Below, one piece after another: positions 1 through 57,238 of a DNA stretch of 57,238 nucleotides. This DNA comes from an uncultured Flavobacteriales bacterium (lineage in GTDB: Bacteria > Bacteroidota > Bacteroidia > Flavobacteriales_E > Vicingaceae): contig CAJQON010000026.1 of assembly GCA_905479995.1 (NCBI GenBank), positions 1-57,238 of the forward strand, in the 5' to 3' direction. A model generated the notes under the pieces. The model was given only the letters and a program-made list of their open reading frames with translations, did no database searches and had not been told where the DNA came from. The translations under genes were made by a program, and so were the position numbers. How positions within the stretch are numbered: the stretch's first letter is position 1; the number at the start of each line of letters is the position of its first letter.

Positions 1-1
1 C

Positions 2-1279
2 ATCGATAGTCACGATCTGCATGAGCTAAGCAAGGCCTCAGGAATTTCCAGCCAACAAATTGATGAAGCAGCGGAGATGCTGTCGGGGTCCAAAAAAATC
101 ATTGCCTGTTGGGCTATGGGACTGACCCAGCATAAAAACGGAGTCGGAAACATTCAGGAAGTTGTGAATTTGCTTTTACTTAAAGGAAGTATTGGCAAAC
201 CTGGAGCAGGAACATGTCCAGTGCGTGGTCATAGCAACGTGCAGGGCGATAGAACAATGGGTATTTGGGAAAAACCGAAAGAGGTTTTCTTAGCCGCAAT
301 GGACAAACACTTTAATATCAATACTCCAAGAGAACACGGTTATGATGCCGTTGAGAGTATTAACGCTATGCACGAAGGGAAAGTAAAATTATTTATGGCT
401 CTAGGAGGTAATTTTATTTCGGCAACTCCCGATAGTGAATTTACTGGAAAAGCAGTACAAAATTGTGAATTAACTGTTCAAGTATCTACCAAATTAAACC
501 GTTCTCATTTGGTAACTGGAAAAGAAGCTTTAATACTTCCATGTATTTCTCGTTCAGAAACTGATGTTCAGAAAAGTGGCAAACAATTTTTAACAGTAGA
601 AAATTCTATGGGAGTAGTTCATAGAAGTAAAGGTAGTTTTGAGCCAGCTTCTCCTCACCTACTTAGTGAACACGCTATTATTGCTGGAGTAGCACAAGCC
701 ACCTTTGAAGGCAACAAGGTGAACTGGCAAGAAATGACGGAAGACTATAGTATTGTACGAAATCATATTGCCGCAACTATTGCAGGTTTTGACAATTTTA
801 ATGAAAAGGTAAAAAACCCAGCAGGTTTTTACTTGCCCAATGGAGCTAGAAATAGAAACTTTACTACTCCTAGTAAAAAAGCAAAATTTACAGTTAACCC
901 AATTCCAAAGCGCAAAGTTGCTGATGGTAACTTTATTATGATGACCATTAGAACACACGACCAATACAATACCACTATTTATGGTATGGATGACAGATAT
1001 AGGGGAATTATAAATGAAAGACGGGTGGTTTTGATGAATAAACAAGACATGAAAGCAAAAGGGTTGAAACAGTTGCAAAAGGTCGATTTAAAAAGTGTTT
1101 TTAATGGTGATGAGCGCATTGCTCACAACTTTAAAATTGTTGAATATGACATAGCTAAAGGCTGCGTGGCAACCTATTTTCCTGAAACAAATGTACTAGT
1201 ACCTATTGATAGTGTAGCTAAAAAAAGTAATACTCCAGTAAGTAAGTTTATTGAGGTCGCAATTTTACCAACGACTTAA
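2..1279 (+). CDS. FdhF/YdeP-family molybdopterin oxidoreductase, 5'-truncated by window edge
   Basis: The open frame runs in from the left edge, so this is only the C-terminal ~425 residues of a protein whose family is usually about 750 residues. The stretch GLTQHKNGVGNIQEVVNLLL followed by GKPGAGTCPVRGHSNVQGDR is typical of the molybdopterin/4Fe-4S oxidoreductases related to formate dehydrogenase H and E. coli YdeP. The region after about residue 280 of the visible part matches the molybdopterin-dinucleotide-binding C-terminal domain (GDERIAHNFKIVEYD, ATYFPETNVL). The family is linked to formate or acid-resistance redox reactions, but the substrate is often unknown. The first ATG inside the window (77) is not the real start because coding sequence continues upstream of it. 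A MOSC-domain gene lies three genes downstream, which fits a molybdenum-enzyme locus. Family assignment is firm; the physiological reaction is not known. Confidence 0.88.
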   Translation: MDSHDLHELSKASGISSQQIDEAAEMLSGSKKIIACWAMGLTQHKNGVGNIQEVVNLLLLKGSIGKPGAGTCPVRGHSNVQGDRTMGIWEKPKEVFLAAMDKHFNINTPREHGYDAVESINAMHEGKVKLFMALGGNFISATPDSEFTGKAVQNCELTVQVSTKLNRSHLVTGKEALILPCISRSETDVQKSGKQFLTVENSMGVVHRSKGSFEPASPHLLSEHAIIAGVAQATFEGNKVNWQEMTEDYSIVRNHIAATIAGFDNFNEKVKNPAGFYLPNGARNRNFTTPSKKAKFTVNPIPKRKVADGNFIMMTIRTHDQYNTTIYGMDDRYRGIINERRVVLMNKQDMKAKGLKQLQKVDLKSVFNGDERIAHNFKIVEYDIAKGCVATYFPETNVLVPIDSVAKKSNTPVSKFIEVAILPTT

Positions 1280-1288
1280 ATAAGATAC

Positions 1289-1702
1289 ATGAAACACATT
1301 TTTAGAAATATAGCAGCAGTGGTTCTCGGTTTATTTTTAGGAGGAGCAGCTAATATGGCGTTAATTATGGTTAGTGGATATATAATTCCACCACCAGATG
1401 GAGCAGACGTAACAACAATGGAAGGTCTTCAGGCCTCTATGCACCTGTTTACCCCCATCAACTTTCTATTCCCATTTTTAGCACACGCTTTCGGTACATT
1501 GGCTGGTGCTTATATAGCAGCAAAAATTGCTGGTTCTAAAAAAAGAATGTTTGCACTTATTATTGGCGGATTCTATTTAATTGGTGGAATTGCCAATATT
1601 TTAATGTTACCCTCTCCAATGTGGTACTCAATTTTAGATATTTCAGTGTGTTACATTCCTATGGCATGGTTAGGATGGAAATTAGCTGGAGGTAAAAAAT
1701 AA
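1289..1702 (+). CDS. small integral membrane protein, function unknown
   Basis: A 137-residue protein with four hydrophobic segments: about residues 5-30, 52-78 (FTPINFLFPFLAHAFGTLAGAYIAAKI), 86-107 and 112-133. Lysine/arginine pairs (GSKKR, GGKK) between or after segments suggest cytoplasmic loops. It starts 9 bp after the molybdoenzyme stop and ends 2 bp before the next gene, so it is probably co-transcribed with both. No catalytic motif is visible, and I do not recognise a named family. Similar short four-helix proteins are common in Bacteroidota genomes as hypothetical proteins. Confidence 0.75.
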   Translation: MKHIFRNIAAVVLGLFLGGAANMALIMVSGYIIPPPDGADVTTMEGLQASMHLFTPINFLFPFLAHAFGTLAGAYIAAKIAGSKKRMFALIIGGFYLIGGIANILMLPSPMWYSILDISVCYIPMAWLGWKLAGGKK

Positions 1703-1704
1703 GC

Positions 1705-2073
1705 ATGGCTTACGATGAATATTTAGCAGATAGAATTAAGAATGTATTTAATGAGAAAAGAATACTTTTTGAAGCTCGAAAAATGATGGGTGGACTATGC
1801 TTTATGGTCGACAACAAAATGTGCCTTGGAATTCATATTGATAAAAAATTTGGTGACAGCCTATTAATGGCTAGAATTGGAGAAGAATCTTACCTTAAGG
1901 CAATTGAAAAAGAGGAATGTTTGCCTATGGATTTTACCGGAAGGCCAATGAAAGGTTACATCTATATTACTCCAGATGGTTTTGATCTAGAAGATGATCT
2001 TTCTTACTGGATTCAGTTGGCCTTAAATTTTAACCCTCTGGCAAAAGCAAGTCCAAAAAAGAAAAAGAAATGA
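1705..2073 (+). CDS. TfoX/Sxy N-terminal domain protein
   Basis: A 122-residue protein resembling the N-terminal domain of TfoX/Sxy. The first 100 residues contain the family pattern around ARKMMGGLCFMVDNKMCLGI and RPMKGYIYI, and the basic tail ends KKKKK. In gamma-proteobacteria TfoX is a competence regulator, but single-domain homologues in Bacteroidota have no demonstrated role, so regulation of competence should not be assumed. The stop codon overlaps the start of the following MOSC gene by 4 bp (ATGA at 2070-2073), indicating translational coupling. Confidence 0.8.
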   Translation: MAYDEYLADRIKNVFNEKRILFEARKMMGGLCFMVDNKMCLGIHIDKKFGDSLLMARIGEESYLKAIEKEECLPMDFTGRPMKGYIYITPDGFDLEDDLSYWIQLALNFNPLAKASPKKKKK

Positions 2074-2705
2074 AAGTAATCTCTACCAATATAGGCCAAA
2101 AAACTACAGTTTTTAAAAACGGCAAAACTGTTCAAACTGGTATTTACAAAACTTCGGTATCTGGAGGTATAACATTAGGACTAACTGATGTAGTTGGAGA
2201 TGCAGTTATGGACAGAGAAAACCATGGAGGCATAGATAAAGCTTGTTACATTTATTCTGCTGATCATTATAATTTTTGGAAAAAAGAATTTCCTGATTTA
2301 CACTTTACCAATGGAATGTTTGGAGAAAACTTAACCGTTGAAGGACTTGATGAATCAACCATTAAAATAGGAGACACCTTCGAAGTAGGCTCTGCTATTA
2401 TACAAGTTTCTGAGCCTAGACGTCCTTGTTCCATTTTAGGTATACGCTTTGGAACTCAAAAAATGGTGAAGAAATTTAACAACTCTAGCTTTCCTGGGAT
2501 TTATGTTAGAGTAATTAAAGAAGGCCATATTAATATTGGAGATCAATTTAAACAGATCGAAACAAACAACGAATTATCAGTCAAAGAAATTTTCGGACTT
2601 TTTGCTACGAATTGTCAAGACATTGAAAAGGCTAGAATTGCTTTACAAATAAATACGCTATCTGAAGATTGTAAAAATGCCATCCGTAAAAGGTTTAAAC
2701 TTTAA
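2070..2705 (+). CDS. MOSC domain-containing protein (YiiM-like)
   Basis: A 211-residue MOSC-domain protein. The conserved block HGGIDKACYIYSADHYNFW, then NGMFGENLTVEGL and the invariant cysteine in SEPRRPCSIL (about residue 120), are diagnostic of the MOSC superfamily, whose members handle sulfur or molybdenum cofactor. YiiM-type proteins reduce N-hydroxylated bases such as 6-hydroxylaminopurine using Moco. The C-terminal ~50 residues (VKEIFGLFATN and after) match the YiiM 3-alpha extension. It overlaps the TfoX-like gene by 4 bp and closes an operon that begins with a molybdopterin oxidoreductase, a fitting context. Confidence 0.87.
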   Translation: MKVISTNIGQKTTVFKNGKTVQTGIYKTSVSGGITLGLTDVVGDAVMDRENHGGIDKACYIYSADHYNFWKKEFPDLHFTNGMFGENLTVEGLDESTIKIGDTFEVGSAIIQVSEPRRPCSILGIRFGTQKMVKKFNNSSFPGIYVRVIKEGHINIGDQFKQIETNNELSVKEIFGLFATNCQDIEKARIALQINTLSEDCKNAIRKRFKL

Positions 2706-2716
2706 ACAATTTAACA

Positions 2717-2745
2717 TTGTTAGATTATTAAAAACCTTAACTTTG
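2717..2745 (+). promoter_or_regulatory. bacteroidotal promoter for the desaturase gene
   Basis: TTG (2717-2719), an 18-bp spacer and TAACTTTG (2738-2745) match the Bacteroidota primary sigma-factor promoter (-33 TTG and -7 TAnnTTTG). The start codon of the desaturase lies 32 bp after the -7 box. The pattern is read directly; activity is inferred. Confidence 0.6.
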
Positions 2746-2776
2746 TCTTGATTTTCTTATTTTAAGTATCAGAATA

Positions 2777-3868
2777 ATGGAGCAAAGGGTAACATTTAAC
2801 ACGAAAGACAGACCTGAATTTGTAAAGGAATTACGAAAAAGGGTTAATGGCTATTTTAAAGAGAATAATATTTCTAAAAATGCCAATGCAAAAATGGTTA
2901 TTAAAACCATAGTTATCCTTTCACTATATTTCGTCCCATATTTTTGCGTTGTTTTAAATGCATTTGAAAACCCTTGGATCGTAATATCTATGTGGGTTTT
3001 AATGGGGTTAGGAATGGCCGGAATTGGCTTTTCTATTATGCATGATGCCAATCATGGCGCCTACTCAAAAAATCAAAATATAAACAAAATACTTGGCTAC
3101 TTTATCAACTTAGTTGGGGGCAGTTCGGTTAATTGGAAAATACAACACAACGTTTTACACCACACCTACACCAATATTAATGGCCATGATGAGGATTTAA
3201 ATGCCGACCCATTAATGCGTTTTTCACCAGACCAAAAAAGAAGAAAAGCACACCGATTTCAACAAATTTATGCTTGGTTTTTATATGGTTTAATTACCAT
3301 TTCTTGGTCAATTAAAAAAGACTTTATTCAATTAGAACGTTACAAGGGAAAAGATTTACTTAAAACCCAAAGTATTTCCTATAAAAAAGCGTTAACACGG
3401 TTAATTTTAGCAAAGCTATTTTATTACGCCTATGTATTAGTTATACCTATGATTTTTACAAACCAAGCTTGGTGGCTAACCTTAAGCTTCTATTTTATCA
3501 TGCATTTTGTATGTGGACTACTTATTTCAGTAATATTTCAATTAGCTCATGTTGTTTCAGAAGCGTCATTTCCTAAACCTAGTGAGACTGGAACAATTGA
3601 AAACAACTGGGCTATACATCAGCTCTATACCACAGCAAATTTTGCTAAAAAAAACCCACTAATAACATGGTTTGTAGGTGGTTTAAATTACCAAGTAGAG
3701 CATCACTTGTTTCCAAACATTTGCCATGTTCACTACCCAAAAATTTCTAAAATTGTTAGAGATACAGCCAAAGAATTTGATCTCCCCTACTACCAAAACT
3801 CCTTTTTAGGAGCAATTGCTAGTCACACCAAATTCTTAACTAAACTTGGTAAGTACGACAGCATTTAA
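2777..3868 (+). CDS. membrane fatty acid desaturase (acyl-lipid/acyl-CoA type)
   Basis: A 363-residue integral-membrane di-iron desaturase. All three histidine boxes are present: H89-D-A-N-H93, H124-N-V-L-H128-H129 and QVEHH (residues 306-310). The glutamine before the third box is typical of front-end (delta-5/delta-6-like) desaturases, although no cytochrome b5 domain is fused. Hydrophobic spans lie near residues 40-62, 66-88, 105-118 and 210-255. The enzyme would introduce a double bond into membrane acyl chains and so adjust fluidity, as expected in a cold or marine bacterium. It is monocistronic, with its own promoter at 2717-2745. Exact regiospecificity cannot be read from the sequence. 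Confidence 0.9.
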   Translation: MEQRVTFNTKDRPEFVKELRKRVNGYFKENNISKNANAKMVIKTIVILSLYFVPYFCVVLNAFENPWIVISMWVLMGLGMAGIGFSIMHDANHGAYSKNQNINKILGYFINLVGGSSVNWKIQHNVLHHTYTNINGHDEDLNADPLMRFSPDQKRRKAHRFQQIYAWFLYGLITISWSIKKDFIQLERYKGKDLLKTQSISYKKALTRLILAKLFYYAYVLVIPMIFTNQAWWLTLSFYFIMHFVCGLLISVIFQLAHVVSEASFPKPSETGTIENNWAIHQLYTTANFAKKNPLITWFVGGLNYQVEHHLFPNICHVHYPKISKIVRDTAKEFDLPYYQNSFLGAIASHTKFLTKLGKYDSI

Positions 3869-3999
3869 ACTTTCTTTTTAGGTATAACATTTCATTCTTT
3901 ATTTTTAAAAAAATTAAATACCTTTATACAGTTAATTAGCAACCTCTCATCACAAAATGGAGTCTAATAATTAACTACTATACTGCTTATCAAAATACT

Positions 4000-6900
4000 A
4001 TGAAAAAGATTCTATCGATTCTCTCAATCATTGCTTTATTTTGCTCTGTAAGTCTTGCTCAAAGGGGTAAAGATGGTGCTAGAGTTGTTTTGGCGACAGA
4101 AATTGCAACCGTTAATGATTACACCACATTAAATACAAATGCTACAGCTGGAGACATCACTATTGATGTAGCAAACAGCACACTTGGAACTAATTTTACT
4201 AGCAATTTAGCTCAAGGAGATTTAATTATGCTTATCCAAATACAAGGTACAAGCGTAGATGATTCTATACATACTCCCTTTCCTACTTCATCTAAATTTA
4301 CAACTAAATGGGGCGAAATTATCAATTACAACAATTGTGGTAACTATGAATTTGTTCAAGTGCTAAGTGTTCCGAATGGAACCACCATTAACTTGGATTG
4401 TGGATTAGCTAATAATTATACTGCTTTAGGAAACGTTGTTATCGTTCGCGTTCCAAGATTTTCATCTTTAACCATTAACAATACAGGAACATTAACTGCT
4501 CCTACTTGGAATGGATCTATTGGAGGGATTTTAGCTGTTGAAGTAGATGGATTAACAACTATTGATGCTGGTGGAATAATTGATGTTTCTGAAATTGGTT
4601 TTAGAGGTGGTCAACATGATTTTGTTTCAGGATTTGGAGGTGGAAGATATGCCGACTCTCAGGATTCTGAAGGTGGTGAAAAAGGAGAAGGAATAGCTGG
4701 AGATCAAGTTGAATATGACAATTTTAACGATGGAGGCGCAAGATATTGTAGAGGTGCTGCCGCTAATGCTGGAGGAGGTGGAAACTCTCACAACGCTGGA
4801 GGAGGTGGAGGTTCTAATGCTGGTGCAATAAGCAATTGGAACGAAGGACGTGGAGTTCCAGATCCTTTATTCAACGTGTCATGGGCACTTGAAACTCAAC
4901 TACCAACAATTGTTGGAGCAAATAGTTCTGGAGGAGGAAGAGGTGGATATTCACATTGCTCGAATGATGAAAATGAATTAGACACAGCACCAGACAGCAG
5001 TGATTGGGGTGGAGATAATAGAAGAGAAGTTGGTGGCTTAGGTGGTAGACCACTAGATTATTCTACAGGGAAAATATTTATGGGCGGAGGCGGAGGTGCC
5101 GCTGATGGTAATAACAATTTAAAAGGTGCCACACCTGGTGATGGTGGAAACGGTGGCGGAATAGCATTTATTACAACCTTTGGCAATATTTCTGGTGGTG
5201 GAATTATTAACGCCAACGGTCAAGATGGTTTTAATTGTGAGAGTACCGCTCCTCTTTCAATTGGTGATATAACAGGCCTCGATGGTGCTGGTGGCGCTGG
5301 AGGAGGTGGAACCGTTCTAATACAAACTATAGGAACAGTTTCTGGAATTACCATTAATGCCAATGGTGGAAATGGTGGAAACCAAGTGATTCAAACCAGA
5401 TTTAACTCTACTGATGAATTTGAAGGCCCAGGTGGTGGCGGTGGCGGTGGATATATTGCTGTTACTTCTGGTTCGCCAACAACTTTTTCAAACGGAGGGT
5501 TTAACGGAACTACCAACAGTAATAGTGTTAGCAATTTTAATGCAAACGGAGCTACAAGTGGAGGAACAGGAACTCCTTCTGCTTCTATAGATGCTTTTGA
5601 AGTAACTGCTAGAGACACTTCAATATGTTCTAATACAACCGTTACAATTACAGCAGTAATTAATGGAACTATTCCAGTTGGAGCAACTGTTGAATGGTAC
5701 GATGCTGAGTTTGGTGGAAACCTTGTTTTTACAGGAAACCCATATACAACACCATCACTTACTGCTGACACTACTCTTTACATAAAAGTTTGTCCAGCAA
5801 CTTATTTAGTACCAATTGTTGTAACTGTTTTACCGTGTGTTGCACCTGTAGCTGATTTTAGTAGTACAGATAGTACTATTTGTATAAGTGATTGTATTGA
5901 TTTTACTGATTTAAGTACTGGTTCTCCAACAGGATGGTCATGGCACTTCTTTGGTGCAACAACAACTACCTCCTCTGCTCAAAACCCAACCAACATTTGC
6001 TACCCTGGAGCTGGATCATTTGATGTTGCTTTAGTTGCTTCTAATGGAGTTTCTTCTGACTCTTTGTTTATGCCAAACTTCATAACTGTTTCAGGATTAC
6101 CAACAGTTACAGCAAGTATAGATACGACTATCTGCCTAGGAGATACAGCAAACATATCTGTAAGTGGTACAGCTACATCTTACAATTGGGACAATAGTTT
6201 AGGTGCTGGAACTTCATTTTTGGTAAACCCAACAGTAAACACTACCTACCTTGTTACAGGAACAGACGGAAACTCATGTTCATTTACCGACTCCGTAATT
6301 GTTACAGTTTCCTCATGCAGTACACCTCCAGTCGTAGATTTTAGTGCAACCGACAGTTCAATATGTATTGGCGACTGCATAGACTTTACAGATTTATCGA
6401 CCAACATTCCTACTGGGTGGACTTGGTATTTCTTTGGTGCTACAACAACAAGTTCTACCAACCAAAACCCAACAAACATCTGCTATAATACAGCAGGTAG
6501 TTTTGATGTTGCTTTAGTTGACACCAATAGTTTTGGTAAAGATTCTTTATTTATTGCCAATTTTATTACTGTAAACGCATTACCAAATATTGTAACAAGT
6601 ATTGATACAACTATTTGCAATGGCGATCAGGTTAACTTGAGCGCAACTGGTGCCACAACATATAACTGGGACAATGGTTTAGGTGCAGGACAAATACAAA
6701 CCCCGTCTCCTACCGTAAATACGGTTTATCATGTAACTGGAACAGATGCCAATGGTTGTGTAAGTATAGACTCTGTAAGTGTAACAGTTACCAACTGCAA
6801 CATCCCTCCTGTTGCTGCATTATCTGTAACTAGTTCTAGTATTTGTATTAACGATTGTATTGATTATACTGACATAAGCACTGGAGGAATTCCAACGTCT

Positions 6901-7338
6901 TGGTCATGGTATTTTGAAGGAGGAAACCCTTCAAACTCTAACCTACCAAACCCTACAAACATATGCTACGATACTGTTGGTTCTTATGATGCTTACTTAG
7001 TTGTAACCAATGCTTTTGGTCAAGACTCCATTTACATGAACAATTACATTACTATTGATTCATGCAACAATGTTCCTACAGTATTAATTATACCAAATGT
7101 ATTCTCGCCTAATAGAGATGGTGAGAATGATTTATTTGGAGCTTTTGGAAACAACATTAGTGTTGCTTACATGGAAATTTACAATAGATGGGGAGAAGTA
7201 ATGTACAAATCTAGTTTAATTAACAGTGGCTGGGATGGAAGAACTTCTGCCGGTTCTAAATGTCCACAAGGAACCTACTTTTACATAATGGAAATTGATG
7301 GAGAAGTTTACAAAGGAAGCTTAACGCTCCTCCGATAG
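4000..7338 (+). CDS. glycine-rich PKD-repeat secreted protein with type B T9SS (gliding-type) sorting domain
   Basis: A 1112-residue exported protein. It has a signal peptide (KKILSILSIIALFCSVSLAQ), then roughly residues 160-520 rich in glycine with GGGG runs. An Ig-like module follows at about 535-615, then three PKD-like modules beginning near residues 616, 777 and 936. Two Ig-like segments of the TICLGD/TICNGD type alternate with the PKD modules. The last ~90 residues (PNVFSPNRDGENDLF, YNRWGEVMYKS, GWDGR, CPQGTYFYIMEI) are the gliding-motility-associated C-terminal (CHU_C, type B) sorting domain, so T9SS export to the cell surface is expected. The modules point to a surface adhesin or matrix protein; no enzyme domain is visible. 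The three PKD modules repeat with a DNA period of about 480 bp. A strong bidirectional terminator follows. Confidence 0.9.
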   Translation: MKKILSILSIIALFCSVSLAQRGKDGARVVLATEIATVNDYTTLNTNATAGDITIDVANSTLGTNFTSNLAQGDLIMLIQIQGTSVDDSIHTPFPTSSKFTTKWGEIINYNNCGNYEFVQVLSVPNGTTINLDCGLANNYTALGNVVIVRVPRFSSLTINNTGTLTAPTWNGSIGGILAVEVDGLTTIDAGGIIDVSEIGFRGGQHDFVSGFGGGRYADSQDSEGGEKGEGIAGDQVEYDNFNDGGARYCRGAAANAGGGGNSHNAGGGGGSNAGAISNWNEGRGVPDPLFNVSWALETQLPTIVGANSSGGGRGGYSHCSNDENELDTAPDSSDWGGDNRREVGGLGGRPLDYSTGKIFMGGGGGAADGNNNLKGATPGDGGNGGGIAFITTFGNISGGGIINANGQDGFNCESTAPLSIGDITGLDGAGGAGGGGTVLIQTIGTVSGITINANGGNGGNQVIQTRFNSTDEFEGPGGGGGGGYIAVTSGSPTTFSNGGFNGTTNSNSVSNFNANGATSGGTGTPSASIDAFEVTARDTSICSNTTVTITAVINGTIPVGATVEWYDAEFGGNLVFTGNPYTTPSLTADTTLYIKVCPATYLVPIVVTVLPCVAPVADFSSTDSTICISDCIDFTDLSTGSPTGWSWHFFGATTTTSSAQNPTNICYPGAGSFDVALVASNGVSSDSLFMPNFITVSGLPTVTASIDTTICLGDTANISVSGTATSYNWDNSLGAGTSFLVNPTVNTTYLVTGTDGNSCSFTDSVIVTVSSCSTPPVVDFSATDSSICIGDCIDFTDLSTNIPTGWTWYFFGATTTSSTNQNPTNICYNTAGSFDVALVDTNSFGKDSLFIANFITVNALPNIVTSIDTTICNGDQVNLSATGATTYNWDNGLGAGQIQTPSPTVNTVYHVTGTDANGCVSIDSVSVTVTNCNIPPVAALSVTSSSICINDCIDYTDISTGGIPTSWSWYFEGGNPSNSNLPNPTNICYDTVGSYDAYLVVTNAFGQDSIYMNNYITIDSCNNVPTVLIIPNVFSPNRDGENDLFGAFGNNISVAYMEIYNRWGEVMYKSSLINSGWDGRTSAGSKCPQGTYFYIMEIDGEVYKGSLTLLR

Positions 7339-7350
7339 AAACAGTATTAT

Positions 7351-7388
7351 AAAAAAAGGGAAACACATGAATGTGTTTCCCTTTTTTT
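7351..7388. terminator. bidirectional intrinsic terminator
   Basis: A perfect inverted repeat: seven A, GGGAAACACAT, a two-base centre (GA), ATGTGTTTCCC, then seven T. It sits between the rightward PKD gene and the leftward outer-membrane protein gene, so it can end transcription from both sides. Confidence 0.93.
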
Positions 7389-7404
7389 ATGCTCAAAATT
7401 ATTC

Positions 7405-8157
7405 TTAGAAAAAGAACGACAACATTAATCCAGCTGTAGAGTTCACTTCAAAACCTTTCCCAGAAGTTTTACTTTTACTCTCAGAAAAATCCGAAATTTG
7501 AGAGCCACTTATTGGAGTATCCACCAAACTCTCACTTCGGTCACCTCCTACTGAAGAATACATATACCCTAAACTAAACTCTGCTCCTATACTAATTCTT
7601 TCAGCAAAAAAGTAATTAAACCCAGCAATAGCATTCAAACCAAAATTAAACCCTCCATCTGTTTGAATAATATGACTAATATTTCTAGTTCCAGTAATAT
7701 CGGTAATATCTGTATTCGCATCAATTTTTGTAGCTCCTATTCTACCTATAGATAGTTCTCCACCTACAAAAGGATCTAATCTTCTTGTCGTTCCTAAGTG
7801 CTTTTCAATACCACCTGAAATAGAAAAATCAAAGCGGGTTTCTGTTGAGTCATATTCTTGTAGCGCTCTATTTCCTGAACCTATAGATATACTATCAGCA
7901 GTAAAAGTATTATTATTTATTGACCTCAGTCCCAACCCTAATCGAAGTACTTTATCATCGGTTAAATGATGTTTAGCCAAAATAGCATTATTGTTATTCC
8001 CATCTGATACATTTCCAATAGAAATATTATCAATTAACCCTGTTAAATTTAACACAAAGCCCCAATCTCCATCTCTAGATTTCAGCGTATCTTCTTGAGC
8101 AGTTAAAACAAAGGTTGATCCTAATAACAAGGCCAACGATACAATTATTTTTTTCAT
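7405..8157 (-). CDS. outer-membrane beta-barrel-like protein
   Basis: A 250-residue protein with a signal peptide (KKIIVSLALLLGSTFVLTAQ) and an alternating hydrophobic/polar pattern rich in glycine and aromatic residues (NFGLNAIAGFNYFFAERISIGAEFSLGYMY), ending in phenylalanines (AGLMLSFFF). A terminal aromatic residue and such strands are typical of small outer-membrane beta barrels in Bacteroidota. The function is unknown. It is monocistronic and convergent with the PKD gene across the shared terminator. Confidence 0.75.
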   Translation of the reverse strand: MKKIIVSLALLLGSTFVLTAQEDTLKSRDGDWGFVLNLTGLIDNISIGNVSDGNNNNAILAKHHLTDDKVLRLGLGLRSINNNTFTADSISIGSGNRALQEYDSTETRFDFSISGGIEKHLGTTRRLDPFVGGELSIGRIGATKIDANTDITDITGTRNISHIIQTDGGFNFGLNAIAGFNYFFAERISIGAEFSLGYMYSSVGGDRSESLVDTPISGSQISDFSESKSKTSGKGFEVNSTAGLMLSFFF

Positions 8158-8270
8158 TATTTTATAGTTATAAATTTGAGTTTAAAACTCTATAAACATT
8201 AAATTATTATCTCAAATGCTGAAAATTAATTATTTCTTTCTGGTCTGGCTAAAATAATTAATGCATTATT

Positions 8271-8278
8271 TATATTTG
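8271..8278 (+). promoter_or_regulatory. -7 promoter box almost touching the start codon
   Basis: TATATTTG matches the TAnnTTTG box, and the ATG of the phosphodiesterase gene is only 5 bp further on. If used, transcription would begin within a few bases of the start codon, giving a nearly leaderless mRNA. No clear -33 TTG is seen at the ideal distance. Confidence 0.45.
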
Positions 8279-8283
8279 AGCAA

Positions 8284-8796
8284 ATGATTAGAATTGGTTT
8301 AATATCGGATACCCACAGTTATTTAGACCCTAAAGTTGAAAAATACTTTAAGGAGTGTGACGAAATATGGCACATTGGAGATGTTGGTACCATTGACGTA
8401 ATTAAGCAGCTCACCAAAATAAAACCGGTAAGAGGTGTATATGGCAACATAGATGGACAAGACATTAGAAAGGTTTTTCCAAAAAACCTCAAGTTTACCT
8501 GTGAAGAAGTTAAGGTTTGGATGACGCACATTGGTGGTTACCCGAACAGATACTCTATTGATGTTCGTGATAAAATTAAAATTAATCCTCCAAACTTATT
8601 TATTAGTGGACATTCTCACATTTTAAAAGTTATTTACGACAAGAAACTTAACTTGCTACACATTAATCCGGGAGCTGCAGGTAAAAGTGGCTTTCATAAA
8701 GTAAAAACCTTAGTACGATTTACAATTGACAAAAAAGATATAAAAGATTTAGAGGTGATAGAATTAGGCCCTAGAGTAGAAAATGTATCTTTGTAA
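8284..8796 (+). CDS. YfcE/MJ0936-family metallophosphoesterase
   Basis: A 170-residue calcineurin-like phosphoesterase. The metal-ligand motifs are complete: D9-x-H11 (SDTHSYL), GD33 (IGDVG), GN55 (YGNID), a histidine in MTHIGGYP and the final SGHSH. Family members hydrolyse phosphodiesters such as bis-p-nitrophenyl phosphate or cyclic nucleotides, and the natural substrate is rarely known. The length is typical for the single-domain family. The oligopeptidase gene follows after a 20-bp gap, so the two are probably co-transcribed. Confidence 0.9.
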   Translation: MIRIGLISDTHSYLDPKVEKYFKECDEIWHIGDVGTIDVIKQLTKIKPVRGVYGNIDGQDIRKVFPKNLKFTCEEVKVWMTHIGGYPNRYSIDVRDKIKINPPNLFISGHSHILKVIYDKKLNLLHINPGAAGKSGFHKVKTLVRFTIDKKDIKDLEVIELGPRVENVSL

Positions 8797-8816
8797 CAAT
8801 ATAAAAAACACAATAA

Positions 8817-10868
8817 ATGAATCCATTATTAGAAGAATTTAAAACACCTTATAACACCACTCCATTTTCTAAAATTGAAAACAAACACTTTAAACCAGCG
8901 TTTGTAGCTGCCATTGCATCTGCTAAGCAAGAAGTAGATGGAATTACCAACAATCCGGAAAATCCTAATTTTGAAAACACCTTAGAAGCACTAGATTATA
9001 GTGGAAGATTGCTATCTAATATATCACATATTTTTTTCAATCTAAACTCTGCCGAAACTTCTGATGAAATACAAGCGATAGCAAATGAAGTATCTCCTCT
9101 GCTATCAGAATTCTCTAACGATATTGGATTAAACGAAGCTTTGTTTCAACGTATTAAAACGGTTTACGATAATAAAGAAAATTTAAACCTTTCTACAGAA
9201 CAACAAACCTTATTGACATCTAACTACAAGAGTTTTGTACGAAATGGAGCAATCTTAAACGAAGTAGATAAAAATACTTTGAGAGATATTGATAAAGAAC
9301 TTTCTCAGGCGTCTTTAACTTTTGGACAAAATGTTTTAGCAGCTACCAATAAATATGAGCTACATATAACTGATAATAATGATTTAGCTGGATTACCTGA
9401 TGGTGTTAAAGATGCAGCCAAAATGACTGCAGAACAAAAGAATAAAGACGGTTGGATTTTTACATTAGACTACCCTAGTTTAATTCCTTTTTTAACCTAC
9501 TCTAGTGTTAGAGCTTTGCGTGAAGAAATGAACAAAGCCAACGGATCTAGAACCTTTAAAGGTGACGAACTAGACAACCAAAGCATCGTATTAAACATTG
9601 TAAAACTTCGTTATCAACGCGCCAACTTACTTGGATACCCTTCGCATGCTGCTTTTATACTAGAAGAACAAATGGCTTCTTCTCCAGCAAACGTAATGAG
9701 CTTTTTAGACAATTTATTACTTAAATCTAAACCTGTTGCCATTAATGAGTTTAATCAAGTAAGTGATTTCGCTAAAGAAACGGATGGATTAGAAAAACTA
9801 CAAAGTTGGGATGCTAGTTATTACTCAGAAAAATTGAAGCAAAAGCTATTTAGTTTAGATGACGAACAATTAAAGCCCTACTTTAAATTAGAAAACGTTG
9901 TAAATGGTGTTTTTGCAATTGCTACAAAACTATATGGATTAACCTTTACGCAACTTACTGACATTGACACTTACCATGAAGATGTTTTAACGTATAAGGT
10001 AAACTTCGAAAATGGCGATTTAGTTGCCATATTTTATGCCGATTATCACCCTAGAGCTGGAAAAAGAGGTGGTGCATGGATGAGCTCTTTAAACGACCAA
10101 TACATTAAAGATGGCGTAAACAACCGACCGCATATTATGAATGTGTGCAACTTTACAAAACCTACAGAAACAAAACCATCTTTACTTACCTTTAACGAAG
10201 TTACTACACTGTTTCATGAATTTGGACACGCCCTACATGGAATGTTGGCAAACACTACTTACCCTAGCTTATCTGGAACAAACGTTTATAGAGATTTTGT
10301 AGAATTACCTTCTCAGATTTTAGAAAACTGGTGTTTCGAGCAAGAAGCTTTGGAATTATTTGCTTTCCATTATGAAACAGGTGAAGTTATTCCGAATGAA
10401 TTGATACAAAAAATTAAAGCTTCAGCTAATTACATGCAAGCCACTCAAATATTACGTCAATTAAATTTTGGTTTAACAGATATGGCGTGGCATACTGCCA
10501 ACCCAGCTAAAATTAATTCTGTTGATGAATTTGAAAGAAAAGCGACAGCCTCTACTCAAATATATCCAAACGTTGAAGGAAACAATTTCAGTTCTGCTTT
10601 CTCTCATATTTTTCAAGGAGGCTACTCTTCAGGATACTACTCATACAAATGGGCTGAAGTTTTAGATGCTGATGCTTTTGAATTATTTAAAGAAAATGGA
10701 ATTTTTAACAAAGAAATTGGTGCTCGTTTTAAAGACCATATTCTAAGCAAAGGTGGCACTGAACATCCAATGGAATTATACAAGAAATTTAGAGGACAAG
10801 AACCCGATAACGATGCTTTATTAAAAAGAGCTGGTCTAATCGAATCATTAACCGAAGCGACAACTTAA
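8817..10868 (+). CDS. M3-family metallopeptidase (oligopeptidase A / peptidyl-dipeptidase Dcp type)
   Basis: A 683-residue zinc peptidase. The active site is H467-E-F-G-H471 within LFHEFGHALHGML, with the downstream FVELPSQILENW segment that supplies the third zinc ligand (glutamate). The typical substrate-binding region HIFQGGYSSGYYSYKWAEV is near the C-terminus. No signal peptide is seen, so it should act in the cytoplasm, trimming short peptides released by other proteases. The length matches the family (about 680 residues). OpdA and Dcp cannot be separated safely by eye. Confidence 0.92.
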   Translation: MNPLLEEFKTPYNTTPFSKIENKHFKPAFVAAIASAKQEVDGITNNPENPNFENTLEALDYSGRLLSNISHIFFNLNSAETSDEIQAIANEVSPLLSEFSNDIGLNEALFQRIKTVYDNKENLNLSTEQQTLLTSNYKSFVRNGAILNEVDKNTLRDIDKELSQASLTFGQNVLAATNKYELHITDNNDLAGLPDGVKDAAKMTAEQKNKDGWIFTLDYPSLIPFLTYSSVRALREEMNKANGSRTFKGDELDNQSIVLNIVKLRYQRANLLGYPSHAAFILEEQMASSPANVMSFLDNLLLKSKPVAINEFNQVSDFAKETDGLEKLQSWDASYYSEKLKQKLFSLDDEQLKPYFKLENVVNGVFAIATKLYGLTFTQLTDIDTYHEDVLTYKVNFENGDLVAIFYADYHPRAGKRGGAWMSSLNDQYIKDGVNNRPHIMNVCNFTKPTETKPSLLTFNEVTTLFHEFGHALHGMLANTTYPSLSGTNVYRDFVELPSQILENWCFEQEALELFAFHYETGEVIPNELIQKIKASANYMQATQILRQLNFGLTDMAWHTANPAKINSVDEFERKATASTQIYPNVEGNNFSSAFSHIFQGGYSSGYYSYKWAEVLDADAFELFKENGIFNKEIGARFKDHILSKGGTEHPMELYKKFRGQEPDNDALLKRAGLIESLTEATT

Positions 10869-10872
10869 GTCA

Positions 10873-11427
10873 ATGATAAATAAAGGAACTGCTTTTATTC
10901 TATCACTTTTTTTATTCATTAGCTGCCCAACTTTTGGTCAAGACAGTTTATCTTCAAACATTAAAATTACAACCCACTTTGGTTACGAGATAAGTAATGT
11001 GGGTTGTTATGGAAATATTGGCGGACAAATTAACTACAAAAAATTTGGCTTCGGATTGGCCTATATTCTCGATTATTCTGATGCCAACGGTCTTGATGGT
11101 CCTTTTGGTGTAGCAACTACCTTGTCTTTCTCTCCTAACCATTCAGACAATAAAGTCATCAATCATTTCATCAATTTAGATTATAGAATAACATTTCATC
11201 AACGCTTTTGTACCTTTGATTGCAGTCAGAAATACAATAAAATACAAGAGCTAAACATTGGGTATGGATTGTCTATCAAAATCTTTAAACGACTTTCCAT
11301 TTCAAACACAATTAACATTGGATGGTATCTTGAAAAATCATTGAGCGACAGAACTGGAAAAACAATATCTGAAAGCGGATCCAATTCATTAATTAATGCC
11401 AAGTTAAATTACCTTATAGCTAAATGA
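10873..11427 (+). CDS. exported hypothetical protein, beta-rich
   Basis: A 184-residue protein beginning with a signal peptide (NKGTAFILSLFLFISCPTFGQ). The mature part alternates hydrophobic and polar residues with many glycines and aromatics (YKKFGFGLAYILDYSD, ELNIGYGLSIKIFKRLSISN), suggesting beta strands of an outer-membrane or periplasmic protein. A short cysteine motif (CTFDC) is present. It starts 4 bp after the oligopeptidase stop and overlaps the next gene by 4 bp, so it is part of that transcription unit. I do not recognise a family. Confidence 0.7.
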   Translation: MINKGTAFILSLFLFISCPTFGQDSLSSNIKITTHFGYEISNVGCYGNIGGQINYKKFGFGLAYILDYSDANGLDGPFGVATTLSFSPNHSDNKVINHFINLDYRITFHQRFCTFDCSQKYNKIQELNIGYGLSIKIFKRLSISNTINIGWYLEKSLSDRTGKTISESGSNSLINAKLNYLIAK

Positions 11428-12230
11428 AGAAACTTTTCTTCTATACTACATTAGCCCTTTTCTTTAGCGCTTGCAACAAAGAAGAAAAACAAAACTATTC
11501 AAACATTGCTATTTATGGTCATGGTGGTGCAGGTTTCGAATCACATACCAACCGTTTACCAGCAAACAGTTTTAAGTCCATACAAAAAGCAATTGAAGTA
11601 TTAAATGCAGATGGCGTTGAAGTAGATTTGCAAATTGATAGCAACGGAACAACATGGTTGTTCCACGATCAATTTTTAGAAGGCAAAACAAGTGGTAACG
11701 ATTGTTTTGGTGAAAGAAGCACTAGCTATATTAAAACATGCAATTACAATTTAGGAGGAAAAATTTTTCAATTGCAAGAATTGATGGACTATTTTTCTAG
11801 TCTATCTCCAAAGCCAAAAGTTAGTTTACAAGTTGAATTATTAGATCGTTGTATAGATCATTCTCTTTTAATTGAACAACTTATTGCTATTATGGAAGTC
11901 AACAATGCTTATGATTGGGTACAAATAGAATCTGACTCACCTGGACTTTTAATTCAACTAAAAGCAGCATCTAAACATTTTCAAACATTTATTAGAGCTC
12001 CTGATTTAACTAGCTGTATTAACTTGTGTTCAGAAAATGGATTTGATGGTATTATAATGAATAACACTGATGTTTCAGTAAAAGATGTTGAACGTGTTCA
12101 AGCCTTAGGATTTAAAATAGCATTATTTGGAGTTGCTAGCCAAGCTGAAATAAAGAGTGCATTAAAAAAACATCCCAATCAAATACAATGCGACAACATT
12201 GAATTGTTGCACAGAATAATGAAACAATAA
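11424..12230 (+). CDS. divergent GDPD-family lipoprotein
   Basis: A 268-residue protein with a lipoprotein signal (LFFSAC, lipidated C17) and a glycerophosphodiester phosphodiesterase fold: GHGGAG at residues 32-37, the acidic pair E66/D68 in VEVDLQ and H81 in LFHDQ. The family motif HRG is HGG here and PENT is PANS, so the arginine next to the first catalytic histidine is missing. Activity may be altered or lost. Membrane anchoring suggests action on periplasmic phosphodiesters. The start overlaps the previous stop by 4 bp. Convergent with the DUF4293 gene, whose stop is only 5 bp away. Confidence 0.8.
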   Translation: MKKLFFYTTLALFFSACNKEEKQNYSNIAIYGHGGAGFESHTNRLPANSFKSIQKAIEVLNADGVEVDLQIDSNGTTWLFHDQFLEGKTSGNDCFGERSTSYIKTCNYNLGGKIFQLQELMDYFSSLSPKPKVSLQVELLDRCIDHSLLIEQLIAIMEVNNAYDWVQIESDSPGLLIQLKAASKHFQTFIRAPDLTSCINLCSENGFDGIIMNNTDVSVKDVERVQALGFKIALFGVASQAEIKSALKKHPNQIQCDNIELLHRIMKQ

Positions 12231-12234
12231 ATTA

Positions 12235-12708
12235 CTACCTTAAACGATCTGCAGACCGAACCAACTTCTCGTCTTTTTTAATAAAACGAATGGCTAAATA
12301 AGTAAGAATTAAAGAAAGTACTGGAATAACAGCACCAAACTGAAGACTTACGACAATTTCTTCAGCATTTGGCCCTAACATAAGTTTAATCGCATCAACA
12401 TACATTACTATTGCTGCTACTTGAAATGCAATAAGTAATATATTCAACTTAGCCAATTTAATCTGCAAACCTCTATTCTTATAAAGAGCAACAATAACTA
12501 ACGAAACCAAAATCACCAAACCTTGCATAACTCCAACACCCATATTTTTAGCAACAACAATACTAGTATCAGATGTATCTAGTGTTTTATAAGCATTCAC
12601 CACTACTTCCATCTCATATCCTGCAAGTTGCATAATTGGAATAAATGAAGCAACTATTCCTAAAATTGCCACTAAAATCAATAAAACCGACTGTACACGC
12701 TGTATCAT
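12235..12708 (-). CDS. DUF4293 membrane protein
   Basis: A 157-residue protein with four transmembrane segments (about 5-27, 51-73, 82-104, 116-140). The N-terminal MIQRVQSVLLILVAILG followed by a small extracytoplasmic loop is characteristic of DUF4293, a Bacteroidota-restricted family of unknown function. It ends in a basic tail (KKDEKLVRSADRLR). It is a single-gene unit, divergent from the ftsB-like gene. Confidence 0.85.
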   Translation of the reverse strand: MIQRVQSVLLILVAILGIVASFIPIMQLAGYEMEVVVNAYKTLDTSDTSIVVAKNMGVGVMQGLVILVSLVIVALYKNRGLQIKLAKLNILLIAFQVAAIVMYVDAIKLMLGPNAEEIVVSLQFGAVIPVLSLILTYLAIRFIKKDEKLVRSADRLR

Positions 12709-12767
12709 AATTGTTTTTTTTACAAAGATAATTACAGTTTAACAATAAACTGTTAATTAGTTCTATT

Positions 12768-12775
12768 TACTTTTG
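12768..12775 (+). promoter_or_regulatory. -7 promoter box for the FtsB/DivIC gene
   Basis: TACTTTTG matches TAnnTTTG and lies 36 bp before the ATG at 12811. No clear -33 TTG is present at the expected spacing. Confidence 0.45.
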
Positions 12776-12810
12776 CAACACAAATTATTTAGAAATAGTA
12801 AGTTTGTAAC

Positions 12811-13104
12811 ATGTTAAAGAAAATACCCAATTGGTTAAAAAACAGATATGCTTTTACAGTGCTAGTGTTTTTGATATTTATCACTTTCTTTGATCAAAAC
12901 AATCTTATCACCCAATACTCTTATCGAACACAATTAAAAAAATTAGAAACCGAAAAAGATTATTTTAACAAACAGATTAAAACAACTAGAACCGAATTGA
13001 ACGAATTAACTAAAAACCCTACTTCACTTGAAAAATTTGCTCGTGAAAAGTATTTTATGAAAAAAGCAAACGAAGAAATTTTTGTTTTTACTTCCGAAAA
13101 CTAA
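12811..13104 (+). CDS. FtsB/DivIC-type septum formation initiator
   Basis: A 97-residue bitopic protein: a short basic cytoplasmic N-terminus, one transmembrane helix (about 13-27, YAFTVLVFLIFITFF), then a coiled coil (about 38-75) and the conserved end ALEKFAREKYFM-like sequence (SLEKFAREKYFMKKANEEIF). This architecture is that of FtsB/DivIC, which with FtsL and FtsQ forms the divisome activator complex at the inner membrane. The length is typical for Bacteroidota homologues. It stands alone upstream of the mutase gene. Confidence 0.88.
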   Translation: MLKKIPNWLKNRYAFTVLVFLIFITFFDQNNLITQYSYRTQLKKLETEKDYFNKQIKTTRTELNELTKNPTSLEKFAREKYFMKKANEEIFVFTSEN

Positions 13105-13149
13105 TATTTAGTTTCCTTTCTTGTTTAAATTTATTCAGATCATTTTCTA

Positions 13150-13157
13150 TATTTTTG
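13150..13157 (+). promoter_or_regulatory. -7 promoter box for the mutase gene
   Basis: TATTTTTG fits TAnnTTTG, 24 bp before the ATG at 13182. The nearest upstream TTG (13121) is 26 bp away, longer than ideal. Confidence 0.4.
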
Positions 13158-13181
13158 TTTTAATAGCAATACAGTACAACT

Positions 13182-16100
13182 ATGGATTTATTCAACGAAT
13201 TTAATAAGGTAAGTCACCAAGAATGGCGTGACCTTATTGAAAAAGACCTTAAAGGAAAAAATTACGAAGACACCCTGGTTTGGAAAACCGATGACGGAAT
13301 AACCGTTCAACCTTTTTACACCAAAAGCTCCACCAAACCGACTCCAGTTCCTCTAAAAACCACCAAAAAATGGAAGATTAGAGAACAAGTAAACATTACC
13401 AGCATGAGTCAGGCCAATGCCGATGCACTTACTGCATTAAAAAGCGGAGCAAACTCAATATGCTTTAACGGAGAAGTTAAAACTGAAGCAGAAATGAACA
13501 TCTTAATTAAAGGCGTCCAATTCAGTATAATTAACATCAACTTTAATACACCTAGTCCAGAACGTATCGCTAGTTTTTTGCCTTTAGCAGGTGGTTTTAT
13601 TGGTTACGATTATTTGGGCCATTACTTCAAAACTAAACAATGGATAAATAGTAGAGCAAAAGATTTTTCAATAATGTCTGCCATAAGCAATCAATTGGGA
13701 GCCAAAACAATACTAGTAAACACAGCTAACTTCAAAGTCAAAAACCCAAGTTTTATAGAAGAAATCGCTTATGCAATATCTTCAGGAACGGAGTATCTCA
13801 ACATACTGACATCAAACGGAAAAGCCCCAAAACATAGTGCAGAACAAATTCAATTTTCATTTAATATTGGTACTAACTACTTTTTTGAAATTGCAAAACT
13901 AAGAGCTGCTCGCATACTGTGGAGTCGTGTATTAGCAAGTTATAAAGTAACCGAAATTGGTATGGATATACATGCCGAAAGCTACATACAAACAGACAAT
14001 ACTTCAGACCTTAACTACAATATTTTACGAAATACAACCATGGCTATGTCGGCTGTAATTGGCGGATGTGACAGCCTATCTATTACACCTCATACCAATG
14101 ACGAAAAGCTGAGTGGGTTTTCGAAACGAATTGCTCGAAATGTTCAACACATTTTAAAAGAAGAATGCTTTTTTGACAAAGTTAAAAATCCAGCAGATGG
14201 AGCATATTATATTGAAGAATTAACCAATCAAATAGTAGACAAAGCAAGCAAGGTATTTGAACAAATTGAAACAGAAGGTGGCTTTTTGAAATGGTTAGGC
14301 AATGAGGAAATTGAAGGTTTTACTAGAAATAAAATTAATCTTAATCCATCTGAAATAGCAATTGAACCAAACAGCAATTCTAACGAGTGGACAACTGCTG
14401 AAAGCATTCCTGTAAAAAACACTTACACAAGAGCAGACATAAAAGATTTAACTCATTTAGATTTTGTAGCTGGTATGGCTCCAAATTTAAGAGGACCATA
14501 CTCCACCATGTATGTAATGCGTCCTTGGACCATTAGACAGTATGCTGGATTTAGTACAGCTGAAGAGTCGAATGCTTTTTACCGTAGAAATTTAGCTGCA
14601 GGTCAAAAAGGATTGTCCGTAGCCTTTGATCTAGCCACACATCGTGGTTACGACTCTGATCATGAAAGAGTTGTTGGTGATGTTGGAAAAGCAGGTGTTG
14701 CCATAGATTCAGTTGAGGACATGAAAATATTGTTCGACCAAATACCTTTAGATAAAATGTCGGTTTCTATGACTATGAATGGAGCCGTAATACCAATTTT
14801 GGCCTTTTATATTGTTGCAGCACAAGAACAAGGTGTTGCTCCAGAACTATTAGCAGGAACTATACAGAACGATATTCTAAAGGAGTTTATGGTACGAAAT
14901 ACCTACATATATCCTCCTCAACCTTCCATGCAAATTATTGCCGATATATTTAAATATACTTCTAAAAACATGCCCAAATACAATTCTATTAGTATTTCTG
15001 GCTACCACATACAAGAAGCTGGAGGCACTAACGAAATTGAATTAGCTTACACATTAGCAGATGGATTAGAATACATTAGAACAGGTATAGCATCGGGTAT
15101 GGATATTGATTCTTTTGCTCCTCGTCTCTCTTTCTTTTGGGGTATTGGCATGAATCACTTTATGGAAATTGCCAAAATGAGGGCTGGAAGAATGTTATGG
15201 GCAAAAATTGTAAAGCAATTCAATCCTAAAAACCCTAAATCACTAGCACTTAGAACCCATTCTCAAACTTCAGGATGGAGTTTAACTGAACAAGATCCTT
15301 ACAACAATATTGCAAGAACTTGTGTAGAAGCTATGGCTGCAACATTAGGAGGAACACAATCTTTACACACCAATGCGCTCGATGAAGCCATTGCTTTGCC
15401 TACCGATTTTTCAGCAAAAATAGCTAGAGACACACAAAAATACATTCAAGAAGAAACTCAAATCTGCCGAACTGTTGATCCTTGGGGAGGTTCTTATTAC
15501 ATAGAATCTTTAACCAACGATATTGCCGAAAGAGCTTGGAAACTAATTGAAGAAGTAGAAGAAAATGGAGGAATGGCCAAAGCCATTGAAAAAGGAATTC
15601 CAAAGCTAAGAATTGAAGAAGCCGCGGCAAAAAAGCAAGCAAAAATAGATTCTAACAAAGAGATTATTGTAGGCGTTAACGAATACCTTGTTGACAATGA
15701 AGAACCTATGGACATTTTAGAAGTAGATAATGACAAGGTTAGAAACAGTCAAATTGAGCGTTTAAAAAATATTAAAGCCAACAGAGATAACACCAAAGTA
15801 ATTGCCACTTTAAATAATATTACCGAAATTGCTAAAACTAAAAATGGCAACTTACTAGCTGCTGCCGTTGAAGCAGCAAAAGAAAGAGCAACCTTAGGCG
15901 AAATATCTGATGCTATGGAAAAAGTTTTCGGAAGATATCAAGCTCAAATACGTTCAGTAAGTGGCGTTTACAGTTCAGAAGCTATGGAAGATAAAGATTT
16001 TATAAAAGCAAGTAAATTATCTAATCAGTTTGCTGAATTAGAAGGTAGACGAGCACGAATTATGGTTGCCAAAGTGGGGCAAGATGGACACGATAGAGGT

Positions 16101-16445
16101 GCAAAAATTATTTCTACTTCTTTTGCTGACTTAGGTTTTGATGTAGACATTGGTCCTTTATTTCAAACTCCAGAAGAAGCTGCCAAGCAGGCTGTAGAAA
16201 ACGATGTGCACATTTTGGGAGTTAGCTCATTAGCTGCCGGACATAAAACTTTAGTACCACAAGTTGCTGCCGAATTAAAACGATTGGGTAGAGAAGATAT
16301 AATGATTATTGTTGGTGGTGTTATACCCCAACAAGATTATGATTACTTGTTTAATGCTGGTGCTGTTGGTGTGTTTGGCCCTGGAACTAAAATAAGTAAA
16401 GCCGCTCAAAATATTTTAGACATTTTAATTAAAAGCATATCCTAA
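13182..16445 (+). CDS. mutB: methylmalonyl-CoA mutase, small (MutA) and large (MutB) subunits fused in one polypeptide
   Basis: A 1087-residue protein built from two mutase halves. Residues 1 to about 370 match the MutA small subunit ([20 protein letters not shown]; a TIM-barrel half without cobalamin domain), a ~45-residue linker follows, and from about residue 410 the sequence is a complete MutB. MutB motifs are LRGPYSTMY and [15 protein letters not shown](609)IQEAGG, and the adenosylcobalamin-binding D968-G-H970-D-R-G973 in the C-terminal Rossmann domain. It interconverts (R)-methylmalonyl-CoA and succinyl-CoA in the propionate pathway. Bacteroidota normally encode two separate subunits, so the fusion is unusual. 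There is no GTPase (MeaB/IcmF) domain. The DUF2147 gene starts at the base after the stop. Confidence 0.93.
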
Positions 16446-16874
16446 ATGATAAAAACTGCTGCTCTTATTTTTGCTTTACTAATAGTTAGTAACGCCTTAT
16501 TTTCTCAAAGTATTGTAGGTAAATGGAAGACCATTGACGATGAAACTGGGAAAGCAAAATCGGTTGTAGAAATTTACAAATCTGGCAATAAATATTTTGG
16601 CAAGGTTGTTCAAATTTTAAACCCTGCTAAAAAAAACAGCAAGTGTATTGAATGCAAAGATTCTCGTAAAGACCAGCCTGTAATGGGCATGGAAATAATT
16701 AAAGATTTGGAGTACGATGCTGATGATAAAGAATACGATGACGGAACTATTTTGGATCCTGCCAACGGAAAAATTTACGATTGCAAAGTATGGTTAGAAA
16801 ACTCCAAAACACTGAACGTTAGAGGCTATGTAGCTTTCTTTTACCGCACACAAGTTTGGTTAAAAGCCGACTAG
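16446..16874 (+). CDS. DUF2147 exported protein
   Basis: A 142-residue protein with an N-terminal signal peptide (KTAALIFALLIVSNALFSQ) followed by a DUF2147 domain: SIVGKWKTIDDETGKAKSVV, then YFGKVVQIL, a CIEC pair, and DGTILDPANGKIYDCKVW. DUF2147 proteins are small periplasmic beta-barrel-like (lipocalin-like) proteins of unknown role. It begins immediately after the mutase stop and is probably read through from it; a functional tie to propionate metabolism is not implied. Confidence 0.86.
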   Translation: MIKTAALIFALLIVSNALFSQSIVGKWKTIDDETGKAKSVVEIYKSGNKYFGKVVQILNPAKKNSKCIECKDSRKDQPVMGMEIIKDLEYDADDKEYDDGTILDPANGKIYDCKVWLENSKTLNVRGYVAFFYRTQVWLKAD

Positions 16875-16928
16875 GTAAATTCTTTGATGGATTTATTGTT
16901 CAATTTATTATTTTTTGAAAAAAAGAAT

Positions 16929-16936
16929 TATATTTG
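16929..16936 (+). promoter_or_regulatory. -7 promoter box for tRNA-His
   Basis: TATATTTG matches TAnnTTTG and lies 24 bp before the tRNA. The same octamer is found ahead of tRNA-Arg at 23616. Confidence 0.45.
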
Positions 16937-16960
16937 CCCTCCCTTATAACAAGGGAAAAT

Positions 16961-17035
16961 GGTGGTTGTAGCTCAGCTGGTTAGAGCGCTGGTTTGTGGT
17001 GCCGGAAGTCGCGGGTTCGAATCCCGTCTTCCACC
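16961..17035 (+). tRNA. tRNA-His (anticodon GTG)
   Basis: A cloverleaf can be drawn: G-1 at 16961 facing discriminator C73, acceptor GTGGTTG, D stem GCTC/GAGC, anticodon stem CTGGT/GCCGG with loop TTGTGGT (anticodon GTG), and a T arm containing TTCGAAT. The extra 5' G paired with C73 is the hallmark of tRNA-His. CCA is not encoded. Acceptor pairs 5-68 and 6-67 are both T-T as read here, an oddity reported separately. An intrinsic terminator follows directly. Confidence 0.93.
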
Positions 17036-17042
17036 CAAAAGT

Positions 17043-17073
17043 AAAAGGTTTCGCGAAAGCGGAACCTTTTTTT
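17043..17073 (+). terminator. terminator after tRNA-His
   Basis: AAAAGGTTTCGC, GAAA tetraloop, GCGGAACCTTTT, then a T run. The stem has a single G-T pair. It directly follows the tRNA. Confidence 0.9.
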
Positions 17074-17226
17074 GTTTGAGAAAATTCGTTTCAAATTCAT
17101 TTGAATAAGGAATTTAGAGAAACAAAAAGGTTTATCTTAGATAAACTTTGCTTTTGAGGGTCAAAGAGAAGACACTGGGATTGGGGTAGAAACTCTTAAT
17201 CCTTTTGTCATTTGTTTTTTACTATT

Positions 17227-17275
17227 TGTCCGTTCGAGTGATTTGACTTTTTCAGTCAAATCACTCGAACGGACA
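17227..17275. repeat. perfect 22-bp-arm hairpin, REP-like
   Basis: The left arm (17227-17248, starting TGTCCGTTCGAGTGATTT) and right arm (17254-17275) are exact reverse complements with a 5-base TTTTC loop. TTCGAG-type palindromes of this kind occur as dispersed repeats in Flavobacteriia intergenic DNA. There is no T run on either side, so a terminator role is less likely. Confidence 0.85.
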
Positions 17276-17477
17276 GCCTCCATAAATATTTGATTTTCTA
17301 TCAATTTGGTGAAAAATTACAGTAAATATATAGATCGTTTTGCAAATTTTGTAGACGGTCTATTCAATTTACTAAAAGGTAGGTTCTTGAGTATCATCAT
17401 CCACTTCATTTTCCCACTTGTTTTCTCAATAAAACCGATTCAAAGAGTTTCATTGGAATCTATTTTGGAATTAATAG

Positions 17478-17519
17478 ATTCCTGTTCTCCATTCCTTTTC
17501 TACAGGAATGACATACAAT
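17478..17519. repeat. ATTCCTGT/ACAGGAAT inverted repeat
   Basis: ATTCCTGT (17478-17485) pairs with ACAGGAAT (17512-17519) across a 26-base middle. The wording (AGATTCCTG ... CAGGAATGACA) resembles a palindromic repeat often seen between genes in Flavobacteriia. Confidence 0.55.
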
Positions 17520-17546
17520 GGCTAATGCAATAAAGAATTGGAATGC

Positions 17547-18299
17547 TTACTTTCTATATTTCATTAAAAGGTTAGGGTAATCAGATATAATACCATCCAC
17601 CCCTCTTTCTATAAGTTTCTCTATTGTTTCCGGATCATTTACAGTCCAAACATGCAATTGCTTACCAAATTCATGCACACGCTCTATTATATTAGCAGTA
17701 GCATAACTGTGCTTTACAATAATGTCCTCCACAAAATGGTAGCGGTGCAATGGCTTCATGTTCATGCCCTTATCCCATGACAATGGTAATTTAGCATGTT
17801 TACCAACAAATAACTTTCCCAACTTAATTTCTTTATCCAATTTATGAATTCGAAATAAAGCTCTATCATTAAATGAAATTACCTTACACCACAATTTGGC
17901 ATCATTATTTTTAATAACATTAATAATATGTCGCTCAATATTTGGGTAGTACATAAAGCTGTACTTGGTCTCAATAAGTAACTCTACCCTTCCATCAATT
18001 AGTTTAATTACTTCATCTAAGGTTGGTACCTTCTCTTTAACATAATGTCGGTTAAATTTAAAACCTGCACTATGCTTTAAAATTTCTTCATAGTTTTTTG
18101 TTTTTACAAAACCAACACCTGTTGTTGTTCTCCGCAAGGTTCTGTCGTGCAACACAATAACTACATTATCTTTCGTTTGCTGAACATCAATCTCTATTCT
18201 GTCCACCCCCAAATCAATTGCTAACTGAATAGATGCCAATGTGTTTTCTGGAGCCAATCCTGCTGCTCCTCTATGTCCTGTAATAATAAGGTTACTCAT
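17547..18299 (-). CDS. glycerophosphodiester phosphodiesterase (UgpQ-like)
   Basis: A 250-residue GDPD with intact catalytic motifs: GH9-R10-GA and PENT near the N-terminus, metal ligands E36 and D38 (RIEIDVQ), and H51 in VLHDRTLRRTT. A third acidic ligand region is LLIETKYS. It lacks a signal peptide and should be cytoplasmic, releasing sn-glycerol-3-phosphate from deacylated phospholipids. Length and motifs match UgpQ. It starts 13 bp downstream of the SRPBCC-GyrI gene stop and may be co-transcribed with it. It contrasts with the degenerate GDPD lipoprotein at 11424. Confidence 0.9.
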   Translation of the reverse strand: MSNLIITGHRGAAGLAPENTLASIQLAIDLGVDRIEIDVQQTKDNVVIVLHDRTLRRTTTGVGFVKTKNYEEILKHSAGFKFNRHYVKEKVPTLDEVIKLIDGRVELLIETKYSFMYYPNIERHIINVIKNNDAKLWCKVISFNDRALFRIHKLDKEIKLGKLFVGKHAKLPLSWDKGMNMKPLHRYHFVEDIIVKHSYATANIIERVHEFGKQLHVWTVNDPETIEKLIERGVDGIISDYPNLLMKYRK

Positions 18300-18312
18300 T
18301 TTTAAAGAGTGA

Positions 18313-19332
18313 TTATTTTATTGGGAAATATATAAATGTTCTCATTTTATCTTCAGCAACCACACCTGGATCATCTACAAATTCTTCAAAAGGCATTCCG
18401 TTTTCTTCTAAGTTATGTCTTTTCATGTATTGCTCTATAGCATTATATGTAATCATACTATTAGCATGCGGACCAACATGAACTCCTTTCACGACTTTAC
18501 CTTCATAAGTTTCACCCAACTTTATTCTTCCAAAAAGTTCAATTTCTTCAGATAATTCAACAGGTATTGCAGCATTAAAAGCCCAATACATTTTTTGCAA
18601 AGAAAATTCAGTAGTAATAGTCATTGGAACATCTGTAACACTAAGTTTATTAACTCCAATAAATGCCATTATTTCACCATAAGCCTCTCCTAGTTTCAAA
18701 GCAATTGAATCTTCAGTTAAAGAAGCTCCCTCTTTAATGTATAGTATTGTTTTACGCTCAACTTGTTCTTCTGTAATTGCTATTGGAGAACCCGTAGTTG
18801 AACTTTCACAAATGGTTTTAATTTCAAGTAAGCCCTCCTCAAACATTGGTCCTATTTGACCTTCAATATTAAAAAACAACATCATTGGTCTGCTCATAAA
18901 GCCAATATCACCCTCATCATACCATTCCACATTTACAGAATCTGCATTGCTTGTATAAATAAACCCACCATGAGAGTTCATAGCCATATACCATGGTTCA
19001 GTAAAAACAAGATTATAAATAAATTTCTGGTTTGTAGCGACCTCAACTGCAGTCATTGATCCAACACCAGATATTGGTCCGTTCCAGCTCATTTTTGATC
19101 CTGGTAATTGCTCATCTTTTTCTATTGCATAAGTAGCTGCAGTATCTGCTTTTGCCCATGGAGACCATTGTGCCCAGTTTTTAAATATTGAGGTTTGCTC
19201 GTACACTTTTTCTACTGGAGCTTTAATGGTAATGGAACGAGTAATCTTATAATGTGACGGTCCCAATAATGCTAGTATAATAAAAATAGCAACTAATATT
19301 GCTACAACTATAATTATCTTTTTTCCTTTCAT
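18313..19332 (-). CDS. SRPBCC (polyketide-cyclase-like) plus GyrI-like effector-binding domain protein
   Basis: A 339-residue protein with an N-terminal membrane anchor (about 4-24, KKIIIVVAILVAIFIILALLG). An SRPBCC domain follows at about 28-170 (HYKITRSITIKAPVEKVYEQ, WAQWSPWA), and a GyrI-like/effector-binding domain at about 195-339 (ELFGRIKLGETYEGKVVKG, HVGPHANS, FIYFPIK). Both folds bind small hydrophobic ligands. This combination is recurrent in Bacteroidota and has no assigned function. No DNA-binding domain is present, so it is not a regulator of the AraC/MerR kind. The gene lies between mqnE and a GDPD gene, all leftward. Confidence 0.82.
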   Translation of the reverse strand: MKGKKIIIVVAILVAIFIILALLGPSHYKITRSITIKAPVEKVYEQTSIFKNWAQWSPWAKADTAATYAIEKDEQLPGSKMSWNGPISGVGSMTAVEVATNQKFIYNLVFTEPWYMAMNSHGGFIYTSNADSVNVEWYDEGDIGFMSRPMMLFFNIEGQIGPMFEEGLLEIKTICESSTTGSPIAITEEQVERKTILYIKEGASLTEDSIALKLGEAYGEIMAFIGVNKLSVTDVPMTITTEFSLQKMYWAFNAAIPVELSEEIELFGRIKLGETYEGKVVKGVHVGPHANSMITYNAIEQYMKRHNLEENGMPFEEFVDDPGVVAEDKMRTFIYFPIK

Positions 19333-19364
19333 ATCAATTTTTTTTCAATGTTAAATATAACATT

Positions 19365-20507
19365 TTAAAGCGTTAATTCCTCCTCAGAATAATCCTTCAA
19401 CTCGTTATACACACTATCTCTCTCTATTGGTTGACGGCTTACATCTTTTATTAAAGCAACCATTTGCTCCGTAGTCATTACCGGCTTTTGCTCTTCTGCA
19501 CCAGCCATGCTGTAAATTTTAGTAGAATCATCTACTGTACCATCTATGTCATTTACTCCAAATGCCAATAACGATTGAGTAGTCTTTCTTCCTATCATTG
19601 GCCAATAAGCTTTAATGTGGTTAAAATTGTCTAAAAATATTCTAGCAATTGCATACACTTTAAAATCATGAATAACACTTTGCTCTTTTACATGAGACAT
19701 TTGGTTGTTACCATTTCTAAATTTTAATGGAATAAAAGCATTAAAACCATTGGTTTTATCTTGCAATGCTCTAAGCTTACTCATGTGATCAACCAAATGT
19801 TCAGGACCTTCTATATGTCCATATAACATAGTAGCATTTGAAGGCATTCCTACATTATGAGCTGCCTCATGCATCGCCAACCATTCTTCACCCGTACATT
19901 TGTCTTTAGATATTTGTTCCCGAATTTCTTTGTCAAAAATTTCAGCTCCACCTCCAGGTAAAGATCCTTGTCCTGCGTCTTTTAGTATAGTTAGTCCTTC
20001 TTCGTAACTTACTTTAGCCTTTCTACACATGTAATCTAACTCCACGGCAGTAAAAGCCTTTACATGCAAATCTGGGCGAATAACCTTAATGTTTTCAATC
20101 AGGTTTTTAAAATATTCTAACCCCATTTTAGGATGAACTCCTCCAACTATATGAACTTCGGTTATATCTTTTCCTTCATATGCTTTTATCGCTTCATAAA
20201 TGTCTTCTTCACTTAATTCCCAAGCATCATAATCATCTTTTTCTCTTAAGTACTTCGAATAAGCACAGAACTTACAATCGAACACACAAATGTTCGTTGG
20301 CTCAATGTGAAAATTTTTATTAAAATAGGTTTTGTTTCCATGACGTCTTTCACGAATAGAATTGGCCAATGCACCCAAATAACTCAGCTCTCCATGCTCA
20401 AAAAGGTAAATACCTTCGTCATCAGTTATTCTTTCTTGTCGATAAACCTTTTGGGCAATAGTTTTTAATTGGCTATCTGTTGCGCTGTATTCTAATAATT
20501 CCGTCAT
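19365..20507 (-). CDS. mqnE: aminofutalosine synthase MqnE
   Basis: A 380-residue radical SAM enzyme. The cluster motif C74-x3-C78-x2-C81 lies in PTNICVFDCKFCAYSKY, and HIVGGVHPKMGLEYF and GQGSLPGGGAEIFD are typical of the MqnE/MqnC/CofH group. GGVHP and PGGGAE favour MqnE (aminofutalosine synthase) over MqnC. MqnE joins the adenosyl radical to 3-[(1-carboxyvinyl)oxy]benzoate in the futalosine route to menaquinone, the respiratory quinone of Bacteroidota. No other mqn gene is in the window. The closely related MqnC is the main alternative. Confidence 0.86.
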   Translation of the reverse strand: MTELLEYSATDSQLKTIAQKVYRQERITDDEGIYLFEHGELSYLGALANSIRERRHGNKTYFNKNFHIEPTNICVFDCKFCAYSKYLREKDDYDAWELSEEDIYEAIKAYEGKDITEVHIVGGVHPKMGLEYFKNLIENIKVIRPDLHVKAFTAVELDYMCRKAKVSYEEGLTILKDAGQGSLPGGGAEIFDKEIREQISKDKCTGEEWLAMHEAAHNVGMPSNATMLYGHIEGPEHLVDHMSKLRALQDKTNGFNAFIPLKFRNGNNQMSHVKEQSVIHDFKVYAIARIFLDNFNHIKAYWPMIGRKTTQSLLAFGVNDIDGTVDDSTKIYSMAGAEEQKPVMTTEQMVALIKDVSRQPIERDSVYNELKDYSEEELTL

Positions 20508-20538
20508 TAACTCAAATTTTGGTAAATGTACTTATTCC

Positions 20539-20573
20539 AAAAAAAAAGAGCCCCACTTTTGTAGGACTCTTTA
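20539..20573 (-). terminator. terminator of the M43 protease gene
   Basis: Read leftward: AAAGAGTCC, a loop, then GGCTCTTT followed by more T (plus strand starts with nine A at 20539). It sits just beyond the stop of the leftward protease gene at 20592 and before the mqnE start. Confidence 0.75.
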
Positions 20574-20591
20574 GCTTTGTTTCTTAAAATA

Positions 20592-21884
20592 TTATCGAAT
20601 TAGCATTATTTTTTTAGATGTCATGCTTTTCCCCACTTTTACTTTTACAAAGTAAACACCTGTTGGTTCATTGCTTAAGTCTACAAACGTACTTTTCTGA
20701 GTTAGAGCAGCATTGCTATAAATTAATTTTCCTACAACATTATAAACATGCACTTGCACATCTTCTAAAGTCTGCACATCAATATTTATTTTATTTTTTG
20801 CTGGGTTAGGGTAAATTTTAATGTTGTCTTCGTTAGCCAACTCATCTACTGCAACACCAACACAAAGTGTAGCGCTAAAGCTACTTAGAGTAGATCTTCT
20901 ATTGGCACTCGCCATAGTTGCTTGCATTCTTGCTTTTTGTCCTTCTGTAAATAGATTCATACATGCATCATTGGTATAATCCATGTAGTTTTGATACATA
21001 TAACCAGGCAAAGAACTTGAACAAGCATCTATCCTGCTTCCTGTTGGGCAACCACTGGTTTCGTCTGCTTGATTAGGCGTGTCACTAACCTGATCAGAAC
21101 CAGAACAAAAACCGAAATCGTCTCCCCAAATATGGTACAACCCTAACCAGTGTCCTACTTCATGAGTGGTAGTTCGTCCTTTATGAAAAGGATTTGATGA
21201 AGAAACTTTCCCAAAGTACTGGTAACCCATAACGGTTCCATCTTCATCAGCAGGACCCGAATTTGGAAATGTAGCATAGCCCAACAAACCTGATTGCAAT
21301 TGACAAACCCAAATGTTCATTACCTCATTGGGGTTCCATGATGTTACAGGCTTAATGCTATTATCTATGGTGTTTTGACTATACCCGGAACTGGTATTAT
21401 TTATTCCTGAAAGGCTTGAAGTGCTTACTCGATCTACTCCACGCTCTGGCAATGTTTGACCTGCGTTTGGATGACCCGAAGGGTATTTATTGACTAAACA
21501 GAAGTTTATTTCGCAATCGGCAGCTTGACTCCATGTTCCATTAGCATCGCTATTGGTTCTTCTAAAGTCATCATTCAATATTTGCATTTGCTCTTGTATT
21601 CTGGCATTAGAAATGTTTCGCCCACTCCCAACTCCTTCATTAGAATTGTGTATTACATGTACAATTGTAGGAATATAATAAACTGTTTTTCTAGCCAAAG
21701 GTCCCAACTGAAGGTTCTTATTGTATGTTTCAAGATGGGGTGCTAAAAATTTTTCAAATGCTTCTATGTCTTTAGCAGAATTAACATTCATCGTTCCACA
21801 TGTTCTTTTAGTAACTGTATTTTGTCCTGAAGCAACAATCCCAAAAGCCATTAGCACTATAATTAATAAAGTATTTTTTTTCAT
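20592..21884 (-). CDS. secreted M43-family zinc metalloprotease with type A T9SS sorting domain
   Basis: A 430-residue secreted protease. It has a signal peptide (KKNTLLIIVLMAFGIVASGQ), a short propeptide, and the metzincin motif H241-E242-V-G-H245-W-L-G-L-Y-H251. The Met-turn is within YQNYMDYTND. These features place it in the pappalysin/cytophagalysin group (M43). The C-terminal ~75 residues (IKIYPNPAKNKINI, VYFVKVKVG, SKKIMLIR) are a type A T9SS sorting domain that directs export and surface attachment. It likely degrades extracellular protein as food or during colonisation. Monocistronic, followed by its own terminator. Confidence 0.92.
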   Translation of the reverse strand: MKKNTLLIIVLMAFGIVASGQNTVTKRTCGTMNVNSAKDIEAFEKFLAPHLETYNKNLQLGPLARKTVYYIPTIVHVIHNSNEGVGSGRNISNARIQEQMQILNDDFRRTNSDANGTWSQAADCEINFCLVNKYPSGHPNAGQTLPERGVDRVSTSSLSGINNTSSGYSQNTIDNSIKPVTSWNPNEVMNIWVCQLQSGLLGYATFPNSGPADEDGTVMGYQYFGKVSSSNPFHKGRTTTHEVGHWLGLYHIWGDDFGFCSGSDQVSDTPNQADETSGCPTGSRIDACSSSLPGYMYQNYMDYTNDACMNLFTEGQKARMQATMASANRRSTLSSFSATLCVGVAVDELANEDNIKIYPNPAKNKINIDVQTLEDVQVHVYNVVGKLIYSNAALTQKSTFVDLSNEPTGVYFVKVKVGKSMTSKKIMLIR

Positions 21885-22041
21885 TGTTGTAGTAGTTATT
21901 AGAAATGGTAAAAATTATTGAACGTAAACTTAAGCAATTATCGCTGATTTTTTAGCTCTAGAAATATCAAAAAGAACATTTGTTAAATCTTATTGAAATA
22001 TGTTAAATATTTCTGTTGCAACCTTTTACCCTTTTTTATCG

Positions 22042-22151
22042 TATTTTAAACGGAGACTAATTTAAAGTTAATTAGATAGGTATAATTAAATCTCAAAATA
22101 GGTCTTCGCCCTTTGAATTTGAAATCCCGCAGCAGCGGGATTTCGTTTTTT
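22042..22151 (+). ncRNA. possible small RNA ending in an orphan rightward terminator
   Basis: A strong hairpin (GAAATCCCGC, AGCA loop, GCGGGATTTC at 22121-22144) followed by a T run is oriented rightward, yet both flanking genes are leftward. A TTG (22016) and a TA-rich box (22042) lie upstream at roughly promoter spacing, but the box is TATTTTAA, not TAnnTTTG. A short untranslated RNA ending at about 22150 would explain this. No known RNA family was recognised. Confidence 0.3.
22121..22151 (+). terminator. orphan intrinsic terminator
   Basis: GAAATCCCGC / GCGGGATTTC perfect 10-bp stem with an AGCA loop and six T in the rightward direction. It overlaps the last codon of the leftward glcD-like gene at its T run and serves no annotated rightward gene. 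Confidence 0.8.
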
Positions 22152-23553
22152 AACAAAACAATTTTCCTGGATTTAATATTCCCTTAGGATCAAATGTTTG
22201 TTTTATACTTTTCTGAAGCTTCAATTCTACATCAGAAAAAGGAATGTTCATATACTCTTTTTGAACATAACCAATGCCATGCTCTCCAGAAATGGTTCCT
22301 CCCAACTCAACACATAAATTAAAAATTTCACGAATGCCTTTGCTCAATTCATTGTTCCAAGCATCATCGGTCATGTTTCCTTTCATTATATTAATGTGCA
22401 AATTTCCATCACCTGCATGGCCATAACAAACTGAGTTAAACCCGTGTTTTTTTCCAATAGACTTAACTCCCATCAATAATTTTGGCAATTCCGCTCTTGG
22501 TACTACTGTATCCTCTTCTTTGTATATTGAGCTACTTTTTACAGCCTCTCCTACAACTCGTCTAATTTTCCACAACTTATCTTTTTGCGAAGCGTCTTCA
22601 GCAAATAATATTTCATCGCAACTATAGTGCTCTAATACCTTATAAATAGTTTCGCAATCTTTATACAAAACATCGGCTTCGTTTCCATCCACCTCTATTA
22701 ACAAATGTGCCTGAATGTCTTTTGGAATAGACAAAGAATCATCACCCAAATATGCAGCGCCCAATAAAAGCGCATCTCGCTCCATAAATTCCAATCCAGA
22801 TGGAGTAACACCTGCTTTAAATATAGCAGATACTGCTTTACAAGCTTCTTCTGCCGAATAAAATGGCACCAACATTAATAAATCCTTTTTAGGAAATGGC
22901 AGTAATCGAAATACTGCTTTAGTAATAATTCCCAACGTACCTTCGCTTCCAACTAATAGTTGTGTTAAGTTATATCCCGTAGAGTTTTTCAACACATTGG
23001 CACCTGTCCATATAATTTCTCCAGTAGGTAAAACAACCTCAAGGTTTAGTACGTAATCGCTAGTTACACCATACTTTACTGCTTTTGGTCCGCCAGAATT
23101 TTCTGCTAGGTTACCACCAATAAAGCAACTCCCTTTACTTGCTGGATCAGGAGGATAGAACAACCCTTTTTCTTGCACTGCTTCTTGAAAAACCTGAGTT
23201 ATTACACCAGGTTCAATGGTGGCTTGATAATTTTCTTCATCTATATTTAATATTTTATCAAATCGATGCATAGAAATTAACACTCCCTTATTTACAGGTA
23301 AGGCACCTCCACTCAATCCAGTACCAGCTCCTCTAGGAGTTGCCGGAACATTTAACGCGTTACATAATTTTAAAATAGCTGAAATTTCTTGAGGAGTTCT
23401 AGGTAAAACAACTACCTCAGGAAAAAAAACAAAATCTTCTGTTTCATCATGACCGTATTTTTTAAAAGCTTCGTCATCACACAATACATTTTGTTCTCCA
23501 ACAATTTGCATTAGTTCATTTATCATTTTTTGATCGATGGAATTGAAGTTCAT
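22150..23553 (-). CDS. glcD: FAD-linked oxidase, GlcD / D-lactate dehydrogenase type
   Basis: A 467-residue flavoprotein of the VAO/PCMH family. The FAD-binding PCMH domain is seen at about 30-220 (TPRGAGTGLSGGALPV, FYPPDPASKGSCFIGGNLAENSGG, GSEGTLGIIT). The FAD-oxidase C-terminal domain carries CYGHAGDGNLHINI and SGEHGIGYVQKEYM, which hold the metal/substrate-binding histidines. Family members oxidise glycolate, D-lactate or D-2-hydroxyglutarate and pass electrons to quinone. GlcE and GlcF subunits are not adjacent, so a stand-alone D-lactate or 2-hydroxyacid dehydrogenase is as likely as glycolate oxidase. Single-gene unit, transcribed away from tRNA-Arg. Confidence 0.87.
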   Translation of the reverse strand: MNFNSIDQKMINELMQIVGEQNVLCDDEAFKKYGHDETEDFVFFPEVVVLPRTPQEISAILKLCNALNVPATPRGAGTGLSGGALPVNKGVLISMHRFDKILNIDEENYQATIEPGVITQVFQEAVQEKGLFYPPDPASKGSCFIGGNLAENSGGPKAVKYGVTSDYVLNLEVVLPTGEIIWTGANVLKNSTGYNLTQLLVGSEGTLGIITKAVFRLLPFPKKDLLMLVPFYSAEEACKAVSAIFKAGVTPSGLEFMERDALLLGAAYLGDDSLSIPKDIQAHLLIEVDGNEADVLYKDCETIYKVLEHYSCDEILFAEDASQKDKLWKIRRVVGEAVKSSSIYKEEDTVVPRAELPKLLMGVKSIGKKHGFNSVCYGHAGDGNLHINIMKGNMTDDAWNNELSKGIREIFNLCVELGGTISGEHGIGYVQKEYMNIPFSDVELKLQKSIKQTFDPKGILNPGKLFC

Positions 23554-23615
23554 AACATTAAAAAGATTAAGAATTTTAAAATTAGTAAAACCTTAGAATT
23601 AATCTCAATAAATTT

Positions 23616-23623
23616 TATATTTG
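23616..23623 (+). promoter_or_regulatory. -7 promoter box for tRNA-Arg
   Basis: TATATTTG matches TAnnTTTG and ends 10 bp before the tRNA. Confidence 0.5.
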
Positions 23624-23633
23624 CACAAATTAT

Positions 23634-23707
23634 GGCCTTGTAGCATAACTGGATACTGCACCTCGTTACGGCCGAGGAGATTTGGGGTTCGAATCCCTAC
23701 AGGGTCA
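23634..23707 (+). tRNA. tRNA-Arg (anticodon ACG)
   Basis: Acceptor GGCCTTG pairs with CAGGGTC (two G-T type pairs), the anticodon stem CCTCG/CGAGG encloses loop TTACGGC (anticodon ACG), and the T arm contains TTCGAAT. Discriminator A is at 23707 and CCA is not encoded. A terminator follows. A 15-base near-copy of its 3' end occurs at 54802, which may mark an island boundary. Confidence 0.94.
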
Positions 23708-23720
23708 CAAACAATTACAG

Positions 23721-23756
23721 AAATCCCTTTACACATTTGATGTAGAGGGATTTTTA
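23721..23756 (+). terminator. terminator after tRNA-Arg
   Basis: AAATCCCTTTACA, CATTTGA loop, TGTAGAGGGATTT, then T residues; a 13-bp stem with one G-T pair. Confidence 0.88.
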
Positions 23757-23814
23757 TTTAAACACACCCGACTACAAGCGTTTTTAAAATTATAAAGTAA
23801 CAGATTGCATATGG

Positions 23815-23928
23815 ATGAATACGAGTTATGTTATCACTTTGAAATTAAGAACAAAAGAAGACGGAGATGAACAAATTGAGATAAACGGATTTAGAATTAT
23901 TGAGAATTTCAAAATAAAATATGAATAA
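23815..23928 (+). CDS. possible 37-residue protein or gene remnant
   Basis: An ATG-to-TAA frame of 37 codons reads MNTSYVITLKLRTKEDGDEQ then IEINGFRIIENFKIKYE. The balanced charge and protein-like composition resemble real coding sequence more than the surrounding AT-rich DNA, but there is no clear ribosome-binding site and no recognisable domain. It lies just after tRNA-Arg in the ~300-bp gene-free stretch where islands often leave debris. It could equally be the tail of a lost gene. Confidence 0.3.
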   Translation: MNTSYVITLKLRTKEDGDEQIEINGFRIIENFKIKYE

Positions 23929-23970
23929 TAAACCTAAATTACATTAAAACGTATTTTAGCTTAAACGTTT

Positions 23971-23987
23971 TAGACAGATTTGTAGAC
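23971..23987. repeat. short direct repeat TAGAC(N7)TAGAC
   Basis: TAGACAGATTTGTAGAC has TAGAC twice with a 12-bp period. A 16/17-identical copy lies at 33455-33471, and a similarly built TTTGTGCAG repeat is at 55574-55593. Such paired arms resemble recombinase-binding sites, but no recombinase gene is present. Confidence 0.5.
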
Positions 23988-24013
23988 GCTTGGAGTGCTA
24001 TATATTCATTTCA

Positions 24014-24289
24014 TTATTTAGTTTTTAAAGTTGATTTTCGATTCGTTTGGTCGAAACTATTGTTGCCACGTTTTAATTTTATTCCCTGAAGATGGGTAAC
24101 AACAAAATGTTGAATAAATGTATGATTGGCAACTCCATTATTTACATCAATTTGCTTATCTCTATGAAGATCACGAACAGTTCCATCATACTCTTGATAG
24201 CCCCAACAGTGAAGACAAACCTCACCCAACGAATGCTTTATAGTTTGAATAGGAATTTTTTTAAAAAATTTAATTACTGCTCTTATCAT
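24014..24289 (-). CDS. small conserved-looking protein with one CxxC pair
   Basis: A 91-residue protein starting MIRAVIKFFKKIPIQTIKHS with one CLHC pair (C26, C29) followed by WGYQEYDGTVRDLHRDKQID. A CxxC near the N-terminus hints at a metal- or disulfide-binding site, but no second pair is visible in any frame, so a zinc ribbon is not supported. It overlaps the preceding PPOX gene by 4 bp (translational coupling) and is the last gene of the leftward redox operon. I cannot assign a function. Confidence 0.6.
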   Translation of the reverse strand: MIRAVIKFFKKIPIQTIKHSLGEVCLHCWGYQEYDGTVRDLHRDKQIDVNNGVANHTFIQHFVVTHLQGIKLKRGNNSFDQTNRKSTLKTK

Positions 24290-24900
24290 AATATTAATCC
24301 TTGTTCTTTAATTCTCTTTTCCAATTCAATTATTCGCTCTTTTAGTGGGGCTGTTATTTTAATTATTTCCTCCTCCGTAAACCTTTTTTGGATGTGTTGC
24401 CTGCAATTGACATCCCAAGCTTCAACAGTAAAAATGATGGCTCTCTCTACTCGAGCTTTGTATGATGAATCACTTAGTGAATCCATCAATTCTATATTCT
24501 CATCTTCAACTTTTGCAGTGCCCCAAACTTTTATTCGAGTTTGAGAGGCATAATCCATTAAAAAAATGAATGCTTTATTATTATCACTCAAATTTCCTAT
24601 TGTAATATATTGTCGGTTACCACTAAAATCAGCAAATGCTAATTGGTTATTGTCTAAAACTTTTAAGAAACCTTTTGGACCACCTCGGTGCTGTGTATAT
24701 GGTTGCCCACTCTCATTGGAAGTACTCAAATAAAATGAATCTATACTGGCTAAAAACTCTTCCAATTGTGGAGTTACTTCATATTGCCAACCACCAGATT
24801 CCTCCATTCGCGCATAATTAATGCGCGAATGGAATTTCTCTTGAACTGCTTTTACGCTGGGTGTAAAGGCAATGTCACTGGTATATTTCAATTTTTTCAT
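24286..24900 (-). CDS. pyridoxamine 5'-phosphate oxidase-family flavoprotein (PPOX class)
   Basis: The sequence from MKKLKYTSDIAFTPSVKAVQ contains the PPOX/flavin-reductase split-barrel block YLSTSNESGQPYTQHRGGPKGF and FADFSGNRQYITIGNL, the FMN-binding region. TRIKVWGTAKVE follows, and the C-terminus has helical ERIIELEKRIKEQ. Similar proteins use FMN or F420 to reduce small molecules, and the substrate is unknown. I chose the ATG at 24900, giving 204 residues, not the upstream ATG at 24954: the longer form has an unlikely N-terminus and would overlap a separate 44-codon gene. It lies in the leftward operon below the AraC-type operator array. Confidence 0.82.
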   Translation of the reverse strand: MKKLKYTSDIAFTPSVKAVQEKFHSRINYARMEESGGWQYEVTPQLEEFLASIDSFYLSTSNESGQPYTQHRGGPKGFLKVLDNNQLAFADFSGNRQYITIGNLSDNNKAFIFLMDYASQTRIKVWGTAKVEDENIELMDSLSDSSYKARVERAIIFTVEAWDVNCRQHIQKRFTEEEIIKITAPLKERIIELEKRIKEQGLIL

Positions 24901-24901
24901 T

Positions 24902-25036
24902 TTATTTGATTCGAAGTGACGTTTCAATTTCTTCATTTGTAAGCCCAAAATCAATTTCTAAACTCTCCTTATCAAAAATGGTAATCAGTAATAAGTCTTC
25001 CTTTAATCGTTTTGCTATTTTTTCTACTACTTTCAT
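24902..25036 (-). CDS. 44-residue protein in the redox operon, function unknown
   Basis: A short frame begins MKVVEKIAKRLKEDLLLITI and ends EEIETSLRIK. It fits exactly between the old yellow enzyme gene (stop 3 bp before its ATG) and the PPOX gene (start 1 bp after its stop), which is the spacing of a real operon gene. The composition is amphipathic, with a helix-like N-terminus followed by FDKESLEIDFGLTNEEI. No family is recognised. It is shorter than usual annotation cut-offs and easily missed. Confidence 0.6.
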   Translation of the reverse strand: MKVVEKIAKRLKEDLLLITIFDKESLEIDFGLTNEEIETSLRIK

Positions 25037-25039
25037 TTA

Positions 25040-26125
25040 TTAATTTAGATTTATTGGAGCAAACGGATAATCGGTATACCCTTTTTCTCCAGGCGTATAA
25101 AAAGTATCAAAATCAGCCTCTTGTAATGGCAGGTCATTTTCCATTCGATAAACCAAATCTGGATTCGCAATCAAAGCCCTTCCAAAAGCCACTAATTCCG
25201 CTTCATCATTGTTGAGTGCAGCTTCTGCTATTTCCTTATCAAGTCCTCCACTCCGAATAATTGGTCCTCCAAATACATCACGGATTTTTAACTTTAACGA
25301 AAGAGGCACTTCAGGGCCTCCCATAGCAGCCATCTCAACAATGTGGACATAAGCTAGGTTGAGTTGATTAAATTCATGTGCCAAATATTCATAGGTTTCT
25401 TCTAAACCTTGATATGCTTCCATATCATTGAATGCCCCGTATGGAGAAATTCTGATTCCAGTTTTGCCCACTCCAATTGCATCAATCACTTTTTGGATAA
25501 CCTCCAACGCAAATCGAGAGCGATTTTCAATAGACCCACCATAATCATCCTCCCTTTTATTGGAGGCGGTATTGATAAATTGATTAATCAAATATCCATT
25601 GGCAGCATGTATTTCTACTCCATCAAAACCAGCTTCTATCGCATTTTTTGCCGCTTGAACAATTTCATTTTGAGCTGTAACTATATCTTCATACGTCATT
25701 TCTCTTGGCACTGGAAAAGCTTGCAAACCATTTTCATCTGTATACATTTCACCACTTAAACCAATGGCTGATGGTGCCAAAACTTCTGCTCCTTCTTCCA
25801 TGTTATCTGGATGAGAAACCCTACCAGTATGCATTAATTGAACGAAAATCTTACCCCCTTTTTCATGTACCTTATTGGTCACATTTTTCCACCCTTCGAT
25901 TTGTTCATCATTATAAATTCCTGGTATACGAGGATAACCTAATCCATTCGCTGATGGGGCTGTTCCTTCGGTAATGATTAATCCTGCCGAAGCACGCTGC
26001 CCATAATATTCCACCATAAGCTGATTCGGAATATTATTTTCTGCTCTTGATCTTGTTAATGGAGCCATAACTACTCTATTTTGGAGCTCAATATTACCCA
26101 GTTTGTATTTACTAAATATTTTCAT
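25040..26125 (-). CDS. old yellow enzyme-family alkene reductase (NemA-like)
   Basis: A 361-residue FMN-dependent TIM-barrel ene-reductase. Visible motifs are NRVVMAPLTRSRA, the QLMHTGR segment, and the substrate-binding pair H173/N176 in EIHAANGYLINQF, followed by the family signature NKREDDYGGSIENRSRF. The phosphate-binding end is IIRSGG and VAFGRALIANPDLV. It reduces the activated C=C bond of enones, quinone-like electrophiles and nitro compounds using NAD(P)H. It sits in the leftward operon with a hydrolase and PPOX protein, suggesting electrophile detoxification. Confidence 0.92.
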   Translation of the reverse strand: MKIFSKYKLGNIELQNRVVMAPLTRSRAENNIPNQLMVEYYGQRASAGLIITEGTAPSANGLGYPRIPGIYNDEQIEGWKNVTNKVHEKGGKIFVQLMHTGRVSHPDNMEEGAEVLAPSAIGLSGEMYTDENGLQAFPVPREMTYEDIVTAQNEIVQAAKNAIEAGFDGVEIHAANGYLINQFINTASNKREDDYGGSIENRSRFALEVIQKVIDAIGVGKTGIRISPYGAFNDMEAYQGLEETYEYLAHEFNQLNLAYVHIVEMAAMGGPEVPLSLKLKIRDVFGGPIIRSGGLDKEIAEAALNNDEAELVAFGRALIANPDLVYRMENDLPLQEADFDTFYTPGEKGYTDYPFAPINLN

Positions 26126-26146
26126 TTTTTTTATCTTTTAGGTTAA

Positions 26147-27127
26147 TTATTTAATATTATTCTTTTCTAAAAAATTCAACATGTAAGCTGCTATCTCATC
26201 TCCTTTTTCTTCCAGTGCAAAATGCCCCGTTTCAAGTAAATGAAATTCTAAGTTTTTTAAATCCTTTTTATATGGATGTGCTCCATCTGCAGGAAAGATA
26301 TAGTCATTTTTTCCCCAAACAATTAGAGTTGGTGGTTGATGATCTCTCAAGTATTTTTGCCATTTTGGGTACAAGGGCACATTGGTTCTATAATCATAAA
26401 ACATCGCCAACTGAATCGCATTATTCTCCTTACGGGTCAAGTGCTGTAAATCTAAATTCCAGTTATCTGGGCTAATTTTTAAAGTGTCTTGCACTCCATG
26501 AGTATACTGCCATTTTAGTCCACCAGGAGAATGAAAACCTTCTAAAGCTTTTCCATTTTCAACAGTATAATTGTTCCAATACTTTTTTATAGGAATCCAG
26601 AAATCTTTTAATCCTTCTTCATATGCATTCCCGTTTTGTATAATCAGTGACTCCACTTTTTCAGGATGTTTTGCTGCTATTCTAAACCCAATTGGTGCTC
26701 CATAATCCATCAAATATAAACTATACTTATCTACCTCTAATTTATCCAAAAGACCTTCTACTATTAAAGACATATTTTCAAAGGTATAATCAAATTTGGC
26801 CATTGAGGGTTGTTCACTTTTACCATATCCTGGATAATCAGGAGCCAATACATGATATTTATGAGATAAATCTTCCATTAAATTTCTAAACATATGTGAT
26901 GATGTAGGGTATCCATGTAAGAGTAGAATTGTTGGTTTATCCTTTAAACCCGCTTCCCTATAAAATATATCAAGTCCATTTACCTTTGTGTTATGATAAC
27001 TCGTTTGTATTAAAGTTTTAGTTGCATCGCCTTTTCTTTCGCCAAAAGGTTGGTCTGCTAATAGCGTTCCATGTGATGCTATTATTAAAATTAATGCTCC
27101 TACTACAATGATGATTTGTTTTTTCAT
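26147..27127 (-). CDS. exported alpha/beta hydrolase, haloalkane dehalogenase/epoxide hydrolase-like
   Basis: A 326-residue alpha/beta hydrolase with an N-terminal signal or anchor (KKQIIIVVGALILIIASHGT). The oxyanion motif is HGYPTSSH (from residue 71), and the nucleophile is D141 in LYLMDYGAPIGF. The catalytic histidine is in LLETGHFALEEKG, and an acidic residue near VWGKNDYIF completes the triad. An aspartate nucleophile marks the haloalkane dehalogenase/epoxide hydrolase branch, not an esterase. Export suggests that it works on compounds in the periplasm. Located in the AraC-controlled leftward operon, upstream of the alkene reductase. Confidence 0.87.
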   Translation of the reverse strand: MKKQIIIVVGALILIIASHGTLLADQPFGERKGDATKTLIQTSYHNTKVNGLDIFYREAGLKDKPTILLLHGYPTSSHMFRNLMEDLSHKYHVLAPDYPGYGKSEQPSMAKFDYTFENMSLIVEGLLDKLEVDKYSLYLMDYGAPIGFRIAAKHPEKVESLIIQNGNAYEEGLKDFWIPIKKYWNNYTVENGKALEGFHSPGGLKWQYTHGVQDTLKISPDNWNLDLQHLTRKENNAIQLAMFYDYRTNVPLYPKWQKYLRDHQPPTLIVWGKNDYIFPADGAHPYKKDLKNLEFHLLETGHFALEEKGDEIAAYMLNFLEKNNIK

Positions 27128-27192
27128 GATTTCTTGTTTTTTAATGTTTATTAATATTTTTTATGTGTTATTATTTTAGCAAAATGCCTGTT

Positions 27193-27543
27193 TTATATCG
27201 TTTTTTGAGTAAATATATACATCCAAACCATTCGTGAAATTTTGTAATTAATCGGTGCAAATACGACAAATGAAAGTGCTATTACTCCAACAATTTCAGC
27301 AATGGAAAGGCTTTCAAATAGCAAATGACTTATTACATATATAGCAACTGCAATTGCAATAGTAAGTGCATAACTCACATACATGGCCCCGAAAAAGAAC
27401 CCTGGTTCCTGTTCAAACTTATGCTGACATTTGCTACAATTGGCATTCATTTTTCCCAAACTCAAATATTTTCGTTCGCTAAAAACTTCTCCGGATTCAC
27501 ATTTTGGACATTTGTATTGAAATAATGATTTTATTCTTGACAT
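27193..27543 (-). CDS. DUF983 protein with zinc-ribbon-like cysteines
   Basis: A 116-residue protein: two CxxC pairs (CPKCESG, CSKCQHKF) in the first 45 residues form a likely zinc ribbon, followed by two transmembrane helices (about 52-73 and 79-100). FEQEPGFFFGAMYVSYAL is the DUF983 signature. DUF983 proteins are widespread and uncharacterised. It is the second gene of the leftward operon driven from 27911, 20 bp after the first. Confidence 0.85.
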   Translation of the reverse strand: MSRIKSLFQYKCPKCESGEVFSERKYLSLGKMNANCSKCQHKFEQEPGFFFGAMYVSYALTIAIAVAIYVISHLLFESLSIAEIVGVIALSFVVFAPINYKISRMVWMYIFTQKTI

Positions 27544-27563
27544 ATCTTATCGTTTAAATGGTT

Positions 27564-27869
27564 TTAGGCCCAAAATTCTTGTTGATCATATTCAGTAGAA
27601 AATCCAAATCCTAAATCTTCATTGCTAAATAAAAAATTGGACTCATTAAATTCTGATGCTTCTACATCGAAATTATTATTCGCCTTTTGTGAGCATCTTT
27701 TTGACTTAAAGTTTTTATTAAAGGCTAAAAAGCCATCCAATAAATCATCTGAATTTTCATTTCCTGATTTTAATGTTGTCAATTTTTCTACTTTTGATTT
27801 GATGCTTGAATAAACTGCTTTACTGTTTTTAATCGCTTGATCTGCGCATGGACTATTGTGTGTTTTCAT
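27564..27869 (-). CDS. hypothetical hydrophilic protein, first gene of the redox operon
   Basis: A 101-residue protein without signal peptide or membrane segment. It has two cysteines, a lysine/serine-rich middle (IKSKVEKLTTLKSGNENSD) and an acidic-aromatic C-terminus (DLGFGFSTEYDQQEFWA). No family is recognised. As the first gene after the AraC-type operator array, and with a good -7 box 42 bp upstream, it is likely transcribed strongly on induction. The function cannot be inferred. Confidence 0.6.
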   Translation of the reverse strand: MKTHNSPCADQAIKNSKAVYSSIKSKVEKLTTLKSGNENSDDLLDGFLAFNKNFKSKRCSQKANNNFDVEASEFNESNFLFSNEDLGFGFSTEYDQQEFWA

Positions 27870-27910
27870 AATTATATATTTTTTAATTAGTAGTTGTTAT
27901 TAATATGAGG

Positions 27911-27918
27911 CAAATGTA
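27911..27918 (-). promoter_or_regulatory. -7 box of the leftward redox operon (AraC-controlled)
   Basis: On the minus strand this is TACATTTG, a perfect TAnnTTTG, 42 bp before the ATG at 27869. The first operator site begins exactly 44 bp from the box edge, the same distance as in the second operon (31081-31088). Confidence 0.72.
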
Positions 27919-27961
27919 TACTGGATCTGGGGTATTTCTCTTGAACGATAATCGTGAATGA

Positions 27962-28029
27962 TTGGATAAAAAGGACATTTTATATTTTTATATTGGAGAT
28001 TTAATCCCTAATATTGGACAAAAAAGACA
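27962..28029. promoter_or_regulatory. AraC-type operator array, promoter 1
   Basis: Three sites on the plus strand: TTGGATAAAAAGGACA (27962-27977), a half-site TTGGA (27993) and TTGGACAAAAAAGACA (28014-28029). Offsets are 0, +31 and +52 bp, about three and five helical turns, so all lie on one face. The identical arrangement recurs at 31132-31199. The last site ends 17 bp before the AraC gene start, suggesting autoregulation as well. Confidence 0.75.
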
Positions 28030-28046
28030 TTTAACATTTTAACGGC

Positions 28047-28925
28047 ATGAATCAATTACCTATTTTAAATATTAAGGAGTTTCATAATCATAATGATGAT
28101 GCAACATTTTATGCCAATCATTTTATACCACATTTAGAACAGCATCATCATTCGATTACTGTTCCGCATAAACATGATTTTTATTTAACTGTTCTTTTTA
28201 CTGAAGGGTCGGGCACACACGAAGTAGATTTTAGTTCATATCCAATTAAACCTGGCAGTGTGTTTTTATTGAACCCAGGACAAACACATCATTGGGAACT
28301 TTCTGAAGACATTGATGGGTATGTATTTTTTCATTCCAAATCGTTTTACGACATGTCTTTTAATGGCAGAACGGTAAATAGTTTTCCGTTCTTCTTTTCT
28401 ACTCAAAATTCTCCCGTAGTGTATTTAGGAGGTGAGAATAAGGATAGGATTCAAAACCTATGTAAAAGCGTTGTAGAAGAATATCAAGTCTTTTCTCTGT
28501 TAAAGCGTCAAAAAATAACAAGTTTAATCGACATTATTTACATAGAACTCTCTCGTCTTTCTATTGATGAAGATGTATCAAACAATAAAAAAACAAATAG
28601 CTATTCTTTAAAATTTAGAGCATTAGAGGAAATTATTGAAGCTAACTTTCAGGAAGAAAAATCTCCTCAATATTATGCTTCTGAACTAAATGTTAGTCCT
28701 AAGCATTTAAATAGAATTACAAAGGAAATGGTGGGTAAAACGACTACTGATTTAATTACGGAACGTGTAATTCTTGAAGCCAAGAGAATGTTAATTCATG
28801 CAAAACAAAGCTTCACCGAAATTGCCGATGAATTAGGTTATGAGGATTACGCTTATTTTTCAAGAGTATTTAAAAATAAAACAGGAGAAAACCCTTCTGA
28901 CTTTCAATCAAGGTATGTTAACTAA
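28047..28925 (+). CDS. AraC-family transcriptional regulator with cupin-type sensor domain
   Basis: A 292-residue regulator. The N-terminal ~120 residues form a cupin-like sensing domain (HHHSITVPHKHDFYLTVLFT, GTHEVDF, GSVFLLNPGQTHHWEL). The C-terminal ~100 residues are a two-helix-turn-helix AraC domain (YYASELNVSPKHLNRITKEM and FTEIADELGYEDYAYFSRVF followed by GENPSDFQSRY). The ligand is unknown. It is divergent from the operon starting at 27869, with an operator array between them and an identical array before the operon starting at 31058. It is therefore the probable controller of both. A bidirectional terminator follows. Confidence 0.9.
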   Translation: MNQLPILNIKEFHNHNDDATFYANHFIPHLEQHHHSITVPHKHDFYLTVLFTEGSGTHEVDFSSYPIKPGSVFLLNPGQTHHWELSEDIDGYVFFHSKSFYDMSFNGRTVNSFPFFFSTQNSPVVYLGGENKDRIQNLCKSVVEEYQVFSLLKRQKITSLIDIIYIELSRLSIDEDVSNNKKTNSYSLKFRALEEIIEANFQEEKSPQYYASELNVSPKHLNRITKEMVGKTTTDLITERVILEAKRMLIHAKQSFTEIADELGYEDYAYFSRVFKNKTGENPSDFQSRYVN

Positions 28926-28955
28926 AAAATGCCGCCCATTTGGGCGGCATTTTTT
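28924..28955. terminator. bidirectional terminator between araC-type and thioredoxin genes
   Basis: AAAAAATGCCGCCC, ATTT loop, GGGCGGCATTTTTT: a perfect 14-bp stem with A and T runs on either side, between convergent genes. Confidence 0.93.
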
Positions 28956-28976
28956 AACTAAACCTAACATGTTATC

Positions 28977-29294
28977 TTACTCTACTAATCTATCTAACTT
29001 TTCTCTTAACTCACTTTCAGAAGCTAAACCTATTATTTTATCTACCATTACTGCATCTTTTAAAAAATAGAGTGCCGGTATGTTTCTCACTCTATACTTA
29101 TTTGCCAATTCCGGATTTTGATCAACATTTACTTTTTGTATTTCAATTTTTCCTTCGTATTCCTTCGACAATTTTTCTACTGTTGGAAGTAGTGATTGAC
29201 ATGGTCCACACCAATCGGCATAAAAGTCTAATAGAATTGGCTTTTTTTGGCTGATCACATCGTTGTAATCCGCCTCATTTTTAATTGTTTTCAT
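28977..29294 (-). CDS. trxA: thioredoxin
   Basis: A 105-residue thioredoxin with the redox motif W-C29-G-P-C32 (FYADWCGPCQSL) and the cis-proline region RVRNIPALYF. No signal peptide is seen, so it is cytoplasmic and would reduce protein disulfides. It is the last gene of the leftward four-gene operon starting at 31058 (16 bp after the isochorismatase gene). Placement in an inducible operon suggests a stress-specific thioredoxin, separate from the housekeeping one. Confidence 0.92.
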   Translation of the reverse strand: MKTIKNEADYNDVISQKKPILLDFYADWCGPCQSLLPTVEKLSKEYEGKIEIQKVNVDQNPELANKYRVRNIPALYFLKDAVMVDKIIGLASESELREKLDRLVE

Positions 29295-29310
29295 AACTGT
29301 TTATTTTAAA

Positions 29311-30036
29311 TTATTTACTTAAATCACTTTTCAATTCTGCTGTGGTATACACATGACTAGATATCATTCTGAAGTTGGTTTGTGCTGCTTCATTTCCATC
29401 CAATACTCCCGGTATAATTGCTGATGCTGTTGCATCACCCACTACAGCTACTTCAAATCCATCTTCTATCAATTCTCTCATGTGCGCTTCCACACAAAGG
29501 TTTCCTGACATACCTGCTAAAACAACTTTATCAATTTTTTGTTTTCTCAATTGTAAACTCAAGTCATTTTGCTCTGGCCCAAACAATTTGTGTGGCCCAA
29601 CAACTGTTACAAAATCCTTTTCAATGTATTTTTTATAAGGCTCCAACCAATCTGCACCTGACCCTTCAAAACCATCAGTATTCAGCTGATCACCTCTATC
29701 AAACATCTTAATGTTGTGCATTAATTTTTCTAAAGCACCTTCAAACTGCCAGTGGTGATCGTGCTCATAATAATAGTGAGGAGAAATAAATACTTTAATG
29801 CCATTGGCTTCGGCCAATTTAAAAATGGTTTCAAGATTCTCAACAGTATTATTTTTCTTTACACTTTCCCCTACCACTCCCCAAGTCACTCCATCAGGAC
29901 TTAAAAAATCATTTTGAGGATCTGTAATTACAATTGCTGTTGTTTTATCAATATCAAATTTTTGATCTGGTAATTGTCCATACACACTAGTAATCGCTAA
30001 TAGAACCAATGTTATTGCTAATATTAAATTTTTCAT
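29311..30036 (-). CDS. exported isochorismatase-like cysteine hydrolase
   Basis: A 241-residue protein with a signal peptide (KNLILAITLVLLAITSVYGQ) and an isochorismatase-like domain. The catalytic triad is D39 (VITDPQNDF), K150 (GPHKLFG) and C181 (GMSGNLCVEAHMRELIEDG), with the cis-peptide region before the cysteine intact. Family members hydrolyse isochorismate, N-carbamoyl or nicotinamide-like amides, and the substrate here is unknown. Export is uncommon for the family. Third gene of the AraC-controlled operon. Confidence 0.88.
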   Translation of the reverse strand: MKNLILAITLVLLAITSVYGQLPDQKFDIDKTTAIVITDPQNDFLSPDGVTWGVVGESVKKNNTVENLETIFKLAEANGIKVFISPHYYYEHDHHWQFEGALEKLMHNIKMFDRGDQLNTDGFEGSGADWLEPYKKYIEKDFVTVVGPHKLFGPEQNDLSLQLRKQKIDKVVLAGMSGNLCVEAHMRELIEDGFEVAVVGDATASAIIPGVLDGNEAAQTNFRMISSHVYTTAELKSDLSK

Positions 30037-30071
30037 CTTTTTTTATTTTTAATTGTTATAGATTTAATTTA

Positions 30072-30626
30072 TTATGCTACTTCTAATTCTTCCAATGCTA
30101 CCGCTTTTGGGAAGTCAATTTCAAAATCGCCATTGCTGAACATGTAATTGGTAAAGCTTCTAAGTACTACCATTCCTATCAATTCAGTGTAAGCCTTGTG
30201 CGAATAGCCTTGTGCTAAAAAGTTGTTAATGGCTTGGTCACTTGCTTTTCCTCTATTTACAGTTAATTGTGCAGCTAAAGTGATTAAGGCATTCATTTTC
30301 GGATCTGAAATTTCACCTGTTCTGATGTCCATCATCTCTTCAGAAGAAAGCCCCGCCATCTTACCCATAAGGCTATGCGCTGAAAGGCAATAGTTACATC
30401 CGTTTTCCTGAGAAACCGCTAAAGCAATCGCCTCATTTTCCTTAGCTGAAAAAACGCCTCCTTCCAAGGTGGCAGAAAAGTCTAAAAAACCCTTTAGTAA
30501 TTCAGGCGAATTTCCTATCGCTGCATATAGGTTAGGAACCATTCCTACTTTTTGTTTAATTGCTGCGAACACTTCTTTAGTTGGTCCGTCTACTTGTTCT
30601 GGTGTTAATGCTTTTAATGTTTTCAT
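30072..30626 (-). CDS. carboxymuconolactone decarboxylase-family (AhpD-like) protein
   Basis: A 184-residue CMD/AhpD-fold protein with C77-N-Y-C80-L-S-A-H84, the CxxCxxxH redox motif of the peroxidase-related branch. Preceding FSAKENEAIALAVSQENG is the family signature. AhpD-like proteins are disulfide reductants for alkyl-hydroperoxide reductase or have related thiol-peroxidase roles. It lies two genes upstream of thioredoxin in the same operon, a plausible electron donor. Cytoplasmic (no signal peptide). Confidence 0.88.
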   Translation of the reverse strand: MKTLKALTPEQVDGPTKEVFAAIKQKVGMVPNLYAAIGNSPELLKGFLDFSATLEGGVFSAKENEAIALAVSQENGCNYCLSAHSLMGKMAGLSSEEMMDIRTGEISDPKMNALITLAAQLTVNRGKASDQAINNFLAQGYSHKAYTELIGMVVLRSFTNYMFSNGDFEIDFPKAVALEELEVA

Positions 30627-30650
30627 AATTATTTGTATTTATTTATTGAT

Positions 30651-31058
30651 TTATAATTTTCTTTCTGACTCTTTAATTTTAATATCATTTGCACTCATAT
30701 CGCGTATTTCCATTAAACCTTCATTGTCGAATTGCCAATGTTCATTTCCATGAGTTCTGTACCATTCTTTTGTTTCTGAATGTTGCCACTCATATTCAAA
30801 TCGAACAGAAATTCTATCGTCTGTAAATGACCATAATTCCTTTTCCAATTTGTAGTGTAACTCTTTCTTCCATTTATTGGATAAAAAAGTCACGATTGCA
30901 GATCTACCAATAAAAAACTGATCTCTATTCCTCCAATGAGAATTAATAGTATACGCCAACGACACATTTTCTGGGTTTTTACTATTCCATGCATCTTCTG
31001 CTTTTTTAACTTTAGCTATTGCTGATTCCAGATTAAATGGTGGTTTCAAATTTTTCAT
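30651..31058 (-). CDS. DUF1348 / NTF2-like protein
   Basis: From MKNLKPPFNLESAIAKVKKA the protein (136 residues) matches the DUF1348 branch of the NTF2-like superfamily: AEDAWNSKNPENVSLAYT, SHWRNRDQFFIGR, WSFTDDRISVRFEYEW and WYRTHGNEHWQF. NTF2-like folds hold small hydrophobic ligands or act as small isomerase-type enzymes. I chose the ATG at 31058 because the upstream ATG at 31091 would add a poor N-terminus and would place the -7 box (31081-31088) inside the gene. First gene of the second AraC-controlled operon. Confidence 0.84.
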   Translation of the reverse strand: MKNLKPPFNLESAIAKVKKAEDAWNSKNPENVSLAYTINSHWRNRDQFFIGRSAIVTFLSNKWKKELHYKLEKELWSFTDDRISVRFEYEWQHSETKEWYRTHGNEHWQFDNEGLMEIRDMSANDIKIKESERKL

Positions 31059-31080
31059 TCTTTCTAATTTTATTATAGAA

Positions 31081-31088
31081 CAAAAGTA
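31081..31088 (-). promoter_or_regulatory. -7 box of the second AraC-controlled operon
   Basis: On the minus strand this reads TACTTTTG, a perfect TAnnTTTG, 22 bp before the ATG at 31058. The operator array begins 44 bp from the box, exactly as at 27911-27918. Confidence 0.72.
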
Positions 31089-31131
31089 CATTCACTTCAA
31101 ATGGAATCAATTGAATCATTTTCGTTAATAC

Positions 31132-31199
31132 TTGGATGAAAAGGACAATTAATGAAATTGTGTTGGACAATATTCTCCTGCATTTGGACAGAAAGGACA
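31132..31199. promoter_or_regulatory. AraC-type operator array, promoter 2
   Basis: Three sites on the plus strand: TTGGATGAAAAGGACA (31132-31147), half-site TTGGACA (31163) and TTGGACAGAAAGGACA (31184-31199), at offsets 0, +31 and +52 bp. Sequence, order, spacing and distance to the -7 box copy promoter 1 at 27962-28029, while the DNA between sites differs. This is strong evidence for a shared regulator. Confidence 0.75.
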
Positions 31200-31289
31200 A
31201 CGAAAATTAAAGGATTAAAAAACTTCAAATAATATTGAGAGTTTTCATATTATTTAGGTTAGGGTTTAGATAGTTCTTCTAAATCCTCA

Positions 31290-31326
31290 AAAAAGTTCGA
31301 TAATTCGAACCTTGGGCCCACAGACT
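31290..31326 (+). repeat. dispersed palindromic repeat, copy A
   Basis: The core GTTCGATAATTCGAAC (31295-31310) is preceded by AAAAAA and followed by CTTGGG. The arms GTTCGA/TCGAAC pair around TAAT. It lies 18 bp before an orphan terminator with no gene in front of it. Copies B and C are at 33370 and 54718. Confidence 0.75.
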
Positions 31327-31327
31327 T

Positions 31328-31358
31328 AAAACCCTTACTCTCATGTGAGGTTTTTTTT
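31328..31358 (+). terminator. orphan terminator-like hairpin after repeat copy A
   Basis: AAAACC and GGTTTT pair around a 15-base middle containing CTCTCATGTGAG, followed by a T run. No rightward gene precedes it, so it may be left from a lost gene or small RNA. Confidence 0.6.
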
Positions 31359-31381
31359 ATTTCAGTACTTTTATCCATTAA

Positions 31382-33349
31382 ATGAAGCAGCTCAGTTTTA
31401 TCTTACTATTTCTAATTTTGTCTGTTGGCACTAATGCGCAGGTAGCTGACACTACTTTAGAAAAGGTTAAAAGCGCTTCAAGCATTCACTCCAAAACAAG
31501 AATCCTAATCAATGACGGATGGAAGGTTCAAGCTACCGACCCTAAAAGCGCCCTTGAATATGTATTTCTTGCTCAAAAAGATTCCCAAGAGATTAAGTCA
31601 CCTTTGTTATTAGATAGCCTATATCGCTTAAGAGCCTTTTGCTACGGTGATTTAAATAACCGATCCGCTACACTTAAAAGTCATTTGGCAAGATTAAGAG
31701 TTTTAAACAAAATGAATAAACCTACCAAAGCCCTATCCTCAGCCTACTACGAATCAGCAGCGTTAATTAAAAATCAAGGAAATGATGAAATGGCACTAGC
31801 TTATTACCTAAAATGTTATGATGTTGCCAAACTAGTTGGATATGACACTCAATTGGGTCAAGTAATGATGACCCTATCAGATTATTATAAGGAAAAAAAT
31901 CAACTGGATTCCGCCTTGTTAATGTTGAATGACTCTAGAAAAATATTTGAACCAATAGAAAGGTTACAATTTATATTAGGGTCCATTGATATACAAATTG
32001 CTACCCTAAATGATATTATGGGAAACCAAGAAGCAGTTATTGGATTGATAGAAAGAGGCCTAAAATATGCCGATACGCTTAATTATCCTGATTATAACGC
32101 CATTACTTATTCAAATGCCGGAGGTTTATTATTAAAATATGGCAAAGTAAAGATGTCCATTAAAAATTTGCATATTGCGGAAAGTATTTGCCTTAAACAC
32201 AATAAATATTTTTACCTACCCAAGGTCTACCGTTCGTTATCTTCAGCCTATACGAATACTAATAAAACACTTGCACTTGAATACCTGAACAAATATGTTG
32301 AAATAAATGATTCTGTACTCAACGTTAAAAATAATGAAGCGATTGCAGAGCTTCAATTTATTTATGAAGATGAAAAAAAGGGGTTAGAAATAGCAAACCT
32401 TCAAAAAGACAATTTACTTGTAGAGGCAGAAAGCTCAAGAAAAAGTGAGCAACTAAGATTAATTGTTGTTGCGTTTATAGTGGTGGTGGTGCTAATGGTC
32501 TTTTTAGGTTTTCTGGTCAAAAAAGTACGGAACCAAAACCAGTTAGTTAGAGAGCAAAAGAAGGTTGTGGAAGTTCGCAATCAAGAAGTTGAAGATAGTA
32601 TCAATTATGCCCAACGGATTCAAGAGGCAATGATACCTCAACAAAAGAGAATGGAAGAACTTTTCCCAATGTCCTTTGTTTATTATAGCCCAAAAGAGAA
32701 TTTAAGTGGCGATTTTTATTGGTGCTACAAGGTTAACACAAGTGAAAACGAAAACCTAAACTTATTTGCTGTAGGTGACTGCACTGGCCATGGAATCCCT
32801 GGAGCATTATTAAGTATATTAGGAATAAATTATTTGAACTTAGGCGCAGTTAGTAGTTCTGTCAATAGCACAGGTGAAGCCTTGGATTATTTAGATTTTG
32901 GGTTTCAACACACTTTTGGACACAGTAGAGAATTAATCCGAGATGGTATGGATATTGTATTAGGGGCAATTGATTTGACAAAAAATATTTTGCACTATAG
33001 TTGTGCAAAAAACCCAATTTATATTGTAAGAAAAAAGGAGTTAATTATCCTTAAAGGAGATAAAAAAGCGGTTGGCAATGACGACAAAGATCATAATTTT
33101 AGGTTCTCTGTCAATTCCTTTGATCTTCTAGAAGGAGATAAAATCTATGCAGTGTCTGATGGTTTTCAAGATCAATTTGGGGGGCCTTCTGGAAAAAAAT
33201 ACAAACTTGGCAATTTTAAAAAATTCCTGATTGATCTTTCCTCTCATAATATGGATAAGCAAAGAGTAAGGGTCGAAAATGAATTGAATAATTGGAAAGG
33301 GAACCTCGAGCAAATTGATGATGTCACTATTATGGGGATAGGAATATAG
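31382..33349 (+). CDS. TPR sensor with SpoIIE-type PP2C phosphatase domain
   Basis: A 655-residue membrane protein. It has a signal peptide (KQLSFILLFLILSVGTNAQ), TPR-like helical repeats about 25-320, one transmembrane helix (about 358-380, LIVVAFIVVVVLMVFLGFLV) and a coiled coil with SINYAQRIQEAMIP (about 405-420). The C-terminal SpoIIE/PP2C domain shows LSGDFYW, VGDCTGHGIPGALLS and YAVSDGFQDQFG, which hold the metal-binding aspartates. It is predicted to sense outside the cytoplasm through TPRs and dephosphorylate an anti-anti-sigma-like partner inside. No such partner is adjacent. A stand-alone receiver gene on the opposite strand follows. Confidence 0.9.
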   Translation: MKQLSFILLFLILSVGTNAQVADTTLEKVKSASSIHSKTRILINDGWKVQATDPKSALEYVFLAQKDSQEIKSPLLLDSLYRLRAFCYGDLNNRSATLKSHLARLRVLNKMNKPTKALSSAYYESAALIKNQGNDEMALAYYLKCYDVAKLVGYDTQLGQVMMTLSDYYKEKNQLDSALLMLNDSRKIFEPIERLQFILGSIDIQIATLNDIMGNQEAVIGLIERGLKYADTLNYPDYNAITYSNAGGLLLKYGKVKMSIKNLHIAESICLKHNKYFYLPKVYRSLSSAYTNTNKTLALEYLNKYVEINDSVLNVKNNEAIAELQFIYEDEKKGLEIANLQKDNLLVEAESSRKSEQLRLIVVAFIVVVVLMVFLGFLVKKVRNQNQLVREQKKVVEVRNQEVEDSINYAQRIQEAMIPQQKRMEELFPMSFVYYSPKENLSGDFYWCYKVNTSENENLNLFAVGDCTGHGIPGALLSILGINYLNLGAVSSSVNSTGEALDYLDFGFQHTFGHSRELIRDGMDIVLGAIDLTKNILHYSCAKNPIYIVRKKELIILKGDKKAVGNDDKDHNFRFSVNSFDLLEGDKIYAVSDGFQDQFGGPSGKKYKLGNFKKFLIDLSSHNMDKQRVRVENELNNWKGNLEQIDDVTIMGIGI

Positions 33350-33364
33350 AAACATCCTTCTCCC

Positions 33365-33400
33365 AAAAAGTTCGATAATTCGAACATTGGGGGTACATAA
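33365..33400 (+). repeat. dispersed palindromic repeat, copy B
   Basis: GTTCGATAATTCGAAC at 33370-33385 is identical to copy A, with AAAAA before it and ATTGGG after. The flanks remain alignable for ~35 bases (TTGGG, ACA, TTAA). It lies 16 bp after the SpoIIE stop and 18 bp before a terminator. Confidence 0.75.
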
Positions 33401-33403
33401 ATT

Positions 33404-33453
33404 AACCGCAGTACACGCGTAATCAATGCATTACAAATGGCTGCGGTTTTTTT
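33404..33453 (+). terminator. terminator after the SpoIIE gene
   Basis: AACCGCAG (33404-33411) pairs with CTGCGGTT (33441-33448) around a long loop, followed by seven T. Confidence 0.75.
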
Positions 33454-33454
33454 G

Positions 33455-33471
33455 TAGACAGATTGGTAGAC
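33455..33471. repeat. short direct repeat TAGAC(N7)TAGAC, second copy
   Basis: TAGACAGATTGGTAGAC differs at one base from 23971-23987. It sits directly after the SpoIIE terminator. Confidence 0.5.
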
Positions 33472-33535
33472 ATTTTCAAGTTATTAAGTCTTTCTTTTAT
33501 TAAAAATTGATTTAAGAAATTAAGAACTTTATAAG

Positions 33536-33931
33536 TTAACATATCAACTGCATATCTGGAAGGCAAATAAAAGTGGAGGCTATCAAATCCTTCATAAAAT
33601 CGTCATCTTCTTTACAGACATAATCATTTGCCCCCAAAGCCGTAATCTTGAAAATAATTTCTGAATTAGATTCTCCTGAAAAAATAATCACAGGTATAGA
33701 ACTCTCTTTTCTAAATTCTACTAAAAATTCTATACCATTTTGATACTTAAGATTCCTTTCATTAAAACGGTAATCTAATACTATCAAATCAGGTTTTTTA
33801 TTTTTAATGTATTCTATAGTAGGGTCAGCGTTGGGCAATACATCTACTTTGCAATTAAAATGATTGGTTAACTGAATGGAAATTATTTCCGAAAGGATTT
33901 TACTATCCTCTATTACTAAAATTCTTTTCAT
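33536..33931 (-). CDS. single-domain response regulator (receiver)
   Basis: A 131-residue receiver. The acidic pair is E8/D9 (VIEDSK), the phospho-acceptor D53 (VLDYRF), the switch serine lies in IIFSGES and the lysine is K107 in DYVCKEDD. There is no output domain. It is leftward, facing the SpoIIE gene and divergent from another receiver at 34165, so it may relay phosphate between the kinases of this region. Single-gene unit. Confidence 0.88.
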   Translation of the reverse strand: MKRILVIEDSKILSEIISIQLTNHFNCKVDVLPNADPTIEYIKNKKPDLIVLDYRFNERNLKYQNGIEFLVEFRKESSIPVIIFSGESNSEIIFKITALGANDYVCKEDDDFMKDLIASTFICLPDMQLIC

Positions 33932-34030
33932 AATATTTTTTATAAGCCATAATCCAACAACCTAGCCGAAACCATAATTCCCAATCATTCTTTGGTTTTG
34001 CAATTAAAAAAGACATAATACAGCGTTTCG

Positions 34031-34052
34031 TTTTGGGAATTTAGTCCCAAAA
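34031..34052. promoter_or_regulatory. palindromic site upstream of the first EPS promoter
   Basis: TTTTGGGA (34031-34038) and TCCCAAAA (34045-34052) are perfect inverted arms around six bases. It lies about 75-95 bp upstream of the sigma-54-like promoter at 34125, the usual place for an enhancer-binding-protein site. The half-site TTGGGAAT recurs at 33976 (reverse), 48881 and 53329. Confidence 0.5.
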
Positions 34053-34124
34053 AGAGAAGTTTTGTACCCTAAAAAGATGGCGATTCAACAAGGGACTATC
34101 TTTGTTTATAAAGGTTTATTGGTC

Positions 34125-34141
34125 TTGGCACAATAATTACA
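34125..34141 (+). promoter_or_regulatory. candidate sigma-54 promoter of the EPS cluster
   Basis: TTGGCACAATAATTACA matches the -24 element TTGGCAC well. The -12 element reads TTAC in place of TTGC, in the correct register. The ATG of the first EPS-cluster gene is 25 bp past the -12 cytosine. A palindromic site and an NtrC-type regulator gene in the window support it. Confidence 0.5.
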
Positions 34142-34164
34142 ACACGTATTGAAAATCAAATCTT

Positions 34165-34551
34165 ATGACTAAACAAACTATCTTAATCATCGAAGACAAC
34201 CCCTACATTAGCATGTTGTTAAAACAGCTTTTTTCAAACGACTACCATATACAATTGGAAGAAAATGGATATGATGCACTCGAATTTCTAGAGGAAGGAA
34301 ATATCCCAGACCTAATCATTTCAGATTTAACTATGCCTAAAATGGATGGGCATGATTTCTTAAAAATTATTAAAACTAGTAGCTTTTTCAATGAAATTCC
34401 TCTTTTAGTTTTATCTGGAGAAAATAAAAGCCAGAATAGGATTGATTGTTTAAAAAATGGTGCAGATGACTATATGATTAAGCCATTTAACCCAGAAGAA
34501 TTAGAGTTGAGAGTAGCCAAATTATTTAACAACAACAAAACTTATAACTAA
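34165..34551 (+). CDS. single-domain response regulator at the head of the EPS cluster
   Basis: A 128-residue receiver with all key residues: E10/D11 (IIEDNP), phospho-acceptor D54 (IISDLTMPKMDG), serine in VLSGEN and K106 (DYMIKPFNP). It ends with a short helical tail and has no output domain. It starts 13-14 bp from the predicted transcription start of a sigma-54-like promoter, and is followed after 1 bp by the initiating sugar transferase. It probably adjusts EPS synthesis through protein contact, perhaps with the pseudo-receiver of the next protein. Confidence 0.9.
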   Translation: MTKQTILIIEDNPYISMLLKQLFSNDYHIQLEENGYDALEFLEEGNIPDLIISDLTMPKMDGHDFLKIIKTSSFFNEIPLLVLSGENKSQNRIDCLKNGADDYMIKPFNPEELELRVAKLFNNNKTYN

Positions 34552-34552
34552 C

Positions 34553-35704
34553 ATGAAGTCTATATTATACATTGGTGAAAATAAAAATAATTTAATTCTT
34601 AGCGGTTTCAATAGTTCAATGCTAAATAGTATTTCTTATAAACGCACCCTAAACAATGCTTATTCTTTTTTATTAAATAGTGACCGACTTCCTAAGATTA
34701 TTTTTTGCGAAAAAAACAAAAAAACAAACCCTTTTAAACTAATCAAGTTGTTCAAAGCTAACCCAAGATTTTATAAGATAGTGTTTGTTTTAATAGGCAA
34801 CGGAATGTCTAAAAAAGAAATTCAATACGCACGAGATTGTGGGGTAGATGAAGTGATTCAGTCACCGAATAAGATTCATTTTTATTTAGATAGATTAAAA
34901 TTTCTGATGCAATATAAAACTGAAAAAAAATCTATCAAAAAACAAAAAATGAAAGGTTCCCCCAAAACACCCTTTACTAAAAGACTATTTGATATTGTTT
35001 TCGCAAGCTTAATTCTTGTAGTTATATCCCCTTTAATAATACTTACAATTATTGCTATAAAAATTGAATCTAAAGGGCCTTTGTTTTATTCTGCTAAGCG
35101 TGTTGGGAGAGAATATCAAATTTTCAATTTTTATAAATTTAGATCTATGCAGATAAATGCAGATGAAAAACTAAAAGATATAGAAGGCCTAAATCAATAC
35201 CGAAAAGGTCATTTGAATGATAAGCTGTCTTTTTGCCCTAATTGTAATCCAGCTATGGCTTGCTCACCAATCTTATTTATTGATGGTAAAGAGATTTGCG
35301 AACAACACCACCATCGAATTTCAAAATTAAAGGGAGCTAGCACATTTATTAAAATAAAAGATGACCCCAGAGTTACTAGGGTAGGAAGATTTATTCGAAA
35401 CACTAGCATTGATGAACTTCCTCAGCTCATTAATGTAATCAAAGGGGACATGTCTATTGTTGGAAATAGACCTTTACCCTTATATGAAGCTGAATTATTG
35501 ACTTCTGATAATTGGGCAGAAAGATTTGCAGCTCCAGCAGGAATAACTGGCTTATGGCAAGTTGAAAAAAGAGGTGGTGGAGAAATGAGTGAGGAAGAAA
35601 GAAAAAATCTGGATAACAAATATGCGAAGAATAGTTCTTTTTTGTATGACCTTAAATTGATTATAAGAACCATCCCAGCATTAATGCAAAGTGAAAATGT
35701 ATAA
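34553..35704 (+). CDS. initiating EPS sugar transferase with N-terminal pseudo-receiver and Cys-rich insertion
   Basis: A 383-residue protein. Residues 1-120 resemble a receiver fold but lack the phospho-acceptor (KIIFCEKNKK where DLIISDLTMP would be). One transmembrane helix follows (about 146-170), then the bacterial sugar-transferase domain: KRLFDIVFA, FYKFRSMQINAD, IDELPQLINVIKGDMSIVGNRP and GITGLWQV. An insertion at about 208-260 carries C228, C231, C237, C249 and a histidine triplet, resembling a metal site. It would transfer the first sugar phosphate to undecaprenyl phosphate at the inner membrane. Second gene of the EPS cluster, directly after a receiver gene. Confidence 0.9.
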   Translation: MKSILYIGENKNNLILSGFNSSMLNSISYKRTLNNAYSFLLNSDRLPKIIFCEKNKKTNPFKLIKLFKANPRFYKIVFVLIGNGMSKKEIQYARDCGVDEVIQSPNKIHFYLDRLKFLMQYKTEKKSIKKQKMKGSPKTPFTKRLFDIVFASLILVVISPLIILTIIAIKIESKGPLFYSAKRVGREYQIFNFYKFRSMQINADEKLKDIEGLNQYRKGHLNDKLSFCPNCNPAMACSPILFIDGKEICEQHHHRISKLKGASTFIKIKDDPRVTRVGRFIRNTSIDELPQLINVIKGDMSIVGNRPLPLYEAELLTSDNWAERFAAPAGITGLWQVEKRGGGEMSEEERKNLDNKYAKNSSFLYDLKLIIRTIPALMQSENV

Positions 35705-35706
35705 AA

Positions 35707-36429
35707 ATGAACCCCTTGATTAACCCTACAACACATACAACCTCAATATTCCTCTTAAGTATATTAATTATGGCATATTCTCCTAGTTTTTCACAAACAG
35801 ACACTGAAATTGATGCTATAAATCTTCCAGCTCTTGAAAATTTGTTGGATTCAGCTTATCAGAATTCTCCTTTGTTAAAATCTCAAGAACTACTGGTTCA
35901 ACAAAAAAAGATTATGACCAGTATTGAAAAAAAGTCGTGGATGAATGCACTATCTTTTAATAGTAATTATTCTCAAGGCACAAACAATGCCCAAACAGAA
36001 GGTGTTGTAATCCCTTCATACACCAAAACAAGTTCAGCTTGGTACAATGCTGGCCTATCTTTTAACATTTCGTTATCGACACTTTTAAACAGAAAAAACA
36101 GCATATCTATTAGCAAAATAAATCAAGAAATTGAGCAGAATAACCTGGAAGAAGGTAAATCTATTTTAAAAAAACTATTGTTTGATTTATATACTAAAGT
36201 AATACTTGACGAAAAGAAATTAAAAATTAGAAATCAAGCAGCAGTTTTTAGCAATTTAAACTTTAGCTACGCTGAAATTGAATATAAAAATAATACAATC
36301 ACCTTGGCTGAATTCACCAAAATTCACGAATCAAAAATTAAATCAAATATAAATTATGAGGAAGCTAAACGCAATTTCAAACTATCTATTGTTGCATTAG
36401 AAGAATTAGTAGGCATAAAACTAAACTAA
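35707..36429 (+). CDS. half-length TolC-family outer-membrane protein
   Basis: A 240-residue exported protein (signal peptide about residues 1-30 ending SPSFSQ). The mature part has the TolC pattern: ALENLLDSAYQNSPLLKSQEL helix, a beta-strand segment (WYNAGLSFNISLSTLL), then long helices (DLYTKVILDEKKLKIRNQAA, TLAEFTKIHESK). Classical TolC proteins have two such repeats in about 430-480 residues, and here only one repeat is present. It starts 2 bp after the sugar transferase and ends 4 bp before the Wzz-like gene, so it likely forms part of the EPS export channel. Confidence 0.8.
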   Translation: MNPLINPTTHTTSIFLLSILIMAYSPSFSQTDTEIDAINLPALENLLDSAYQNSPLLKSQELLVQQKKIMTSIEKKSWMNALSFNSNYSQGTNNAQTEGVVIPSYTKTSSAWYNAGLSFNISLSTLLNRKNSISISKINQEIEQNNLEEGKSILKKLLFDLYTKVILDEKKLKIRNQAAVFSNLNFSYAEIEYKNNTITLAEFTKIHESKIKSNINYEEAKRNFKLSIVALEELVGIKLN

Positions 36430-36433
36430 AAAG

Positions 36434-38671
36434 ATGAACTTATTATCATTTATAAGATTACTTATTAATCATTACAAGCTGATGTTAACAATGGCAATAA
36501 TCGTTGCATCAATGGTTTTGTTTCTAATGAAAGATGAACCCAGAAATTATTTAACCACCACAACCATTTATACTGGGTTTGCTTCAGGATACTCTCTAAA
36601 AAACAGTGAAAGAAGAGATTTTTATGCCATCAAAACTAAATTCGACAACTTGTTTGAAAGTATTAAATCCAGAACAACAAGAGAAGAAATCATACTTAAA
36701 ACATGGGCTTTTTATTTAGTTCAAGATTCCATTAGTAAAAAAGACATGTCGTTTGAAAATCAATTAATATTTAGAGAATTATTATCTAATAAATTGCGAA
36801 ACAAACTAGTTGTCTCTAGCAACGAAGAAGAAGTCTATAACCGTTTATACAATTATTATAGTAAAAACTTTAACAATGAAATCTATCATATTCTCAATTC
36901 ATCAGAATCACCTTTTCATGATTATTTTGGATTAGAACAATTATCATCAATAGATGCGACACAGGAAGGGAGTAGTGATCGTGTACTAATAAGCTACGAG
37001 ACCAACGACCCCGGAGTTTGTTTTCATACCACTCGAATTGCATTGGCAGTGATTATGGATAATGTAAAAACCATCAAATCTGCAGAATCTGATGATGTTG
37101 TCAATTATTTTATTCAAGAATCCAAAATAGCGCATTCAAAACTTGATGCAGCAGAGCTGGAATTAAGTGAATTAATGACCAAAAACAACGTCATTAACTA
37201 TTATGAACAAACCAAATGGTTAGCTTCTCGAAAAGAAGACTTTCAAGTTGCCTACCAAAGTGAAAAACTCAAACTTGCTGCAGCAAAAGCTGCTGAAAAA
37301 GAGGCCGAGCACAAAATGAATATGGGTAAAGGACTCTTGCAAAAGAAGGAGGAAATTTTCGATTTGAGACAACAAATTGCCTCACTCTCTTCAAAAATTG
37401 CCTTTATTGAAATTGATAAATCTATTACCCCAAAATCCAGTCAACCAATAAAATCTCTTCCCAACAATATTAATTTAAACAAGCATCGATCAGATCTACT
37501 TGGCTTAAAAGATAAACTTCAATCTCAAATTGAGCAATTGTATCTTTTAGGGCATACTTCGAATGGAATAAAGATTGAAAAAATTGCTACTACATGGTTA
37601 GATGCAGTAATCGCAGTGGAAGAGTATACTGCTCGAATTTATCAATACATCCAGTTCAGTAAAGAATTTGAAATTACCTATACACAATTTGCAAGTTTAG
37701 GATCTAAAATAAAACAAATGGAACGAAAAATATCTGTTTTAGAAAAGGATTATTTAGACTTATTAGCTAGTGTGAACGATTCAAAACTAATGAAACAAAA
37801 TATTGCATTATCAAGTAATTTAAAGATTATTGACCCCCCATTTTACCCTGTGAATGCAGAAAAATCAAAAAAAACAATGCTAGTGATCTTGGGAGGAATA
37901 GCTGGCTTTATATTAACACTAAGCTTACTCATTCTCTTAGAGTTTTTAGACACCACCATTAAAACCCCCGATAGAGCTAATTTACTAACTGGCTGCTACG
38001 TAGCTGGAGGTTTCCCTCTATTAAACAAGAAAATAGTTCCGCTCTATCGAGAGCTATTTAGCCTTTTAACTAATCAAATCGCTACTTATATCAATTATAA
38101 TTATTATCAAACCAAAGGAAAAGATGATCCTTTTGTAGTGATATTCATGAGTACGAGAAGTGGTGAAGGGAAAACACAATTAAGTCAATTAATTGCTAGA
38201 GACTTAAGAATTGCAGGAGAGCCAACCCTAGTTCTTTCTCCGGGCTCTATTGAACGGTCATACTTCCTCTCACATCAGGATAAAGACAACATCGAATATA
38301 ATATTCCCAAAAACATCTGTGATATACCAATTAATTCAAAGGAAATAATTGGCAATTATCAACTGGAAAATTATCGGTATGTCTTTTTTGAAATTCCAGC
38401 TATTATTGGGAGTGATCTGCCCATTCAAATTATTAAAGAAGCTGATTTGTCGCTTTTAATATTAAAAGCAAACAGAAACTGGAACAAAGCAGATAGTATG
38501 GCTTTAGAAAGTTATACTAAAATTACTGCACATCAAATCAGCGGTGTATTAAATGGTGCAAATGTAGATTCACTAGAATCAATCATTGGAGAAATCCCAA
38601 AAAAAAGAAGTTCATTTAGAAAAAAGATGAAAAAATGGGCTAAACTTCAATTTAAGCAGAATCAATTTTAA
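36434..38671 (+). CDS. Wzz/BY-kinase-like EPS chain-length and export protein with a probably inactive kinase domain
   Basis: A 745-residue inner-membrane protein. An N-terminal Wzz-type segment has a transmembrane helix (about 14-30). A large periplasmic coiled-coil region follows (about 200-470), then the second transmembrane helix (about 478-502) and a cytoplasmic ATPase-like domain with Walker A STRSGEGKT (about residues 572-580). The Walker A' aspartates are absent (PTLVLSPGS where IDADLR-like sequence is expected), and the C-terminus is lysine-rich without a tyrosine cluster. It therefore looks like a BY-kinase homologue without autokinase activity, regulating polymer length and coupling to the outer-membrane channel. 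Confidence 0.85.
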   Translation: MNLLSFIRLLINHYKLMLTMAIIVASMVLFLMKDEPRNYLTTTTIYTGFASGYSLKNSERRDFYAIKTKFDNLFESIKSRTTREEIILKTWAFYLVQDSISKKDMSFENQLIFRELLSNKLRNKLVVSSNEEEVYNRLYNYYSKNFNNEIYHILNSSESPFHDYFGLEQLSSIDATQEGSSDRVLISYETNDPGVCFHTTRIALAVIMDNVKTIKSAESDDVVNYFIQESKIAHSKLDAAELELSELMTKNNVINYYEQTKWLASRKEDFQVAYQSEKLKLAAAKAAEKEAEHKMNMGKGLLQKKEEIFDLRQQIASLSSKIAFIEIDKSITPKSSQPIKSLPNNINLNKHRSDLLGLKDKLQSQIEQLYLLGHTSNGIKIEKIATTWLDAVIAVEEYTARIYQYIQFSKEFEITYTQFASLGSKIKQMERKISVLEKDYLDLLASVNDSKLMKQNIALSSNLKIIDPPFYPVNAEKSKKTMLVILGGIAGFILTLSLLILLEFLDTTIKTPDRANLLTGCYVAGGFPLLNKKIVPLYRELFSLLTNQIATYINYNYYQTKGKDDPFVVIFMSTRSGEGKTQLSQLIARDLRIAGEPTLVLSPGSIERSYFLSHQDKDNIEYNIPKNICDIPINSKEIIGNYQLENYRYVFFEIPAIIGSDLPIQIIKEADLSLLILKANRNWNKADSMALESYTKITAHQISGVLNGANVDSLESIIGEIPKKRSSFRKKMKKWAKLQFKQNQF

Positions 38672-38680
38672 ACAATAAGA

Positions 38681-40150
38681 ATGACTAAATTTAATCAAAC
38701 AGGTGCATCCGGCATATACTCTAAAACTAGGTTATTTGGGTTAGCTTTATCTATGATTATTTTTGGTTATTTAATGTCTAAAGACTTAATAATCTCTGCA
38801 TCTTTATTAGGATTAATACCAATTGGCTATATAATCTACCATGTATACAAAAAACCAAGTATTGGACTAAATGCTTTGTTATTAATTTCTTTTTTTGCTG
38901 TTGGATTAACACGATTAATCCCTTTACCTCTTGGCTTATCCATTGATTTCATTCTTCTACTCATTTGGGTTATACTCTTCTTTAAAGGTTTTAATGGTGC
39001 AAACTGGTCTCTCAAGAACAACTCTCTAACTTATTGTTTAGCCATTTGGGTATTGTATTGTTTTTTAGAAGTCCTTAATCCTGAAGCGCAAAGCATACTG
39101 GCTTGGGTTTATGCTGTTCGTGGTTTAGCACTATATGGTATTTTCTTAGTCCCTTTAATTTTTTTAGTGTACAATAAACAACAAAATTGCAAAACATTTA
39201 TTTCGATCTGGTTTTCTGTTTCAATAATACTCGGATTATATGGAGCAAAACAATATTGGTTTGGACTCTTCTCATTTGAACAAGATTGGTTGGATAATGG
39301 CGGTGCCGTGACCCATGTACTTTGGGGTGAATTCACAAGAATGTTTTCTTTTTCTTCTGATGCCAATCAATTTGGATCATCTCAAGCTCATGCAGCAATG
39401 GTTGCTATCATATTTTCTATAGGGGAAAAAGGAGTTAAACGAAAATTATTTTACTATCTAACTGCTTTGGTATGCTCCTATGGTATGGTCATTTCTGGAA
39501 CTAGAGGTGCTATCATAATTCCAGTTGTTGGATTATCAATCTATCTTATCCTCTCTAAAAATTATCAAATCTTCACCCTTGGATCCATTCTAGGCGGAGG
39601 GCTATTATATCTTATAGCTTTCACTTTCGTTTTTAACGATGTAGCTCCTATCCGCAGGATGCGTTCTGCATTTAGTGCCACAAAAGATGCTTCATTCCAA
39701 GTTAGAATTGATAACAGAATAAAACTGGAAAACTATATGACTGACAAACCATTTGGTGGTGGAATTGGGTCTGCAGGAGTTTGGGGGAAGAGGTTCTCTC
39801 CTGGGAATTTTCTTGCTGATTTTGAAACAGACGGACAATACGTTCGGATTTATGCAGAAACGGGTTGGGTCGGGCTATACTTATACTATCTTCTCCATGC
39901 TATTATTATTGGAAGAATGGTATTAATTTGCTGGAGATTAAAGCAAGTTAAATTGAGGACAATAATGATTGGTTTCACTTGCGGAACAATTGCATTAATG
40001 GTGGTAAACTATGGAGCAGCCGTAACAATAGCCTTGCCCTCTAGTGTTCTTGTATTGTGGTCTATGGCCTTTGTATACCTTTCTCCTAAGTGGGATAAAA
40101 ACGAAGAGTACCCCGTTTTTGAATTATCCCAAAACACTAATTCAGATTGA
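38681..40150 (+). CDS. O-antigen ligase/Wzy-like polymerase
   Basis: A 489-residue membrane protein with about 12 hydrophobic segments and the Wzy_C-type periplasmic region: SGTRGAIIIPVVGLSIYLIL, later NRIKLENYMTDKPFGGGIGS and DGQYVRIYAETGWVGLYLYY. These motifs (including the arginine-containing GTRGA and the ETGWVGL segment) are typical of the O-antigen ligase/polymerase family. In this cluster it most likely polymerises the exported repeat units. Starts 10 bp after the Wzz-like gene. Confidence 0.85.
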   Translation: MTKFNQTGASGIYSKTRLFGLALSMIIFGYLMSKDLIISASLLGLIPIGYIIYHVYKKPSIGLNALLLISFFAVGLTRLIPLPLGLSIDFILLLIWVILFFKGFNGANWSLKNNSLTYCLAIWVLYCFLEVLNPEAQSILAWVYAVRGLALYGIFLVPLIFLVYNKQQNCKTFISIWFSVSIILGLYGAKQYWFGLFSFEQDWLDNGGAVTHVLWGEFTRMFSFSSDANQFGSSQAHAAMVAIIFSIGEKGVKRKLFYYLTALVCSYGMVISGTRGAIIIPVVGLSIYLILSKNYQIFTLGSILGGGLLYLIAFTFVFNDVAPIRRMRSAFSATKDASFQVRIDNRIKLENYMTDKPFGGGIGSAGVWGKRFSPGNFLADFETDGQYVRIYAETGWVGLYLYYLLHAIIIGRMVLICWRLKQVKLRTIMIGFTCGTIALMVVNYGAAVTIALPSSVLVLWSMAFVYLSPKWDKNEEYPVFELSQNTNSD

Positions 40151-40238
40151 TTAATAGTTCCCAAGATGGGAAAGAAAACAATTTAAACCAAAGCAGCAAG
40201 TCTCTGTTTAACAATCGGTTATGTCGACTTGTCTTAAG

Positions 40239-40255
40239 TTGGCACAGTTTTACTA
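40239..40255 (+). promoter_or_regulatory. weak sigma-54-like promoter before the flippase gene
   Basis: TTGGCACAGTTTTACTA has a good -24 element, but the -12 element (TACT) lacks the GC. The flippase ATG is 30 bp past the -12 position, the same distance as the better candidates. Listed for its position in the 133-bp gap between the polymerase and flippase genes. Confidence 0.3.
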
Positions 40256-40283
40256 ATAATATTAAACAACCCAAAGTCAAATT

Positions 40284-41603
40284 ATGTGGAACAGAATCAT
40301 ATCAAATAAACATGCCCAATCCCTCTTTGAAAAAGTAGGAACATCAGGATTAGCCATTATTTCATTTATTATTCTAGCCAGAGTATTCTCTCAAAATGAT
40401 TTTGGACAATGGATATTATATCTTACTCTACTCACATTTGTTGATATGATCAAATGTGGAGTTGTTAAAACAGCCTTAATCAAATATGCTAGTGGATCAA
40501 AACAAGATTATCAACATGAACTAATAGGGAGCAGTTGGATTCTCAATCTTATTTTAGTGAGTATTATTACAATAGGCTGTTATTCCATCTATTATCTAGA
40601 TATTTTCCAATTGGAAGGAATCATTTTTTTCTTATTGTTCTATCCAATTTATGCAATTGTCTCAATGCCTTTTTTCTATTTTTTATGGAATAATCAGGCA
40701 TTCCTCGAATTCAAAAAAATAACGCTGCTCCGTATTTTCAATGCATTGGTTTTTTTGATGGTTTGTTTGTTATCCCTCTTTATTTCCATAAATCTTCAAC
40801 AGCTCATCATTATGCATTTGCTTATTTTCTCTATCTCGAGCATATTAGCGCTGTATTTAGGAAATACTGGATGTCTTTACCTCATAAAAGCCACCAAATC
40901 GACTTGTTATAAAATAATCCGTTTTGCCCAATTTCATATGCTTGCATTTTTAGGTTCAAACCTGCTAAAAAGTGCAGATGTATTTCTAATAGGAGCATTT
41001 TTAGGGCCTGTAGCTATTGCAATATATAGTATTCCTTTAAGATTAATAGAAGTTATAGAGGCGCCATTAAAAAGTGCCGTTGCAGTTGCTTTCCCTGTAA
41101 TATCATCACACGACAATAACAATAACAAAAGTGCTCTCAAAGATTCTATAGAAAAATACATAGGCATACTAACATTACTTTACATCCCCTTTATGACAAT
41201 TCTCTACTTATTATCTGAGCCACTTGTTTTATTAATTGGAGGTGATAAATATTTGGATGCCGTTTATATTTTTCAGCTGTTTTTAATCTATGGATTATTC
41301 TTACCCTTTGATCGGTTAACTGGAATTACACTTGATGCTATTGGACTACCTAAACTTAACTTTTATAAGGTGGTTATAATGGCATCAATAAATATCATTG
41401 GGGACATACTGGTCATTTATTTTTTCAAAAGCCTCGAATTAGTAGCACTGGTAACCGTAATGAATGTAATATCTGGAATGATTATAGGCTATCTGTTCGT
41501 AAAAAGGGAAATTAATCTAAGCATCAAATCTATCATTAAAAGTGGCTTTTCAACCATCCTAAATTATTATAAAAAATACACATTCAATAATGAATTAACT
41601 TAA
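40284..41603 (+). CDS. Wzx-like polysaccharide flippase
   Basis: A 439-residue protein with roughly 12 transmembrane segments and MATE/Wzx-fold features: N-terminal VGTSGLAIISFIILARVFSQ followed by NDFGQWILY, and FLGSNLLKSADVFLIGAFLGPVAIAIYSIPLRL. These match the polysaccharide biosynthesis/flippase family, which moves undecaprenyl-linked repeat units across the inner membrane. I chose the ATG at 40284 because the open frame upstream (40147-40338) is in another register and has no protein-like pattern. Confidence 0.87.
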   Translation: MWNRIISNKHAQSLFEKVGTSGLAIISFIILARVFSQNDFGQWILYLTLLTFVDMIKCGVVKTALIKYASGSKQDYQHELIGSSWILNLILVSIITIGCYSIYYLDIFQLEGIIFFLLFYPIYAIVSMPFFYFLWNNQAFLEFKKITLLRIFNALVFLMVCLLSLFISINLQQLIIMHLLIFSISSILALYLGNTGCLYLIKATKSTCYKIIRFAQFHMLAFLGSNLLKSADVFLIGAFLGPVAIAIYSIPLRLIEVIEAPLKSAVAVAFPVISSHDNNNNKSALKDSIEKYIGILTLLYIPFMTILYLLSEPLVLLIGGDKYLDAVYIFQLFLIYGLFLPFDRLTGITLDAIGLPKLNFYKVVIMASINIIGDILVIYFFKSLELVALVTVMNVISGMIIGYLFVKREINLSIKSIIKSGFSTILNYYKKYTFNNELT

Positions 41604-41613
41604 TACTAAAACA

Positions 41614-42354
41614 ATGAAACTAAGAAACCCAAAATCCAGAAATCACATTAAAGTACATAATCAAGCAAATGTTTTGGAGGTCGGTGGAGGACACAATCCT
41701 CACCCCAGATCAAATACTATTGTAGACAAGTATATCGAATCGAATTACCATCGATCAGGAGATGTAAAGGTATTGCAAAATCAGAAATTTGTTGAGGCAG
41801 ATGGTGAGAATTTGCCATTTCAAAACAATGAATTCGACTATGTAATTTGCAATCAAGTACTAGAACATGTTGAAAATCCTACTGCTTTTTTAAACGAGCA
41901 AATGCGAGTTGCTAAAAGGGGCTACATAGAAATTCCAAGTCTTATAGGGGAATACCTGCATCCAAAGGAATCACACAAATGGTTAATCTTAGAAATCGAT
42001 GCTAAACTTGTTTTAGTGGATAAGACTAAGGTTCTATTTAAACCTAGCCATGATTTAGGAGAAGTATTCTTACACTATATGCCAAAGCACTCAATCGGAT
42101 ATAAAATAATGCAATATACACATGGAAGTATTCAATCGATTAGATATGAGTGGGAAGACTCAATCGACTTCATAGTAAATCCAACAGAAGAAAAATATCT
42201 TAAATATTTTCGAGGAAACTGGACTCTTGATGAAATGGAAAAGTTTTTACCTAAAAGAAGCTTAAGCAAAGAATTGTGGTGTACCATTTGCGCTTTCACA
42301 TATATCATAAAAAATGTAATCAAATCAAGGTTATTTACTGAACTAAAATTTTAA
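41614..42354 (+). CDS. class I SAM-dependent methyltransferase
   Basis: A 246-residue protein. Motif I is NVLEVGGGHNPHP, and the methyltransferase-11-like core ENLPFQNNEFDYVICNQVLE with HVENP follows. The C-terminal half is less typical and may bind the substrate. In an EPS cluster it probably methylates a sugar or lipid-linked intermediate. Located 10 bp after the flippase gene. Confidence 0.82.
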   Translation: MKLRNPKSRNHIKVHNQANVLEVGGGHNPHPRSNTIVDKYIESNYHRSGDVKVLQNQKFVEADGENLPFQNNEFDYVICNQVLEHVENPTAFLNEQMRVAKRGYIEIPSLIGEYLHPKESHKWLILEIDAKLVLVDKTKVLFKPSHDLGEVFLHYMPKHSIGYKIMQYTHGSIQSIRYEWEDSIDFIVNPTEEKYLKYFRGNWTLDEMEKFLPKRSLSKELWCTICAFTYIIKNVIKSRLFTELKF

Positions 42355-42358
42355 AAAT

Positions 42359-42550
42359 ATGTTGGTAACTTATAAAATATGGGATAATGAAGTACATTAC
42401 CTGAAATATTGCGTAGTCAAAAAAGATAGTGTTGTATGGACCACTAACCCAAAAGAAGCGAAGGAGTTTAGTTCTCCCTTTGTCGCTTATTTATTTTTAA
42501 TTAAAACGTTAAAATTTAAAGTTGGAAAAATTAATTTAAAAGTGCGTTAA
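42359..42550 (+). CDS. 63-residue hypothetical protein in the EPS cluster
   Basis: Small protein starting MLVTYKIWDNEVHYLKYCVV and ending GKINLKVR, without signal peptide or known domain. It starts 4 bp after the methyltransferase stop, in line with an operon gene. A palindrome (ATTCCC, 5 bases, GGGAAT, 42552-42568) begins just beyond its stop codon. The function is unknown. Confidence 0.55.
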   Translation: MLVTYKIWDNEVHYLKYCVVKKDSVVWTTNPKEAKEFSSPFVAYLFLIKTLKFKVGKINLKVR

Positions 42551-42551
42551 A

Positions 42552-42568
42552 ATTCCCATATCGGGAAT
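42552..42568. promoter_or_regulatory. palindrome upstream of the glycosyltransferase promoter
   Basis: ATTCCC and GGGAAT arms around five bases, 83-99 bp upstream of the sigma-54-like -24 element at 42651. Comparable in distance, and partly in sequence, to the site at 34031-34052, so it may be an activator-binding site. Confidence 0.4.
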
Positions 42569-42649
42569 CGCCTCCCAAAGAAAGATTTTTTTATTTGACG
42601 AAACTATAAAAAACGTCTGAAAGAACTGAATTTGTTGAGTTTATTTTAA

Positions 42650-42666
42650 TTGGCACGTAGTTGGCC
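42650..42666 (+). promoter_or_regulatory. candidate sigma-54 promoter of the glycosyltransferase operon
   Basis: TTGGCACGTAGTTGGCC: a perfect -24 element (TTGGCACG) and a GC at -12 with the required 10 bases between GG and GC. The ATG of the next gene is 30 bp past the -12 C. The 144-bp gap before this gene, with a palindrome further upstream, fits a promoter region. Confidence 0.6.
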
Positions 42667-42694
42667 TATAACAATTTGACTTAATAAAATTAAT

Positions 42695-43618
42695 ATGACG
42701 ACTATCCATTCATTAGAAAGTTTCCCATTAGTTAGTATAATTACTATCAACTATAACAATCCCAAAATAACTTGTGAATTAATTTCTTCCATATCAGAAA
42801 ACGATTACTCAAATTATGAAATACTCGTTGTAGACAACGCTTCAAAAAAAGGGAACACGCTGTCCATCAAAGAAAAATTTCCGGAAGTGAAATTATTTTT
42901 AAGTCCCAAAAACCTAGGTTTTGCTGGAGGAAATAATTTAGCCATCAAACATGCTAAAGGAACATTTATTTTTTTACTTAACAACGATACAGAAATCAAT
43001 TCAAATACGATTGGAAAGTTAGTTGAGCAATTAATGAGCGACTCGCAAATAGGAGTGGTAAGTCCAAAAATTAAATACTTTTTCAACCCTAATACAATAC
43101 AATATGCAGGATCTACTTTAATCAATTCCTTCACCTTAAGAAATAAACACATCGGTAATCGTGAAGTTGATACAGGGCAGCACGATGAAGCACGAGATAC
43201 CCCATACTCACACGGTGCCGCAATGATGGTTCCAAAAGAAGTTATCAACCTTGTTGGTCTTATGCCTGAAAGTTATTTTTTATACTATGAAGAATTGGAT
43301 TGGTGCGAAAAAATTAAAAAGGCTGGTTATCGAATTAGATATATTCCAAGTTCAGTAGTATATCATAAAGAGTCTATGTCAATTGGTAAAGAGAGTGCTT
43401 TGAAAATATACTATCTCAGCAGAAACAGATTATTATTTGCTAGAAGAAATATCAATGGTACGAAGTTTATTATCACTATGATATATATGGTACTAGTATC
43501 AATCCCAAAAAACACTATAAGTTACCTGCTAAATTTTCAAAAAATCAAAGCTTATTATAGCGGATTAGTTTGGAATTTACACAATGCAAAATTATTCACT
43601 AAACCTTTTAAATCATGA
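42695..43618 (+). CDS. family 2 glycosyltransferase (rhamnosyltransferase-like)
   Basis: A 307-residue GT-A enzyme. The N-terminal nucleotide-sugar site is SIITINYNNPKITCELISSI ... VVDNASKKG, with GFAGGNNLAI and the metal/catalytic LNNDTEI. A later PESYFLYYEELDWCEKIKKAGY segment is typical of the WcaA/rhamnosyltransferase-like branch. The C-terminus has a short hydrophobic stretch (about 255-277). It adds a sugar to the lipid-linked EPS repeat. The last 4 bp overlap the next gene, starting a chain of three 4-bp overlaps. Confidence 0.88.
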   Translation: MTTIHSLESFPLVSIITINYNNPKITCELISSISENDYSNYEILVVDNASKKGNTLSIKEKFPEVKLFLSPKNLGFAGGNNLAIKHAKGTFIFLLNNDTEINSNTIGKLVEQLMSDSQIGVVSPKIKYFFNPNTIQYAGSTLINSFTLRNKHIGNREVDTGQHDEARDTPYSHGAAMMVPKEVINLVGLMPESYFLYYEELDWCEKIKKAGYRIRYIPSSVVYHKESMSIGKESALKIYYLSRNRLLFARRNINGTKFIITMIYMVLVSIPKNTISYLLNFQKIKAYYSGLVWNLHNAKLFTKPFKS

Positions 43619-44832
43619 TCATCACAATGCTTCAATTCTTAACAATTCTCCTCATCATTTGGTTAGGCTTTTCCGTAATTTACATGTTAATTTACGCAGT
43701 TAGTGGACTTTTTTATCAGTCAGAAGTTAGACTCCTAGATAAAAATCTTCCGTCTGTAGCTGTTATGATTCCAGCTTATAAAGAAGATGCCGTTATTTTG
43801 AGTGTCGCTCAAAGTGCACTTCAACAAAACTATTTAGGCAACTATGATGTAATTGTGATAGCCGATTCTTTGTTGCCGGAAACGTTAACCGAATTGTCTC
43901 TCCTACCCATTAAACTGGTGCAGGTAAACTTTGAAAAAAGCACCAAGGCTAAAGCGTTAAACCATGCCATGTCAGTAATCGAAAATGATTATGATATGAC
44001 TATGATTTTGGATGCGGACAATGTGATGGAAACAGATGTTTTGTCCATTATGGGGTCTTATTATCAGCAAGGACATCGAGCCATTCAAGGTCATCGTTGT
44101 GCGAAAAATCAAGACACCAAATTTGCCTTGTTAGATGGACTAAGTGAAGAGATCAATAACAACATTTACTGTAAAGGACCATCAACATTCAAGTTATCAT
44201 CTCGTTTAGTTGGATCAGGAATGGCTTTCGATTATGCCCTTTTTAAGCGACTGATGAAAAACATTGATGCGGTTGGCGGTTTTGACAAAGAGTTGGAATT
44301 AAAAATAATCCAAGAAGGCATAACGATTCAATACCTGGATTCTGCGTGTATTTACGATGAAAAAGTAAGCCAATCAGAAGTATTTGAGAAGCAACGAACG
44401 AGATGGATCAGCGCACAATATCACTACATGATTAAAATCATGCCGAATGCTTGTGTCGAATTATTCAGAGGAAAATTTGACTACTTCTATAAGGCTTACC
44501 AATTAACCTTGCCTCCGCGATTATTATTACCGGGTGTGCTATTCCTTTTCAGTGGGATATTCTACTTGATGGGGCAAACGCTTTTCGCAAACACGTGGTC
44601 CGTTTTATTTGGGCTGAACGTAATTGCTTATTCCATTTCCATCCCCAAAAAGTATTGGAACAAAGAATTATTGAGTGGTGCCATCGCTATTCCATTCGCT
44701 TTTATTAGCACCCTCAAAGCCGTTTTTAAAATCGGTGGTGCCAATAAAAAATTCATTCATACCCCACATACTAGCTTCTCTGAATCAAAAGCAATTAAAG
44801 AGAACATTCTCACTAAAAATCTAAAGTCATGA
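43615..44832 (+). CDS. processive-type family 2 glycosyltransferase with membrane helices
   Basis: A 405-residue protein with an N-terminal transmembrane helix (about 5-32), a GT2 catalytic domain (MIPAYKEDAVILSV, ILDADNVME DxD motif) and the QxxRW motif in KQRTRWISAQ. Hydrophobic segments about 300-345 and 358-378 follow. QxxRW is usual in polymerising enzymes of the cellulose/hyaluronan-synthase type. Base composition looks less AT-rich (codons such as GCG and CCG) than the following two genes, hinting at separate origin. Overlaps neighbours by 4 bp on both sides. Confidence 0.88.
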   Translation: MIITMLQFLTILLIIWLGFSVIYMLIYAVSGLFYQSEVRLLDKNLPSVAVMIPAYKEDAVILSVAQSALQQNYLGNYDVIVIADSLLPETLTELSLLPIKLVQVNFEKSTKAKALNHAMSVIENDYDMTMILDADNVMETDVLSIMGSYYQQGHRAIQGHRCAKNQDTKFALLDGLSEEINNNIYCKGPSTFKLSSRLVGSGMAFDYALFKRLMKNIDAVGGFDKELELKIIQEGITIQYLDSACIYDEKVSQSEVFEKQRTRWISAQYHYMIKIMPNACVELFRGKFDYFYKAYQLTLPPRLLLPGVLFLFSGIFYLMGQTLFANTWSVLFGLNVIAYSISIPKKYWNKELLSGAIAIPFAFISTLKAVFKIGGANKKFIHTPHTSFSESKAIKENILTKNLKS

Positions 44833-46016
44833 AAAAAGATATTATTATTATTTCTGTAACCTCTTGGTACACCAAAATAGGTAGCAATGCAAAAAACATT
44901 GCAATAGAACTTTCAAAAGAACATAATGTTGTTTTTATAAATTACCCTGAAACAATTGCTGATTATATAAAGCAATTAATAAACAATCTAAGAGGCTTAA
45001 AAAATATAAAGAGAAAAAGAATAGATTGGATAAATGATAATCTATTAATCAAGAACTCCAAGAAAAGGGTTTTACCAATATCAGGTATAAAAAATGAGTG
45101 GTTATTTAGACTTTTAAATAGATATAATTCTAAAATATTTTCAAATTGTATTAATTCACATATTAAGGAGTTTAATCTTAAAAATACTATTCTAATTAAT
45201 GATAGTAGCATGTATCTAGGCTTGCATTTTAAAAAGTATTTGAAAGAAGTATTTCACGCCTATTATATTAGAGATAATTTATCGAAAAGCAAGTTTAAAT
45301 TCTGGCAACACGCTAAATATATTGAGCCAGAAATAATTATGAAAGCTGACGTTGTCTTAACAAACTCAACTTATTACCAGGACTACGCGCTTCAAAAAAA
45401 TCAAAACTCGTTTATGGTAGGTCAAGGATGTGATTTGAGCTTGTATAACCTTGATTCTATAAGTAAAAACATATTAAATAAAAGAAAGAAAGTTGGATAC
45501 GTGGGAAACATATCTAGCTTAAGACTCGACATAGATTTAATAGTTTATTTGGCCGAGAATCTTCCAGAAATTGATTTCGTTTTTGTTGGTCCTTTAGACA
45601 AAAAAATTAACACGAAAAAAATTCAATTATTATCAAATGTAATATTTAAGGGTAAAATCCCTGAAGAAGATGTTCCGAAAGTTATTAATGATTTTGATAT
45701 CTGTATAAACCCTCAAGTTGTAAATGATGTAACTGTTGGAAACTACCCTAGGAAAATTGATGAGTACCTAGCTATGGGAAAGCCTGTGATTGCAACAAAG
45801 ACATTAGCAATGGAATACTTTAAAGATAGTGTGATTCTAGCTGATTCTTATCAAGAATATAAAGAGGGCATAATTGACATTTTATCAAATGAAGATAATC
45901 ATCAATTCTCTGAAAAAAGAAGGAAAATTGCATTAAATCATAGCTGGGAAAATTGTGTGTCTCTGATGATGAGTTACATAAATAAATTTAAATTATTAAA
46001 CACTTATAGAATATGA
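44829..46016 (+). CDS. glycosyltransferase, GT-B/family 4-like
   Basis: A 395-residue protein with two Rossmann-like halves. The C-terminal half has KKVGYVGNISSLRLDIDLIV, FVFVGPLDKK, VIFKGKIPEEDVPKVINDFD and PRKIDEYLAMGKPVIATKTL, the nucleotide-sugar pocket of GT-B enzymes. The N-terminal half is less conserved. The gene is strikingly AT-rich compared with its upstream neighbour. It overlaps both neighbours by 4 bp, so expression is coupled despite the composition difference. Confidence 0.83.
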   Translation: MKKDIIIISVTSWYTKIGSNAKNIAIELSKEHNVVFINYPETIADYIKQLINNLRGLKNIKRKRIDWINDNLLIKNSKKRVLPISGIKNEWLFRLLNRYNSKIFSNCINSHIKEFNLKNTILINDSSMYLGLHFKKYLKEVFHAYYIRDNLSKSKFKFWQHAKYIEPEIIMKADVVLTNSTYYQDYALQKNQNSFMVGQGCDLSLYNLDSISKNILNKRKKVGYVGNISSLRLDIDLIVYLAENLPEIDFVFVGPLDKKINTKKIQLLSNVIFKGKIPEEDVPKVINDFDICINPQVVNDVTVGNYPRKIDEYLAMGKPVIATKTLAMEYFKDSVILADSYQEYKEGIIDILSNEDNHQFSEKRRKIALNHSWENCVSLMMSYINKFKLLNTYRI

Positions 46017-46627
46017 AAAACTTGATAAAAAATTCTAAAATAAAAAAATTCATTCATTACTGCATAATTGATAATCACACAAAAAGAGCGCGTTTTTGGT
46101 ATCGATTTTTTGTGTATCCTTTTATTATAAAGAAAGGAAAGCAAGTTAAAATAAGAAGAAGAGCAAGGTTAGACCTGATTCCAACAAAGGAAATACAACT
46201 TGGCAACAAAGTAATAATCGAAGATTATGCAATTATTAACAATTGTATGGGAGATATAATTATTGGGGATGAGAGTAGTGTAACTTCTAGGGTTAAATTA
46301 GTTGGGCCTGTTACTTTAGGTAAAATGGTAACCATTGGAAGTGGCGCCCAAATTACAGGGTTAGTCCATAGTTTCGAAAATATAGATATTCCTATTAAGT
46401 ATCAAGGATGTTACACCTCAAAAACAGTTGTTGAAGATGATGTCTGGATAGGTGGAAACAGTGTTATAATTCAAGGTATTAAGATAGGGACTCACAGCAT
46501 AATTGCATCTGGAAGTGTTGTAACTAAAAATGTTCCACCATATTCTGTAGTAGCTGGAAATCCTGCTCGAGTTATTAAACAATATAATCATTCGAAACAA
46601 ATATGGGAGAAAGTTAGCAAAACATAA
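46013..46627 (+). CDS. hexapeptide-repeat (left-handed beta-helix) acyltransferase
   Basis: A 204-residue protein with an isoleucine/valine-rich hexapeptide pattern: IQLGNKVIIEDYAIINN, VKLVGPVTLGKMVTIGSGAQ, VVEDDVWIGGNSVIIQGIKI, GTHSIIASGSVVTKNVPPYSVVAGNPARVI. The ending PPYSVVAGNPARVI is the classic signature of O-acetyltransferases of the WbbJ/NodL type. It probably acetylates an EPS sugar. AT-rich like the gene before it; last gene of the overlapping chain. Confidence 0.9.
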   Translation: MKNLIKNSKIKKFIHYCIIDNHTKRARFWYRFFVYPFIIKKGKQVKIRRRARLDLIPTKEIQLGNKVIIEDYAIINNCMGDIIIGDESSVTSRVKLVGPVTLGKMVTIGSGAQITGLVHSFENIDIPIKYQGCYTSKTVVEDDVWIGGNSVIIQGIKIGTHSIIASGSVVTKNVPPYSVVAGNPARVIKQYNHSKQIWEKVSKT

Positions 46628-46694
46628 CCCTTCCCTGCATTACTCTCACATCAATCTCTAGGTTAGGTAAAATTTATCTCAAAATAAAATTATT

Positions 46695-47876
46695 ATGACA
46701 ACTTATAAAATTATCTTTTGGTTACTACTTTTTTTAGTATTCTACACTTATATTGGTTATGGTCTTTTATTGATGGTTCTCATTAAATTAAAGTTGTCAT
46801 TCTATCCTCGTTTCAAAGTCAAAAACAAAGAACAGTTGCCATTTGTAACCCTCTTTGTAGCAGCATTTAACGAGCAAAAACATATTGTTGCTAAATTAGA
46901 AAACATACATGCCCTGGATTATCCAAAGGATAAAATTCAAATTTTATTTGTAACAGATGGATCTAATGATCGGTCCCTAGAATTGTTATTAGATTATCCT
47001 CATATAACACATTTGCACCAATCTAAACGATGTGGAAAATTAGCAGCAATTAATCGTGGAATGGCGCATGTTAAACACCCTATTGTAATCTACTCAGATG
47101 CAAATGCAATGCTAAACAAAGAAGCAGTAAAAGAAATAGTTAAACATTACAATGATCCAAAAGTAGGCTGTGTTTCGGGAGAGAAGCGAATTATTAAAAA
47201 AGATATAGATCAAGCTAGTGGAGCAGGTGAAGGAATGTATTGGGAATATGAGTCATTATTAAAGAAACTTGATTATAAATTAAGTTCCGCAACAGGAGCT
47301 GCAGGAGAGCTTTTTTCTATACGTACACATCTTCATCAAAACTTGGAAAATGACACCTTATTAGATGACTTTATGATTTCTATGCGTATTGTTGAAAAAG
47401 GGTTTAAAATAGCCTATGAACCAAAAGCGTATGCTACAGAAACCAGTTCTTTATCTATTCAAGAAGAAATGAAGAGAAAAGTGCGAATTAGCGCTGGAGG
47501 AATACAAAGTATAACTAGGTTAACTAGTTTACTAAACGTTTTTAAATTTGGGGTATTTACCATTCAATATATTTCTCATCGTGTATTAAGGTGGACAGTA
47601 ACTCCTTTTGCGATATTCTTATTATTGCCTTTAAATATTTTTCTTATACAAAAAGATAGCCATCTGTTTTACCATATTTTATTCTTGGCACAACTGCTAT
47701 TTTATGGATTAGCACTTTTAGGATGGTATTTAGAGAATCGCGAAATTAAACTTAAATTAATTTTCATCCCTTATTACTTTTTATTTATGAATTTTTGTGT
47801 TCTCAAAGGGTTTTTAAGATACCTTAAAAATGAACAATCTGTTTTATGGGAGAAATCTTTGCGTAAAGAATTATGA
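46695..47876 (+). CDS. family 2 glycosyltransferase, membrane-bound
   Basis: A 393-residue GT2 protein with an N-terminal transmembrane helix (about 5-32), catalytic motifs LFVAAFNEQKHIVAKLENI, FVTDGSNDRS, IYSDANAML and DDFMISMRIVEKGF, and the variant RKVRISAGG in place of QxxRW. C-terminal hydrophobic segments lie about 290-345 and 360-378. It is similar to biofilm-type glycan synthases (PgaC/IcaA-like). Convergent with the anchored receiver gene, whose stop is only 11 bp away. Confidence 0.87.
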   Translation: MTTYKIIFWLLLFLVFYTYIGYGLLLMVLIKLKLSFYPRFKVKNKEQLPFVTLFVAAFNEQKHIVAKLENIHALDYPKDKIQILFVTDGSNDRSLELLLDYPHITHLHQSKRCGKLAAINRGMAHVKHPIVIYSDANAMLNKEAVKEIVKHYNDPKVGCVSGEKRIIKKDIDQASGAGEGMYWEYESLLKKLDYKLSSATGAAGELFSIRTHLHQNLENDTLLDDFMISMRIVEKGFKIAYEPKAYATETSSLSIQEEMKRKVRISAGGIQSITRLTSLLNVFKFGVFTIQYISHRVLRWTVTPFAIFLLLPLNIFLIQKDSHLFYHILFLAQLLFYGLALLGWYLENREIKLKLIFIPYYFLFMNFCVLKGFLRYLKNEQSVLWEKSLRKEL

Positions 47877-47887
47877 CTACGGAATTT

Positions 47888-48358
47888 TTAATGAGTTAAA
47901 AATGCCAAGTAGATACTTAAAGAGATAAAAAATAATAGGGTTAGGTGCTTTAAGATTCTAATTTGATTGATTTCCTTTTGTTTTTGATTATGCTTTTGAA
48001 CTCTGTTAACTAAAGCTCTAACTCTCTTAAATGACTTTGGTTTTTTTTCAACATATGCAAAAGCTCCTAACTTCATAGCAAAAAGAGCTACACCTACTCT
48101 TGTTTGTGAGGAGAAAAAAATAACCTTCGTTAAAGGGCTAACTTTTTTAACCTCCTTCATAAGACAGGCTCCAAAGGTATCCTCCAAAAAATAATCTAAG
48201 ATAATTATATCTATTCCTGAAGCAAGGTTGTCCATACATTCTTTGCCCGATTTAAAAACGTTAACATCATTGTAGCCCCCTACTTTTAGCTCTCTTTTTA
48301 ACAACCTCGCATAGGACGTATTATTGTCAATAACAAGTATTTTTACCTCTTTATCCAT
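47888..48358 (-). CDS. receiver protein with C-terminal membrane anchor
   Basis: A 156-residue protein. Residues 1-125 are a receiver: D11 (VIDNNT), phospho-acceptor D55 (IIILDYFLED), switch serines in FFSSQTR and K105/K106. A charged coil (QKHNQKQKEINQIRILKH) then leads to one hydrophobic helix at about 138-155 (LTLLFFISLSIYLAFLTH). It would be tethered to the inner membrane by its tail with the receiver in the cytoplasm, close to the membrane EPS machinery. Last gene of the leftward signalling set. Confidence 0.85.
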   Translation of the reverse strand: MDKEVKILVIDNNTSYARLLKRELKVGGYNDVNVFKSGKECMDNLASGIDIIILDYFLEDTFGACLMKEVKKVSPLTKVIFFSSQTRVGVALFAMKLGAFAYVEKKPKSFKRVRALVNRVQKHNQKQKEINQIRILKHLTLLFFISLSIYLAFLTH

Positions 48359-48369
48359 AGTTGTATTTT

Positions 48370-48756
48370 TTAAGCAATTTTTTCGATCCCCGATCCAGAT
48401 TTGTTCAATCTAATTGATTTATTGATTTGTTCAATTACCTCTAGGTCCAACTTCGAAACGACAAGTCTCGGATCATATATTGTTGGACCTATAAAGTTCT
48501 TGGGAAGTGGCGTTAAACAGAATATTTCTGCAGAGCAATTAATTTCTAAAACTTTTTTTAGGCAATCTAAATGCCCCTTCTTCGAAAAATAAGCATCAAC
48601 AAGAATAATGTCAGGCCATATAGTGCTAATATTGTTTAACGCATTGTTTTTGCATTTCCAGTGCCACAAATCAACATCAGATAGTTGTAGAGTGTTATGC
48701 CAATATGATGTTGGCAATTCATTAAGGCTAATAATAAAAACTTTTATTGGTTTCAT
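48370..48756 (-). CDS. degenerate single-domain receiver
   Basis: A 128-residue receiver-like protein. D54 (IILVDAYFSKKG), a threonine in FCLTPLPKN and K in VVSKLDLE are kept, but the acidic magnesium-binding pair near residue 10 is replaced (FIISLNELP). It may be phosphorylation-independent or use another metal arrangement. It is 11 bp from the anchored receiver and preceded by a sigma-54-like promoter. Probably an adaptor within the NO-sensing phosphorelay. Confidence 0.65.
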   Translation of the reverse strand: MKPIKVFIISLNELPTSYWHNTLQLSDVDLWHWKCKNNALNNISTIWPDIILVDAYFSKKGHLDCLKKVLEINCSAEIFCLTPLPKNFIGPTIYDPRLVVSKLDLEVIEQINKSIRLNKSGSGIEKIA

Positions 48757-48785
48757 AGTATAAATTTTTGGTTCAACCTTATACT

Positions 48786-48802
48786 AGCTTAAAATGTGCC
48801 GA
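48786..48802 (-). promoter_or_regulatory. candidate sigma-54 promoter of the receiver pair
   Basis: On the minus strand: TCGGCACATTTTAAGCT. GG and GC are separated by exactly 10 bases, with GGCAC intact. The ATG at 48756 lies 31 bp past the -12 C. It sits in the 119-bp gap after the hybrid kinase gene, separating the receivers as a second transcription unit. Confidence 0.5.
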
Positions 48803-48875
48803 AAACACTATCTACTGATTATTAGTGACTTACGATCTTCTGTTGAGAATTATGGTTCTTATAGAGGAAGTTTTA

Positions 48876-51308
48876 TCAATTTGGGAATAAATTGTTTTCC
48901 TTTAGCTGTGCCAAAACAGAATTAACCTGATTGGCAAAATAATGTGTTTTATTAATCATAATATCATCTTCCTCATTCCAATTTTCTATCTCTAAATTGA
49001 GAAGATATATTGCATTAACACAAATATGATTAATTGAGGGTTTTATTTTGTGAGCAAGGTCGCGCAACTCATTAAACTGCTTTTCTTCAAGACAATCAAT
49101 CATTTCAGAGATATCTCTAGTAATTTCTGTTAAAAATAAATTAACCATCTTTTGTACAAATAATTCATCACCCATCTTTTTAAGTCTTGTTAAATCGTAA
49201 AGAAGTTCCTCTTCGATTCTTAGGTTTTTGATTTTGATAAATTTTGACAATTTTTTATTTAAATCATGCTGAGAAAAAGGTTTCGATAAATAATCATTCA
49301 TGCCAGACTCTATACACTTTTCGCGATCCCCAAGAACGGCATTTCCTGTCATTGCAAGAATAGGTGTTGTATTTTTTAATTGATCTCTAATAATACGAGT
49401 TGCTTCAACACCACCCATTTTAGGCATTCTCATATCCATCAATATTAGACTGTAATTATTTTCTTTAATCATTTTAATTGCATCAATTCCATGCTCAGCA
49501 GTATCAACCACAATATTCCATGCCTCCAGAATGGTCTTAGCTAGAAGAATGTTTATAGAATGGTCTTCGACTAACAATACTCTAGCTCTTTTAAAATCAT
49601 CTATTAAAAAATCGTTATGGTTTTCAGGCTTATCAATCTTTTCTAGAGATTCTTTTAAAGAAATGCTAAAATAAAATTCTGATCCTTTATGAAGTTCACT
49701 TTTCACTTTAAGTTCGCTTCCCATAATAGTTACCAGTTTTTTACTAATTGACAATCCAAGTCCGGTACCTCCATAAAGTCGATTAGTTGAATCTTTCGCC
49801 TGCGAAAAATCTTCAAAAATATAGTCTAGTTCATCTGATGAAATACCAATTCCCTCATCTATTACAGAAAATTTGAGTTTAAAATTTGACTTTCTTTTCT
49901 CAATTAAGATAACTTTAATGGTGACTTTAGCGTTAGAGGTAAATTTTACTGCATTACCGACTAAATTTATCATTACTTGTCCCAGCCTAACTGGATCGCC
50001 AATCATTACATTTGGTATTTTATTATCAATTTCAGTGATTAACTTTACAACATTTTCTTCAGCTTTAAGCTTAAGAATTTCTAAAGTATTTTGAACAACA
50101 TCTTTTACCTTAAAAGGAACCATTTCTAAAGAAATATTTCCTGAATCAATTTTTGAAAAATCTAATAAATCATTAATTAAAATTAGAAGGTTATTTGATG
50201 AAGACTGAATAGCTGCAACATAATTGTTTTGTGTTTCAGTTAATGCTGAATTTTCTAAAAGTTCTGCCATTCCAACAATAGCATTCATAGGGGTTCTAAT
50301 CTCATGGCTAATATTGGCCAAAAAGAGCTCTTTTGTGTCATTCATTTTTTCAGCCCTTAGCTTTGCACTTCTCAACTCTTCCTCAATCCTCTTTCTATCT
50401 GTAATATCTAAGTGGATTCCAACAGAACCCTCTAGTTTCCCTTTCTGGTTATAATATGGCGCACCGCTAATAAGTACCCATGCTATTTCGCCATTTTTTT
50501 TACGAAGAGCAACTTCATAAACACTAGATATCCCTTTTCGTCTAGCCTCATTTTGCCCTAACATTATTTCTTTTGAGTCTTCATCAAGAAAAAGCTCTAA
50601 AGGCGAATTACCCAATAACTCATCTTCTCGATATCCTGAAAGTTTGCAAAATTGTGGGTAAGCTTTAATAATTTTATCGTTATTATCAACTTCAAGAATA
50701 CCCAATTCCAAATTTTCAATAATCCCTCGATACTTCTCTTCACTTCGCCTAACAGTTTCATTAGCCAATTTAGTTTCAGTGACGTCTCTAGAAATAGCGA
50801 CAAATTCTTTAGCTCCATTTTCATCTTGAATCAAGCGTGCTTTTTGACTAATCCAAATAGTTTCTTGGTTACTATTAGTAATAGGAAACTCTATTACTGA
50901 AATTTCTTCTAATTTAATGAGCTGTCTATTATAATGTTTTATAACTCTATCCTTATGGTTAGGCTTTATCAGTTCCCAAAATTTCATTAATAATAGTTCG
51001 TCTTTACTGAAACCTGATATGTTCTCCGCAACAGGATTGACATAAGTGAATAAACCATTTAGATTAATCGTAAATATTATATCTGTTGCATTTTCAACAA
51101 GAGCCTTAAACCTTTTCTCTTTCTCTTCAATTTTTTTTGTTCGCTTTTTTACTTCTTCCTCAAGAGATTCATTTAATTGAATCAATTTAGAATTAGAATT
51201 GTATAATTCTAAACTTTTTGACTCCATAAAGGATTCTGCCTCCACTCTAGCTAACTTTGCTCTGTGAAGCGCTTTTTTTAGATTTTCTATCTCAAAATCT
51301 TTATCCAA
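48876..51308 (-). CDS. hybrid histidine kinase with two PAS domains, receiver and Hpt; partner of H-NOX
   Basis: An 810-residue soluble kinase. The order is N-terminal coiled coil (1-65), PAS 1 (about 66-180), PAS 2/PAC (about 188-308), HisKA with H335 (FLANISHEIRTPMN), HATPase (N-box LVGNAVKFTSN, DEGIGIS, GGTGLGLS), receiver with E581/D582, D625 and K676 (SKPF), and a C-terminal Hpt with H753 (LAHKIKPS). No membrane segments were seen. It overlaps the H-NOX gene by 8 bp, the classical arrangement in which NO-bound H-NOX controls the kinase. Phosphate can leave through Hpt to the nearby receivers or NtrC-type regulator. Confidence 0.92.
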   Translation of the reverse strand: MDKDFEIENLKKALHRAKLARVEAESFMESKSLELYNSNSKLIQLNESLEEEVKKRTKKIEEKEKRFKALVENATDIIFTINLNGLFTYVNPVAENISGFSKDELLLMKFWELIKPNHKDRVIKHYNRQLIKLEEISVIEFPITNSNQETIWISQKARLIQDENGAKEFVAISRDVTETKLANETVRRSEEKYRGIIENLELGILEVDNNDKIIKAYPQFCKLSGYREDELLGNSPLELFLDEDSKEIMLGQNEARRKGISSVYEVALRKKNGEIAWVLISGAPYYNQKGKLEGSVGIHLDITDRKRIEEELRSAKLRAEKMNDTKELFLANISHEIRTPMNAIVGMAELLENSALTETQNNYVAAIQSSSNNLLILINDLLDFSKIDSGNISLEMVPFKVKDVVQNTLEILKLKAEENVVKLITEIDNKIPNVMIGDPVRLGQVMINLVGNAVKFTSNAKVTIKVILIEKRKSNFKLKFSVIDEGIGISSDELDYIFEDFSQAKDSTNRLYGGTGLGLSISKKLVTIMGSELKVKSELHKGSEFYFSISLKESLEKIDKPENHNDFLIDDFKRARVLLVEDHSINILLAKTILEAWNIVVDTAEHGIDAIKMIKENNYSLILMDMRMPKMGGVEATRIIRDQLKNTTPILAMTGNAVLGDREKCIESGMNDYLSKPFSQHDLNKKLSKFIKIKNLRIEEELLYDLTRLKKMGDELFVQKMVNLFLTEITRDISEMIDCLEEKQFNELRDLAHKIKPSINHICVNAIYLLNLEIENWNEEDDIMINKTHYFANQVNSVLAQLKENNLFPN

Positions 51309-51840
51309 TTTTCTTAATATTTATAAGTACTAACTCCCCTTCCTTTTTTTCACTCATCTTTTCAACTAAAATCTTTTCACCAAAATAATTGGCTGTTCCT
51401 TTTATTAATCCTAAGGCAAAATCAGACATTTTTCTTGACGACTTATATACTAATGTCATTTCATTCTTTCCTTCATCAATGAAATCAAATGATGGTAATT
51501 CAGCTTCTGGATATAATTTTAAAACTTCAGGATGAATGTAATTATCAATTGATTTTAAAAAAGTAAATGAATTTGGTTGATTTAGAAATTGAGGGTATTT
51601 TTTTGTCAATACATCAAAAAAGTATTCCCCATACATCTCTAACAAATCGTTAACAGGAATGTCTTTCAAGTCTGATAATTTACCAACCATTTTAAACATT
51701 TCTTTATGGCTGTATGTTCCTACTGATGAATATATTCCTTTAGACTCAAGCTCACAACCATCAATAATTCGATTAACTATTTCAAGTCCAAATTCATTTT
51801 CAACTAATTCTAAAAATTCTGTAAATACAATTCCTTTCAT
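51301..51840 (-). CDS. H-NOX heme nitric oxide/oxygen-binding sensor
   Basis: A 179-residue H-NOX (HNOB) protein. It begins MKGIVFTEFLELVENEFG, has the proximal heme ligand H103 in SIDNYIHPEVLKLYPEAELP, and the heme-propionate motif Y132-x-S134-x-R136 (YKSSR). GTYSH near residues 41-45 and FGEKI at the end are also typical. It binds ferrous heme and senses NO, and in bacteria is usually co-encoded with a histidine kinase it inhibits when NO-bound. Here it overlaps the hybrid kinase by 8 bp and follows the NtrC-type gene by 5 bp. Confidence 0.92.
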   Translation of the reverse strand: MKGIVFTEFLELVENEFGLEIVNRIIDGCELESKGIYSSVGTYSHKEMFKMVGKLSDLKDIPVNDLLEMYGEYFFDVLTKKYPQFLNQPNSFTFLKSIDNYIHPEVLKLYPEAELPSFDFIDEGKNEMTLVYKSSRKMSDFALGLIKGTANYFGEKILVEKMSEKKEGELVLINIKKIG

Positions 51841-51845
51841 ATCGA

Positions 51846-53189
51846 TTAATTTTCTTGTTCTTTTAACATTCTATAAATAGTAGATTTCCCTATTTGAAGA
51901 GCACTTGCTGCATCAATAACATTGTTATTGTGCTTGTCCAGAAAATGTTTGATAATTTTCAAGTTATACTCCTTTAATGATTTATTCTCCATTAACAATT
52001 CAGATAAAGGGTCTGTTGATGGAAAACTAATATGCTCTGGCTCAATAGTTTCATTTTCTGCCAATACACTTGCCAATTCTACTACGGCTTTTAGTTCCCT
52101 AATATTTCCTGGATAATTATAGCCCATTAACTTGTTGTTTGCTTTTTCCGAGAGCTGCTTTTTAGGCATCTCATTTTCCTGGACAAACTCATCAATAAAA
52201 AATTTAGCCAAAAGTAGAATATCCTCTCTACGAACCCTCAATGGTGGCAATTCAATTGGAAGACCCAATAATCTGTAATACAAATCTTGTCTAAAATTCC
52301 CTTTTTTAACTTCTTCCAATAAATTTCGGTGTGTTGCTACAATCACTCTGCATTTCAATTTAATCACTTCACTTCCCCCAATACGTACTACTTCTTTCTC
52401 TTGTAAAACTCTCAGCAATTTCGCCTGCATATTTACATTCATCTCGCCAACTTCATCCAAAAAGATAGTTCCTTTTCCTGCTTCTTCAAACTTTCCTTTT
52501 CGCCTAGTTTGTGCTCCGGTAAAGGCTCCTCGTTCATGACCAAACAACTCACTTTCTATTAATTCAGCTGGGATTGCGGCAACATTGAAGGCAACAAATG
52601 GCTCTTTTTTATAATCCGAATTATAGTGAATTGCTTTGGCAATTACCTCTTTACCAGTTCCTGTTTCGCCATTAATGGAAACAGTTATACGGCTCGAAAT
52701 GGCTTTTTCAATCAACCCAAAAACTTCTTTTATTGAAGGACTGTTCCCTTTGATAGTTTTAGAAAAATCGTACTTCTTTTGCACTTCTTTTTTTAAATCA
52801 CGTATTTCTTCTTTTAAATCGCAGTGCTCTCGAATATGAAGTATTATTTTCCAAAGATGATCTTTCGTATCATCATTCTTAACCAAGTAATCATAAGCGC
52901 CAACCTTTAATAAATCAACTGCAGTAGAAATATCTTCTTGACCTGATATGATAACCACTTCAGTATCTGGTGATTCTTTTTTAATGTAAGACAATAATTC
53001 CTTTCCATTGGCATCTGGGAGTGAATAATCCAGTGTAATAACATCGGGCTTCTCATGCAATGCAGCTTTTAACTTTTTTCCTGTCTCAAATGTTTTAATC
53101 TCATAGTCAGGATTAAGTTCTAGATGATACCTAAGTATTTCACTGTACCAAACATCATCTTCCGCAATAAATATTTTAAGACTTCTCAT
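51846..53189 (-). CDS. NtrC-family sigma-54-dependent response regulator
   Basis: A 447-residue regulator in three parts: receiver (D10/D11, phospho-acceptor D54, K104), AAA+ domain (Walker A GETGTGKE at 174-181, GAFTGA loop at 221-226 for sigma-54 contact, Walker B FLDEVG at 243-248, RREDI sensor region) and a Fis-type helix-turn-helix at about 420-447 (NVIDAASALQIGKSTIYRML). Phosphorylated dimers would bind enhancer-like sites and activate sigma-54 promoters. It is the first gene of a leftward operon with H-NOX and a hybrid kinase. Candidate sigma-54 promoters in the EPS cluster are likely targets. Confidence 0.93.
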   Translation of the reverse strand: MRSLKIFIAEDDVWYSEILRYHLELNPDYEIKTFETGKKLKAALHEKPDVITLDYSLPDANGKELLSYIKKESPDTEVVIISGQEDISTAVDLLKVGAYDYLVKNDDTKDHLWKIILHIREHCDLKEEIRDLKKEVQKKYDFSKTIKGNSPSIKEVFGLIEKAISSRITVSINGETGTGKEVIAKAIHYNSDYKKEPFVAFNVAAIPAELIESELFGHERGAFTGAQTRRKGKFEEAGKGTIFLDEVGEMNVNMQAKLLRVLQEKEVVRIGGSEVIKLKCRVIVATHRNLLEEVKKGNFRQDLYYRLLGLPIELPPLRVRREDILLLAKFFIDEFVQENEMPKKQLSEKANNKLMGYNYPGNIRELKAVVELASVLAENETIEPEHISFPSTDPLSELLMENKSLKEYNLKIIKHFLDKHNNNVIDAASALQIGKSTIYRMLKEQEN

Positions 53190-53554
53190 TAAGTTGCAAA
53201 TTTGGAGTTATTCTAAACTATACGGATGGATTTATTTTTTGTTTCATTTTTGGAATTTTCCAATATTGAGACTAAATCCAACAAACTATAAACAGAACAG
53301 TTCAAAACATAATATAATTTTTCCATTTTTGGGAATATTGGTTCTTTGTGGGATTGAGAGCAAGATGAATAAAGAAGCTACCCCCCCATAAACAGTAGCT
53401 TAATCTTTTATACGTGGCTTTGGCATGGTATTGCAGCTGATTTATGAAAACCAGAACTATAGGCATTTACCTCTTTAAATAAAGTATGCACTTGTTATAT
53501 TTTATTTAGCTTCTTAACAGCCTTAATATTTATTAATCTTAAAAATTAAAAACA
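53190..53554. other. intergenic region upstream of the NtrC-type gene
   Basis: About 365 bp without a convincing gene. It contains TTGGGAAT (53329-53336) and a related palindrome-like TTTTTGGAATTTTCCAA run (53240s), an AAGCTAC/GTAGCTT hairpin (53375-53401), and a sigma-54-like TTGGCATGGTATTGCAG (53420) whose -24/-12 spacing is one base short. It probably holds the promoters of the leftward signalling operon and of the small rightward genes. Confidence 0.5.
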
Positions 53555-53761
53555 ATGAAAAAACTTAGAAAAGATATTAAACAAATCTTAAAAAATGACT
53601 GTTTAAATAATACAGAAAAAAATCACCTCAAAAGCGTTTTTAAACTATTCATACAAAATCGTGACATCCTATCAAGGCCTTCCATTGACTTCAGTCCTGA
53701 AGAAGATTGTTGTTATGGCTTAGAAGACATTTTAAACAATCAATCCGAATTTAACATTTAA
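53555..53761 (+). CDS. 68-residue hypothetical acidic/basic protein
   Basis: Small soluble protein starting MKKLRKDIKQILKNDCLNNT, lysine-rich at first and acidic later (FSPEEDCCYGLEDILNNQ). It carries three cysteines including an adjacent pair. No family is recognised. The start is preceded by an AT-rich leader typical of Bacteroidota genes. It lies upstream of another tiny frame and the broken FkbM gene, with 11-bp gaps that suggest a former operon. Confidence 0.5.
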   Translation: MKKLRKDIKQILKNDCLNNTEKNHLKSVFKLFIQNRDILSRPSIDFSPEEDCCYGLEDILNNQSEFNI

Positions 53762-53772
53762 AACTTAAATAT

Positions 53773-53937
53773 ATGATATGTATAATTACCAGGCAGCTTC
53801 TTAAAGCAAAAAAAATAAAAGATCTCAATTTGGTTAAAATTGCAGTTATTCGAAGGTACCTAAGAATAAAGATAGCTATAGATATTGAGCCATTAGGCTT
53901 GAAAAGAAGGATAGATTCACTTGAACAAATCAATTAA
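53773..53937 (+). CDS. possible 54-residue basic protein
   Basis: An ATG-to-TAA frame reading MICIITRQLLKAKKIKDLNL through IDSLEQIN, fitted 11 bp after the 68-residue gene and 10 bp before the FkbM frame. It is strongly basic and hydrophobic, predicted helical. No family is recognised. Spacing is the main support. Confidence 0.4.
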   Translation: MICIITRQLLKAKKIKDLNLVKIAVIRRYLRIKIAIDIEPLGLKRRIDSLEQIN

Positions 53938-53947
53938 TTTTTAAATT

Positions 53948-54730
53948 ATGACGAATAAAATATTTAGGTCAATACAAGTCTACTTTCCTTTCTTACAGGA
54001 TTTGAAATACAAAATTAGGTTTGTAAAAATGAAATTATTGAAAAAGGTACATGATAATGATTTTAATTTAATACAATGGTTTCAACCAAATTCTGGGCAG
54101 GTATTTGTTGATATTGGTTCGAATCGAGGGGAATCCATAACTTCAATGCGTATCCATAGTAAAACAAAAATTATAGGCTTTGAACCCAATTTTGAAACAT
54201 TTAAAAAACTAGAAAATTATGTCTCTAAAGAAAATAATCTGGTGATTCACAATTTGGGACTAGGCGCCTCCAATTCCTCATCTATACTTTATACTCCATT
54301 TTATTGTAAATGGATATTTGATGGACTTTCATCATTCAAATATGAAAATGCAAAAGCATGGCTAAAGACTAGAATGTTTTTCTACAAATAAAAATATTTA
54401 ACTATTAGTGAAACTCAATGTAAAATAGAAATGCTTGATAATTTTGGGTTATCTCCATATTTCATTAAAATCGATGTGCAAGGCTTAGAACTTGAAGTTT
54501 TACAAGGAAGCAGGGAAACCTTAACTAAAAACACTCCTATCATATTAATTGAATCAATAAATAAGGAATGTATGGAATACCTTATTCCTTTTGGGTATAA
54601 CTTTTATCATTTTGATAAGAAAGGATTAAAAGAAGGAATTGGGCATCCGAACACCTATTGTATTAATATAGAAAAAAACCCAGAAATGAAAATTCTATTA
54701 ATATCCTCTGACAAAAAGTTCGATAATTAG
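53948..54730 (+). pseudogene. FkbM-family methyltransferase interrupted by an in-frame stop
   Basis: One continuous reading frame of 260 sense codons plus its final stop is broken by a single internal TAA at 54389-54391. The part before it has the SAM-binding VFVDIGSNRGESITSM and IIGFEPNFETFKKLE. After the stop the same frame continues (KYLTISETQCKIEMLDNFGL) into the conserved FkbM end YFIKIDVQGLELEVLQG. Since both halves are in register and no base is lost, one substitution explains it. The last codons and stop (KKFDN) are supplied by repeat copy C. FkbM enzymes O-methylate sugars, so it may once have modified the EPS. A 99-residue product from the ATG at 54431 would lack the SAM site. Confidence 0.82.
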
Positions 54731-54749
54731 AACCTTTGGCAAACCTAAA
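54713..54749 (+). repeat. dispersed palindromic repeat, copy C
   Basis: GTTCGATAATTAGAAC (54718-54733), one base different from copies A and B, preceded by AAAAA and followed by CTTTGG. It overlaps the 3' end of the broken FkbM gene and provides its stop codon TAG. Confidence 0.7.
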
Positions 54750-54801
54750 GTGTATCAAGCACAACCTTCATTTCTTCCTCCAAATGGTTTGAAATAAGTC
54801 A

Positions 54802-54816
54802 CTACAGGATCACAAA
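54802..54816 (+). repeat. near-copy of the tRNA-Arg 3' end
   Basis: CTACAGGATCACAAA matches CTACAGGGTCACAAA at 23698-23712 (end of tRNA-Arg plus flank) at 14 of 15 bases. GGTTTGAA, similar to the tRNA T-loop GGTTCGAA, lies a little upstream. This is how a displaced integration-site copy would look. Confidence 0.45.
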
Positions 54817-54858
54817 AAATGAAAAGTCTGGAGCTAAGCTTTGGGCTTTTTTTTGTGA
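54812..54858 (+). terminator. terminator after the broken FkbM gene
   Basis: CACAAAAAA and AAAAGTCT pair with GGGCTTTT and TTTTGTG around a GGAGCTAAGCTTT middle, with an eight-T run in the 3' arm. Confidence 0.7.
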
Positions 54859-54954
54859 GTAAACATAAAAGAAATTAAGAAATCACTACCGACATGACTT
54901 CTGTCATATTTAAAGACAATTTAAACTTCTAAATTAGCAGTATAATAATACATT

Positions 54955-55446
54955 ATGAAACATCAACTGCTAAAACTAACTGCACTTTTTGTTATTCTAA
55001 TCAGTGTTAGTTGCAACTCTGAAAGAAATTCCTACGAACAAATTACTGCCTTACGAACAACCCAAGACCGGATTAAAAACTTACACAAATCTTTTCAAGA
55101 GATTATAGTTTATGAAGATAGTGATGCACTTACCCGAAGTAGTGCAACCCTTTTGGAATATGATTTTCCCATCAGAGAAAATGAGTCTTACACCATTAGC
55201 TACCGCTTTAAAGAATCCATTTGTTACCAAATTGGGCTAAACACCTATTTTAACAGCCAAAACGAAGCAAGAAAAGTCATTAACGGAATATCAAAAGAAC
55301 TGAATACATCAGGCAACTATACTTTAACAGGTAAAGGCGCTGATTACCTTCTTTGGAATAACACTAAAAATGCTACAACCGTAAAAATAAACACCCAACA
55401 CATTGAGCGAGGTACGGTATTTATTATTGTAATTTCAATTGAATAG
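54955..55446 (+). CDS. small lipoprotein, function unknown
   Basis: A 163-residue protein with a lipoprotein signal (LTALFVILISVSCNS, lipidated cysteine near residue 20). The mature part is polar, with a repeated-looking helix at the N-terminal side (QITALRTTQDRIKNLHKSFQ) and a beta-rich C-terminal half (NYTLTGKGADYLLWN, TVFIIVISIE). No family is recognised. It is a single-gene unit between the FkbM terminator and a repeat-containing gap. Confidence 0.65.
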   Translation: MKHQLLKLTALFVILISVSCNSERNSYEQITALRTTQDRIKNLHKSFQEIIVYEDSDALTRSSATLLEYDFPIRENESYTISYRFKESICYQIGLNTYFNSQNEARKVINGISKELNTSGNYTLTGKGADYLLWNNTKNATTVKINTQHIERGTVFIIVISIE

Positions 55447-55573
55447 TACTGACCTAATTGCCCCCAAAAATTGAAGTATTTCCATTTTAAAGAAATTGAG
55501 CATAAATTCAAACAATCTTAGAAAAACATCCTTAAATCTATCCATTTTGCGTCAAAAATGGCAAAAAACCTGT

Positions 55574-55593
55574 TTTGTGCAGTATTTGTGCAG
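55574..55593. repeat. TTTGTGCAG direct repeat (11-bp period)
   Basis: TTTGTGCAG occurs at 55574-55582 and 55585-55593. The two-arm layout resembles the TAGAC pairs at 23971 and 33455. It lies in the 254-bp gap between the lipoprotein and LamG genes, where no gene is seen. Confidence 0.55.
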
Positions 55594-55700
55594 TCAACAA
55601 ATACTACTAATGAGGCAGGTCTAATCTAATTTTGTGTCAAACAACAAGTTGCATCTAAATTAAGATGTAACGAAACAAACTACCCTTTAAAACAAAATTT

Positions 55701-57209
55701 TTGAAAATACTAAAATTATTTGTTGCCATCCTTTTTTTAGGAACAACCACAGCTATTGCTCAAACGCCTGGAAATGCTTTAGACTTTGATGGTACAAACG
55801 ATTATGTTACCACTCCGCTTCCAACGGTTTTTAATGACATTCCTAACAATAATTTTACCGTAGAAATGTGGATCAACCCTAAAACCTATGACTCTAGAAT
55901 TTTTTCCGCTCAATTAAATGGTGACAACCGTATTGCCATAAAAGTTTTTGTATCAGGGAAGATATATATTGGTATTCACGAAAATGCCATCATAACAATC
56001 TCAAAGCAAACTAATGAAACTATACCCTTAAACAGTTGGTCTCATATCGCGTTTACATGGAACACCAACACAAATAACTTGGTCATCTACATCAATGGAA
56101 AAGCAACTCCAACAGTTATTTTTTTTCCAACTTCTACAGGTACAAGTTCTATGATGTCAATTGGTGGTAACACCAATGGATCAGAACTATTTCAAGGAGA
56201 AATAGATGAAGTTAGAGTTTGGGATTTAGCGCGAACACCTTGTGAAATAGCAAGCGCACTATATTCTGAATTTACAGCTTCAGCAGTACCTCCTAATTTA
56301 GTGGCCTACTATAACTTTAACCAAGTTTCAGGAAATACACTACCTGATTTAACAAATAATTATGACGGTACACTTTCATTAAACTCAAACGCTAACTGGC
56401 TAGCTTCTACTGCAGGTATTACTGCTTCAAACCTTATAACTCCATTAACAGTAACAGCCTGCGATACTTATACTTGGACAAACGGCAATACCAACACATA
56501 TAATGCTAGTACAAATGTAACACACAACTACACAACTAGCCAAGGGTGTGACTCTGTTGTTGAGTTAAAGCTAACCATCAACACTTCCAGCACATCAACA
56601 GATACTAGAAATGAGTGCGCACCATATACATGGATTGATGGAAATGCTTATTCTGCAAGTAACAATTCAGCAACACATACCATAGCTGGAGGAGCTACAA
56701 ACGGATGTGACTCACTAATAACACTTAATTTAACCATCAATACCGTAAACAATAGTGTTACTCAAAATGGAGGAACACTAACCGCTAATGAAACTAGAGC
56801 AATTTACCAATGGCTAAATTGTTCAGATATGTCACCCATAACAACAGCTACAAACAAATCGTTTACCCCAACAGCAAGTGGATATTATGCTGTAGTTGTT
56901 CATAAAAACGGATGCTCAGCAACTTCTACCTGCTATACCGTAACTGGTGTTGGAATTATTGAAAATGATTTTGGCAAAAAGTTGCTCCTCTACCCTAATC
57001 CAACCAAAGGAGATTTTGTTATTGATTTAGGGAACAATTACCCAACAACCAATATTACGCTAACAGATTTAAGCGGGAAATTACTTCAAGCTAGTACACA
57101 CAACAATAATCAATTGCTTCACCTAAAACTAAAAGAACCAGCTGGAGTTTATTTGTTACACATCCAATCTGAAGATAAAAAAGCGACCATCCGATTAATT
57201 AAAGAATAA
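55701..57209 (+). CDS. LamG-domain secreted protein with type A T9SS sorting domain
   Basis: A 502-residue exported protein. I use the TTG start at 55701 because it gives a complete signal peptide (KILKLFVAILFLGTTTAIAQ) directly, and no better ATG is seen upstream. Residues about 25-205 form a LamG/concanavalin-like jelly roll (ALDFDGTNDYVTTPLP, NNFTVEMWINPKTYDS, WSHIAFTWN, GEIDEVRVWD). Two cysteine-containing beta repeats follow (ACDTYTWTNGNTNTYN and ECAPYTWIDGN, about 252-345). The C-terminal LLLYPNPTKGDFVIDL ... GVYLLHIQS is a type A T9SS sorting domain. It probably binds carbohydrate at the cell surface. Confidence 0.9.
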   Translation: MKILKLFVAILFLGTTTAIAQTPGNALDFDGTNDYVTTPLPTVFNDIPNNNFTVEMWINPKTYDSRIFSAQLNGDNRIAIKVFVSGKIYIGIHENAIITISKQTNETIPLNSWSHIAFTWNTNTNNLVIYINGKATPTVIFFPTSTGTSSMMSIGGNTNGSELFQGEIDEVRVWDLARTPCEIASALYSEFTASAVPPNLVAYYNFNQVSGNTLPDLTNNYDGTLSLNSNANWLASTAGITASNLITPLTVTACDTYTWTNGNTNTYNASTNVTHNYTTSQGCDSVVELKLTINTSSTSTDTRNECAPYTWIDGNAYSASNNSATHTIAGGATNGCDSLITLNLTINTVNNSVTQNGGTLTANETRAIYQWLNCSDMSPITTATNKSFTPTASGYYAVVVHKNGCSATSTCYTVTGVGIIENDFGKKLLLYPNPTKGDFVIDLGNNYPTTNITLTDLSGKLLQASTHNNNQLLHLKLKEPAGVYLLHIQSEDKKATIRLIKE

Positions 57210-57220
57210 CCCATTTCCCC

Positions 57221-57238
57221 ACAAGCAAATTTGCTTGT
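57221..57238 (+). terminator. terminator hairpin cut by the window end
   Basis: ACAAGCAAA and TTTGCTTGT form a perfect 9-bp inverted repeat 11 bp after the LamG stop. The expected T run lies beyond the window. Confidence 0.6.

Follow-up and report, generated by a model that had tools for sequence, protein, structure and literature searches.

A pseudo-receiver-fused initiating sugar transferase and its companion response regulator in an exopolysaccharide locus of the Bacteroidota

According to the available text of PMC12802240, the Myxococcus xanthus response regulator EpsW interacts with EpsZ and stimulates it, EpsZ being a large monotopic phosphoglycosyl transferase (monoPGT) with a transmembrane bundle and a cytoplasmic DUF. 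EpsW acting on EpsZ is the nearest precedent for the switch proposed below: in both cases a phosphorylatable single-domain response regulator accompanies a monoPGT that initiates exopolysaccharide (EPS) synthesis, and for EpsW and EpsZ that text reports post-translational control as shown. Unlike EpsZ, the transferase described here belongs to the small monoPGTs, and it has a pseudo-receiver fused to it, a four-cysteine loop and, in the model, one PglC-type helix ahead of the catalytic part. The NCBIfam equivalogs for EpsW and EpsZ were not reached (67.7 versus 200 bits and 160.9 versus 800 bits, respectively). Small monoPGTs carrying receiver domains, the architecture of our transferase, exist (O'Toole, Imperiali and Allen 2021, as cited in PMC12802240), and the discussion of the citing paper, in its available part, holds that dimer formation may not apply to them. 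Among the matches listed in open-licence PMC, PMC12802240 was the only one on the control of an initiating transferase by a receiver, and O'Toole et al. may detail receiver-fused small monoPGTs; none of the matches listed named the present transferase family, its cysteine loop or a link from H-NOX to an initiating transferase.

Polysaccharide production under an H-NOX protein has been described in Vibrio. In V. fischeri, HnoX restrains the SYP polysaccharide biofilm driven by HahK, through a relay with two response regulators, SypG acting on transcription and SypE post-transcriptionally through SypA (PMC12369376, available parts). In the V. parahaemolyticus H-NOX/HqsK/LuxU system, NO-bound H-NOX inhibits its kinase (PMC6759604, available parts). 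These systems resemble a module at the far end of our locus in combining H-NOX, a kinase and an HPt relay, the HPt of our module being weak; neither paper, in its available parts, describes an initiating transferase as a direct target.

The window, that is, the whole stretch of DNA that was analysed, comprises 57,238 nucleotides of an uncultured Flavobacteriales bacterium (GCA_905479995.1, contig CAJQON010000026.1). Its relevant features are collected in Table 1. Relatives of the transferase were gathered by a scan of 84,980 species genomes and by searches of 46, 395, 294 and 395 genomes, the window genome being included in three of these four smaller sets. After merging of identical proteins, 124 HMM matches gave 117 distinct proteins above 300 bits, hereafter the relatives. 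Matches L059, L060, L062 and L063 (Roseburia and other Lachnospiraceae; 31-32% identity, transferase part only) and the partial match L064 were left out. The named full-length members belong to the Bacteroidota. With a limit of E<=1e-80, family members turned up in 31/395 genomes drawn from the phylum and 47/395 drawn from the window's class, both counts including the window genome; near full-length matches occurred in 5 of the 46 genomes from the window's own taxonomic family (again including the window's), and a class search centred on genome G138 yielded 2/294 genomes, both already in the set. The N-terminal domain was present in 105 of the 117 relatives (fused) and missing from 12 (unfused).

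Table 1. Features of the window with positions, strand and supporting evidence
Feature	Position	Strand	Evidence or remark
Companion single-domain response regulator, 128 aa	34165..34551	+	PF00072 E 8.8e-26
Pseudo-receiver-fused initiating sugar transferase, predicted small monotopic phosphoglycosyl transferase	34553..35704	+	383 aa, ATG start
Predicted pseudo-receiver domain, residues 1-124	34553..34924	+	AF2 model, VIA-align Z about 15, column counts
Bac_transf catalytic region, residues 143-378	34979..35686	+	PF02397; PglC match; invariant columns
Extra loop, residues 214-265, with C228/C231/C237/C249	35192..35347	+	Probable structural metal site
Short outer-membrane efflux-type protein, 240 aa	35707..36429	+	PF02321 E 7.6e-17
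Wzc-like chain-length-type protein	36434..38671	+	GNVR E 1.3e-5, TIGR03007 E 1.6e-10, both below cut-off
Wzy-type polymerase/ligase	38681..40150	+	PF04932 E 1.3e-11
Wzx-type flippase	40284..41603	+	PF13440 E 2.9e-19
Hybrid histidine kinase PAS-PAS-HisKA-HATPase-REC-HPt-like, 810 aa	48876..51308	-	Candidate phosphodonor module
H-NOX (haem-NO-binding) protein, 179 aa	51301..51840	-	PF07700 E 6.4e-46; candidate input sensor
NtrC-type sigma-54 response regulator, same module	51846..53189	-	PF00158 E 2.7e-68, PF00072 E 1.4e-20

Bac_transf was the sole Pfam match in the window transferase (E 1.1e-58, 198.1 bits versus a gathering score of 27). An AF2 model was computed from an alignment of 55 rows (pLDDT 83.7, pTM 0.58), in which residues 1-124 form a (beta-alpha)5 domain, followed by long helices (105-134 and 141-173) and the catalytic part. 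Using VIA-align, the PglC fold was recovered over residues 139-380 (Z 16.5, 178 aligned residues), the catalytic fold being shared with Campylobacter concisus PglC (8e37, 8g1n). The PglC chains, of 185-193 residues, have no room for a receiver, unlike the window transferase. Foldseek agreed with VIA-align in finding both PglC and receiver folds in the model. D287-E288, which we take to be the catalytic dyad, was invariant in the 55 rows, and helix 141-173 is presumably the membrane helix, by comparison with PglC. As modelled, the enzyme is a small monoPGT of the PglC fold. Residues 304-307 read GNRP in 114/118 family rows, the pattern having failed to read the other 4, versus GPRP at the equivalent site in the 18 control transferase ORFs that the pattern could read; this difference may bear on the choice of nucleotide sugar.

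An earlier note, made from the letters alone, had likened the N-terminal ~120 residues to a receiver without the phospho-acceptor aspartate and had named structure prediction as a test. The predicted fold bore this out: residues ~1-124 superposed on CheY, PleD and other receivers with Z 14.5-15.6 over 117-134 residues, and the acceptor-equivalent residue is Glu53. PF00072 gave no Pfam match in the window transferase itself and matched 42/55 family transferases at E<=0.01. Among 58 aligned members, the acceptor position held Glu in 45, Asp in 8 and Gln in 5, while the first position of the acidic pair (Gly8 in the window) was Gly in 50. Of the five canonical receiver positions, 42 members kept one, 8 kept two and 8 kept none, and no member of the 58 kept more than two. 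A pseudo-receiver is defined as a receiver without key catalytic residues (PMC12632262, available part), and the window domain, with a receiver fold in the model and the phosphorylation residues gone, falls within that definition.

The gene directly upstream, separated from the transferase gene by 1 base, encodes an intact receiver, as the earlier note had said: it carries E10, D11, D54, S84 and K106, and D11, D54, S84 and K106 were invariant in 49/49 aligned companions, window included (the odd rows L026, L052 and L057 were left out of this alignment). Pairing was counted as a same-strand receiver within <=300 bp upstream, in relatives with >=450 bp of upstream DNA. By this count, the companion lay directly upstream in 99/100 fused relatives, an interrupted copy in L033 being counted among the 99, versus 4/12 unfused relatives (Fisher 9e-9, a value that overstates the association because there are few independent events: the fusion state changes 3 times on the tree, giving 1-3 independent pairs for fused versus paired). 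The control set consisted of 28 further sugar transferases from the window genome and from its family, most with only about 440-660 bp of upstream DNA. An adjacent upstream receiver was found in 0/24 of those with >=450 bp. Four controls fell short of this length and were not counted: two had 441 and 447 bp, L080, a fragment of 132 aa, had 135 bp, and L091 had 0 bp. In the initial set of 57 relatives, a receiver was found upstream in 52/52 with upstream ORFs, the remaining 5 having no upstream ORF in the available sequence. A mechanical gene call placed the receiver next to the transferase in 49 of these 52; in L026 and L052 the companion was masked by an antisense ORF, and L033 has the interrupted copy. 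In six of the relatives, the two genes overlap by 4 bp. The cultured Splendidivirga corallicola (L011) is among the relatives that carry the pair. The pairing of fused transferase and receiver is, at the level of gene order, a strong pattern on few independent events.

Two loci depart from this arrangement. In L033 (3262-5930), other ORFs interrupt the companion gene, among them a 490-aa one labelled by eye as, presumably, an IS66-type transposase, while the transferase ORF is uninterrupted; as read from the sequence, this is a natural disruption of the receiver beside a whole transferase ORF. Genome G388 (L096, L160, L164) provides the single fused relative without a companion; there, the gene immediately before the transferase encodes a histidine kinase instead, and by eye the receiver within the transferase has an Asp at the acceptor position.

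We consider it probable that a phosphorelay to the companion receiver, docking of this receiver on the pseudo-receiver and a consequent change in transferase activity make up a switch at the first step of EPS synthesis. The transferase would start the EPS repeat unit by moving a sugar-1-phosphate onto the membrane lipid carrier. Its pseudo-receiver, having lost its own phosphorylation chemistry, would serve as a docking adaptor, with the companion as its dedicated partner. A histidine kinase acting through an HPt protein would set phosphorylation of the companion at Asp54, and the phosphorylated form would bind the pseudo-receiver and switch the transferase, most likely on. We infer the binding, the phosphodonor and the direction of regulation; the sequences themselves give the predicted folds, the phosphorylation residues lost or kept, the nearly strict pairing of genes and the all-or-none cysteines. 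Protein-level control of the transferase by a receiver, as the earlier note had suggested, is a prediction that gains comparative support from the pairing counts and has a published precedent in EpsW/EpsZ.

A geometric parallel for docking is offered by PleD (2wb4, 2v0n), in which, as we understand it, an adaptor receiver beside the output domain pairs with a phosphorylatable receiver. The window pseudo-receiver matches a single PleD receiver in fold; both PleD receivers lie in one chain, those of the window in two proteins. When companion and transferase were modelled as one chain, with the stop read as Gly (AF2; pLDDT 83.5, pTM 0.53), rigid superposition of the two receivers on the PleD pair gave no match (rmsd 15.4 over 255 aligned positions), an outcome that speaks neither for docking nor against it. 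The absence of a PleD-like pair agrees with another explanation, that the pseudo-receiver is a constitutive homodimerisation or membrane-orientation module and that the neighbouring receiver controls something else, e.g., Wzc or transcription. Receivers and pseudo-receivers often homodimerise, and the four unfused relatives with an adjacent receiver, which count against the docking switch, indicate that a transferase lacking the docking domain can still be paired with a receiver; plain co-transcription with some other target would also be compatible with the adjacency. This explanation is nevertheless unlikely in our judgement, given that pairing is far commoner with the fusion and that the companion directly precedes the transferase, sometimes with overlapping genes. 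The prevalence of Glu at the acceptor position could also be read as a permanent 'on' phosphomimic, leaving the transferase constitutive and the companion to sequester or inhibit it. Since Asp or Gln occupies this position in 13/58 members and few other canonical positions are kept, a phosphomimic switch inside the pseudo-receiver is unlikely; the companion might still be inhibitory, and we regard the explanation as a whole as very improbable.

The remaining alternative concerns the catalytic domain, where a four-cysteine loop might gate the transferase by sensing redox state or metal, with the receiver as a second input. The earlier note had described a CxxC-x5-C-x11-C motif inserted between FRSM and DELPQ, and such a motif is present in the window protein (C228-x2-C231-x5-C237-x11-C249, between FRSM at 196-199 and DELPQ at 287-291). 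The FRSM-to-DELPQ loop measures 89-116 residues in 118/118 family rows and 36-49 residues in 25/28 control transferases, the other 3 not being measurable by pattern. Conservation of the cysteines among close homologues had been named beforehand as a test; all four occurred in 48/58 aligned members and none in 10/58. The conserved cysteines form two pairs, as in a site of zinc-ribbon type. Over the 117 relatives, the motif was found in 87, no loop cysteine in 29 and a single cysteine in 1, the one exception to an all-or-none distribution. Cysteine-free members retain a loop of similar length, and the tree implies at least 11 switches of the four-cysteine state. The histidine cluster of the same note, at positions 252-254 of the window protein, lacks conservation: counting the window, 5, 3 and 2 of the 58 aligned members have His there, respectively. 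A sensor gating the enzyme would be in keeping with the recurrence of CxxC...C...C in the loop before DELPQ. The motif is found in fused (83/105) and unfused (4/12) relatives alike and is therefore not tied to the receiver. The independence of the cluster from the fusion and the lack of conserved histidines favour a structural metal site over a redox sensor coupled to the receiver, and all-or-none loss with loop length kept also fits a structural site better. We hold the sensor explanation to be quite unlikely. Of the suggested control by metal or redox state, a metal site survives as likely, and redox sensing coupled to the receiver is the less likely part. The loop is most likely a structural metal site, presumably for zinc, separate from the proposed docking switch; searches for a known zinc fold gave no convincing match (best Pfam E 0.048, best PDB E 0.11).

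The receiver and transferase genes are the first two of the window's EPS operon. In the relatives, gene order downstream was judged by similarity to the window's genes. The short efflux-type protein was the next gene after the transferase in 48/57 relatives, with 228-287 aa, about half the length of a TolC-type protein, and the Wzc-like protein was second downstream, also in 48/57. A Wzx-like gene came third in 32/48 relatives and a Wzy-like gene fourth in 31/46. By gene content, this is a Wzx/Wzy-type EPS locus headed by a receiver-transferase pair. Just upstream of the companion, a divergent receiver is encoded (33536-33931), and a TPR-SpoIIE phosphatase precedes it (31382-33349; its SiaA-like C-terminal part is below the NCBIfam cut-off). 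In L007, the same place is taken by a partner-switching-like set of STAS, a 167-aa protein and REC-SpoIIE.

Candidate phosphodonors were sought upstream of the transferase and elsewhere in the genome. With small home-made profiles, HPt or histidine kinase genes were detected within <=2.5 kb upstream in 20/117 relatives, a lower bound, many loci having only about 1.5 kb of upstream sequence; eight of these proteins were confirmed by Pfam. A genome search for HPt led to the hybrid kinase, H-NOX and NtrC-type regulator at the other end of the window, behind the EPS genes. The kinase and REC parts of the hybrid kinase are clear, and its HPt scored 20 bits versus a gathering score of 24.6. It shares 44% identity over 777 aa with the kinase that precedes the receiver-transferase pair of L047. 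His103 of the H-NOX protein, presumably the haem ligand, was invariant in 8/8 aligned H-NOX proteins. Homologues of the NtrC-type regulator (55-62% identity) occur in other family loci, e.g., L026, L034, L043 and L047. The window module lies 16 kb from the transferase, on the opposite strand and with receivers of its own. A 128-aa protein without Pfam match, by eye a degenerate receiver, is encoded between a receiver and the hybrid kinase (48370-48756). The window genome contains a second H-NOX (L169; G000:C59:1-12000), accompanied by a hybrid kinase, receivers and a stand-alone HPt.

In other genomes, the two sets of genes are closer. L047 (a Chitinophaga MAG) and L161 (G171) carry, contiguously and on one strand, genes for the NtrC-type regulator, H-NOX, hybrid kinase with HPt, receiver and transferase; L047 has one extra receiver in the series and an HPt just under the cut-off. 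L163 and L164 share the order H-NOX, kinase, FIST, kinase, which in L163 continues with HPt, receivers and the receiver-transferase pair. In L165, an H-NOX-kinase pair is divergent from HPt, receiver and transferase genes. Proteins with a FIST domain, a type described as NO sensors, are found near H-NOX and kinases at L163:5671-6861, L164:3302-4435 and L166:6714-7847.

The association was quantified in 65 transferase-positive genomes, 18 of which gave an H-NOX match and 47 of which did not. H-NOX and transferase are <=25 kb apart in 7 of the 18, against an expectation of 0.27 pairs under uniform placement (Poisson 1.5e-8); 6 genomes remain with the window genome excluded (Poisson 4e-7), and 4/18 have a distance of <=10 kb (Poisson 5e-6). 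In the other 11, some of them fragmented assemblies, H-NOX was not seen near the transferase. In the class draw, H-NOX was present in 15/47 transferase-positive versus 57/348 negative genomes (Fisher 0.015, uncorrected for kinship). H-NOX is found in only part of the family and is often distant; therefore, the input signal probably differs between lineages, nitric oxide being a candidate in some. For these, the gene neighbourhoods suggest nitric-oxide control of EPS initiation.

The fullest form of this proposal, an NO-sensing relay acting directly on the first EPS enzyme by way of H-NOX, hybrid kinase, HPt, receiver and docking on the pseudo-receiver, is put forward tentatively, as an idea that we think has clearly less than an even chance of being right. 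In such a relay, H-NOX, with a FIST-domain protein beside it in some relatives, would control the hybrid kinase, the HPt of which would phosphorylate the single-domain receiver that docks on the pseudo-receiver; in parallel, transcription would fall to the NtrC-type regulator. If the Vibrio systems are a guide, NO would reduce the activity of the kinase and stop EPS initiation quickly, with no new transcription needed.

It is an open question how bacteria commit a scarce lipid carrier to one polysaccharide at the post-translational level. For large monoPGTs, an answer has been proposed from Myxococcus, and the receiver-pseudo-receiver family would extend it to a small monoPGT and to another phylum. 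The conserved, nearly always paired architecture is real, as judged from comparison of the family loci, and the compactness of a live receiver paired with a pseudo-receiver makes the idea testable in vitro. Docking, if true, would give a function to a pseudo-receiver. For part of the family, the neighbourhoods suggest a link to H-NOX that is unexpected and testable; if real, it would tie nitric oxide to EPS initiation, bypassing transcription and cyclic-di-GMP.
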